From Crocosphaera watsonii WH 8501 (GTDB taxonomy: Bacteria > Cyanobacteriota > Cyanobacteriia > Cyanobacteriales > Microcystaceae): a stretch of DNA of 40,214 nt. This document shows, piece after piece, positions 1-40,214 of this stretch. How positions within the stretch are numbered: the first letter of the stretch is position 1; the number at the start of each line of letters is the position of its first letter. The notes below the pieces were generated by a model that saw only the letters and a list, made by a program, of their open reading frames with translations, was not told the origin of the DNA and searched no databases. The stretch spans positions 1 through 40,214 of the forward strand of contig NZ_AADV02000014.1 of the NCBI RefSeq assembly GCF_000167195.1. The letters are read 5' to 3'. Both the position numbers and the translations under genes were made by a program.

Positions 1-147
1 GACGGAAATTTTTTAAAAGTTTTGGGTGCCTTACTACCTTTGATCATAAAAAATTTGGGAATTGTGGGTTTACAAGTAATTGCAATGGGCGCTAAACTAT
101 TGATCGGTTTAAGAGGTCCGATGATTCAATTCATCTTCAATCTGTAA
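1..147 (+). CDS. C-terminal end of an unknown hydrophobic protein (partial)
   Basis: An open frame enters from the left edge in frame 1 and stops with TAA at 145-147, giving the last 48 residues of a protein whose start lies outside the window. The tail is hydrophobic (repeated LLPLII, IVGLQVIAMGAKLLIGL patterns) and could be one or two membrane or amphipathic helices. I do not recognise the family. Coding status is inferred only from the open frame and amino-acid composition; no neighbouring gene on this side helps. The next 200 bases up to the insertion sequence at 346 contain nothing I recognise. Confidence 0.45.
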   Translation, partial: DGNFLKVLGALLPLIIKNLGIVGLQVIAMGAKLLIGLRGPMIQFIFNL

Positions 148-345
148 TGGGGATCATGTCAGTTAAACCCCTTACGACATTTGGATGGAAAGTGACACAG
201 TACGGAATATTAAGTTAATTAATAAGATATAGTTGTAGTCATTACGAAAATCCTTATATCTTGATTGTATATCTTTTTAGCTGTTTCTTTACTAGAATCA
301 ACATGGAAAGTAACAAAAGTCAGCATATCAATAACATCCTCATTT

Positions 346-394
346 ATTGGACTTTGGACAAAAAAAGTTTGTTAGCGTATATTTTACGCTGAAC
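346..394 (+). repeat. Left terminal inverted repeat of the 2.18-kb IS
   Basis: A 49-bp terminal repeat, 42/49 identical to the reverse complement of 2475-2523. The outer part contains the near-direct repeat TTGGAC-TTTGGA. The inner part (371-394) is itself an imperfect palindrome, TTAGCGTA-N4-TACGCT, the same motif found between the two divergent genes. Confidence 0.8.
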
Positions 395-474
395 TAAAAT
401 CCCAAAATATCGGCTCTGTATCAGTCAATAAAATTGGCTGACAAATAGGGCTAATCTATAGATTCTGAGGAAAA

Positions 475-1913
475 CTAAGGAGCTTTTAAGTTTTTAGTTG
501 ATTTTTTGCTCCCTTTCTTGATAACATCATGACGAGTTCGTGGGGCTTTTTTGTAACCTTTAATACGTCCGGAAGAAAAACCTCGACGTTTGGGAAATTT
601 GGCGAAAGTCCCCAAGGTCGTAATTATTCTTGAAAAGTCTCTTTGAACTAGACTAGGGGTGATTTTGATGGATTTATTAGTCTTCAAATACTGTTCCCAA
701 TCACGGGGTAAAACCACAGCTAATTTTCTGGCAGCCCACAAATTTACATAAGAAAGAAGTGTTAGTTTAAACCAATTTTCTTCATGATGTACATCGGGAG
801 TTAAATAAGATGTCATCAATAATCTTTGTTTACCAAATCGAAAAAGATGTTCCATGTCATAACGTTGTCGATAACACTGATAACAATCAACTAAACTTAA
901 CTCATCGCGCCGAGAACCAATAACAATAAGCCACATAGGTTTCCAAATACTATTTCTTTCTTGATCTCTGACAACAATCTGGAGTAAAGTAAAGGGGTGA
1001 TTGTTCATTTTATAGTTTTTAGTTCCTCTCATTAACATCTGTTTCCATCCCGAAATAGTCACTGTTAATTGACGACCTTTTTTCGTTGTAAAGGGAACAT
1101 GATGAACTTCATCAGGTTCAGTCCAAGTTTGGTCATCTTTAAGGTCAAATTTATCCCCATACCAACGGGGATGTCCCGAAGTTTTGGCTTGATTTGGGTC
1201 CCGAATAAATTGACGATAAAAACTCGGTCACTTCTAACTCTTGTAATAGTAACTAGGTCTTCATGCTTAACTTGTTCCCCAATAAAATCCTTTTGGCTGT
1301 AGTCACTATCAGCCACTAAGACAGATAATTTATCAGAAAATAAAGAACTTTGCCAGATTTTTTTTAGTTGTTGATTGCCTTGATTTACTCCTTTATGTTT
1401 AGAGGGGACTCGCTCTCCTGATAAGGGGACAGCCCAAGGGACTTTTTCTGTGTCTATTTGGTCAGGTAAAGCGCAGACAACGGAATAACAATGTCCAATA
1501 TTAATGGGTTTATTTCCCTTAATTGGATTGGGGTAATGAATAAAGGTTTTATCCGCTAACGTTTCGGCAAACCGTCGTGGACAGGGAGTTGTGTCAATAC
1601 CAAATAAGTTATAATGTTTTGAAGTGGGAGGAATTGTTCTCGATACCGCTGAAAATAAAGTCTCAATTCTCTGTTCATAATTAGGGTCAGTTTGAGTGGG
1701 TAAAAACTCTTGAATTCCTCTATATAAACTGTTATAATCTCTTCTAAATAAAGGATTGAGAGACAATTCAACGACTGAGTGAGCTTGTTGGTTACTGGAG
1801 AGGGCATCGAGTAATTCTATAATAGTTTCTTTTCTAGCTTTTAGTCCTTGGAAGAGGTTAGACCTCCACACCAGGAATTCCTCGACAGACGTAGCCGTTT
1901 CATTTTTGGTCAT
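475..1913 (-). pseudogene. DDE transposase of the 2.18-kb IS, frameshifted
   Basis: Two open frames make up one transposase of about 480 residues. The first (1913 down to about 1215) carries the first catalytic Asp in FGIDTTPCPR and the second in VLVADSDYS. The second, starting upstream of 1062 without a start codon and ending at 475, carries the Glu in RYDMEHLFRFGKQ, the usual IS4-like end of the triad. Continuity breaks at the A5 run 1218-1222: adding one base there joins ...SDRVF to an open frame reading YRQFIRDPNQAKT, while the observed frame drifts into a nonsense tail. This looks like a one-base deletion, so the copy is probably inactive. Start at 1913 is the only ATG before the conserved N-terminus. 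Neighbour: the divergent accessory gene at 1993. Confidence 0.8.
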
Positions 1914-1936
1914 TTTTAAAATTTATTACCTTATAA

Positions 1937-1959
1937 ATTAGCGGAATATATACGCTAAC
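1937..1959. promoter_or_regulatory. Palindromic operator-like site between divergent IS genes
   Basis: This 23-bp imperfect palindrome (TTAGCGGA-N6-TACGCTAA type) lies between the transposase start at 1913 and the accessory start at 1993. Its reverse complement matches the inner part of the left terminal repeat at 19 of 23 positions. A protein that recognises the IS ends would therefore also be expected to sit on this shared promoter region. The binding role is inference. Confidence 0.55.
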
Positions 1960-1992
1960 GTCAAAAGAGGTTGTTTGTTATAGTTAAGGCTA

Positions 1993-2388
1993 ATGTCATC
2001 ACATTCCGAACTTAAGACCAGTCAAGATGTCCACCTGAGAGCCAAACAAATTAAGAGTCTAATTCGCTCTCTTAAACAGAAAATAAAGAAAATTGAACGG
2101 GAAGGGGAAGTAGCACCAGCTAATTGTCATATTATTCGTTATCAGGTTAATGGAAAGGGAACAATCTACTGGTATTATAAACTACAGGCTGCTGAATCAA
2201 TTTTTCCTATGGCCACTAATAATGAGAAAAAAACCAAATATAAATATTTAGGACGAGCCGAAAGTTCTGCTCATATTGATGCTGTAGAAAAACTCACTAG
2301 AAGAAATCTCATTGATGAATTAGAACGAGTCATTCAATCTCTAACTGAAAGCTACTTAGATATCTATATTGGAACCGAAACTGAATGA
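1993..2388 (+). CDS. IS accessory protein, 131 aa, divergent from the transposase
   Basis: A small basic protein of 131 residues lying fully inside the IS boundaries, so it travels with the element. Residues 14-36 (LRAKQIKSLIRSLKQKIKKIER) form a likely basic helix or coiled coil. The middle has aromatic strands with YWYYKLQA near 60 and KYKYLGRA near 85, and the C-terminal half is helical (EKLTRRNLIDELERVIQSL). The YWYYK...KYLG pattern resembles small transposon-associated proteins of the DUF6788 type; this is a resemblance, not a firm call. The start is the first ATG after the shared intergenic region. It may bind the palindromes at both ends and at 1937-1959, acting as regulator or transposition helper (inference). 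Confidence 0.7.
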   Translation: MSSHSELKTSQDVHLRAKQIKSLIRSLKQKIKKIEREGEVAPANCHIIRYQVNGKGTIYWYYKLQAAESIFPMATNNEKKTKYKYLGRAESSAHIDAVEKLTRRNLIDELERVIQSLTESYLDIYIGTETE

Positions 2389-2474
2389 AGCTATTTAATA
2401 TTTAAAATCCCCTAAAAAGATGGAAAGAGAGTTTTTAAAATCACCTTAATTCTCTATTTTAGCTCTGGAGATAT

Positions 2475-2523
2475 GTTTAGCGTAAGATTTACGCTAACAA
2501 TTGTTTTTTATCCAAAGTCCAAT
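2475..2523 (-). repeat. Right terminal inverted repeat of the 2.18-kb IS
   Basis: The mate of 346-394, ungapped, with 42/49 identities. The inner half (2475-2498) is a strong palindrome TTAGCGTA-N6-TACGCTAA, the best of the three copies of this motif in the element. Confidence 0.8.
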
Positions 2524-2959
2524 AATGTTACCTAGAACGATAAAAGTTCCCTCCAGGAATACATCAATAGCGACATTAGCTCCACTTTGTGACAATTGAT
2601 AAACTGCATTGGTCAGTTGAAATACATTGACTCCATCAGTTAAGCTGGCATTACCTGGAGTTGTGACACCAGGGACGTTAAGAAAGTCACTATTGCCAAA
2701 ATCCAGAAAAGGATTTTCAACATCAAGCGGGGGACCAAAAGAAATAATGTCGCTAATATTAGCCGTGTTAAAACTGGTAAAGATTCCTGTCGCAGAGGTA
2801 ATTCCAACAGGAGTTACTGGCTCTGGGTCAAAGTTCAAGTCTATTCCATCACGATTTAATGAAACATTGCTGATACCACCAGGGACCAATACCCCACCAC
2901 TTAGTTGAAATTGACTCGCAGCAGCAGAAGTAGCAGTCATAGTCAGGGTGGCTGCACTA
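2524..2959 (-). pseudogene. Fragment of a PEP-CTERM-type secreted protein, cut at both ends
   Basis: The minus-strand frame codes a low-complexity, Asn/Ser/Thr-rich secreted-type sequence. Its start is the end of a signal peptide (LTMTATSAAAS) followed by a beta-rich region (GISNVSLNRDGIDLNF, SFNTANISDIISFGPP, QLTNAVYQLSQSGANVAIDVFLEGTFI). This is the style of cyanobacterial PEP-CTERM exported proteins. The N-terminus is removed by the IS1380 copy beginning at 2960, which went in within the signal-peptide codons. The C-terminus, including any PEP-CTERM sorting tail, is removed by the 2.18-kb IS ending at 2523. Not functional. The family call is by sequence style and is moderate. Confidence 0.55.
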
Positions 2960-2974
2960 CCCGAATTTCTCACA

Positions 2975-3040
2975 AAATCTGCGATCGCCAAACACAGAAG
3001 CCTTACAGGAAGTGGGTTTGAACAGAGCGATCGCAGATTT
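2975..3040. repeat. 14-bp perfect inverted repeat with HIP1 cores at the IS1380 left end
   Basis: The arms 2975-2988 and 3027-3040 (AAATCTGCGATCGC and its complement) pair perfectly around a 38-base loop. Each arm holds a GCGATCGC HIP1 octamer. The arrangement recurs in copy 2. It lies between the outer end and the transposase promoter, so it could fold in read-through transcripts and shield the start region (inference). Confidence 0.6.
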
Positions 3041-3181
3041 CCCCAACCAACAGTCTGTTGTCAGATTTTAAGTTAAAATCAACCCGAATTAGACAAAGAT
3101 GAAAAGATAAATCAATCACTCATTTTTCCAAAAAAATTATTAATAAAATCTCTAATAGTACTAGATTGTTAGAATAAAATA

Positions 3182-3190
3182 TGCTATAAT
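3182..3190 (+). promoter_or_regulatory. Extended -10 promoter of the IS1380 transposase
   Basis: TGCTATAAT matches the extended -10 consensus TGnTATAAT and lies 35 bases ahead of the transposase ATG. A -35-like TTGTTA is too close (13-base spacer), so the extended -10 is probably what counts. The same sequence is present in copy 2 at 7367-7372. Confidence 0.5.
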
Positions 3191-3225
3191 TTAATTATTA
3201 AAGCAATTTACCTTAAACTAATTTA

Positions 3226-4716
3226 ATGAGTCCCAGTCATCCCCGAACCCCTCGTCAAGTAATCAACTTTAGTAAACAGAAAGGAAAAGAAATAATCGCT
3301 AATTTTGATGGGGGACTAATCACTTCAGATGCGGGGATTGTCTGGATAGCTGAGTTGGATAAAAAACTGGGAATTACCGAGAAGTTTGGTAACTGTTTTC
3401 AAGATCATCGTCATCAATCTTATGTAGATCATTCCGTTCATGAGTTATTAGCACAAAGGCTTTATGGAATTATTTTAGGCTATGAAGATGTCAATGACCA
3501 TGATAAATTACGTCACGATCCTGCCCTTAAGATCGCTTTAGAAAAGCTTAATGAACTTGAAGATAAAAAGGGATGGTTAGCTGGAAAAAGTACAATTAAT
3601 AGATTGGAATATTGTCCTGAGACTATTCTCGACCAAAAAACGAGTCGTTATCATAAAATAGAACCCAACTTTGAAGCCATTGAAAAATCTTTTGTCGAAT
3701 TTTGTTTAGAGTCTTATAAAAAACCTCCCTTAAGTATTATATTAGATATGGATGTCACGGATGAACAAGTACATGGTAATCAAGAAGGGGCATTTTTTAA
3801 TAGTTATTATCACGGAGTATGTTATGCTCCTTTATATATTTTCTGTGGGCATCATTTATTAGTTGCTAAACTTCGTTCATCTAATGTAGATCCAGCCGAT
3901 GGAGCCTTAGACGAATTACAAAGAATTATCGGACTAATTAGAGAAAAATGGTCAGAGACTCATATCCTAGTTAGGGGTGATAGTGCCTATGCCCGTGAAG
4001 AAATCTTCTATTTTTGTGAAAATCAGCCTTTAGTTGATTATGTTATAGCTATGGGAACAAATGGCGTTATTAAGTTACGAGCGGATGATGTAATTGAAAA
4101 AGCCAAACATGAATATGAAAAAAAACTAGCTCCAATAACTGAATTAATGGATAGTTTATTTCAGAAAAAAGAAGATTTAGAAGAAGTTAAAAAATTAGTA
4201 CCAATTTCTACTTGGTATCGCTCTATTCGTTATAAAACAGAAAAGTCATGGAGTTGTCAAAGAAGAGTAGTGACAAAAGTTTGTTATGGAAGTGATGGCT
4301 TAAAAATGCGCCATGTGGTGACATCTTTGCCCGCTTCAAAAATTCCACCCTCAAAACTTTATACAAAAAAATACTGTCCGAGAGGCGAGATGGAAAATCG
4401 GATTAAAGAACAACAATTAGACTTGTTAGCTCATAGAACTTCAACTCAAACATTTCAAAGTAATCAACTAAGATTATGGATACATTCCTGGGCTTATGTT
4501 CTCATAAATGCTTTTCGTCAACACTGTTTTAAAAAAACTTCATTGGCTAAAGCAACTGTGGGAAGAATACGTCTAAATCTTCTTAAGTTGGGAGCCAGAA
4601 TAAAGATTAGTTGTAGAAGAATTATTATCGCTATAGCTAGTGCTTGTCCTTATCCTTATCAAGATATTTTGTCTATTGCTAACAAAAGAATTAAAACTAT
4701 TCCTAATACTGGATAA
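3226..4716 (+). CDS. IS1380-family DDE transposase
   Basis: An intact 496-residue transposase that catalyses cut-and-join of the IS ends. The N-terminus has the family signature NFDGGLITSDAGI. The catalytic Asp residues are seen in IILDMDVTD and in VRGDSAYA, and the Glu in RGEMENRIKEQQLD, the typical IS1380 triad context. Length fits the family. The start is the ATG following a clear extended -10 element; the ribosome-binding site is poor. It is more than 98 percent identical in protein to the broken copy at 7408-8893, indicating recent activity. This copy could supply transposase in trans to the other. Confidence 0.92.
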   Translation: MSPSHPRTPRQVINFSKQKGKEIIANFDGGLITSDAGIVWIAELDKKLGITEKFGNCFQDHRHQSYVDHSVHELLAQRLYGIILGYEDVNDHDKLRHDPALKIALEKLNELEDKKGWLAGKSTINRLEYCPETILDQKTSRYHKIEPNFEAIEKSFVEFCLESYKKPPLSIILDMDVTDEQVHGNQEGAFFNSYYHGVCYAPLYIFCGHHLLVAKLRSSNVDPADGALDELQRIIGLIREKWSETHILVRGDSAYAREEIFYFCENQPLVDYVIAMGTNGVIKLRADDVIEKAKHEYEKKLAPITELMDSLFQKKEDLEEVKKLVPISTWYRSIRYKTEKSWSCQRRVVTKVCYGSDGLKMRHVVTSLPASKIPPSKLYTKKYCPRGEMENRIKEQQLDLLAHRTSTQTFQSNQLRLWIHSWAYVLINAFRQHCFKKTSLAKATVGRIRLNLLKLGARIKISCRRIIIAIASACPYPYQDILSIANKRIKTIPNTG

Positions 4717-4961
4717 GTAGAATAAGTTGTTTTTTAAAAAAGATATCTATCATAAGTTGTTGACTGACTGATACTTTCATTTAGTCTTATTTATCGTGGA
4801 GAAAATCAAAAGTTAATATAATTATTCCCTCTTAAACTCAATTTTTGGATAATCAAAGTCAATTTTTTTATTCATCTATATTCAAAATTTCTATTAGTCC
4901 TAAAAATTATCATTTTTCATCTCTGGATTGGGCTTTCAAATTAATTTGTGAGAAATCCGGG

Positions 4962-5290
4962 TTTACCAGTGTATGTCTCTTTATTTCCGTTTCGGCATGA
5001 TGGTAGAGGATTGCTCCTGTTGTTTGGAAGGTCCAAAATCCGTGTTTTCCGTGTGAGAAATATTTTCTGAGAGCTTTAATCAATGGTGTCTTTTTCTTTT
5101 TCCTGCTAACTGTCCATGCTCTAAGCATCTCCCATAGTAAATAGTCTTCGGATGCGAACGTTACTTTGCTTGTTACAGTTCGGTAGTAGTTACACCATCC
5201 TCTTATAATGGGGTTTAATCTTGCGATTAGTGCTGATTGTGGGGCTTTCTTATGGGCTTTGATAACCTCTTTGATTGCCTCATGATGAGC
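4962..5290 (-). pseudogene. Group II intron maturase fragment (X and C-terminal domain)
   Basis: The minus strand keeps one open frame through this stretch with the hallmarks of a LtrA-type maturase: SALIARLNPIIRGWCNYYRT, then KVTFASEDYLLWEMLRAW, RKKKKTP, KYFSHG, WTFQTTG and EIKRHTLVN. These are the maturase-specific X domain and the DNA-binding tail. The reverse-transcriptase part is missing because IS630 copy 1 begins at 5293. The last residues are cut by the IS1380 end at 4961. No intron RNA domains V/VI can be recognised in the remaining bases. It is a remnant of a fourth type of mobile element in this patch. Confidence 0.82.
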
Positions 5291-5292
5291 TA

Positions 5293-6670
5293 GTGCAGCT
5301 TAGCAAAAATAATCCACCAGTCACTTATGATCTTTAAAGCCCTTAAATTTCCAAACGAACGGCTTAGCAAAATGTTGATTAAAGTAATCAATAAAATTGA
5401 GAATTTTTTGGGATAGTTCTTCAGTTGAACGGACAGTAATTCTTTTGAGTAAACGCCTGACTAAGATCTAAAACCAACACTCAATTTGATTAAGCCACGA
5501 TGTATGTTTGGGAATATAAACAAAGCGAATTCGATGAGATTCATCTGATAAAAAATCTGCTCTGCTGTCCATAGATTGCAAAATCCCCTCCTTTCCTTTT
5601 CTCCCCAAATCAATAGTAATTCCACAGCTTTCTGCTACTAATTTGACTAAGCTTTCCGATTTATGAGTGTTGAGTTGATCTACAATAAAAATCCATTCTG
5701 CTTTTTCATCAATCTTAATCGTTCTCTGGATATGTTCAGAAAAATCTTGTTCTGTTCTTGTCGGTCCAATAGAGGGACTAACAACTTTTCCTCTTGCCAC
5801 ATCCCAGTTCGCAATCAAGCTTAAAGTTCCGTGTCTTTCATATTCAAATTCGATTTTTTCTACTTGTTTAGGCTTGATTCTTTTGTTCGGAAATAATCTC
5901 TCAAGAGCTTGAATCCCTGTCATTTCATCTGTACTAATTAAATGAATTCCTTGTTCTAACAAAGTTTTAGCTTCTTGATGAAGTTCACAGATATATTTGA
6001 CTTGCTTTTTAAATTTTAAGGGATCATCAATTTTGGCATTTAACCAGTAACGAACGAGATGTGGTTGTAATGTCGCTTCTTTTTAAAAAACGCCCCACAC
6101 TACGGGGGGAAATCTTTTCGACAATTCCTCTTTTTATGGCTTCATCCGCCAACTCTGAAGGTGTCCAATGGCTCACTGGTCTGTCTGATTTTTCACATTC
6201 TTCACAAGCGATCTCTACAATCTGGACTACTTGTTCGACCGTAAAGGATTTTGTTGTTCCAGGTCTTGGGCGATCGCTTAAAATTCCTTTGATCAAGACC
6301 ATTAATGCTTTCTCCGTTACCTGTTGTTCTTCGGCGGCACTCAGTTTTTCTCTCTCCTCAAACCATCGCGATCGCCACTGACGCACTTGTACTCGGTCTA
6401 ATTCTAATCTTCGACTAATCGAACTATTGCTCTCTCCTGATGCTGCGGCTAAGATTAGCTTGGCTCGTCTAACAAGGCGATAGGGGTTTGTTGTCCCTCT
6501 CACTATTTGTTGGAGTACTGTTTTCTGTAGGTTGGAGAGGTTAATTGGCAATGCTTTTATCATGGACATCAACTTCGAGATTCTTCCGTTAGTTTCATTG
6601 AAACACATTGTCGTGGCTAGTCACGAAAGTTTCTGTAAAAATCTGGTGGATTACTTTCGCCAAGCTGCAC
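5293..6670 (-). mobile_element. IS630-family element, copy 1
   Basis: This 1378-bp element is flanked by TA at 5291-5292 and 6671-6672, the target duplication expected for IS630/Tc1-mariner elements. Its 28-bp terminal repeats begin GTGCAGCTT and end AATCCACCAG, with 25/28 matches between the two ends. Length equals that of copy 2 (28481-29858), which lies in the opposite orientation. It separates a group II maturase fragment from an acyl-CoA synthetase fragment. Confidence 0.92.
5321..6608 (-). pseudogene. IS630 transposase, copy 1, with premature stop
   Basis: ORF A (6608-6027) encodes a helix-turn-helix N-terminal domain (RRAKLILAAASGESNSSISRRLELDRVQVRQW). ORF B holds the DDE domain: STDEMTG, the second Asp in FIVDQLNTHKS and the Glu in NQIECWF. 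A and B are joined by a +1 change at the T6A5 run (6080-6090, read on the minus strand), as in copy 2. In this copy a TCG serine codon has become TAG at 5468-5470, directly after the catalytic Glu, removing the last 49 residues. Probably inactive. The full frame B would end at 5321. Confidence 0.88.
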
Positions 6671-6672
6671 TA

Positions 6673-7141
6673 GAAAGACTTTTAGAGCGGGTTCCTGTCA
6701 AAGCAGTTATTTATGAGGATAATCGCCAAAATATCTGGAAAACCCTGGCCAAAACTCACGGGTTAACTCAATTACCCATAAAAATTGCTCCCCAAACACC
6801 AGCCGGTTGTTGGCAGTTTGCTGATATTGAAAAAACGTCACAAACCCAAGAAGTAGTAGGGAGTTTAGCCGACGATACGGGGATCTTAGTCAGGACATCA
6901 GGAACCACAGCAGAAGCAAAAATTGTTGCTTGGTCTCAGGCCAGCTTTCTCTTGTCAGTAGGAGTAGCTGCGAAATGGATGGGATTAACATCAAGCGATC
7001 GCTCATTATGTGTGATGCCTTTTTCCTATTTACATAGTTTACTCCGCTCTTGCTTACCAGGTTTGTTAGAGGGAGGTTCGGTGGTTTGTTGTCCTGGATT
7101 TGATCGACTACAAATTTTGCAATGGTTAGAAACATTCCAAC
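6673..7141 (+). pseudogene. Middle fragment of an acyl-CoA synthetase / AMP-dependent ligase
   Basis: The frame codes about 157 residues of an adenylate-forming enzyme. The P-loop-like signature is VRTSGTTAEAKIVAWSQ, followed by a VMPFSYLHSLLRSCLPGLLEGGSVVCCPGF segment typical of acyl-CoA synthetases. The N-terminal 100-odd residues are replaced by IS630 copy 1 (boundary TA at 6671) and the C-terminal half by IS1380 copy 2 starting at 7142. It has no start and no stop of its own. It is not the same gene as the AMP-ligase N-terminus at 9140-9355, which lies on the other strand and reads toward the same IS. Confidence 0.8.
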
Positions 7142-9139
7142 CCCGAATTTCTCACAAAATCTGCGATCGCCAAACACAGAAGCCTTACAGGAAGTGGGTT
7201 TGAACAGAGCGATCGCAGATTTCCCCAACCAACAGTCTGTTGTCAGATTTTAAGTTAAAATCAACCCGAATTAGACAAAGATGAAAAGATAAATCAATCA
7301 CTCATTTTTCCAAAAAAATTATCAATAAAATCTCTAATAGTACTAGATTGTTAGAATAAAATATGCTATAATTTAATTATTAAAGCAATTTACCTTAAAC
7401 TGATTTAATGAGTCCCAGTCATCCCCGAAACCCTCGTCAAGTAATCAACTTTAGTAAACAGAAAGGAAAAGAAATAATCGCTAATTTTGATGGGGGACTA
7501 ATCACTTCAGATGCGGGGATTGTCTGGATAGCTGAGTTGGATAAAAAACTGGGAATTACCGAGAAGTTTGGTAACTGTTTTCAAGATCATCGTCATCAAT
7601 CTTATGTAGATCATTCCGTTCATGAGTTATTAGCACAAAGGCTTTATGGAATTATTTTAGGCTATGAAGATGTCAATGACCATGATAAATTACGTCACGA
7701 TCCTGCCCTTAAGATCGCTTTAGAAAAGCTTAATGAACTTGAAGATAAAAAGGGATGGTTAGCTGGAAAAAGTACAATTAATAGATTGGAATATTGTCCT
7801 GAGACTATTCTCGACCAAAAAACGAGTCATTATCATAAAATAGAACCCAACTTTGAAGCCATTGAAAAATCTTTTGTCGAATTTTTTTTAGAGTCTTATA
7901 AAAAACCTCCCTTAAGTATTATATTAGATATGGATGTCACGGATGACCAAGTACATGGTAATCAAGAAGGGGCATTTTTTAATAGTTATTATCACGGAGT
8001 ATGTTATGCTCCTTTATATATTTTCTGTGGGCATCATTTATTAGTTGCTAAACTTCGTTCATCTAATGTAGATTCAGCCGATGGAGCCTTAGACGAATTA
8101 CAAAGAATTATCGGACTAATTAGAGAAAAATGGTCAGAGACTCATATCCTAGTTAGGGGTGATAGTGCCTATGCCCGTGAAGAAATCTTCTATTTTTGTG
8201 AAAATCAGCCTTTAGTTGATTATGTTATAGCTATGGGAACAAATGGCGTTCTTAAGTTACGAGCGGATGATGTAATTGAAAAAGCCAAACATGAATATGA
8301 AAAAAAAACTAGCTCCAATAACTGAATTAATGGATAGTTTATTTCAGAAAAAAGAAGATTTAGAAGAAGTTAAAAAATTAGTACCAATTTCTACTTGGTA
8401 TCGCTCTATTCGTTATAAAACAGAAAAGTCATGGAGTTGTCAAAGAAGAGTAGTGACAAAAGTTTGTTATGGAAGTGATGGCTTAAAAATGCGCCAGGTG
8501 GTGACATCTTTGCCCGCTTCAAAAATTCCACCCTCAAAACTTTATACAAAAAAATACTGTCCGAGAGGCGAGATGGAAAATCGGATTAAAGAACAACAAT
8601 TAGACTTGTTAGCTGATAGAACTTCAATTCAAACATTTCAAAGTAATCAACTAAGATTATGGATACATTCCTGGGCTTATGTTCTCATAAATGCTTTTCG
8701 TCAACACTGTTTAAAAAAAACTTCATTGGCTAAAGCAACTGTGGGAAGAATACGTCTAAATCTTCTTAAGTTGGGAGCCAGAATAAAGATTAGTTGTAGA
8801 AGAATTATTCTCGCTATAGCTAGTGCTTGTCCTTATCAAGATATTTTGTCTATTGCTAACAAAAGAATTAAAACTATTCCTAATACTGGATAAGTAGAAT
8901 AAGTTGTTTTTTAAAAAAGATATCTATCATAAGTTGTTGACTGACTGATACTTTCATTTAGTCTTATTTATCGTGGAGAAAATCAAAAGTTAATATAATT
9001 ATTCCCTCTTAAACTCAATTTTTGGATAATCAAAGTCAATTTTTTTTATTCATCTATATTCAAAATTTCTATTAGTCCTAAAAATTATCATTTTTCATCT
9101 CTGGATTGGGCTTTCAAATTAATTTGTGAGAAATCCGGG
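7142..9139 (+). mobile_element. IS1380-family element, copy 2 (degraded)
   Basis: This 1998-bp element has the same 17-bp inverted ends, subterminal HIP1 inverted repeat and promoter as copy 1, and only a handful of base differences. Length differs by three changes: one extra A in the transposase, a 6-bp deletion near its 3' end and one extra T downstream. The flanks are two unrelated AMP-ligase fragments, with no target duplication. Confidence 0.9.
7408..8893 (+). pseudogene. IS1380 transposase, copy 2, frameshifted
   Basis: Same protein as 3226-4716, but an A8 run has grown to A9 just before 8310. The reading frame therefore breaks after residue 300 and stops at 8325. The remainder, with the catalytic Glu region GEMENRIKEQ, continues in another frame to 8893. 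A 6-bp deletion removes one Tyr-Pro pair near the C-terminus (copy 1 reads CPYPYQD, here CPYQD). Because the Glu is separated from the two Asp residues, this copy should not make active transposase unless slippage on the A run restores the frame. Confidence 0.88.
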
Positions 9140-9355
9140 TAAAGCCCTTTCTCCTCTAGCTTGGTATTTTTGTAATAAAGCAGCGATCGCCTTAGCCTGT
9201 TGATCTAATTCTGCGTAGGTTAAAGGTGGGGTTTCTTTTTTTCCGTCTATTAAAAATGTATAGGCGTGACTGTCGGGAGTTTGTTGGGCCCTCAGACACA
9301 ATAACTCGATCACAGTGCTGGGAGTGGTTAAAGATTTTTCTACGCTTTGAGTCAT
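9140..9355 (-). pseudogene. N-terminal fragment of a fatty-acyl-AMP ligase-type enzyme
   Basis: The minus strand starts at ATG 9355 and codes 72 residues with the classic N-terminus of FAAL/NRPS-loading AMP ligases: TPSTVIELLCLRAQQTPD, then PPLTYAELDQQAKAIAALL and GERAL. In intact enzymes the next residues would be LLLYPPG, but the frame runs into the IS1380 end at 9139 and stops shortly after. Such ligases load fatty acids onto carrier proteins of polyketide or hydrocarbon-type pathways; the rest of that locus is not in this window. Confidence 0.78.
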
Positions 9356-9469
9356 GGTTATCTTTTAAGAAGGAGTTCGAGAGGATTAAATATATCAAGA
9401 AACTGTATCAATTTTAAAGGAAATCTTGATATTCGCAAGTCCCAGAAACCTCTGTTTGGAATCAAGTAA

Positions 9470-10009
9470 TTAGAATGGGAGACGAGGTAAACCGTCGAGA
9501 AACCCTTCAATATTTTGGTAAACTTCTACTAGGCGATCTCCGTCTACATGAATTTCTTCCGTGGGATAGTTCTCAAAAATTTCAATTAAGCGTATATTAT
9601 TATCGGATAAAGCAGAGGTCACTAACGCCCCTCTTAAGGATTCTTTGTTGGCACGTTTTGATGGGGTATGAATCACTTCCCCGATGGGATTAAGTACCAT
9701 TCCTCCGGCAAAACTATTAAGAACTTTGGATAAAAAAACGGGATCAACATCGACATTCCTATTTAATAGCGATCTTAATTCTTCTGGCTTTCTATTAGCT
9801 AATTTAAGATAGGTTTTTAGACTTCTCGATGTTTCTCCTGTCTTGGCTAACTTACTTAATTCTTCAACAGAGACAGATTCCCGTAAAACACTGTATTTTA
9901 AGACCACTCTTTCAGCAGCTTGAACTGACTGTTTAGTAAAAAGTAGCCCGAAGACAGCTAAGACAAAAATAAGCATATATTTTCTTAATAGCTTTTTGTT
10001 CTGTGTCAT
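9470..10009 (-). CDS. DUF1400-domain exported protein
   Basis: 179 residues when started at the ATG giving MTQNKKLLRKY; the longer frame back to 10105 adds a tail with no family character. A signal peptide is evident (basic start, LIFVLAVFGLLF core, AQA-like VQAAERV cleavage). The mature part is the helical DUF1400 domain, seen as VSVEELSKLAKTGE, SLKTYLKLA and VDPVFLSKVLNSFAGGMVLNPIGE. In cyanobacteria this domain occurs alone or fused to an alpha/beta hydrolase; here it is alone. Role unknown, probably periplasmic or thylakoid-lumen facing. Transcribed toward the AMP-ligase remnant. Confidence 0.75.
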   Translation of the reverse strand: MTQNKKLLRKYMLIFVLAVFGLLFTKQSVQAAERVVLKYSVLRESVSVEELSKLAKTGETSRSLKTYLKLANRKPEELRSLLNRNVDVDPVFLSKVLNSFAGGMVLNPIGEVIHTPSKRANKESLRGALVTSALSDNNIRLIEIFENYPTEEIHVDGDRLVEVYQNIEGFLDGLPRLPF

Positions 10010-10231
10010 TATAAATACTATCCTTCGCAATATTTCCACTTTTACCATTTTAGCTAGGATAAAATAATTTGACCGCAGTTTCCAGACAGTAAGAGAAAGT
10101 GTCACAATTTAAGAAGTCACCAGGTTTTAGATTCTATAGTCTTAAACAACTTCTAATTATTGCCCCTTGTCTGTAATATTTTGCCTTGAATATAATGGAT
10201 ATGGTAGCTCATTAAATTAGGAGGGTACTAT

Positions 10232-11560
10232 ATGACACTTCAGCCTGAAATTATGCAATCTGTTGAACAATTAGGCTATCGTGTTACTGTGGGAGACGTG
10301 GCCGCTAAGTCGGGGTTAGATATTAATTTAGCGCAACGAGGATTACTGGCTTTAGCTTCTGATGTTTCGGGACATTTACAAGTTGCAGAGTCGGGAGATA
10401 TTATTTATCTTTTTCCTGACAATTTTAGAACGATTCTTCGTAATAAATACTGGAAACTACAGTTAAAAGAAACCTGGGAGAAAATTTGGAAGGTTTTATT
10501 TTATATTATTCGGATTTCTTTTGGTATTATTTTGGTTGCTTCTATTATTTTAATATTGATTGCTATTACGGTTATTATTATTGGCCTTAATTCCAGTCGT
10601 GATGGTAATAGTAATAATTCTGGAAGTCGTGGAGGAAGTTATCGAGGTGGGGGCTTCTTTTTCTTTCCTAACTTTGGTGATTTATTTTGGATCTTTTATC
10701 CCAATTATGGTTACAACCGTTACGATCATAGTTCTTCTAGAAGATCCCAAAGTAGAGATGCTAATGAGATGAATTTTCTAGAAGCAGTTTTTTCCTTTCT
10801 ATTCGGAGACGGTAACCCTAATTATAACTTAGAAGAACGTCGCTGGAAAGCAATAGGAACCGTTATCAAAAATAATAAGGGTTCAATCATTGCGGAACAA
10901 GTTGCTCCATATCTAGATAACATTGATCGCTATAATAAAGAAAACGAAGATTATATATTACCTGTTTTAACTCGTTTTAATGGCAACCCCGAAGTTTCTC
11001 CTAATGGAGAACTAATTTATCATTTTCCTGAGTTACAAGTCACTGTTCAAGAATCAACTCAAAAATCCATTTCTACTTATTTAAGAGAAAGATTGTATAA
11101 ATTCAGTGAAGCTGGTAGCAACAAAATCATGTTAGCTATTGGCTTAGGGGCATTAAATTTTATTTTGGCATTGATTTTAGGATCATTTTTGAAAGATCCG
11201 AGTATCGTAGCACAGTTTGGGGGTTTTATTGCCTTTATTAATTCGATTTACTGGTTACTATTAGGATACGCCATGGCCTTTTTAGGGGTTCCTCTGATTC
11301 GTTACTTTGTTGTTCAAATGAGGAATGGTAAGATTGAGTCAAGGAATAGTGAAAGAAAAGGAAGAACCGAACTTTTACAGGATAAAACCGAAACCATACA
11401 ACATAAGTTAGAGTATGCAAGTCAATTTGCTAATCAAGCTATCATACAACAGTCTGACATTGCTTATACCACAGAAAAAGATGTCCTAGAACAAGAAATT
11501 GAACAAGCAGATAAAATTGATCAAGAATGGCAAAAACGTCTAGATGCTTTGGATAATTAA
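10232..11560 (+). CDS. Conserved membrane protein of unknown function, 442 aa
   Basis: The start is preceded by a strong AGGAGGG ribosome site. Residues 1-75 look like a small helical, winged-helix-like domain (VTVGDVAAKSGLDINLAQRGLLALAS). A hydrophobic segment follows around 88-120, then a Gly/Ser/Tyr/Phe-rich stretch with SSRDGNSNNSG and GGGFFFFPNF around 122-165. A second copy of the helical domain appears near 205-275 (FPELQVTVQES resembles the first repeat). Two membrane helices lie at about 295-350, and a Glu/Gln/Lys-rich coiled coil ends the protein. I believe homologues exist across cyanobacteria and in plant plastids, but no function is assigned. Not clearly in an operon. Confidence 0.7.
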   Translation: MTLQPEIMQSVEQLGYRVTVGDVAAKSGLDINLAQRGLLALASDVSGHLQVAESGDIIYLFPDNFRTILRNKYWKLQLKETWEKIWKVLFYIIRISFGIILVASIILILIAITVIIIGLNSSRDGNSNNSGSRGGSYRGGGFFFFPNFGDLFWIFYPNYGYNRYDHSSSRRSQSRDANEMNFLEAVFSFLFGDGNPNYNLEERRWKAIGTVIKNNKGSIIAEQVAPYLDNIDRYNKENEDYILPVLTRFNGNPEVSPNGELIYHFPELQVTVQESTQKSISTYLRERLYKFSEAGSNKIMLAIGLGALNFILALILGSFLKDPSIVAQFGGFIAFINSIYWLLLGYAMAFLGVPLIRYFVVQMRNGKIESRNSERKGRTELLQDKTETIQHKLEYASQFANQAIIQQSDIAYTTEKDVLEQEIEQADKIDQEWQKRLDALDN

Positions 11561-11582
11561 TAATCAATTTCCTCTTTCTAGT

Positions 11583-12167
11583 CTATTTTGTTAGATCACA
11601 TTCTATCAAACGCATGAAGCAAAAAGTTGCCATTTTAAACCCATAAGGAGACTTCCACCAAATAGCAGGAAAAGATCCTTCTGGAGCAGATAAGCTAAAA
11701 TCCCAATTAGGATAGTTATCCCCCTGCCATTTTCCATTTTTACGCCATCCCACCCGATCGCCGTATTTCTCTAGGATACCCATATTTTGAGCGCGCAAGG
11801 TGTCTAAACTGCCTCCTACTTCTGTATAAAGACGCAACTGGATACTAAACCCAAAGCGATCGCTGCTATAGTCTCGCCAAAGTTTATCAATCACTTGCAA
11901 AATGGTGCAAGGTAGTTGTTTCATGTCGTTAGGAGTAAGATCGTCTCGACTACGGTTAACTGCATCGAGGATCACTCTACTGGTTTCTTGATCTGCTTCT
12001 TTAAAATTTCCTGCTTTCAAAAATTCTTGTAATTGACTATATCTATTGATATCTGAGACTAATTTCAGTTTTTCTTCTAAATTAGTAACTTTATTCCTTA
12101 ATGAGTGTAGTTCACTTAGTATTTCTGCTAAATCAGGGGTATTCTCTTGGGTTAAAGACTCAGACAT
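11583..12167 (-). CDS. GUN4-domain protein
   Basis: 194 residues. Residues 10-45 form a short coiled coil (LHSLRNKVTNLEEKL). The rest is a GUN4 fold: FLKAGNFKEADQETSRVIL, then LPCTILQVIDKLWRDYSSDRFGFSIQLRLY, a GWRKNGKW strand and FSLSAPEGSFPAIWW. GUN4 binds porphyrins and, in the canonical protein, stimulates Mg-chelatase. This one lacks the N-terminal helical repeat of canonical GUN4, so it is a paralogue with an uncertain ligand and partner. It is divergent from arsM with a 157-bp gap and convergent with 10232-11560 (22 bases apart). Confidence 0.85.
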   Translation of the reverse strand: MSESLTQENTPDLAEILSELHSLRNKVTNLEEKLKLVSDINRYSQLQEFLKAGNFKEADQETSRVILDAVNRSRDDLTPNDMKQLPCTILQVIDKLWRDYSSDRFGFSIQLRLYTEVGGSLDTLRAQNMGILEKYGDRVGWRKNGKWQGDNYPNWDFSLSAPEGSFPAIWWKSPYGFKMATFCFMRLIECDLTK

Positions 12168-12324
12168 AATAAATTATGGGTAACAAATAGATGATATCTT
12201 AGGAAAGTTAAGACAAATCTCAGTGAATTCTCATTACTTTCCTTTTTAATGATATTACATTCCTGAAAAAATGGTCTATTTTGTTTTTCTTTTGTAATTA
12301 ATCCAAGGTAGTTTACGGATAAAT

Positions 12325-13515
12325 ATGGTAACCTCTCACACTTCAAATTCTATTAGTTATGATATCGAAAAAACTGTCCTAGATCGTTATCAAGAAGGGG
12401 CAAAAGTTCAACAACCTAGTTTATGTTGTCCCACTGAATACGAGGGAAACTATTTAGAAATTTTACCCCAAGAAATTATCGAGAAAGACTACGGTTGTGG
12501 TGATCCAACTCGTTATGTTAACGAGGGAGAAACTGTTTTAGATTTGGGTTCAGGAACGGGCAAAAATTGTTATATCTTATCTCAAAAAGTAGGTGAATCT
12601 GGTCAAATTATTGGGGTTGATTTTAACGATGAGATGTTAAAAATTGCTCGTAAATATCAACAAAATATTGCTGACAAAATTGGGACGTATAATACAAAAT
12701 TTGTCAAGGGTAAAATACAAGATTTAACCTTGAATTTAGACTTAGTTCAAAGTTGGTTAAAGGATCATCCTATTCAATCGGTAGATGATTTAACTAAGTT
12801 TGAAAATGAATGCGATCGCCTTCGTAAAGATGATCCTTTGATTGCAGACAATAGCATCGATGTGGTCATCTCTAACTGTGTTTTAAACTTGGTTCAACCG
12901 AAGGATAAGAAACAGTTATTTGAGGAACTATATCGTGTCCTAAAACAAGGGGGAAGGGCAGTTATTTCTGATATTGTTTGTGATGAAGATCCTACACCTA
13001 ATATTCTTAATGATCCTGATTTATGGAGTGGTTGTATTGCAGGAGCATTTAGAGAAGATCAATTCTTAAAAATGTTTGAAAATGTGGGATTTTATGGTGT
13101 TGAAATACTAAAACGAGAGGAAAAACCTTGGCAAGTTATTGACGGTGTTGAATTTCGTTCCATGACTATTCGTGCTTATAAAAGGAAGGAAGGCCCTTGT
13201 TTAGAAAGAAAACAATCCATTATTTATAAAGGCCCTTGGAAACAAGTACAGGATGATGATGGACATACTTTTTGTCGGGGAGAAAGAATGGCAGTTTGTG
13301 ATAAAACCTATCAGATTTTAACCCGTCCAGAAAGTCCTTATCAAGAGGATATTATTGGACTTCTTCCCTCTCAAGAAATACCTTTAGAAGAAGCAACAGA
13401 ATTTAGTTGTAAAAATAAAGCAATTCGTCATCCAAAAGAAACAAAAGGCAGTAACTATCATCTCACAGAAATAAAAGATGATATAGACTGTTGTACCCCT
13501 GGAGAGTGTTGTTAA
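12325..13515 (+). CDS. arsM: Arsenite S-adenosylmethionine methyltransferase
   Basis: 396-residue methyltransferase that adds methyl groups to As(III) in the cytosol. The SAM-binding motif VLDLGSGTG is at residues 71-79. Arsenic-binding Cys candidates are CC at 34-35, Cys185 in SNCVLNL and Cys237 in SGCIAGA. The protein ends in a Cys-rich tail (CCTPGECC) that may take part in arsenic binding. The C-terminal domain (270-390) matches the longer form found with arsenosugar genes. First gene of arsM-arsS-TVP38. Start is the ATG preceded by a weak AAGGTAG. No ArsR gene is adjacent, so regulation is not visible from the sequence. Confidence 0.92.
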   Translation: MVTSHTSNSISYDIEKTVLDRYQEGAKVQQPSLCCPTEYEGNYLEILPQEIIEKDYGCGDPTRYVNEGETVLDLGSGTGKNCYILSQKVGESGQIIGVDFNDEMLKIARKYQQNIADKIGTYNTKFVKGKIQDLTLNLDLVQSWLKDHPIQSVDDLTKFENECDRLRKDDPLIADNSIDVVISNCVLNLVQPKDKKQLFEELYRVLKQGGRAVISDIVCDEDPTPNILNDPDLWSGCIAGAFREDQFLKMFENVGFYGVEILKREEKPWQVIDGVEFRSMTIRAYKRKEGPCLERKQSIIYKGPWKQVQDDDGHTFCRGERMAVCDKTYQILTRPESPYQEDIIGLLPSQEIPLEEATEFSCKNKAIRHPKETKGSNYHLTEIKDDIDCCTPGECC

Positions 13516-13523
13516 TTATTCAG

Positions 13524-13561
13524 TTAACAGCGATCAGTTACCAGTGACTGATCGCTGTTAA
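13524..13561 (+). promoter_or_regulatory. Perfect 15-bp hairpin between arsM and arsS
   Basis: The arms 13524-13538 and 13547-13561 pair perfectly (TTAACAGCGATCAGT and its complement) around the loop TACCAGTG. There is no U-tract behind it and the ribosome site of arsS (GGAGG at about 13572-13576) follows within 11 bases. It fits an intercistronic processing or stability hairpin, or a leaky attenuator, better than a full terminator. Confidence 0.6.
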
Positions 13562-13583
13562 TTTATATCATGGAGGAAAATAA

Positions 13584-14579
13584 ATGATTGCTTTAAATAC
13601 TAATAAAATAACCCCATTTTTTCAGAAAATAAAAACCTCTTTAAGTAAACAACAAATAACCATTTTACAAATCAATTTAGGGAGACGTTGTAACCTTGCT
13701 TGTACCCATTGTCATGTGGAAGCAAGTCCCAAAAGAACAGAAGAATTATCCTCCAAAATCTGTCAACAACTAATCCAATTAATTAACCTCTTTCCACAAC
13801 TTGAAACCGTTGATTTAACTGGGGGCGCACCAGAGATGAACTATGGTTTTCAACCCATAGTTGAAGCAGCTAGGAAAGCCAAAAAAGAAGTTATTGTTCG
13901 CTCAAACTTAACTATATTCTTCGAGGAAGGGTTTAAACACTTACCTGAATATTTTGCAAAAAATGAGTTAAGAGTCGTCGCTTCTTTACCTTGTTATCTA
14001 GAAGACAATGTAGATAGACAAAGAGGGAAAGGGGTTTATGATGCTTCTATTCGTGCTATTGAAAAACTTAATCAATTGGGTTATGGACATGATCCTAATT
14101 TAGTTCTAGATTTAGTCTATAATCCCCCCATTCCTAGCAATAAAAAATTCTCTTTAACTCCAGAACAAATAAAATTAGAAAAAGATTATAAAAACTTTTT
14201 AAAAGATAATTTTAATATTTGCTTTAATCAACTTTTTACTATTACAAACTTACCCATTGGTAGAGTAAAAAATTACCTACAAAATAAAGAATTGTATGTT
14301 CCCTATTTAGAATTTTTAGAGTCTCATTATAATGAGCAAACTCTCGATCATGTTATGTGTCGTAACCAGCTATCAATTGATTATTTAGGTAACATTTATG
14401 ACTGTGATTTTAATCAAATGGAAAACATACCAGCAACCTTACCTAATGGGGAAGCATTAACTATAGAAAACCTATTAAAAATTGGTAATTTAGATGTTAT
14501 TAACGATATCAAAACTGCTGATTATTGTTATGGTTGTACTGCTGGCAGTGGTTCCAGTTGTGGGGGGTCATTAATTTAA
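13584..14579 (+). CDS. arsS: Arsenosugar biosynthesis radical SAM protein
   Basis: 331 residues. The radical SAM cluster motif CNLACTHC is at Cys36, Cys40 and Cys43, and the second conserved region is VDLTGGAPEM. The C-terminus has further Cys residues (MCRNQ, DCDFN, DYCYGCTAGSGSSCGG), and the TAGSGSSCGG end is the family hallmark. In the known pathway it joins a 5'-deoxyadenosyl group from SAM to dimethylated arsenic made by ArsM, giving the arsenosugar precursor. A TGGAGGA ribosome site lies 10 bases ahead of the start. A 5-codon mini-frame (13570-13587) overlaps the start as ATGA; it may only be incidental. Probably co-transcribed with arsM and the next gene. Confidence 0.93.
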   Translation: MIALNTNKITPFFQKIKTSLSKQQITILQINLGRRCNLACTHCHVEASPKRTEELSSKICQQLIQLINLFPQLETVDLTGGAPEMNYGFQPIVEAARKAKKEVIVRSNLTIFFEEGFKHLPEYFAKNELRVVASLPCYLEDNVDRQRGKGVYDASIRAIEKLNQLGYGHDPNLVLDLVYNPPIPSNKKFSLTPEQIKLEKDYKNFLKDNFNICFNQLFTITNLPIGRVKNYLQNKELYVPYLEFLESHYNEQTLDHVMCRNQLSIDYLGNIYDCDFNQMENIPATLPNGEALTIENLLKIGNLDVINDIKTADYCYGCTAGSGSSCGGSLI

Positions 14580-14611
14580 TTTATTTAAGTATTTAATTCA
14601 GGAGATTTATT

Positions 14612-15343
14612 ATGCAACAAAAAACAAAATCCAAACAACTATTCTTAAAATTAGGAGGAATTACTGTGTTGACTGCTGCTACCATAATTATTATCAAACA
14701 GCTAGGAATTTTAGATACTTTTAGCATTACTGAAAGTTTACAAAATTTATTGCAATGGATACAAGACTTAGGAACCATTGGTTATCTAATCTTTATTTTT
14801 GTTTATATGTTATCAGCAGTTTTTTTGATTCCTGCTTCTATTTTAACCTTGGGTGCAGGAGTTATTTTTGATGTAATTGAAGGTTCAATATTAGTTTCTA
14901 TTGCTTCGATCGCAGGGGCAATTTTAGCCTTTTTAATCGGACGTTATTTTGCTAGAGGATGGGTTGCTAAACAAATAGAAAACTATCCAAAATTTAAAGC
15001 AGTTGATGAAGCAGTGGCCAAAGAAGGATGGAAAATTGTGGGATTAACTCGCTTATCACCTATCTTTCCTTTTGTAGTGTTAAACTATGCTTTTGCCATT
15101 ACTCAAGTATCATTAAAAGATTATGCGATCGCTTCTTGGATTGGGATGTTACCTGGTACAGTTATGTATGTTTATATTGGTTCTCTCATTGGTAATATTG
15201 CCACTTTAGGTGCCGGAGGAAGGGAAAAAACACCCTTAGAATGGGCTTTATATATTGTGGGATTAATTGCTACTGTATTAGTCAGTGTTTATGTTACTAA
15301 AATTTCTCGACAAGCGTTAGATAGTCAAATTGAAAAAACATAA
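14612..15343 (+). CDS. TVP38/TMEM64 (DedA-like) membrane protein
   Basis: 243 residues with a clear AGGAG ribosome site. Hydrophobic segments appear near 12-30, 53-100 (MLSAVFLIPASILTLGAGVIF, ISIASIAGAILAFLIGRYFARG) and 148-235. The SNARE-associated/VTT core is recognised from GRYFAR...VAKEGWKIVGLTRLSPIFPFVVLNYAFAIT. Family members are inner-membrane proteins, likely lipid scramblase or transporter-like. Genes of this type commonly accompany arsM-arsS in cyanobacteria, so a role in handling or exporting the arsenosugar product is a reasonable inference. It lies 32 bp behind arsS. Confidence 0.85.
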   Translation: MQQKTKSKQLFLKLGGITVLTAATIIIIKQLGILDTFSITESLQNLLQWIQDLGTIGYLIFIFVYMLSAVFLIPASILTLGAGVIFDVIEGSILVSIASIAGAILAFLIGRYFARGWVAKQIENYPKFKAVDEAVAKEGWKIVGLTRLSPIFPFVVLNYAFAITQVSLKDYAIASWIGMLPGTVMYVYIGSLIGNIATLGAGGREKTPLEWALYIVGLIATVLVSVYVTKISRQALDSQIEKT

Positions 15344-15402
15344 AATGTATAAAAAAAATTAATATACTTCATCTTTCAATCTTAGAACTAATCAATTTCT
15401 GT

Positions 15403-15708
15403 AAAGAAAATTATATCCTTGATGTTTTTGTCTATTTAAACGGTACTCAACTTTATGCAGACTTTTTATCGGGTACGTTTGATAGTGGTTCTTTTAATAC
15501 TGATTTATCCCTTGAAGAAGGGGATATTTTAGATTTTGTATTAGGTTCACCTAATATTCATAATGATGATACTACAGGACTCGATCTTTCTATTACAACA
15601 ACCCTGAGTGTTCCTGAACCTTCAACTATGATTGGATTAGGTGTATTAGCAACCTTTGCTTTAGGAAAAGGTGTAAAACGTAAATTAAATCAAGCTAAGA
15701 AAAAATAA
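15403..15708 (+). pseudogene. C-terminal fragment of a PEP-CTERM exported protein
   Basis: An open frame ending in TAA at 15706-15708 reads VFVYLNGTQLYADFLSGTF, then DTTGLDLSITTTLS and the sorting tail VPEPSTMIGLGVLATFALGKGVKRK. The tail consists of PEP motif, hydrophobic helix and basic end, as required for exosortase-type processing. No in-frame start codon precedes the conserved part; the frame merely stays open back to the end of the TVP38 gene. It is therefore a 5'-truncated remnant. It is unlikely to be the missing half of the fragment at 2524-2959, since the two do not overlap or share sequence that I can see. Confidence 0.72.
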
Positions 15709-15747
15709 CCAAAAATCAAAAGGTTAATATCTAATAATTTTAAGCAG

Positions 15748-15812
15748 TAGGGTGGGTTAGACGGCTATCATAATGGTTCTAACTAGAATATAAAAATCCG
15801 TCGTAACCCACC
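15748..15812. repeat. Hairpin repeat with GGTGGGTTA / TAACCCACC arms
   Basis: The arms 15751-15759 and 15804-15812 are inverted, and the left side reads GTAGGGTGGGTTAGACGG with CCGTCGTAACCCACC opposite. A related element lies at 21810-21876. This type of small dispersed intergenic repeat is common in cyanobacteria. It could act as a transcript end behind the PEP-CTERM remnant. Confidence 0.6.
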
Positions 15813-15845
15813 ATTTTAGTAAACTATGTTTTTTCCAGGTTTTTT

Positions 15846-15871
15846 GGTGTATTAGCGTAGCGTAATACACC
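15846..15871. repeat. Small hairpin repeat, GGTGTATTA / TAATACACC
   Basis: Nine-base perfect arms around GCGTAGCG. On the complement it begins AGTAGGGTGTATTACGC, sharing the GTAGGGTG head with the repeat at 15748-15812, so the two may be related families. It sits between the PEP-CTERM remnant and the toxin gene. Confidence 0.5.
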
Positions 15872-15961
15872 CTACTGGACTAAGGGCAAAAAACAAGGTT
15901 AATCTTCGATAATTTTAACCGTTAGGCCGATGCACTGCCCAGCTTTTTTATTTGGTTGAAA

Positions 15962-16351
15962 TTAGATTAAAGTTTTAACATTAGGATAAGCCAAAATTTT
16001 CTTATCTGCTGTCAGTAAAGAACAGTTATAAACTTGAGAAGTTGCAACAATTAATTGATCGGCTGGATCTCGATGAAATCCGATGAGTTGAGTTGAGGCT
16101 ACAATAATGTCTAGGTTTAAATTAATTAATTGAACACCAGGATAGGTAATTGCTCCATTTAACCATTCATCCACTGAACAAGATAGAATAAGCCTATTAT
16201 TTTCTACTAATTTAGCAACTTCCCAACAAGAAATAATACTAACACCTAATCCACTAGATTGATAAGTATTAATTAATTCTCGTTGTCTCTGAGTTAATCT
16301 AGAATTGTTATCAACCCACCAAATCCAAATATGGGTATCTAAAATAATCAT
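15962..16351 (-). CDS. PIN-domain toxin (VapC-like RNase)
   Basis: 129 residues from the ATG at 16351, which overlaps the antitoxin stop as ATGA; the longer frame adds five residues without support. The PIN acidic residues are all visible: Asp5 (ILDTHIWIWW), Glu44 (CWEVAK), Asp95/Asp98 (HRDPADQLIVAT) and Asp116 (TADKKI). PIN toxins are metal-dependent RNases that act on tRNA or other RNA until held by their antitoxin. Translation coupling with the gene upstream is expected from the 4-base overlap. Confidence 0.88.
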   Translation of the reverse strand: MIILDTHIWIWWVDNNSRLTQRQRELINTYQSSGLGVSIISCWEVAKLVENNRLILSCSVDEWLNGAITYPGVQLINLNLDIIVASTQLIGFHRDPADQLIVATSQVYNCSLLTADKKILAYPNVKTLI

Positions 16352-16566
16352 TTTAAACTGTCCCAATCTTCAATATCAGTCGCAGATTCTAATGGGTTTT
16401 CGTATTTTATAACCTTCCCGGCTAGGGGATATTGATTAACATCAGAATGATTTTCAGACTGTTTAATAATAATAACTTCTACTGATTCCCCTTTATTGAA
16501 TGGAATATTATCGATCAATAATTTTCCATTTTCTGTGAGAGTGGTCTCTATTTTGTGAGTATTCAT
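16348..16566 (-). CDS. Antitoxin of the PIN toxin
   Basis: 72 residues starting MNTHKIETTLTENGKLLI; the longer frame back to 16647 has no family character. The N-terminal half is a short beta-rich, AbrB/MazE-like DNA-binding module (NGKLLIDNIPFNKGESVEVIII). The C-terminal half (YPLAGKVIKYENP...DIEDWDSLK) is the toxin-binding tail common to cyanobacterial PIN partners. It is expected to repress its own promoter together with the toxin (family knowledge). Confidence 0.8.
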   Translation of the reverse strand: MNTHKIETTLTENGKLLIDNIPFNKGESVEVIIIKQSENHSDVNQYPLAGKVIKYENPLESATDIEDWDSLK

Positions 16567-16685
16567 CGTAGGTTTATGTTTAGTGAAAAATATCTTATCA
16601 ATACAACTCATTGACATTGTATCACTTTTGTTTGCTATCCTGTTCAATCTCTGCTTTTAAATCTTTCTAATCCTAATAATAGGAG

Positions 16686-16715
16686 AAAAAAAAGCCCACC
16701 ATAAAGTAGGCTTTT
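16686..16715 (-). terminator. Rho-independent terminator of ndhD
   Basis: On the minus strand, AAAAGCCTAC pairs with GTGGGCTTTT (one G-T type mismatch) around TTTATG and is followed by a run of eight T. It lies 26 bases behind the ndhD stop. Confidence 0.85.
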
Positions 16716-16740
16716 CAATTATCAATTTGAAGATTAATTC

Positions 16741-18327
16741 CTATTTGATTATAGGGGCTTTAACTGGCAAATCATAGCGAGAAGCAACCTCTACTTCTTC
16801 CACTAAACTAGGCACAGACTGACGTAACAAAGCGGTTAATTGAGTAGTGGTTGAATCGTAAATCTGAGTAACAATTTTCGGATACAAACCAATGCCAATA
16901 ATGGGAATTAACAGACAGGCAATAATAAACACCTCTCTGGGTTCTGCATCAATCAGTTTGGTATGAGAAACTAATTCTTTATTTTCTGGTCCATATAACA
17001 TTTCTCGTAACATGGACAGTAAATAAATGGGGGTTAAAATTACACCAATGGCAGCTAAAAAGACGATAATAACTTTGAAAGTAGAGTTATAAGCATCGCT
17101 AGTAGCAAAGCCTACAAACACCATTAATTCTGCCACAAAGCCACTCATTCCAGGTAATGCTAAAGAAGCCATTGAACAAGTAGTCCACATAGCAAATACC
17201 TTCTTCATTTTCTGACCAACACCACCCATTTCGTCTAACATTAGGGTATGGGTACGGTCGTAGGTTGCCCCCACCATAAAGAAGAGACTGGCCCCAATTA
17301 AACCGTGGGAAATCATCTGTAACATTGCCCCACTCATGCCAATATCGGTAAACGAAGCAATACCTATCAAGACAAACCCCATGTGAGAGATGGAAGAATA
17401 GGCAATTTTCCGCTTTAGGTTACGTTGGGCAAACGAGGTTAAAGCCGCATAAACAATATTCACCACCCCTAAAATGACCAATATCGGGGCAAAATAGGCG
17501 TGGGCATCGGATAACATTTGTGCATTCATCCGTATCAGGGCATAACCTCCCATTTTTAAGAGAATACCAGCCAGTAACATATGCGCCGGCGCTGTAGCTT
17601 CCCCGTGGGCATCCGGTAACCAAGTATGAAGAGGAAAGATCGGTAATTTTACCCCATAGGCGATCAGGAAACCAGCATATAAGAATAACTGTAACTTCAA
17701 CGGGATATCTTTAGCTGCGATCGTCGCCATATCAAAGGTGACAGTATCCCCGAAAAAGGCCATGGTTAAAGCCCCAAGGAGGATAAACAGAGAACCACCT
17801 GCCGTGTAGAGGATAAACTTAGTGGCTGCGTATAAACGACGTTTTCCGCCCCAAATGGAGAGAATTAAGTAAACCGGGACTAATTCTAATTCCCAAACTA
17901 GGAAAAACAGTAACATATCCTGTACAGCAAACACGGCTATTTGTCCGCCGTACATCGCTAACATCAGGAAATAGAAGAGTTTGGGCTTAAACGTCACCGG
18001 CCAAGCGGCCATGGTTGCTAAAGTGGTGATAAAGCCGGTTAATAAAATCAGAGGCATGGCTAACCCATCAGCCCCCACAGACCATTTTAGGTCTAATTGA
18101 GGAACCCAAGCGTAGCTTTCTACTAGCTGTAAGTCGGGGTTGCTGAGGTCGTAGCCGGTATAAAAAGCGTATACAATAATAGCAAAATCGATTAAACCCA
18201 CTGTTAAAGCGTACCAACGGACGGTTTTACCGTCTTTGTCGGGAATAATGGGTATTAACAAGGCTGCTGCTATGGGAAAGAGAATAATGGTGGTTAACCA
18301 AGGAAAATTAGCAAGGTTCATTGACAT
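16741..18327 (-). CDS. ndhD: NAD(P)H-quinone oxidoreductase (NDH-1) subunit 4
   Basis: 528 residues, the normal length for NdhD. It is a polytopic thylakoid-membrane proton-pumping subunit of the cyanobacterial NDH-1 complex, used in respiration and cyclic electron flow. Signatures include [17 protein letters not shown], the conserved [35 protein letters not shown] region with the key Glu in the membrane, and [36 protein letters not shown]. There are at least 13 hydrophobic segments. I cannot decide by eye between the D1 (NDH-1L) and D2 forms; no ndhF is adjacent. A good terminator follows. Confidence 0.93.
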
Positions 18328-18698
18328 TTTCTAAGCGTTCATCAAAATTTCGGGTTTTGCTAGGAGTCAGGAGTGATATAACCATCTATGAAAGTTCCCT
18401 GTTGCCTGACACCAAACCCGTTCGGTATGATCATGGTGAGAGCCTAAACTGTGAGGATAAATGACAATCTGGACTATCACCATTACACCCATCAATTTAA
18501 CAAGATTTTTCTAGGGATAATATTGTAAAAATCTTAAATTTTTTGAAAACTTTAATTGCTTAACAATTTATATAGCGTTTCTCGGACTCAATATGTACAC
18601 CTAATATCGCGCCTCCGAACTCCGAACTCCGAACACTAGAAAACTCTGTACCTCACAAGTATGAGAAGTGCTATAATTCTAATTTCTACACTCTAAAT
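18328..18698. other. Intergenic region with short direct repeats
   Basis: This is the shared upstream region of ndhD (minus) and the TIGR03279 gene (plus). It contains three tandem copies of TCCGAAC at 18614-18634, a motif whose complement reappears at about 21714-21724, and a G/C-rich dispersed-repeat-like stretch at 18361-18410 (AGGAGTCAGGAG ... TTCCCTGTTGCC). No gene or RNA is recognised. A TATAAT-like TATAATTC at 18672 could be the promoter of the plus-strand gene. Confidence 0.4.
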
Positions 18699-20027
18699 AT
18701 GACTTTATCTTCTATTCGCCCTGCTAAAATTACGGCTATTTTATCGGATTCTATCGCCGAAGACATTGGCTTTGAAGTCGGGGATGCTATTGTTTCTATT
18801 AATGGCAGCAAACCTCGTGATTTAATCGATTACAATTTTTTGTGCGCCGATGAATTTTTAGATTTGGAAGTATTAGATAGTCAAGGAAAAGTCCATCAAG
18901 TAGAAATAGAAAAAGACTATGATGATAATTTAGGTTTGGAGTTTGAAACTGCTTTATTTGATGGCTTGCTTCAATGTAATAATCGTTGTCCTTTTTGTTT
19001 TATCGATCAACAACCCCCTGGAAAACGAGATAGTTTATACTTGAAAGATGATGATTATCGTTTAAGTTTTCTCTACGGCAGTTATTTAACATTAACTAAT
19101 TTGACCGAAAAAGAATGGCAAAGAATTGAAGCCATGCGCTTATCTCCTTTGTTTGTTTCGGTTCATGCAACGGAACCAGATGTTAGAATTAAACTATTAA
19201 AAAACGAACGAGCAGGATTAATTAAAGAACATTTTAAATGGTTTCAAGAAAGACGTTTACAAATTCACGCCCAAGTTGTTGTCTGTCCTGGAATTAATGA
19301 CGGTGTACATTTAGAAAAAACTTTGCAAGATTTAGCAGAGTTTTCTTTAGGAGAAATTCCTACTGTTTTATCAGCAGCAGTTGTTCCTGTTGGTTTAACA
19401 AAGTTTCGCCCTCAAGAAGATAAATTAATTCCTGTTAGTCAAGAAAAGGCCAAAGAAGTCATTAAACAAGTACAAACCTTACAACAAGAATTTTATGAAA
19501 AGTTTAATAGTAATTTTGCTTGGTTAGCCGATGAATGGTTTTTAATTGCCCAAGAAGAATTACCCCCAGAATCTCATTATGAAGACTATCCCCAAATAGG
19601 GAATGGAGTAGGTTCTATCCGTCAATTTATTAAAGAGTTTCAAGAAACAGCTAAACAATTATTACCCCAAAAAATAGAAGAGAAAAAAAACTTAACTTGG
19701 GTGGTAGGTAATGCCGTAGAGAAAGCCTTTCAACCCTTAGTTAGACAGCTAAATAGTGTAGAAAATTTAACTATCAATTTAACCCCATTGAATAGTGACT
19801 ATTGGGGACAAGAAATTACTGTAACAGGTTTATTAACAGGGGAGGATATTGTTGCCAAACTAAAGAATAGAGATTTAGGAGATGGTGTTTTATTACCTTC
19901 TATTATGCTTAAAGATCACGATACATTTTTTTTAGATGATATGAGTGTTGAGAACGTTTCTGAGGAATTAAAAAGTCCCATTTTCATTGTAAGTAGTATT
20001 TATGATTTAATAGAAAATTGTTCTTAA
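18699..20027 (+). CDS. TIGR03279-type radical SAM protein (PDZ + DUF512)
   Basis: 442 residues. Residues 8-70 are a PDZ-like domain (DSIAEDIGFEVGDAIVSINGSKP). The iron-sulfur motif CNNRCPFC has Cys93, Cys97 and Cys100, followed by FIDQQPPGKR. The C-terminal half is DUF512 (WLADEWFLIA, GNGVGSIRQF, LTGEDIV and the LPSIMLKDHDTFFLDD end). The family is nearly universal in cyanobacteria and is called a putative FeS oxidoreductase; its reaction is not known to me. Length and all motifs are intact. Monocistronic as far as can be seen. Confidence 0.9.
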   Translation: MTLSSIRPAKITAILSDSIAEDIGFEVGDAIVSINGSKPRDLIDYNFLCADEFLDLEVLDSQGKVHQVEIEKDYDDNLGLEFETALFDGLLQCNNRCPFCFIDQQPPGKRDSLYLKDDDYRLSFLYGSYLTLTNLTEKEWQRIEAMRLSPLFVSVHATEPDVRIKLLKNERAGLIKEHFKWFQERRLQIHAQVVVCPGINDGVHLEKTLQDLAEFSLGEIPTVLSAAVVPVGLTKFRPQEDKLIPVSQEKAKEVIKQVQTLQQEFYEKFNSNFAWLADEWFLIAQEELPPESHYEDYPQIGNGVGSIRQFIKEFQETAKQLLPQKIEEKKNLTWVVGNAVEKAFQPLVRQLNSVENLTINLTPLNSDYWGQEITVTGLLTGEDIVAKLKNRDLGDGVLLPSIMLKDHDTFFLDDMSVENVSEELKSPIFIVSSIYDLIENCS

Positions 20028-20341
20028 AGTTTGAGTAAAGTATTTTTTGCACATTTTTACTAACCCGTAATTATCCCATCAGCTACAATACTGTGTTTTC
20101 AGGAATATGGCCTGAATTTTTAGTGATTTTTACAGAGGTATCTGGTGATACATTTTAGGTATCATAAGGGCATATTAAAAGTGTCAACCATATAATTTGA
20201 CTCCACTGTTGGTATTTGTCAGTGAAATAAACAGGTAAAGAAGCTTACAAGAAAATAACTTTTTACACAATGTTTATAATTCTATGCTTAAACATCTCAT
20301 CTCAATACAAAAATTGCTAGATTTTCTAGGTACAAGTAACT
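20028..20341. other. Intergenic region, nothing recognised
   Basis: AT-rich spacer between two plus-strand genes. There are only weak inverted pieces around GGTATC (20131-20165), no convincing terminator, and no open frame with coding character. The promoter of the pilin-like gene must lie here. Confidence 0.4.
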
Positions 20342-21700
20342 ATGATGTTCAAATATTTAGCCCTATTACTCTTCTCTCTCAACACTAAAAAAAACACTTC
20401 TGATAGAGGTTTTGCAATCTTGATGGTTATGGCACTGGGAACCATTGGAACCCTTGCTACAGCAGCTATGCTTGCACAAAGCAGCACTCTAGGCCGTAAT
20501 TTGGAAACTTCTGTGACTATTAGTCAACAAAATTTAAGCGTGGCTCAAACCGCAAAAGTGAATCTTCAAGCTCTATTAATTGAACATAATCAATTACTTG
20601 AATACGAGGTTGAGGATTGGGTAAAATACTTAAAATCCCCTAATTCCTCCCAAGAATCCCGTAATTTTAATCATAATTTAAGTCTGTGTCGTGAGGACAG
20701 CGACTGGAAAAAAACAAAACAAAGAATTTTAAATCTCGCTCAACAGAAGATGATTGATATCCCAGTTGGAAAATTTTCCCTAGTCGATTTACAAAAAGTT
20801 GACAGTAGTCAGATCATAGCTACTATTAAAACAGAAAATAGAAGAAAAAATTCTGCACAATATCAGGTAGATATTAATTTGAGTGATAATTATTTGACCA
20901 ACTCTGTCCCTGTTTTATTGTTAACGGGAAAAGAACAAAGAGGTGGCATAGGAGAAGTTAATGTTAAGGGAAATGTTTGGGCAAATGACTGTAGTTTTCC
21001 CATTGAAAAAGTTAATTTAATAGACATAGATGAACATTGGGCTAACTATACAGGAATCAAAATTCCTGAATTACCGGAGTTAGAACTTATTAAACAGAGA
21101 TTACCAGAACATCATTATTTTCCATCAATAACAGAAGAAGAAAGAGATGATAATGATGACGATCAAGAAGAAACAATTTCTTTAGAATTACCGAGAGAAG
21201 AAGATGAAGCAACAGAAAAGCAAGGAATCAAAAATGTCTATGAATATTTAATTGATGATATTGAGCAGATTGATTCATTAACTATCAATTCTGATTCTCA
21301 CGGTGAATCTGTTATTATTTTACATATTGTTGGAGACACTAATATTTCCGAGATTGTTCATCAATGTCAATCATCTAATGATTGTTCCCCTGAAAACTTA
21401 ATTATTGTTGGCTATGAAGGCTCTAAAATGTGCCTAAACTTCGATAATTTAGGGGCTTTGATCGTTGCCCCTCAGCATCAATTAGGAATTAAAAATAAAA
21501 ATTCTGATCAAGAATTAGCTCAATTTACTGGTAGTATTTGGGTTGATAAATTGTCAACTGATGGAGATTGTGGTAGCGATCAAGTTGAGTTTCAGGAAGC
21601 TTGGAAATGGGGTGATTTACCTACCCAGTTTCAGTCCATTAACCCTATTCCTAAACTGATTCAAGTTCATTTAAGGGATTCTATCACACCTGATTCTTAA
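20342..21700 (+). CDS. Prepilin-like exported protein of unknown function
   Basis: 452 residues. After a short leader, residues 20-45 read SDRGFAILMVMALGTIGTLATAAML, with a Gly-Phe junction and hydrophobic helix as in type IV prepilin/PilX-type minor pilins. The usual Glu at position +5 is absent (Met instead), as in GspK-like proteins. Residues 55-110 are helical. The middle is an acidic linker (about 255-290, with ERDDNDDDQEE). The C-terminal part is beta-rich with paired Cys (CQSSNDC, MCLNF, GDCGSD). A pilus-tip or pseudopilin role is inference; no other pilus gene is nearby. Its end faces ftsH, with a hairpin repeat between. Confidence 0.6.
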   Translation: MMFKYLALLLFSLNTKKNTSDRGFAILMVMALGTIGTLATAAMLAQSSTLGRNLETSVTISQQNLSVAQTAKVNLQALLIEHNQLLEYEVEDWVKYLKSPNSSQESRNFNHNLSLCREDSDWKKTKQRILNLAQQKMIDIPVGKFSLVDLQKVDSSQIIATIKTENRRKNSAQYQVDINLSDNYLTNSVPVLLLTGKEQRGGIGEVNVKGNVWANDCSFPIEKVNLIDIDEHWANYTGIKIPELPELELIKQRLPEHHYFPSITEEERDDNDDDQEETISLELPREEDEATEKQGIKNVYEYLIDDIEQIDSLTINSDSHGESVIILHIVGDTNISEIVHQCQSSNDCSPENLIIVGYEGSKMCLNFDNLGALIVAPQHQLGIKNKNSDQELAQFTGSIWVDKLSTDGDCGSDQVEFQEAWKWGDLPTQFQSINPIPKLIQVHLRDSITPDS

Positions 21701-21809
21701 AGAGTGCTTACCTGAGTTCGGAGTTATTATTTTTTCATCAGAGAATGAGGGTTTGAGATTTCTTATTTGAGTCAGTTTTCTACAAAATTCCTTATATCGA
21801 ACTCAGGTT

Positions 21810-21876
21810 GGTGGGTTACGGAGCAGATAAAAATTTATGATGTTTTCCTCAAAACTAACCTTACGCCTAACCCACC
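21810..21876. repeat. Hairpin repeat between convergent genes, GGTGGGTTA arms
   Basis: The arms 21810-21818 and 21868-21876 are GGTGGGTTA and its complement, and the right side reads GCCTAACCCACCCTACG. It is related to the element at 15748-15812. It lies between the stop codons of the pilin-like gene and ftsH and may serve as a two-way transcript end. Confidence 0.55.
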
Positions 21877-21885
21877 CTACGACGG

Positions 21886-23796
21886 TTAAATTGACTTACA
21901 AAGTTCAATCCCTGAATCAACGGGTTCTTTAAACTCCTCCAATAATTGACGAAACTCTTCCCCTTCAATGGTTTCTTTATCAATCAAAATTTCTACTAAA
22001 TGATCCATTACCACTCTGTTTTCACGAACAATAGTTTTTGCTTGCTCATGACACTTTTCAACAATACAACGAATTTGATTGTCAATCTTTGCGGCCATTT
22101 TATCAAATGCAGCATAATTATCTTGATTATCGTCTTCTAAAGCCAATAATCCTAATTCTGACATTCCAAAACGAGTCACCATGCCTCTAGCATAGTCTGT
22201 TACCATCTCAATATCACGGGTGGCTCCATTGGTGACTTCATCTTCTCCAAAGATAACTTCTTCGGCAGCTCTCCCTCCTAATGTTGAGGAAATTTTAGCT
22301 AATATGTAATTGCGGGATTCTAAACCGAATTCTTCCCCTGGAAGAAACCAAGTTAAACCCAAAGCTTGTCCTCTAGGAATTAGAGTAACTTTTTCTACAG
22401 GATCGTGATCTTGAAGCATAGTAGCTACGATCGCATGACCAAGTTCATGATAGGCAATGAGTCGCTTATTTTTGCCATCTAGTAAGGGCGTTCCCTCCAT
22501 ACCTACTCGCACTCGATCTATAGCATCATTAATTTCAGCCATCGTAATGGCTTCTTTGCGTCGTCTAGCGGTAAAAATGGCAGCTTCATTAAGTAAATTA
22601 GAGAGATCGGCTCCAGTAAAGCCAGTGGTTCGTTTAGCAACCATTTCCAAAGATACCTGAGTATCCATCTTTTTATCCTTAGCATGAACTTCTAATATCC
22701 GTTGTCTGCCTTTAATATCGGGGTAATCTACGTTAACTTGGCGATCGAAGCGTCCAGGACGCATTAAAGCCTTATCCAAGACATCGGGACGGTTAGTTGC
22801 AGCAATAACAATAATACCTGTATTACCCTCAAATCCGTCCATTTCCGTTAATAATTGGTTGAGGGTTTGTTCCCGTTCATCGTTACCTCCACCGTAACCA
22901 ACCCCACGCTGGCGGCCAACTGCGTCGATCTCATCGATAAAGATCAGACAAGGGGCGTTTTCTTTGGCTTTTTTGAATAAATCTCTGACCCGTGAAGCAC
23001 CCACACCGACAAACATTTCCACGAACTCTGAACCGGAAATACTAAAGAAGGGAACTCCTGCTTCTCCTGCCACTGCTTTAGCGAGAAGGGTTTTTCCCGT
23101 TCCAGGGGGGCCGATCAAAAGCACACCTTTGGGTATTTTCGCGCCGATCGCCGTAAATTTTTCGGGTTCTTTAAGGAAGGTAACAACTTCTTCTAGTTCT
23201 TCTTTGGCTTCGTCAATACCGGCTACATCTCCAAAAGAAATCCCCGTTTTAGCTTCCATTTGAAACCTAGCACGGGATTTACTAAAGTTCATAGCTTGAC
23301 CAGACATACTGGCTGAACGACGAATAACAGCTATAACGATGATCAAAATGAGCAATATTGGGGGGAGTTGTAGCATTAACCTCACCATAGCCGAGTTGTC
23401 GGGAGAGGGATTATAGTCAATCTTGACATCGTTAGCTTTGAGACTGTTAATGAGTTCGGGATTTTGTTGTAATAAGCGAACTTCTCGGGGTTCTTCTTGA
23501 CCTCTTAAGGTAACTTTAGCTCTTTGTAGTCTGGGATCGATTTCCACTAGGGTAACTTTCCCTGCATCGATATCATTTAACAGTTGGCCATAACTATATT
23601 CCTCTTCTTTATCTTGTCCCCAACTTGGACCGGCCATCAACAATAATTGTAGGAAAAGGGTGCTGGTTATTAATTTTCCCCACCCCTTGAAACGACGTTG
23701 TCGACTATGTTGGGGACGGGTTAAGTCCCGTTGTTTTTCCTGAATGGTTGTTTGAGTTTGATTTTGTCGTGAGGTCAAGGAGCAGATATCTTTCAT
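21886..23796 (-). CDS. ftsH: ATP-dependent zinc metalloprotease FtsH
   Basis: 636-residue membrane AAA+ protease that extracts and degrades membrane and some soluble proteins. Membrane helices are at about 41-58 and 142-160, with a periplasmic or lumenal domain between. Walker A GPPGTGKT is at 229-236, Walker B IFIDEID follows around 286, and the second-region NRPDVLD...RPGRFDR is complete. The zinc site HELGH has His450, Glu451 and His454. By style it is nearer the FtsH1/FtsH3 group than the thylakoid FtsH2, but I cannot settle this. It is the last gene of a probable fur-like/DUF3685/ftsH operon, 83 bp behind its neighbour. Confidence 0.93.
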
Positions 23797-23879
23797 AACC
23801 AGTCTGTTGTTAAAAAATTACTCTTTAATTCTTATTATGAACCATTAAGCAGCATCTAGGGGAGTCTCCCAGCCTTGAT

Positions 23880-25538
23880 TTAGTATTTAGATTTTTGTTT
23901 TGCTGGTTTCTTCTGGTAATCTCTTTCTGAAAAACTATTGCCAATTCCTTGTAAAATACCTTTACCTACTAATCCAATTCCTCGCCCGATTACCTGGGTT
24001 AAAACATAAACTAATGCTTTGCCCACTGTTCCTACTAAAGATCGCAATAATGGGGAGGTTGCGTCTCTAATTTCTAATAATATAGTTACGCTCCATTTTA
24101 TCCCTCTTAAGCTATTTAGTTCTTTTTGACGGGGACTATAAATGACTGAGGAATCAATACCTTTTTCGTTGAAAAAGAAGAGTCGATACTGACTTTCAAA
24201 AATATCTTTTGGTTCTCCCCAATATTGTTGTTTTCTATATTCCCAGGCTAAACGGTTTCTAAATTTGGCAATCTCTCTCGATGATACTGTTTCTAAATTA
24301 TACAATCTTTCTTTAATTTTTTCATTGTTAGAAAAATAGTTCAATATCAAAGATATAATGGCGTTTGCAACCTGTATAAGAAGGTTATGCAGTATTTTTT
24401 TCTCTTCTTCTTTTCCCTGGCTCATTTCCTGAATACTACCTTCACTTCCTGATAATAAAAAATCAAACAATTCTGGAAACCGAGGTATCTTTCTTAATAT
24501 TTCTTGAGAAACTATATCTTCATTTTCTTCTATAATTGTTTCTATATCTTCTAGAAAAAATTTCTCTTGATCGTTGCAGTATTTACTAAGAAAAATTAAA
24601 GCTGATTCTCTCCATAATCTAGCCAAGATAGATAAGCTATGTCTTGTTTTTGATAATTTAACACCATCCCTCTCGATAAACTTAATATCACTGATGATTC
24701 GATAAAGTTGTTTCAAAACAATCTCTAATATCTCTTTTCTTTTCTCAAACTTTAAAATATCAATCTCTAAGGAATAATTAGTTAAGTTATCAAGATTATT
24801 ACTCAGTGTATACATAGTTTCATCAAAAATTTTTAAGCCTTTTTCCTCTGCTGCTAATGTTACTGTTGACGCAAAATTTTCCCTACTGCTTGCTGGAGGA
24901 GATAAAAGGATTACTTCCATTGGTAGCAACTGTTTTACTAACCACCTTGCTGTCAACAATTCCCTTTTTCTTCCTTTCCAGAATATTTTATCTAACTTAG
25001 ATGTGGGACGGTTTTTAATATTTTCATTAAGACCTTGCAAGTTATTATTAATTTGTTCTAGTCCTGATTTTCGTACTTTGGATAACCAATTTTCCTGCGT
25101 TGTTTCTGTCTTTACTTGAGATAATTGACCAGCAGTAATGGTCGGCCAAATCAACTCACCTTGGATGATTCTCTGCCAATTTTCCAGTAAGTTCTCTATA
25201 AAGGTTCCTTTATTGAGATAGCCTTCGATGCCTATTTTTTTAAATTCTTCTTGTTGTTGCAAGCTCAGATCATAACTTAGTAAACATAGTTTAATTTCAG
25301 GTTGACTTGTTTGTGCTTGCTGATAGAAAGTTTCAATAGTTAATGTCTCATTGATTAAATTAGGATCTAATATAATTAAGTCAAAAGTGTTACTTGATAA
25401 CTGGTTTAAAGCATCTTTTAAATTATCAGTTTGACTAGAAATTTCCCATTGAGAATTACTACTTAAGCTCGTTGCCAGTCCTAAGCGAAAAATGGGATCT
25501 TTATCTACAATGAGAAGGGATATAGGGCGATCGCTCAC
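23880..25538 (-). CDS. Receiver-domain protein with DUF3685 C-terminal domain
   Basis: 552 residues. Residues 5-120 are a response-regulator receiver: acidic pair Asp12/Asp14, phospho-acceptor Asp58 (LIILDPN), Ser88 and Lys110 (GYLNKGT) are all present. Instead of a DNA-binding domain it carries a long helical region, the DUF3685 domain (related, as I recall, to plastid Ycf55), from about 185 to 520. It ends with a Gly-rich hydrophobic stretch (ALVYVLTQVIGRGIGLVGKGILQGIGN) that may contact a membrane. Output and partner kinase are unknown. The start codon lies five bases after the stop of the Fur-family gene, so the two are almost certainly co-transcribed. Confidence 0.82.
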   Translation of the reverse strand: MSDRPISLLIVDKDPIFRLGLATSLSSNSQWEISSQTDNLKDALNQLSSNTFDLIILDPNLINETLTIETFYQQAQTSQPEIKLCLLSYDLSLQQQEEFKKIGIEGYLNKGTFIENLLENWQRIIQGELIWPTITAGQLSQVKTETTQENWLSKVRKSGLEQINNNLQGLNENIKNRPTSKLDKIFWKGRKRELLTARWLVKQLLPMEVILLSPPASSRENFASTVTLAAEEKGLKIFDETMYTLSNNLDNLTNYSLEIDILKFEKRKEILEIVLKQLYRIISDIKFIERDGVKLSKTRHSLSILARLWRESALIFLSKYCNDQEKFFLEDIETIIEENEDIVSQEILRKIPRFPELFDFLLSGSEGSIQEMSQGKEEEKKILHNLLIQVANAIISLILNYFSNNEKIKERLYNLETVSSREIAKFRNRLAWEYRKQQYWGEPKDIFESQYRLFFFNEKGIDSSVIYSPRQKELNSLRGIKWSVTILLEIRDATSPLLRSLVGTVGKALVYVLTQVIGRGIGLVGKGILQGIGNSFSERDYQKKPAKQKSKY

Positions 25539-25543
25539 AAGGT

Positions 25544-26017
25544 TTATACCGGTGAAGGCTTGGTTAAGGCTTCATCTAGTTTAGACTGTTCTGGTTGTTG
25601 ATGGCCATAAAAATCGACACGATAGTCAGTTATAGTGATTCCTGTTTGTGCTTCTATCTGCTGAATCAAGTCAGAAGGTAGCTGAACATGAACATCAATA
25701 ATTTGCTGAGTATCTAAACAATTGACATGACTATGGGAGTCGGTTATGGTTCCATAAAGTCGTCCATCACATCGCTCTAAGCATTCTATAATCCCTTGAC
25801 TGGATAAAGCTTCTAGATTTTGATAAACTGATGTGTGACCGACATTTTTGCCGTTTTGACTCAGTCGATTATAAATTTCTCTAGCTGAGAGATGTTCTTT
25901 AGTTTTCCAAAGTAATTCTAAGATATAGCGACGTTGACGGCTAATACGCATTCCTAGACATTGACAACGGTTTAAAGCATCTTCTAAAGAGCGAATTTGC
26001 GTGTTTTCTTCGACCAT
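25544..26017 (-). CDS. Fur-family regulator, PerR/FurC-like
   Basis: 157 residues. The N-terminal winged helix reads GMRISRQRRYILELLWKTKEHLSAREIYNRL, then GHTSVYQNLEALSSQGII, and the dimer domain has the metal ligands in DSHSHVNCLD and HVQLPSD. The sequence resembles the PerR/FurC branch of cyanobacteria more than FurA. The structural CXXC pairs of many Fur proteins are missing: only single Cys residues remain (CLERC, NCLD). It likely senses peroxide or metal and represses its regulon. First gene of a probable three-gene operon; divergent from mnmG with 209 bp between, where its operator should lie. Confidence 0.82.
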   Translation of the reverse strand: MVEENTQIRSLEDALNRCQCLGMRISRQRRYILELLWKTKEHLSAREIYNRLSQNGKNVGHTSVYQNLEALSSQGIIECLERCDGRLYGTITDSHSHVNCLDTQQIIDVHVQLPSDLIQQIEAQTGITITDYRVDFYGHQQPEQSKLDEALTKPSPV

Positions 26018-26226
26018 TTTTTCCTAAAATTGACTTAAACATACTCGTTACCAATTTAGCTTAAATCAGTCCCAACTGTCCACACTAGCTAACTTCACTG
26101 CGACTGTTCCGTCTAGGTGGCAAAAACCTATCGATATCTGCTAATATATTATAAGCTTTAGGAGATTATAGGATTTAGTAATTGAATGCTAGATACAAAC
26201 CAGGTGTTACTTATAACTTCTAAATT

Positions 26227-28131
26227 ATGACCGTTACCACTCCCGTCGACTTCCAAGATAGCTTTGATATCATCGTTGTGGGTGCTGGCCATTCCGGGTG
26301 CGAAGCAGCCCTAGCCGCCGCCCGTTTGGGGTGTTGCACCATGATGTTAACCCTTAACCTCGATCGCATCGCTTGGCAACCCTGTAACCCGGCAGTAGGA
26401 GGCCCTGCCAAGTCCCAGTTAACCCACGAAGTAGACGCTTTGGGAGGGGAGATCGGCAAAATGGCTGATCGCACTTATTTGCAAAAACGGGTTCTCAACT
26501 CTTCACGGGGTCCTGCTGTTTGGGCGTTACGGGCGCAGACGGATAAACGGGAATATTCAGCAGTGATGAAGGAAATTGTCGAAAATCAAAAGAATTTAAG
26601 TATCCGTGAAGGAATGGTGACGGATCTGGTATTGGGGAAAAACGATGAGGTGATCGGTATCCAAACCTATTTTGGTACTTGTTTTCAGGCCAAAGCCGTT
26701 ATTTTGACCACAGGAACCTTTTTAGGGGGTCGCATTTGGATCGGGAATAAGTCCATGGAAGCAGGAAGATCCGGGGAGTTTGCGGCCGTTGGGTTGACGG
26801 AAACCCTGAATAACTTGGGGTTTGAAACAGGAAGACTGAAAACAGGAACCCCGGCCAGAGTAGATAAGCGATCGGTTGACTATTCTCGGTTAGAACCCCA
26901 ACCTCCTGATGAGGAAGTACGTTGGTTTAGTTTTGATCCGGCGGTTTGGGTGCAAAAAGAACAGATGAATTGTTATTTAACCCGAACCACTATTAAGACT
27001 CATCAGTTAATCAAAGATAACTTACATTTGTCCCCTATTTATGGGGGGTTTATTGACTCTAAAGGACCCCGTTATTGTCCTTCTATCGAGGATAAAATAG
27101 TTAGGTTTGCGGATAAAGAAAGCCATCAAATTTTTATCGAACCGGAAGGACGAGAAATCCCAGAATTGTATATTCAAGGGTTTTCTACGGGTCTCCCAGA
27201 AAAGATACAATTAGCTATGTTAAGAACCCTGCCAGGGTTAGAAGATTGTGTGATGTTGCGTCCTGCTTATGCAGTAGAATATGACTTTTTGCCAGCAACC
27301 CAATGTTATCCTACCTTGATGACTAAGAAAATTGAAGGGTTATTTTCTGCTGGACAAGTGAACGGGACAACTGGTTACGAAGAAGCAGCAGCACAAGGAA
27401 TTGTTGCTGGCATAAATGCGGTTAAATTTGTTAAAAATGAGGAGATGATTATTTTCCCCAGAGAAGAGAGTTATCTGGGAACATTAATCGATGATTTATG
27501 TACCAAAGATTTAAGAGAACCCTACAGAATGTTAACTTCTCGCTCCGAATATCGCTTGATTTTACGGTCGGATAATGCGGATCAAAGAATGACTCCTTTA
27601 GGTCGAGAAATAGGGCTAATTGATGACCGTCGTTGGAATTTATTTGAAGAAAAACAAGCTAATATTGTAGCGGAAAAAGAACGACTTTATGAAACAAGAA
27701 TTAAAGAAAGAGATGAAGTAGGAATTAAGATTGTTAATGATACCCAACAGAAGATAAAAGGATCTGTTACCTTAGCTGACTTATTACGTCGTCCTAAGTT
27801 TCATTATGAACATTTAGAACAGTATGGTTTAGGTAATACAGAGTTAAAAACTGTTGAAAAAGAAGGGGCAGAAATTGACATTAAATACTCAGGTTATTTG
27901 AAACGTCAACAAATTCAAATCGAACAAATTAGCCGACATAGTAACAAAAAATTGCCCTCAGACATTGATTATATGTCCATAGACACCCTTTCTATGGAAG
28001 CGAGGGAAAAATTAACAAAAGTTCGTCCTTTGACCCTTGGACAAGCTTCTCGTATTGGTGGGGTAAACCCTGCTGATATTAACGCTTTATTAGTGTATTT
28101 AGAACTGCGCTCCCGTTATCAATCTGTGTAA
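26227..28131 (+). CDS. mnmG: tRNA uridine 5-carboxymethylaminomethyl modification enzyme MnmG
   Basis: 634-residue FAD enzyme that, with MnmE, modifies U34 of certain tRNAs. The dinucleotide motif [10 protein letters not shown] begins at residue 19. Further family blocks are [37 protein letters not shown] and [10 protein letters not shown]. The C-terminal helical domain includes [13 protein letters not shown] and [21 protein letters not shown]. Length is standard. The start ATG gives the normal N-terminus. It appears to be a single gene, upstream of the HNH remnant. Confidence 0.96.
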
Positions 28132-28223
28132 CTTTTCTAGATTTTACTCAATTGAGAGGTAAGAAAAGGATTAAACGGTGAAAGTTATTTTTGTATTTTG
28201 TTGAGTGTATTTGAGGATTTTTT

Positions 28224-28478
28224 ATGGCTATATGTTATATTTGCGAGAATGAAATTACTAAAGAAAATAAATATAAGGAGCATATTATTCCTAATGCCAT
28301 AGGAGGAAAGTTAAAGTCTGGAGACTTAATTTGTTCAAATTGTAGTCCACATTTCGATTCTATGTTATTTATTTGATGTTATAACTCGCAAAAAAATTTC
28401 TGATGATTATCCAATTAATAATATATTAACAAAAGCAGAATTACAAAAAACTCTGAAAGAGCCTTTAGTTCCTGAGTC
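28224..28478 (+). pseudogene. HNH endonuclease-like gene remnant (HNH_5 type)
   Basis: From ATG 28224 the frame reads MAICYICENEITKENKYKEH, then IIPNAIGGK and LICSNCS, the Cys-pair/EHIIP/Cys-pair layout of HNH_5-type nucleases. It stops at 28374-28376 after 50 residues. One base further the +1 frame stays open to the IS630 boundary (DVITRKKISDDYP...KEPLVPES), so the gene suffered a frameshift. It was then cut by IS630 copy 2 at 28479. The true C-terminus is not on the other side of the IS. Such nucleases are often stand-alone defence or selfish genes; here it is dead. Confidence 0.65.
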
Positions 28479-28542
28479 TAGTGCAGCTTGGCGAAAGTAA
28501 TCCACCAGATTTTTACAGAAACTTTCGTGACTAGCCACGACA

Positions 28543-29124
28543 ATGTGTTTCAATGAAACTAACGGAAGAATCTCGAAGTTGATGTCCATGATAAAAGCAT
28601 TGCCAATTAACCTCTCCAACCTACAGAAAACAGTACTCCAACAAATAGTGAGAGGGACAACAAACCCCTATCGCCTTGTTAGACGAGCCAAGCTAATCTT
28701 AGCCGCAGCATCAGGAGAGAGCAATAGTTCGATTAGTCGAAGATTAGAATTAGACCGAGTACAAGTGCGTCAGTGGCGATCGCGATGGTTTGAGGAGAGA
28801 GAAAAACTGAGTGCCGCCGAAGAACAACAGGTAACGGAGAAAGCATTAATGGTCTTGATCAAAGGAATTTTAAGCGATCGCCCAAGACCTGGAACAACAA
28901 AATCCTTTACGGTCGAACAAGTAGTCCAGATTGTAGCGATCGCTTGTGAAGAATGTGAAAAATCAGACAGACCAGTGAGCCATTGGACACCTTCAGAGTT
29001 GGCGGATGAAGCCATAAAAAGAGGAATTGTCGAAAAGATTTCCCCCCGTAGTGTGGGGCGTTTTTTAAAAAGAAGCGACATTACAACCACATCTCGTTCG
29101 TTACTGGTTAAATGCCAAAATTGA
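28543..29124 (+). CDS. IS630 transposase ORF A (DNA-binding part)
   Basis: 193 residues with a helix-turn-helix region (NSSISRRLELDRVQVRQWRSRW) and a linker (TPSELADEAIKRGIVEKISPRSVGRFL). Just after RFLK at 29061-29071 there is a T6A5 run. Dropping one base, or skipping one on the ribosome, moves into frame B, where the sequence continues sensibly as EATLQPHLVRYWLNAKIDDP. Without the shift, frame A ends with an unrelated 16-residue tail. ORF A alone would bind the ends but not cut. Confidence 0.82.
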   Translation: MCFNETNGRISKLMSMIKALPINLSNLQKTVLQQIVRGTTNPYRLVRRAKLILAAASGESNSSISRRLELDRVQVRQWRSRWFEEREKLSAAEEQQVTEKALMVLIKGILSDRPRPGTTKSFTVEQVVQIVAIACEECEKSDRPVSHWTPSELADEAIKRGIVEKISPRSVGRFLKRSDITTTSRSLLVKCQN

Positions 29125-29188
29125 TGATCCCTTAAAATTTAAAAAGCAAGTCAAATATATCTGTGAACTTCATCAAGAAGCTAAAACT

Positions 29189-29830
29189 TTGTTAGAACAA
29201 GGAATTCATTTAATTAGTACAGATGAAATGACAGGGATTCAAGCTCTTGAGAGATTATTTCCGAACAAAAGAATCAAGCCTAAACAAGTAGAAAAAATCG
29301 AATTTGAATATGAAAGACACGGAACTTTAAGCTTGATTGCGAACTGGGATGTGGCAAGAGGAAAAGTTGTTAGTCCCTCTATTGGACCGACAAGAACAGA
29401 ACAAGATTTTTCTGAACATATCCAGAGAACGATTAAGATTGATGAAAAAGCAGAATGGATTTTTATTGTAGATAAACTCAACACTCATAAATCGGAAAGC
29501 TTAGTCAAATTAGTAGCAGAAAGCTGTGAAATTACTATTGATTTGGGGAGAAAAGGAAAGGAGGGGATTTTGCAATCTATGGACAGCAGAGCAGATTTTT
29601 TATCAGATGAATCTCATCGAATTCGCCTTGTTTATATTCCCAAACATACATCGTGGCTTAATCAAATTGAGTGTTGGTTTTCGATCTTAGTCAGGCGTTT
29701 ACTCAAAAGAATTACTGTCCGTTCAACTGAAGAACTATCCCAAAAAATTCTCAATTTTATTGATTACTTTAATCAACATTTTGCTAAGCCGTTCGTTTGG
29801 AAATTTAAGGGCTTTAAAGATCATAAGTGA
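29189..29830 (+). CDS. IS630 transposase ORF B (DDE domain)
   Basis: 213 residues counting from the first ATG, although frame B is open upstream to the T6A5 run at 29061-29071 and is probably made as an A-B fusion. Catalytic residues are the first Asp in STDEMTG, the second in FIVDKLNTHKS and the Glu in NQIECWFSILVRRL. The C-terminus runs to 29830, 28 bases from the end of the IS. Unlike copy 1, the serine codon after the Glu is intact, so this copy may be active. Confidence 0.85.
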   Translation: MLEQGIHLISTDEMTGIQALERLFPNKRIKPKQVEKIEFEYERHGTLSLIANWDVARGKVVSPSIGPTRTEQDFSEHIQRTIKIDEKAEWIFIVDKLNTHKSESLVKLVAESCEITIDLGRKGKEGILQSMDSRADFLSDESHRIRLVYIPKHTSWLNQIECWFSILVRRLLKRITVRSTEELSQKILNFIDYFNQHFAKPFVWKFKGFKDHK

Positions 29831-29860
29831 CTGGTGGATTATTTTTGCTAAGCTGCACTA

Positions 29861-30657
29861 GGCAACCGTAAAAAACTACCTGGGGGCAATAATTTATCTG
29901 CGGCACTGCCCCCGTAATAAATGGGTAAACACCAGCACAACAAAGCATCCCATAATTTTTCACTCGCATACCATTCATTATCGGCATAATTTTCGATAGA
30001 CAAGTTGTAATAGTAAGGAGCCATACCGTGCCATTTGTTTTCTAAGGTTCCTCGACTTTTACTGGACTCAGGTAAATTCCTCCCATAAAGATCAAACTCA
30101 AAATTATTATCTCTTAATAGCTGTAAAAAAGCGAGACGACGGCGATGGTTTTCTGTGCGATTAATCCCGGATGTGATCCAACTACACCGTTTCATTTTGT
30201 CAGGGATATTGCCCTTATCTAAAAAATCAAACTCATGATTAACATACCAGATGGCCGGCATATAATCGGGGTGAGGCGCAAAGTTATCAGGGCCTGAAAT
30301 ATAGCCACAATAACGACTTGCATCCTTATAATTAGCGCAGTTTCTCTTAACAACTTCTTGTAGAGGGGGTTCTCTTAATAGATAAATAATCCTCTCTTGA
30401 GGAACACCCCTGAGTAAGGAAGGAATATTAAGGGGTGGAGTTTGGGATTTTCGCCAACTTTTCCACCAAGGTTTAGGGGGAGGTGGTAAGGGAAAATCAA
30501 ATTGATATAGTAACAGAAAATCAGGGTTAGGAGCATTCCCTAACATTTGAATGTTATCCCAAACCCCAAAGGGGTGAGGAGTTTGTTTCCATAACCAATC
30601 TCGCCTATTTTGTAACCCTATATAACTGCTCAGCATTGCCACAATTTTTTGGCTCAC
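29861..30657 (-). pseudogene. GT10-type (fucosyltransferase-like) glycosyltransferase, 3' truncated
   Basis: About 265 residues remain. Family features are WYVNHEFDF, KMKRCSWITSGI, RLAFLQLLRDNNFEFDLYGRN, then the donor-binding block YYYNLSIENYADNEWYASEKLWDALLCWCLPIYYGG. This block matches GT10 alpha-1,3-fucosyltransferases. The frame meets the IS630 end at 29860 right after PGSFLRLP, so the last part of the donor domain is gone. The start is unclear: GTG at 30657 or ATG at 30636 are likely. The earlier ATG at 30717 lies in the end of a MITE and is probably not native. It likely acted on surface polysaccharide. Confidence 0.75.
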
Positions 30658-30709
30658 ACAATGATTCCTCTGGTTAGTGTTTACAATATCATCCTTGTCC
30701 CTGTAACTC

Positions 30710-30824
30710 GGGAGCATCCCAAAGTTGCAAATTCTCCTTTATTGATAATAGTTGATCTGATTAATTTCCCCATCTCCCCGTCAAACTCCATTCATCTCGT
30801 TTTTTGCAAAAATGGGATGCTCCC
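30710..30824 (-). mobile_element. MITE-like element, copy A (115 bp)
   Basis: It starts GGGAGCATCCCA and ends with the complement, TGGGATGCTCCC. Flanking octamers are TGTAACTC and TGTCACTC (7/8), consistent with an 8-bp target duplication. The interior matches copy B (36936-37076, opposite orientation) nearly base for base, except that copy B has about 26 extra bases of G-rich 8-bp repeats. No coding capacity. It lies 50-75 bp upstream of the GT10 start. Confidence 0.75.
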
Positions 30825-30852
30825 TGTCACTCAGTCTCCCCGTCAGCAGCAT

Positions 30853-31506
30853 TTATTGAGGAGAACTCTCAGAAGAATTTTCTTCTAAGGGTGTAGTTTC
30901 TGTGCTTGGCACTGATAAATCTGGTTCGGGTTCTCTAACTTCAGGAGAGGGGATAAAGAACAAAGCAAAAGCCATCACCACTAAACTAGCAATACCCAGA
31001 GTGGCAGGAACCGCTCGTTGTGCCAAGGGTTCATCAGGAGGACGATAACGACGGGATAGTGGTTTTAATTGTAAGGTTAAATTGGGTAGGGTAACACTAT
31101 CAGCAACAAATTGGTCGATGGCTTCAACTAAGTCAAATAGCTGTACCGTTGTTAAGGTCATTTCTACGGGATTATCTGTTTGAGAGGAAGGATGCCAAGT
31201 CAAGCGGTGAAGATTTTTACCAGGAACTCTCTCAAGGTTGATCTTATCCTCGTCTGATGGACTCTGAACAGGATGAGGAATACCACTAAGGTACCCTTGA
31301 GCATATTCACTTACAGTTTTGACTAAATTCTCCAATAAACTAGATCCCCCTTGGAGTTTCTGAGAAATTCCCAAGAATCGACATTCAGTATTGACTAAAA
31401 TCGAGAGTATAGGTCGAGGATCACTCCCATCCGTGGGAGTATTATTGGTTAACCCTTCCAAAACGAGGGTACAATTGGGCAAATTATACTGACGTTGAAC
31501 GTTCAC
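30853..31506 (-). CDS. DUF4335 protein with C-terminal membrane anchor
   Basis: 217 residues from a GTG start that overlaps the stop of the gene before it as GTGA. The N-terminal region (QRQYNLPNCTLVLEGLTN, RPILSILVNTECRFLG) is the DUF4335 signature, followed by LTTVQLFDLVEAIDQFVADS. A single membrane helix lies at about 170-190 (LGIASLVVMAFALFFIP), and a Pro/Glu/Ser-rich tail follows. Function unknown; the pair with DUF3038 is conserved in cyanobacteria. Confidence 0.82.
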   Translation of the reverse strand: MNVQRQYNLPNCTLVLEGLTNNTPTDGSDPRPILSILVNTECRFLGISQKLQGGSSLLENLVKTVSEYAQGYLSGIPHPVQSPSDEDKINLERVPGKNLHRLTWHPSSQTDNPVEMTLTTVQLFDLVEAIDQFVADSVTLPNLTLQLKPLSRRYRPPDEPLAQRAVPATLGIASLVVMAFALFFIPSPEVREPEPDLSVPSTETTPLEENSSESSPQ

Positions 31507-32111
31507 GCAACCTCCCCATCAAATAAACTAATCCAAAAGCGTTGCATTCCGGCAGTGCCTGTACAAAATAATAGCTGCTCTAGCAAAAATAAAGCAAGTT
31601 CGTTTAACTCTTGTTCTGAACTCAAATAAACCGACACCTTAGCCCGACGAGAGTTCATCCGACTGCGAAAATGGGCGCGGAATTGATCCAAATATTCCGC
31701 TAACAGAAAATGACAAGTGACCGGTAAACCTTTCTCGTGCATTTGCTGTTCTGCCAGTAATAATTGGCGAATTTGCACGGTTAAGGGTTTGACTCGATAA
31801 TTAGCGATGATTACTAAAGCTTTGGCTTGTTCTATGGTTAAATTATCTCGTGTATATGCCCGTCGCCAGGGATTAGTGGAACGCAATCGCCACAGGGCAA
31901 TACGATTTTTAATAATTCTTTCAAGGTCAAATTGCTTGACAGTGGCTAACATTTGCTCCGATGCGCCTAATTCTAATGCTTCAAGGGCAAGTAGTAAAAG
32001 GTCGATGTGTTGTTGAATACGACTGGCACACCGTTGTCCAGAAATTGTAAAATCTGGTAGAACATCTAAAATAATCGATTTTGATTCAACAGAGGGATTG
32101 GAATCGGCCAT
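31503..32111 (-). CDS. DUF3038 protein
   Basis: 202 residues, mainly helical, recognised from QHIDLLLLALEALELGASE, the NPWRR motif, and LTIEQAKALVIIANY. Soluble by appearance. The last codons overlap the GTG of the DUF4335 gene by 4 bases, so translation of the two is coupled and the products probably work together. Function unknown. Confidence 0.85.
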   Translation of the reverse strand: MADSNPSVESKSIILDVLPDFTISGQRCASRIQQHIDLLLLALEALELGASEQMLATVKQFDLERIIKNRIALWRLRSTNPWRRAYTRDNLTIEQAKALVIIANYRVKPLTVQIRQLLLAEQQMHEKGLPVTCHFLLAEYLDQFRAHFRSRMNSRRAKVSVYLSSEQELNELALFLLEQLLFCTGTAGMQRFWISLFDGEVA

Positions 32112-32599
32112 TGTACCTAAAAGTTGGACTTATCTTACCGTAGCATCAGACATCATATCTCTAAATTAGACATAATCTCCGCATTTTCACTTATCATAGC
32201 CAAAAAAAGAAAAACTTTGTAGTACGTTTCTGAAAGCCCCATTCTTTCCTTGGCAATTTGGCTTAATTGTTATACACCTTGACTTTGTTGACCAATATTT
32301 GTGTTATTGGATACACTTTTTTAAGTAAAAAGGCAGTTATGGTAGTGTAATTTAAGTAGTAAAAATTAATCTAAGTTCATAGCATTTTCTCATTATAGTG
32401 ATGGATAAAATCTAAAATAGTCCCTTCATGACTAAAAAAGTTTTTAGAAAATGCTAGGTTTTTTCCTTAGTGATCCTGATCATGATTGATGGTGACGAAA
32501 ATTACAAATGGAACAAAAACAGTATCACTGTAAGATTAGTATTTAAAGCCTATTTTAGTAATGTGAGTTCATTCAGGGTAGTTCAAGGAGGTAATTCCT
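32112..32599 (+). other. Structured 490-bp intergenic leader ahead of a small ORF
   Basis: Upstream of the small gene at 32600. A perfect 11-bp inverted repeat, TAGCATTTTCT (32380-32390) with its complement (32446-32456), encloses a further palindrome CTAAAAA-AG-TTTTTAG (32432-32447). Several TTGAC-like and TA-rich boxes are present but no single promoter is convincing. The length and structure leave room for a long 5' leader or a separate small RNA. No known RNA family is recognised. Confidence 0.45.
32585..32592 (+). promoter_or_regulatory. Near-perfect Shine-Dalgarno AAGGAGGT
   Basis: Seven bases ahead of GTG at 32600. It is by far the best ribosome-binding site in the window and the main reason for calling the 48-residue frame a real gene. 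Confidence 0.75.
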
Positions 32600-32746
32600 G
32601 TGTTTAAGCGAGACGTTAAAAAGCCTGTTCAACTTAAATCTAATCTTCAAGAAGAATGGCAAATTTCAGTTATCGAAGTTTTAGAACTCGACCCTTGGAA
32701 ATACTTTAAAAAACCGGCTCTTGCTTACGGTAAAGTGAAAGGTTAG
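32600..32746 (+). CDS. Small protein of 48 residues, unknown function
   Basis: A GTG-started frame of 48 codons plus TAG, charged and rich in Lys/Leu, with a compact motif VIEVLELDPWKYFKKPAL in the centre. It has no membrane helix and no Cys. The Shine-Dalgarno is nearly ideal. It ends one base before the glyS stop on the other strand, so the two genes converge. I do not recognise the family. Coding is supported by the ribosome site, the long unstructured-gene-free leader and the non-random composition. Confidence 0.6.
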   Translation: MFKRDVKKPVQLKSNLQEEWQISVIEVLELDPWKYFKKPALAYGKVKG

Positions 32747-32747
32747 A

Positions 32748-34883
32748 CTAATTTTTAACAATTGCCCCAAAATCCGCTAAAACTCGCCCGTGATTACGAA
32801 GAACTCCTAATAAATTGAGACGATTTTGTTTTATATTTTGATTGTCGTCCATTACTAAAACGCTATCCTCTCCGTCGAAAAAGTTGCTAACCTTGGGAAT
32901 GATATCTAGCAAGCCCTCTATTAATAACTGGTAGTCTCCCTCATCTTGTGCTTGTGTTGTCTTAGATACTAAAGCCATTAAACCGTTAAACAGTTCTTGT
33001 TCAGAGGACTTCTCAAATAACTCAGTACGCACCACTTTACTGGGATCTAACTCTGTATATTCTAAGTCTCCTTTCGCTGCTAAACGGGTTGAACGGTTGA
33101 TTGTTTCATAGATTCTATCTAACATTCCATTGCTACGAATTTCTTGTAAAAATTCTGAGCGATCTTTGACATCTAAAAGGTTTTGTAATGCCCTCTCCAT
33201 ATATTCAGCATCCGCTTCACCTAAAACGGCATTAACTAAGTCATAATCAATGTTGAAATCGTCTTGTAATATGTTTTGTATTCTTTGGATAAAGAAAGTT
33301 TGTAACGCTTCTAGGGGAGACTCTTTGTCGCCATGATCTGCCATAAATGCTTGACACCCTTGTAATAGTAATTGGGCTAAATTAATGGGTAACTCAGCCT
33401 CCCAAGTAACGGTGATAATAGCATTGGCAGCCCGTCTTAGGGCAAAGGGATCACCTGATCCGGTGGGTATCATTCCTAAACCAAAAATACTGATTAATGT
33501 ATCCAAGCGATCGGCAATACCCACCACTTGACCAGTTAAGCTTTTCGGCATGATATCCTTAGCTCCACGGGGTAAATAATGCTCAAAAATCCCTTGGGCA
33601 ACTTCTTCTGATTCTCCACTGGCTAAGGCGTATTTTTGTCCCATTATTCCTTGTAATTCGGGGAATTCATAGACCATTTGGGTAACTAAATCAGCTTTAC
33701 ATAAAAGGGCTGTACTTTCAATTTCTTCTTGTTCTTGTTCCCTAACTTCCAATTGTTCAGAAATTTGTTGCGCCATGTCCATGATGCGATCGACCTTGTA
33801 GCGCATGGTTCCTAATTCTTTCTGGAAAGTGACGTTTTCTAGTTGGGGTAAATAACTATCTAAGGGTTCGTCACAGTCGGAGGTATAGAAGAATTGTGCA
33901 TCTGCTAATCTAGCTCTTATTACCCTTTCATTACCTTGAGCAATGATGTCTTTTTTGTTGGGATCGCCGTTGGCAATGGTGATAAAATTGGGCAGTAGTT
34001 CCTGAGCCGATTTTTTCACAGCAAAATATCGCTGATGTTTGACCATTACGGTAATAATAACTTCCGTGGGAAGGTTCAAAAACTCTGGGTCAAACTTTCC
34101 TGCTACAGCGGTGGGATATTCTACTAGGTTGATGACTTCTGTTAATAAATCTTCGGGAATATCGGCTGTTCCTGTTAATTGTTGGGAGATAGTTTCTATG
34201 TCTTTTTCAATAATTTGCTGACGCTGTTTGGGGTCAACTTCTACATAGACTGCTCGAAAGGTTTCTCTATATTCGGCTGCTTGAGCAATACTAACAGTAT
34301 CTGGGTGTAAAATTCGATGTCCCCGTGATAGGCGATCGCTGGTTATAGTGCTATCTCCATTAACAATTTCTAGGGGTAAGATTTCTTGATCACACAAGGC
34401 TACTAACCAACGAATGGGTCGAGAAAATCTCAATTCTCCATTGCCCCAACGCATGAATCGTCTCCCTTCTAAGCTGTTAATCCAATTGGGAATCGATTCT
34501 TGTAAAATTTCTTTAGTTTGTCTTCCTTTGATCTTTTTTTCGATAAAAACAAAGTCGCCTTTGTCCGTGGGACGAATTTCTAGATCATCGAGAGTTACTT
34601 CCTGTTTACGGGCAAACCCTTCTGCTGCTTTGGTGGGTTTTCCGTCTTTAAAGGCTGCTTTTACAGGGGGCCCTTTTATAACTTCATCTCGATCTTTTTG
34701 TTGCTCTGGAAGTCCAGAAATTAATATGGCCAGTCGTCTAGGAGTACCGTAAACTTCTAAGTTCTCTGGGGTTAAAAAGTTCTCTTCTAAACTCTTAGGA
34801 ATGATCTGTTGCCATTGAGCGATCGCTTCATCAATAAAGTCTGCTGGTAATTCTTCTGTACCGACTTCCAATAAAAAGAACAT
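32748..34883 (-). CDS. glyS: Glycine--tRNA ligase beta subunit
   Basis: 711 residues. It forms the alpha2-beta2 bacterial glycyl-tRNA synthetase with GlyQ, which is not in this window. Family blocks: [15 protein letters not shown] at the start, [64 protein letters not shown] and the HD-like and anticodon-binding C-terminal part ([16 protein letters not shown], then [21 protein letters not shown]). Length is normal. Single gene, convergent with the small ORF. Confidence 0.96.
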
Positions 34884-35167
34884 ATTGACTTCAATTTGCT
34901 AAGTTAAATTAGATTATGCTGACACACATCTTTTTATATTATCATCATTAGCTTTTCGGATCTATAAAATTATTATTTTTAAGATATTTTTTACTTTTTT
35001 ATTGATAGATTTTAATCAGTAGGATAGGATTAACCTACCCTAAATTGATACCTAAAAAACACCTGAAATGTCATCAACTTATGACTTAATTGTAAACCCA
35101 TAAACTTTAATTAGACGTTAATATTTGTTACAGAATTGTCTATTAGGGGTTAACGGCCGTCAAACTA

Positions 35168-35272
35168 GTGCAGCGCGGCGGAAATAACCCGCCAGTTACA
35201 AAATCCTGAAATCCTTGCTAATCAATCCTTTTGCCTTTTGCCTTTTGCCTTTTGACTTCCGCGTAGCGGCAC
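35168..35272. mobile_element. IS630-type MITE (105 bp) at the 3' end of a radical SAM gene
   Basis: Flanked by TA at 35166-35167 and 35273-35274. The left end GTGCAGCGCGGCGGAAAT matches the IS630 terminal repeat of this window at 22 of 28 positions over its full 28 bases. The right end, read inward, is GTGCCGCTACGCGGAAGT (13/18 to the left end). The inside holds a CTTTTGC tandem run. It is non-coding by itself but read through by the gene at 35196. Confidence 0.6.
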
Positions 35273-36896
35273 TAGACTTTTTAAAATTGGGATCAGACAC
35301 GGACATTGCTGTATCTAAATGTTTGATTAAAGTTGCTTCAGGTAAAGGGCCTTTCAGATGACTCCAGGGTAATATTTGTTCAGTTTTCCAGTTATCATGA
35401 ACATAATAATCTAAAGGGGGTAATTTTCCTTTTAATTCCTTGAAAGCCCTTTTATAACTGCCTAATGAGTCCCCGTAGGATCGAGTTAGTTGTAATAATT
35501 TACTGAGACGGCGATCGCCTCTTGAAATTAATGCTTGAATTACAGACCAATTATAACTTTCGGGACGAAACTCTATACCTTTTTTGCCAAGTTGTTTCTC
35601 TAAATATTTAAGTCTTTTTTTTGCGATTTTATTCACTCCAAACCATTGAAATGGAGTGTGAGATTTAGGAACAAAAGTGCTACAACCAAAGGTTAATCTT
35701 AATCCTGGTACTGATTTTTTAATCGTTTCTAACATCATAATAGTTTCTTCAATATCTTCTTCCCTTTCTTCTGGTATGCCCACCATTCCATAGAGTTTTA
35801 TATTTTTTAATCCTCCATTTTTAGCATTTATTGCTGCTTGGATAATTTCTTCATTTTCTAATTTTTTGTTGACAATTTTTCTAATTTTTTCTGAACCACT
35901 TTCAACGGCAATAGTAACAGATTTTGTTTGACGATCGCTTAATATTTTTGCTAGTTTTTCGCTCAAAGTATTGGTTCTAACGGAAGCAATACTAACTCTA
36001 ACATTTTCATATTTTGGTTGATAAAGATAGTCTAATAACTCATTAAATTCGGGATGCTGGGTAACAGATGCACCTAGTAAACCGATTCTATTAGTTACTT
36101 GTAAACCTTTTTCAATCGCTGGTATTAAAGATGATTCTAAACTAGCAGTACGAAATGGTAAAGTTAAATAACTTGCTAAACAAAAACGGCACATTTCTGG
36201 ACAACTTCTGACAACTTCTACCATATAAATGTTTTCCCAAGCTGCTTTTTCTGTTACTACGGTAGAAGCTGATAAGATATTACCTTTATATGTTTGTTTT
36301 TCAACAATGGCAGGAATATTATTATTAATGGGTTTAATTGATTTTATTTCACCATCAGGACTATCATAATAAACCTCGTATAAACTAGGAACATAAATTC
36401 CTGGAATGGTGGATAAATATCTTAATTTTGTTTCTCTGTTTTCGTGTCTAACAGTTTTATAAGCATTAATAAAATCACTAATTAAATTTTCTCCATCTCC
36501 CAATAAAATGATATCGAAAAAATCTGCAAAAGGTTCAGGGTTAGCTGTTAAAACAGGACCTCCCCCAAAAACTAGAGGATGATGGTCATTGCGTTTATTT
36601 GCTTGCAAAGGAATACTTAAAGATTCTAAAATATTCAGGATATTAACATAGTCTAATTCCCAAGAAAAGGAGAACCCTAGTAATTCAGGATTTTGTGGTA
36701 ACGACTCTTGAATATCCGTAAATAAGCGACTAACATTAACATCAGACCGAGTAGCAAAGGTTGCCCAAATAAGTTGATAACCTAAGCTTGTAATTCCCAC
36801 ATTATAATCATTAGGAAAGGCAAAGATTAAAGGAATAGCATTATTGTCAGAAGAGACAGGGTTAAATAATAATTTTTCTTGGTGAAAGTCAGTCAT
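35196..36896 (-). CDS. B12-binding-domain radical SAM protein
   Basis: 566 residues. N-terminal cobalamin-binding-like domain: FPNDYNVGITSLGYQ, LGFSFSWELDYVNIL, FGGGPVLTANPEP and ILLGDGE. The radical SAM core has VVRSCPEMCRFC (CxxxCxxC at about residue 235), then ASVRTNTLSEKL and KLYGMVGIPEE. This is the YgiQ/TIGR03960-like group; substrate unknown. The last about 25 residues (SAATRKSKGKRQKAKGLISK...) and the stop lie in the MITE 35168-35272, so the native C-terminus was replaced or extended. A second MITE sits 39 bp upstream of the start codon. Confidence 0.83.
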   Translation of the reverse strand: MTDFHQEKLLFNPVSSDNNAIPLIFAFPNDYNVGITSLGYQLIWATFATRSDVNVSRLFTDIQESLPQNPELLGFSFSWELDYVNILNILESLSIPLQANKRNDHHPLVFGGGPVLTANPEPFADFFDIILLGDGENLISDFINAYKTVRHENRETKLRYLSTIPGIYVPSLYEVYYDSPDGEIKSIKPINNNIPAIVEKQTYKGNILSASTVVTEKAAWENIYMVEVVRSCPEMCRFCLASYLTLPFRTASLESSLIPAIEKGLQVTNRIGLLGASVTQHPEFNELLDYLYQPKYENVRVSIASVRTNTLSEKLAKILSDRQTKSVTIAVESGSEKIRKIVNKKLENEEIIQAAINAKNGGLKNIKLYGMVGIPEEREEDIEETIMMLETIKKSVPGLRLTFGCSTFVPKSHTPFQWFGVNKIAKKRLKYLEKQLGKKGIEFRPESYNWSVIQALISRGDRRLSKLLQLTRSYGDSLGSYKRAFKELKGKLPPLDYYVHDNWKTEQILPWSHLKGPLPEATLIKHLDTAMSVSDPNFKKSSAATRKSKGKRQKAKGLISKDFRIL

Positions 36897-36935
36897 AGGT
36901 TAGAAAAAGTTGTAGTCATTAAGTCCATAGCTACC

Positions 36936-37076
36936 GGGAGCATCCCATTTTTGCAAAAAACGAGATGAATGGAGTTTGACGGGGAGATGGGGAGACGGGG
37001 AGACGGGGAGACGGGGGGAAATTCATCAGATCAACTATTATCAATAAAGGAGAATTTGCAACTTTGGGATGCTCCC
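36936..37076 (+). mobile_element. MITE-like element, copy B (141 bp)
   Basis: It has the same ends (GGGAGCATCCCA inward from both sides) as copy A. Flanking octamers are TAGCTACC and TAGCCACC (7/8). The interior has four tandem units of GGGGAGAC/T (about 36980-37015) where copy A has one, explaining the length difference. It lies between rdgB and the radical SAM gene, in the promoter region of the latter. Confidence 0.75.
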
Positions 37077-37140
37077 TAGCCACCTCTAGTAAAGGATACT
37101 AATTATCCAAAAAAGTAAGATTTTTTTCAGCAAAATCAAA

Positions 37141-37716
37141 TTAAGGGTATATTTTTTTTAAATGTGGTAAAAGAAGAGCAAAAGCTTTACCTCTATGGGA
37201 GATATCTCGTTTCAGTTTTGGTGTCATTTGGGCAAAAGTTTGTTGATGTTGAGGAACATAGAAAATGGGATCATAACCAAAACCCTGACTTCCTTGAGGA
37301 GTTTTTAGGATTTCTCCTGGACAAATACCTTGAGTTTCTAGGGCAATAGAACCATCGGGACTAGCTATAGCAATAGCACAAATAAACTCAGCTTTTCTAT
37401 TCTCATTCTCCCCTAATTCTCTTAAAAGTCTGTTAATTCTTTCTTCATCCGTAGCACCATATCGAGCAGAATAGAGGCCGGGTGCGCCATTGAGAGCAGC
37501 GACAGCTAAACCAGAATCATCGGCGATCGCCCATTCTCCTAGTCCTTTAGCCACTTGGGATGCTTTGAGAATAGCATTTTCTCGAAAAGTTTGACCAGTT
37601 TCTTCGATTTCAATTTCAGGGGGTTTGAGTTTTAATTTCCAGTTTAATCCTATTAAATATTCTTGCATTTCTTGCAGTTTACCAGGATTACCGGTAGCAA
37701 CAATTAAATTTTTCAT
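37141..37716 (-). CDS. rdgB: Non-canonical purine NTP pyrophosphatase (RdgB/HAM1)
   Basis: 191 residues, normal length. It removes ITP, dITP and XTP from the nucleotide pool. The family motifs are complete: substrate loop ATGNPGKLQEM at the start, ETGQTFRENAILKA, catalytic ADDSGL with Asp66/Asp67, NGAPGLYSARY, then GFGYDPIFY and the ISHRGKAF end. The start codon gives the usual N-terminus MKNLIVATGN. Single gene. Confidence 0.95.
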   Translation of the reverse strand: MKNLIVATGNPGKLQEMQEYLIGLNWKLKLKPPEIEIEETGQTFRENAILKASQVAKGLGEWAIADDSGLAVAALNGAPGLYSARYGATDEERINRLLRELGENENRKAEFICAIAIASPDGSIALETQGICPGEILKTPQGSQGFGYDPIFYVPQHQQTFAQMTPKLKRDISHRGKAFALLLPHLKKIYP

Positions 37717-38161
37717 TATGTAGTGCTTGCTCTTAATTCGTTTACCATTGTTACCTAATATTAGCTAATAATATTAACAGCTTTGAGGTAGAAAAAATCA
37801 GGTAAATTAGAGTTCATTTACTGGACATTTCTAATTATTGCAAAAAAGAACGGAACTCTCAACCCTAGTTTTACTTCTATTTTGACAGGAGGTTTCCTAC
37901 TCATTGTGGGAAATGCTCTTGTCACTAAAAATCCCTATGTACCCCTTTTGATGAACCACTGAGATAGCTGTCTTATTGTCAAAGTCATTATCTCTTATCT
38001 CCAGGAGGGGTTTTTCTAATCATTGATATCATCAGTGAGTGGCAATTTTCAATGGTTTCCTCTACACTGTGATATCGGTAGCAATCACTGAATAATTCAT
38101 GAGACCCTCAAGATACCGATTGTTATAGAAACCCACCTAAAACCAAATTTCTCTAGACACC
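37717..38161. other. Intergenic region between rdgB and the aminotransferase
   Basis: Shared upstream region of two divergent genes. It contains AGGAGGT at about 37890 followed by an 18-codon GTG frame and AGGAGGGG at about 38003; neither frame has protein character. The GATATCGGTAGC / GATACCGATTG pieces near 38081-38122 are partial inverted repeats. No RNA gene or operator is recognised. Confidence 0.35.
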
Positions 38162-39295
38162 ATGACTAAAAGTCCCATTAAACCATTCTATTTCGACGTT
38201 ACAGAAGCAGAAATCGATTTTTTCGCCGAAGAGTCCAAAAAAATACTTAAGTCTGGTAGGCTCATTTTAGGGGAAAACACAACGGAATTTGAAAAAGCGT
38301 TTGCTGAGTACGTTGGGACAAAACACGCGATCGCAGTCAATACAGGTTCTTCTGGTTTAGAAATTATTTTACGTCTGAAAAAAGCAGAAGGGACAACGGT
38401 TTTAGTCCCCACTAATACCAATTTTGCCACGGTTGCTGCTGTGTTGAGAGTGGGGGGAGAGGTGCAGTATCTAGACATGGATGAGAATACTTTTGCACCG
38501 TCTCTACAGATGGTAAAAGATGCGGTAGAAAAAGGGTCAACTCCGGCCATTTCCGGGGTGTTGTGGGTACATATTGGGGGGGTTATTTCCCCTGAGTTTC
38601 CCGAAGTTGTGAAATATTGTCACGATAATGGCTTATTTGTCCTAGAAGATACGGCACACGCCCACGGAAGTCAAATTAATGGGGTTCAAGCTGGAAACTT
38701 AGGAGATGGTGCAGCGTTTTCCTTTTTCCCTACTAAAATTATGACTACTTTTGAGGGGGGAATGATTACTTTAAACGACGATGAAGAAGACTATATCGCG
38801 CGATCGCTGAGAAACCAAGGGAAGCGAGGAATGGACTTCGGGGGGTTACATACGGACTTTGGTAATAGTACCCGTATCAGCGAAGTTCATGCGGTTTTAG
38901 GACGCATTCAACTGGCTAAGTTATCCCAGATGATAGCACGACGACAAAGCTGTTATGAGTTAATTACTGCGCCTTTACGAGAAGCAGGGATCAAGTTTGT
39001 TTCCACTGATCACATGGATCAGGCTGCCCAATATAAATTAATGATATTACTCCCAGAAGGAAAAACTCCTAAAGAGGTAAAAACAGCATTAGCAGAAGAG
39101 GATATTTTTTTAGGGGGAACGGTTTATGAGATACCTTGTCACCTGCAACCTGTTTTTGAAGGAGTTTGTAAAGGTGAAAGTTTCCCCAAAGCAGAGTATT
39201 GGTGTCCCCGTCATATTTGTCCCCCGTTGACTTCAGGGATGACAGATGAGGAGGCGAAAATAGTGGGAGATGCTTTAGTTCGACATTTATCCTAA
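38162..39295 (+). CDS. DegT/DnrJ/EryC1/StrS-family aminotransferase
   Basis: 377 residues. A PLP-dependent sugar aminotransferase fold, usually acting on keto-sugar nucleotides in cell-surface polysaccharide or antibiotic-sugar synthesis. Visible sites: NTGSSGLEIILRL for phosphate binding, VPTNTNFATVAAV, Asp163 in VLEDTAHAHGS and the Schiff-base Lys192 in SFFPTKIMTTFEGG, followed by RNQGKRG and NSTRISEVHAVLG. Length fits. No other sugar genes lie next to it; the truncated GT10 gene 8 kb away is the only other one in the window. The exact substrate is unknown. Confidence 0.9.
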   Translation: MTKSPIKPFYFDVTEAEIDFFAEESKKILKSGRLILGENTTEFEKAFAEYVGTKHAIAVNTGSSGLEIILRLKKAEGTTVLVPTNTNFATVAAVLRVGGEVQYLDMDENTFAPSLQMVKDAVEKGSTPAISGVLWVHIGGVISPEFPEVVKYCHDNGLFVLEDTAHAHGSQINGVQAGNLGDGAAFSFFPTKIMTTFEGGMITLNDDEEDYIARSLRNQGKRGMDFGGLHTDFGNSTRISEVHAVLGRIQLAKLSQMIARRQSCYELITAPLREAGIKFVSTDHMDQAAQYKLMILLPEGKTPKEVKTALAEEDIFLGGTVYEIPCHLQPVFEGVCKGESFPKAEYWCPRHICPPLTSGMTDEEAKIVGDALVRHLS

Positions 39296-39307
39296 CATTA
39301 CTGTAGG

Positions 39308-39322
39308 GTGGGCAATGCCCAC
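39308..39322. terminator. Hairpin GTGGGC-AAT-GCCCAC behind the aminotransferase gene
   Basis: Six-base perfect GC-rich stem 13 bases past the stop codon, followed by TTTACGAGGGTTTTGTTTT. The surrounding GTAGGGTGGGCAATGCCCAC is a common cyanobacterial dispersed repeat, so terminator use is plausible but secondary. Confidence 0.5.
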
Positions 39323-39339
39323 TTTACGAGGGTTTTGTT

Positions 39340-39456
39340 TTAAAGTGGACAATCTTCAACATCCACAGGAGAACAACGGCCAGCATCATCACAAGTCCCA
39401 ATTACAACTTGACCACTGGGTCTCCTTTGTAAAAGAAAATTATCAGCAAAGTAAGT
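39340..39456 (-). pseudogene. C-terminal fragment of an unknown gene, cut by the IS5-like element
   Basis: On the minus strand a frame of 38 codons reads FADNFLLQRRPSGQVVIGT, then CDDAGRCSPVDVEDCPL and TAA at 39342-39340. The composition and Cys spacing look protein-like. It begins exactly at the hairpin end of the IS at 39457, as expected for a gene cut by insertion. I do not recognise the family, and coding status is not certain because the piece is short. Confidence 0.45.
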
Positions 39457-40214
39457 AGGGTTTGCTGAATAAAAGCAAAACCCTATTCTTTAAAAGGTTA
39501 CACCCATATTCGCGATCGCAAAAAAGATCAGCTTTGTCGGCTACAAACCGCTATAATTGGTAGAAACACCTCCCAGTTGTTGGTCAAGAACAAATGTATC
39601 GAAAAGAGGAGCAACCTTTACCGCCCCCAGAAAAATTTGAATTACCTTTCGAGGGCAAATTGTCCCCCAATAATCGTTGGGTAATCATGGCAGAGTTGAT
39701 GCCTTGGGATGATTTTGAGGAAGAATATGCTAAACTTTTTTCAGCAGAAAAAGGTGCGCCAGCCAAACTATTTAGAATGGCATTAGGGACATTAATTATT
39801 AAGGAAAAATTAGGAACAAGTGATAGAGAAACTATAGAACAGATTAGAGAAAATCCCTATCTACAATACTTTATAGGTTTAAATTGTTATCAACAAGAGC
39901 CACCACTGGAATCTTCAATGCTAGTTCATTTTAAGAAAAGAATTGATGGAGAATTGATAAACAAAATCAATAAAAAAATAGTAAAAAGAGAAATAGACAA
40001 GAGTGATAAAGAAGTAAAAAAAAAGGATTGTCTCCAAGAAAAAGGAGAAAAAATAAAAAATAAAGGTAAACTAATTTTAGATGCGACTTGTGCGCCAGCA
40101 GACATCAAATACCCAACGGATTTAGGCATATTAAATCAAGCCAGAATTGAGAAAGAAAGAATAATAGATAATCTTTATAAACCATTAAGAGTAAAATTGA
40201 GAAAAAAGCCGAGA
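39457..40214 (+). mobile_element. IS5-like element, left part (runs off the window)
   Basis: It begins with a hairpin-type end, AGGGTTTGCT (39457-39466) and AGCAAAACCCT (39474-39484), a style of terminal sequence seen in several cyanobacterial IS. A transposase gene starts 110 bases further on. The right end is outside the window, so the boundary is by the left end only. Confidence 0.65.
39594..40214 (+). CDS. IS5-like transposase, N-terminal part (partial)
   Basis: 207 codons open to the window edge. The N-terminal DUF772-type domain reads AKLFRMALGTLIIKEKLGTSDRETIEQI, then NPYLQYFIGL and SSMLVHFKKRI. The first catalytic Asp appears in KLILDATCAPADIKYPTDLGIL. A Lys-rich linker lies around 125-155. 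The rest of the DDE domain is off the edge. Family naming (IS5 versus IS1182-like) is uncertain; both share these blocks. Start is the ATG giving MYRKEEQPLPPPEKF. Confidence 0.85.
   Translation, partial: MYRKEEQPLPPPEKFELPFEGKLSPNNRWVIMAELMPWDDFEEEYAKLFSAEKGAPAKLFRMALGTLIIKEKLGTSDRETIEQIRENPYLQYFIGLNCYQQEPPLESSMLVHFKKRIDGELINKINKKIVKREIDKSDKEVKKKDCLQEKGEKIKNKGKLILDATCAPADIKYPTDLGILNQARIEKERIIDNLYKPLRVKLRKKPR

Follow-up and report, generated by a model that had tools for sequence, protein, structure and literature searches.

The window, meaning the whole stretch of 40,214 bases analyzed from Crocosphaera watsonii WH 8501, contained a complete insertion sequence (IS) of 2,176 bp at positions 347–2522 (strand-neutral). 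Its limits were based on a comparison of the tips of 30 copies from the same genome, and are one base further in on each side than the 346–2523 given in an earlier note on this DNA. The tips TTGGACTTTGG...CCAAAGTCCAA were common to all 30 copies read, with single-base variants in a few, and as paired inverted tips they bounded near-identical copies of the IS in each case. At least 40 full-length copies with 99–100% identity, counting that of the window, were present in the genome (40 scored of 164 candidates). The terminal repeats, 51 nt in length and 86% complementary (344–394 and 2475–2525), correspond to the 49-bp repeats (42/49) described previously. Examined for a target-site duplication of fixed length, the flanks showed exact 6-bp repeats in 2/30 copies and exact 7-bp repeats in 2/30, and were unmatched in the rest. 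The left 20-base flank (327–346) was identical in the window copy and one other (L009), while their right flanks differed, which suggests either that copies have recombined or that the assembly is responsible. An IS1380-family transposase gene (PF13701, 5.3e-150) was found at 3226–4716, about 0.7 kb past the IS, and two GCGATCGC octamers, which we take to be HIP1-like, occurred within a perfect 14-nt inverted repeat at 2975–3040. The features of the IS are listed in Table 1.

Table 1. Features of the insertion sequence in the window, with positions counted from the first base of the window.
Feature	Position	Strand	Details
Left outer tip TTGGACTTTGGACAAAA	347..363	+	Presumed transposase end; same tip in NF041680 elements L032, L035 and L090
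Left-end dyad GTTAGCGTATATTTTACGCTGAA	371..393		23 bp; TACGCTGA, one mismatch to pattern
Transposase, C-terminal piece, interrupted	475..1062	-	NF041680 positions 259-438, E 3.4e-69
Transposase, N-terminal piece, interrupted	1065..1913	-	NF041680 E 3.9e-67; PF13546 DDE_5 E 1e-29
Middle dyad ATTAGCGGAATATATACGCTAAC	1937..1959		23 bp; TTAGCGGA, one mismatch to pattern; upstream (5') of both acc and the transposase gene
Accessory gene acc	1993..2388	+	Open frame, 131 aa, basic, pI 9.3
Right-end dyad TTTAGCGTAAGATTTACGCTAAC	2476..2498		23 bp
Right outer tip	2506..2522	-	Left tip inverted, one change

The transposase belonged to family NF041680 (IS701-like), with a DDE_5 domain. Its frame was interrupted in the window copy, and each piece alone therefore missed the NF041680 whole-protein cut-off. 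Intact copies were nevertheless present in the genome, with a 479-codon transposase frame in 15 of the 29 copies read, and four other transposase copies, one of them with an internal stop, scored 527.5–533.6 bits against the cut-off of 440. In RAYT/REP and IS200/IS605-type hairpin-end elements, an HUH-type Y1 transposase acts on terminal hairpins. An element of this kind was rejected for the IS in the window, given the DDE_5 type of the transposase and the absence of a Y1/HUH match to the accessory protein (Acc) in Pfam, NCBIfam and PHROGs.

The accessory gene acc was separate from the transposase gene and divergent from it, on the opposite strand. The full 131-codon frame was found in 23 of the 29 copies read for the frame and for the middle dyad, a reading from which one copy (L017) was left out as its Acc start was not found. 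An alignment of 14 Acc sequences (A1), two distant rows of which were trimmed, had 11 invariant columns. Acc gave no match above cut-off to Pfam, NCBIfam, PHROGs (best E 0.032), PADLOC or a PDB profile search (best E 0.26), and its weak Pfam matches (BssS, DUF2452 and others) were rejected, each being below cut-off and to only one of the 14 members. An AlphaFold model of moderate confidence (pLDDT 74.9; five models, 37–75) predicted two long helices, one N-terminal and one C-terminal, together with three strands, for which Foldseek found no match in the PDB at E up to 0.001. The gene was under purifying selection, with dN/dS of 0.07–0.27 in 10 pairs, in which dS was often above 1; for the transposase, dN/dS was 0.20–0.25 in two pairs. 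In many of the pairs dS was near saturation.

The three palindromes reported in the earlier note were confirmed as 23-mers (Table 1), with the middle one between the start codons of the transposase and acc, as it had stated. A search for TTAGCGTA-N5-TACGCTAA with up to two mismatches found exactly three matches in the 40,214 bases, and the same search of 100 dinucleotide shuffles of the window gave 0 matches, with 0 expected. Over the whole genome there were 316 sites with up to one mismatch, compared with 0 for a reversed-pattern control. The middle dyad was found in 29/29 copies read, with 0–1 changes.

Of 386 cyanobacterial genomes searched by profile, 26 had Acc relatives. Relatives were also present in 38 of 72,556 plasmid records, each of the 38 bearing a cyanobacterial name, whereas none were found in phage records or in two viral-contig scans. 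The gene usually adjoined a transposase, and the possibility that it lay mostly away from one did not come true. By contrast, the idea that all relatives might be divergent from this one transposase type failed, as six types were seen in two arrangements. Acc was encoded divergently beside NF041680 (the window, L032, L035, L036, L046), the IS4 type NF033592 (L110, L116, L243), an IS701-like type with weak matches (L124), and, within perfect 26-bp inverted repeats, a protein of DUF6399, a family of unknown function (L047). It was on the same strand, downstream of the transposase, beside the Tn5-like IS4 type NF033590 (L247, L248, L249) and ISKra4 (L115, L133, L172, L214, L245, L246, L250, and L244 by annotation). 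L049 was grouped with L124 by eye and by their common inverted repeat; L065 had no Acc match and is absent from the element tables. The six types are different families but not wholly unrelated: NF041680 proteins also match IS701 models and, weakly, IS4 models, and ISKra4 has been assigned to the Mutator superfamily (PMC3942029). The genome of the window itself held an ISKra4 element (L214; G000:C314:19990-20790 plus flanks) with a diverged Acc on the strand of the transposase and a TTCGCG-type dyad at three places. Among four IS4 copies in another genome (G231), three had 10-bp flank repeats. Five loci (L114, L123, L128, L130, L131) had an open acc frame and an adjoining IS end, with no long transposase frame alongside.

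Dyads in these elements were sought with matrices made from 23-mers hand-picked near acc genes. In a leave-one-transposase-type-out analysis of 13 elements, each whole element was scanned with a matrix built from the other types only, and compared with 60 shuffles. In the window IS the three palindromes were the top three matches (21.7, 18.1 and 15.8), with a mean shuffle maximum of 8.1, the left site being marginal alone at 15.8 compared with a best shuffle of 15.9. The three sites were also the top three in each of the three NF041680 elements (the window, L032, L035), in all three IS4 elements (NF033592), and in an ISKra4 element from G352, where the middle site scored 10.9, below the best shuffle of 13.9. 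In 3/3 other ISKra4 elements all three sites were within the top four, the remaining place being taken by a match within the transposase gene. The site scores (9.8 to 15.9) were mostly not above the best shuffle (13.7 to 15.9). The two sites flanking acc ranked as the top two in the IS701-like elements (L124, L049), at 8.2 to 13.2 and below the best shuffle, and in the DUF6399 element (L047), where they were strong (25.5, 20.0). Whole-element scans of these last two types revealed no recognizable dyad at the far end, and the same palindrome at both ends, as described for the window, does not extend to all types. Several single sites were thus matched or exceeded by the best shuffle, and the strength of the matrix evidence is in rank and place.

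The IS in the window carries dyads at its two ends and 5' of acc, an arrangement that is part of our definition of the Acc family. The site 5' of acc was within the top four matches in 13/13 scanned elements, although weak in some. In the measured NF041680, IS4 and ISKra4 elements, the end dyads were 24–51 bp inside the tips. The distance from tip to site was nearly equal at both ends of each element (24/24, 28/27, 29/25, 49/49, 50/48, 51/48, 44/40 in three, and 30/35), and differed between transposase types. Ten plasmid loci (L243–L252) were held out of every matrix, several of them from transposase families represented in it and three (L247–L249) of type NF033590, which was absent from it. 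Sites were found in 9/10 of these loci and three or more in 8/10, identically at thresholds of 13 or 15, with one extra match beyond the three expected places in each of L244, L245 and L250. A site was 5' of acc in 9/10. The expected presence of this site in acc relatives was thus borne out in the scanned and held-out elements, but decayed copies such as L130, L174 and L175 had none. The tenth held-out locus, L252 (Acc 25% identical), had a different palindrome on either side of the gene. Other palindromes likewise flanked acc on both sides in further distant relatives (L127, L120), with GTTAGTGGCGG...CCGCCACTAAC both upstream and downstream of acc in L127 (3979–4251, acc-forward orientation).

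One way to account for the palindromes is that the transposase binds them as the inner part of its terminal repeats, with the middle copy serving to repress its own promoter; in the window they indeed lie within the 51-nt terminal repeats and adjoin the transposase start codon. This was addressed by a matched control, in which loci of three transposase families were found by the transposase alone. With Acc nearby, at least two sites were present in 19/19 loci (12 of them IS4 loci from four genomes), as found with a matrix that included sites from some of the elements counted. Without Acc, any site was present in 4/69, where loci from the genome search extend about 1.5 kb past the match and some may be truncations, as L190 and L242 appear to be. 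Both counts are per locus and not per independent event, and several copies of one element can be among them. Shuffled sequence gave a background of 4 matches in 975,780 bases. Besides the probably truncated L190 and L242, the four exceptions were L099, with one weaker site (17.3), and L090, an NF041680 element with both end dyads and no acc inside, which favors binding by the transposase; its genome has Acc elsewhere (L131). By eye, L090 also has a likely nested small inverted-repeat insertion at 3110–3290.

The tips behaved differently from the dyads. The tip GGGAGCATC was found in 6/6 ISKra4 loci with acc and in 14/24 without, and NF041680 elements sharing the TTGGACTTTGGACAAA tip differed in dyad core (TTAGCG in the window, TTCGCG in L090). 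Since tips occur without acc, and the same tip carries different dyad cores, tips track the transposase and dyads track Acc. NF041680 elements of 1.50–1.56 kb without acc (L080, L081, L083–L085, L088, L089, L091–L093) resemble the window IS in transposase family but have neither acc nor dyad, their inverted tips of 15–22 bp being such as CTGGAGTTTAGACTAA. Since elements lacking acc occur in the same transposase families as those carrying it, the gene is not generally required for transposition. Over all pairs, Acc distance correlated with site distance (r 0.64, 0/5000 permutations as high), which partly reflects transposase type, and across transposase types the correlation was not significant (r 0.11, 1045/5000 permutations as high).

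Judged by these comparisons, the palindromes follow Acc and not the transposase, and the palindrome as a transposase site only was rejected on the matched control and the tip distribution. Binding by the transposase with repression through the middle copy is likewise highly improbable, given that six transposase types have the same dyad skeleton, which is missing from 65/69 acc-less loci of three of those families. Moreover, the middle site of ISKra4 and Tn5-like elements is between the transposase stop and acc, a place where only acc needs an operator. A single factor for the ends and the acc-start site would be the simplest reading, and comparison of the elements points to Acc over the transposase as that factor.

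The palindromes might alternatively act as RNA or single-strand hairpins, as terminators or insulators at the ends and a leader hairpin in the middle, with no dedicated protein reading the duplex. The three window palindromes and one ISKra4 site do fold as RNA (-6.3 to -9.5 kcal/mol), and the right window palindrome fits a terminator-like pattern on the + strand. However, the folds of two IS4 sites, in which an internal mismatch is retained, were weak (-2.5 and -5.1), no Rfam match was found at E up to 1 over positions 300–2600, and terminator-like matches were not above shuffles (1 found, compared with a mean of 1.8). In addition, plain hairpins need no conserved sequence, whereas the elements have a fixed 23 bp and a common TT..CG half-site. 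Hairpins in place of a binding protein are therefore improbable, and the palindrome as a terminator only was rejected on the shuffle comparison and the weak IS4 folds, although the right-hand palindrome could double as a terminator.

We propose that Acc is a dyad-binding protein that keeps its own gene repressed and serves as a helper at the two ends of the element, and consider the chances of this being correct as about even. Acc, a small, basic, predicted DNA-binding protein, would recognize the 23-bp dyad through a half-site of about RTT(A/C)(G/T)CG. Bound to the dyad 5' of acc, it would repress acc and, in divergent elements, the transposase gene as well. At the end dyads, beside the outer terminal repeat of the transposase, bound Acc would help to shape or pair the ends for the transposase. 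Acc and its sites would thereby form a portable module taken up by several transposase families.

The positions of the sites bear on both parts of this proposal. In both layouts a dyad was on the 5' side of each gene: in divergent elements the two genes share the middle dyad, and in same-strand elements acc has the middle dyad and the transposase gene the left-end one, which ends 31–72 bp 5' of the annotated transposase start in 4/4 measured. Repression of both genes fits this arrangement, and the end site could also be a promoter site or operator. The same arrangement suits a rival in which Acc binds the dyads but restrains the element, repressing both genes and masking or unproductively pairing the ends, with activity declining as copy number rises. 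Such a copy-number brake would matter in a genome with at least 40 copies, and the five loci mentioned above keep acc without a long transposase frame alongside. Repression alone, however, leaves two sites unexplained. The right-end dyad is downstream (3') of acc, and in divergent elements the left-end dyad is downstream (3') of the transposase gene, at some 1.5 kb from acc. Neither position is suited to an element promoter, yet both sites have been kept in several transposase families. A cis-acting brake on an element's own ends should also be lost through selection among copies, since sites that merely harm their own element would not be expected to persist. A helper role in end assembly is thus somewhat more likely than a brake, although the left-end dyad 5' of the transposase gene in same-strand elements weakens the helper explanation and strengthens the brake, which we consider unlikely but by no means negligible. 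The net role of Acc at the ends would then be helpful and not inhibitory.

Regulators that are encoded by an element and bind the ends of an IS are already known. The IS1 InsA and IS3-family OrfA-type proteins are small regulators that form part of the transposase reading system, bind IS ends and promoter, and control transposition. They resemble the proposed Acc in being small element proteins at ends and promoter, but are within the transposase reading frame, whereas acc is a gene of its own, which occurs with several transposase families and on either relative strand. In phage Mu, where repressor and transposase share operator binding, a divergent operator region links regulation with end synapsis, as is proposed for the Acc system. 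The ends of Mu are, however, different sites from its operator, while Acc elements have one dyad type at both ends and 5' of acc. Like acc, tnpB is an accessory gene carried with different transposases, in its case those of IS200/IS605 and IS607 elements. Its product is an RNA-guided nuclease, whereas acc is associated with palindromes and gave no recognized match to a nuclease. Extra genes have been reported in ISKra4-family elements (PMC3942029), and in L244 acc adjoins a transposase annotated as ISKra4-like ISMic1, but the available text of that source mentions no accessory family common to several transposase families, and no matching palindromes. No description of an Acc-dyad module was found in searches of open-licence papers, and one regulator family spread with its sites over several transposase families appears to be new.

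The regulation of an IS is usually viewed as built into its own transposase. Our broader interpretation, whose probability we place a little short of even, is a transposase-independent control module, in which a self-regulated, end-binding Acc and matching end sites would have been adopted by six cyanobacterial transposase types, with separate specificities (TTAGCG and TTCGCG) kept apart in one genome. Acc-dyad pairs with different cores are candidate protein-site pairs for direct tests, and the 23-bp dyad, which in the held-out loci served as a marker of the IS ends and of the start of acc, can help to find such elements. If the interpretation is true, a separate DNA-binding gene moving with its matching palindrome between transposase families would be a reusable regulatory part, and could explain how end activity and expression are coordinated in IS-rich cyanobacteria.
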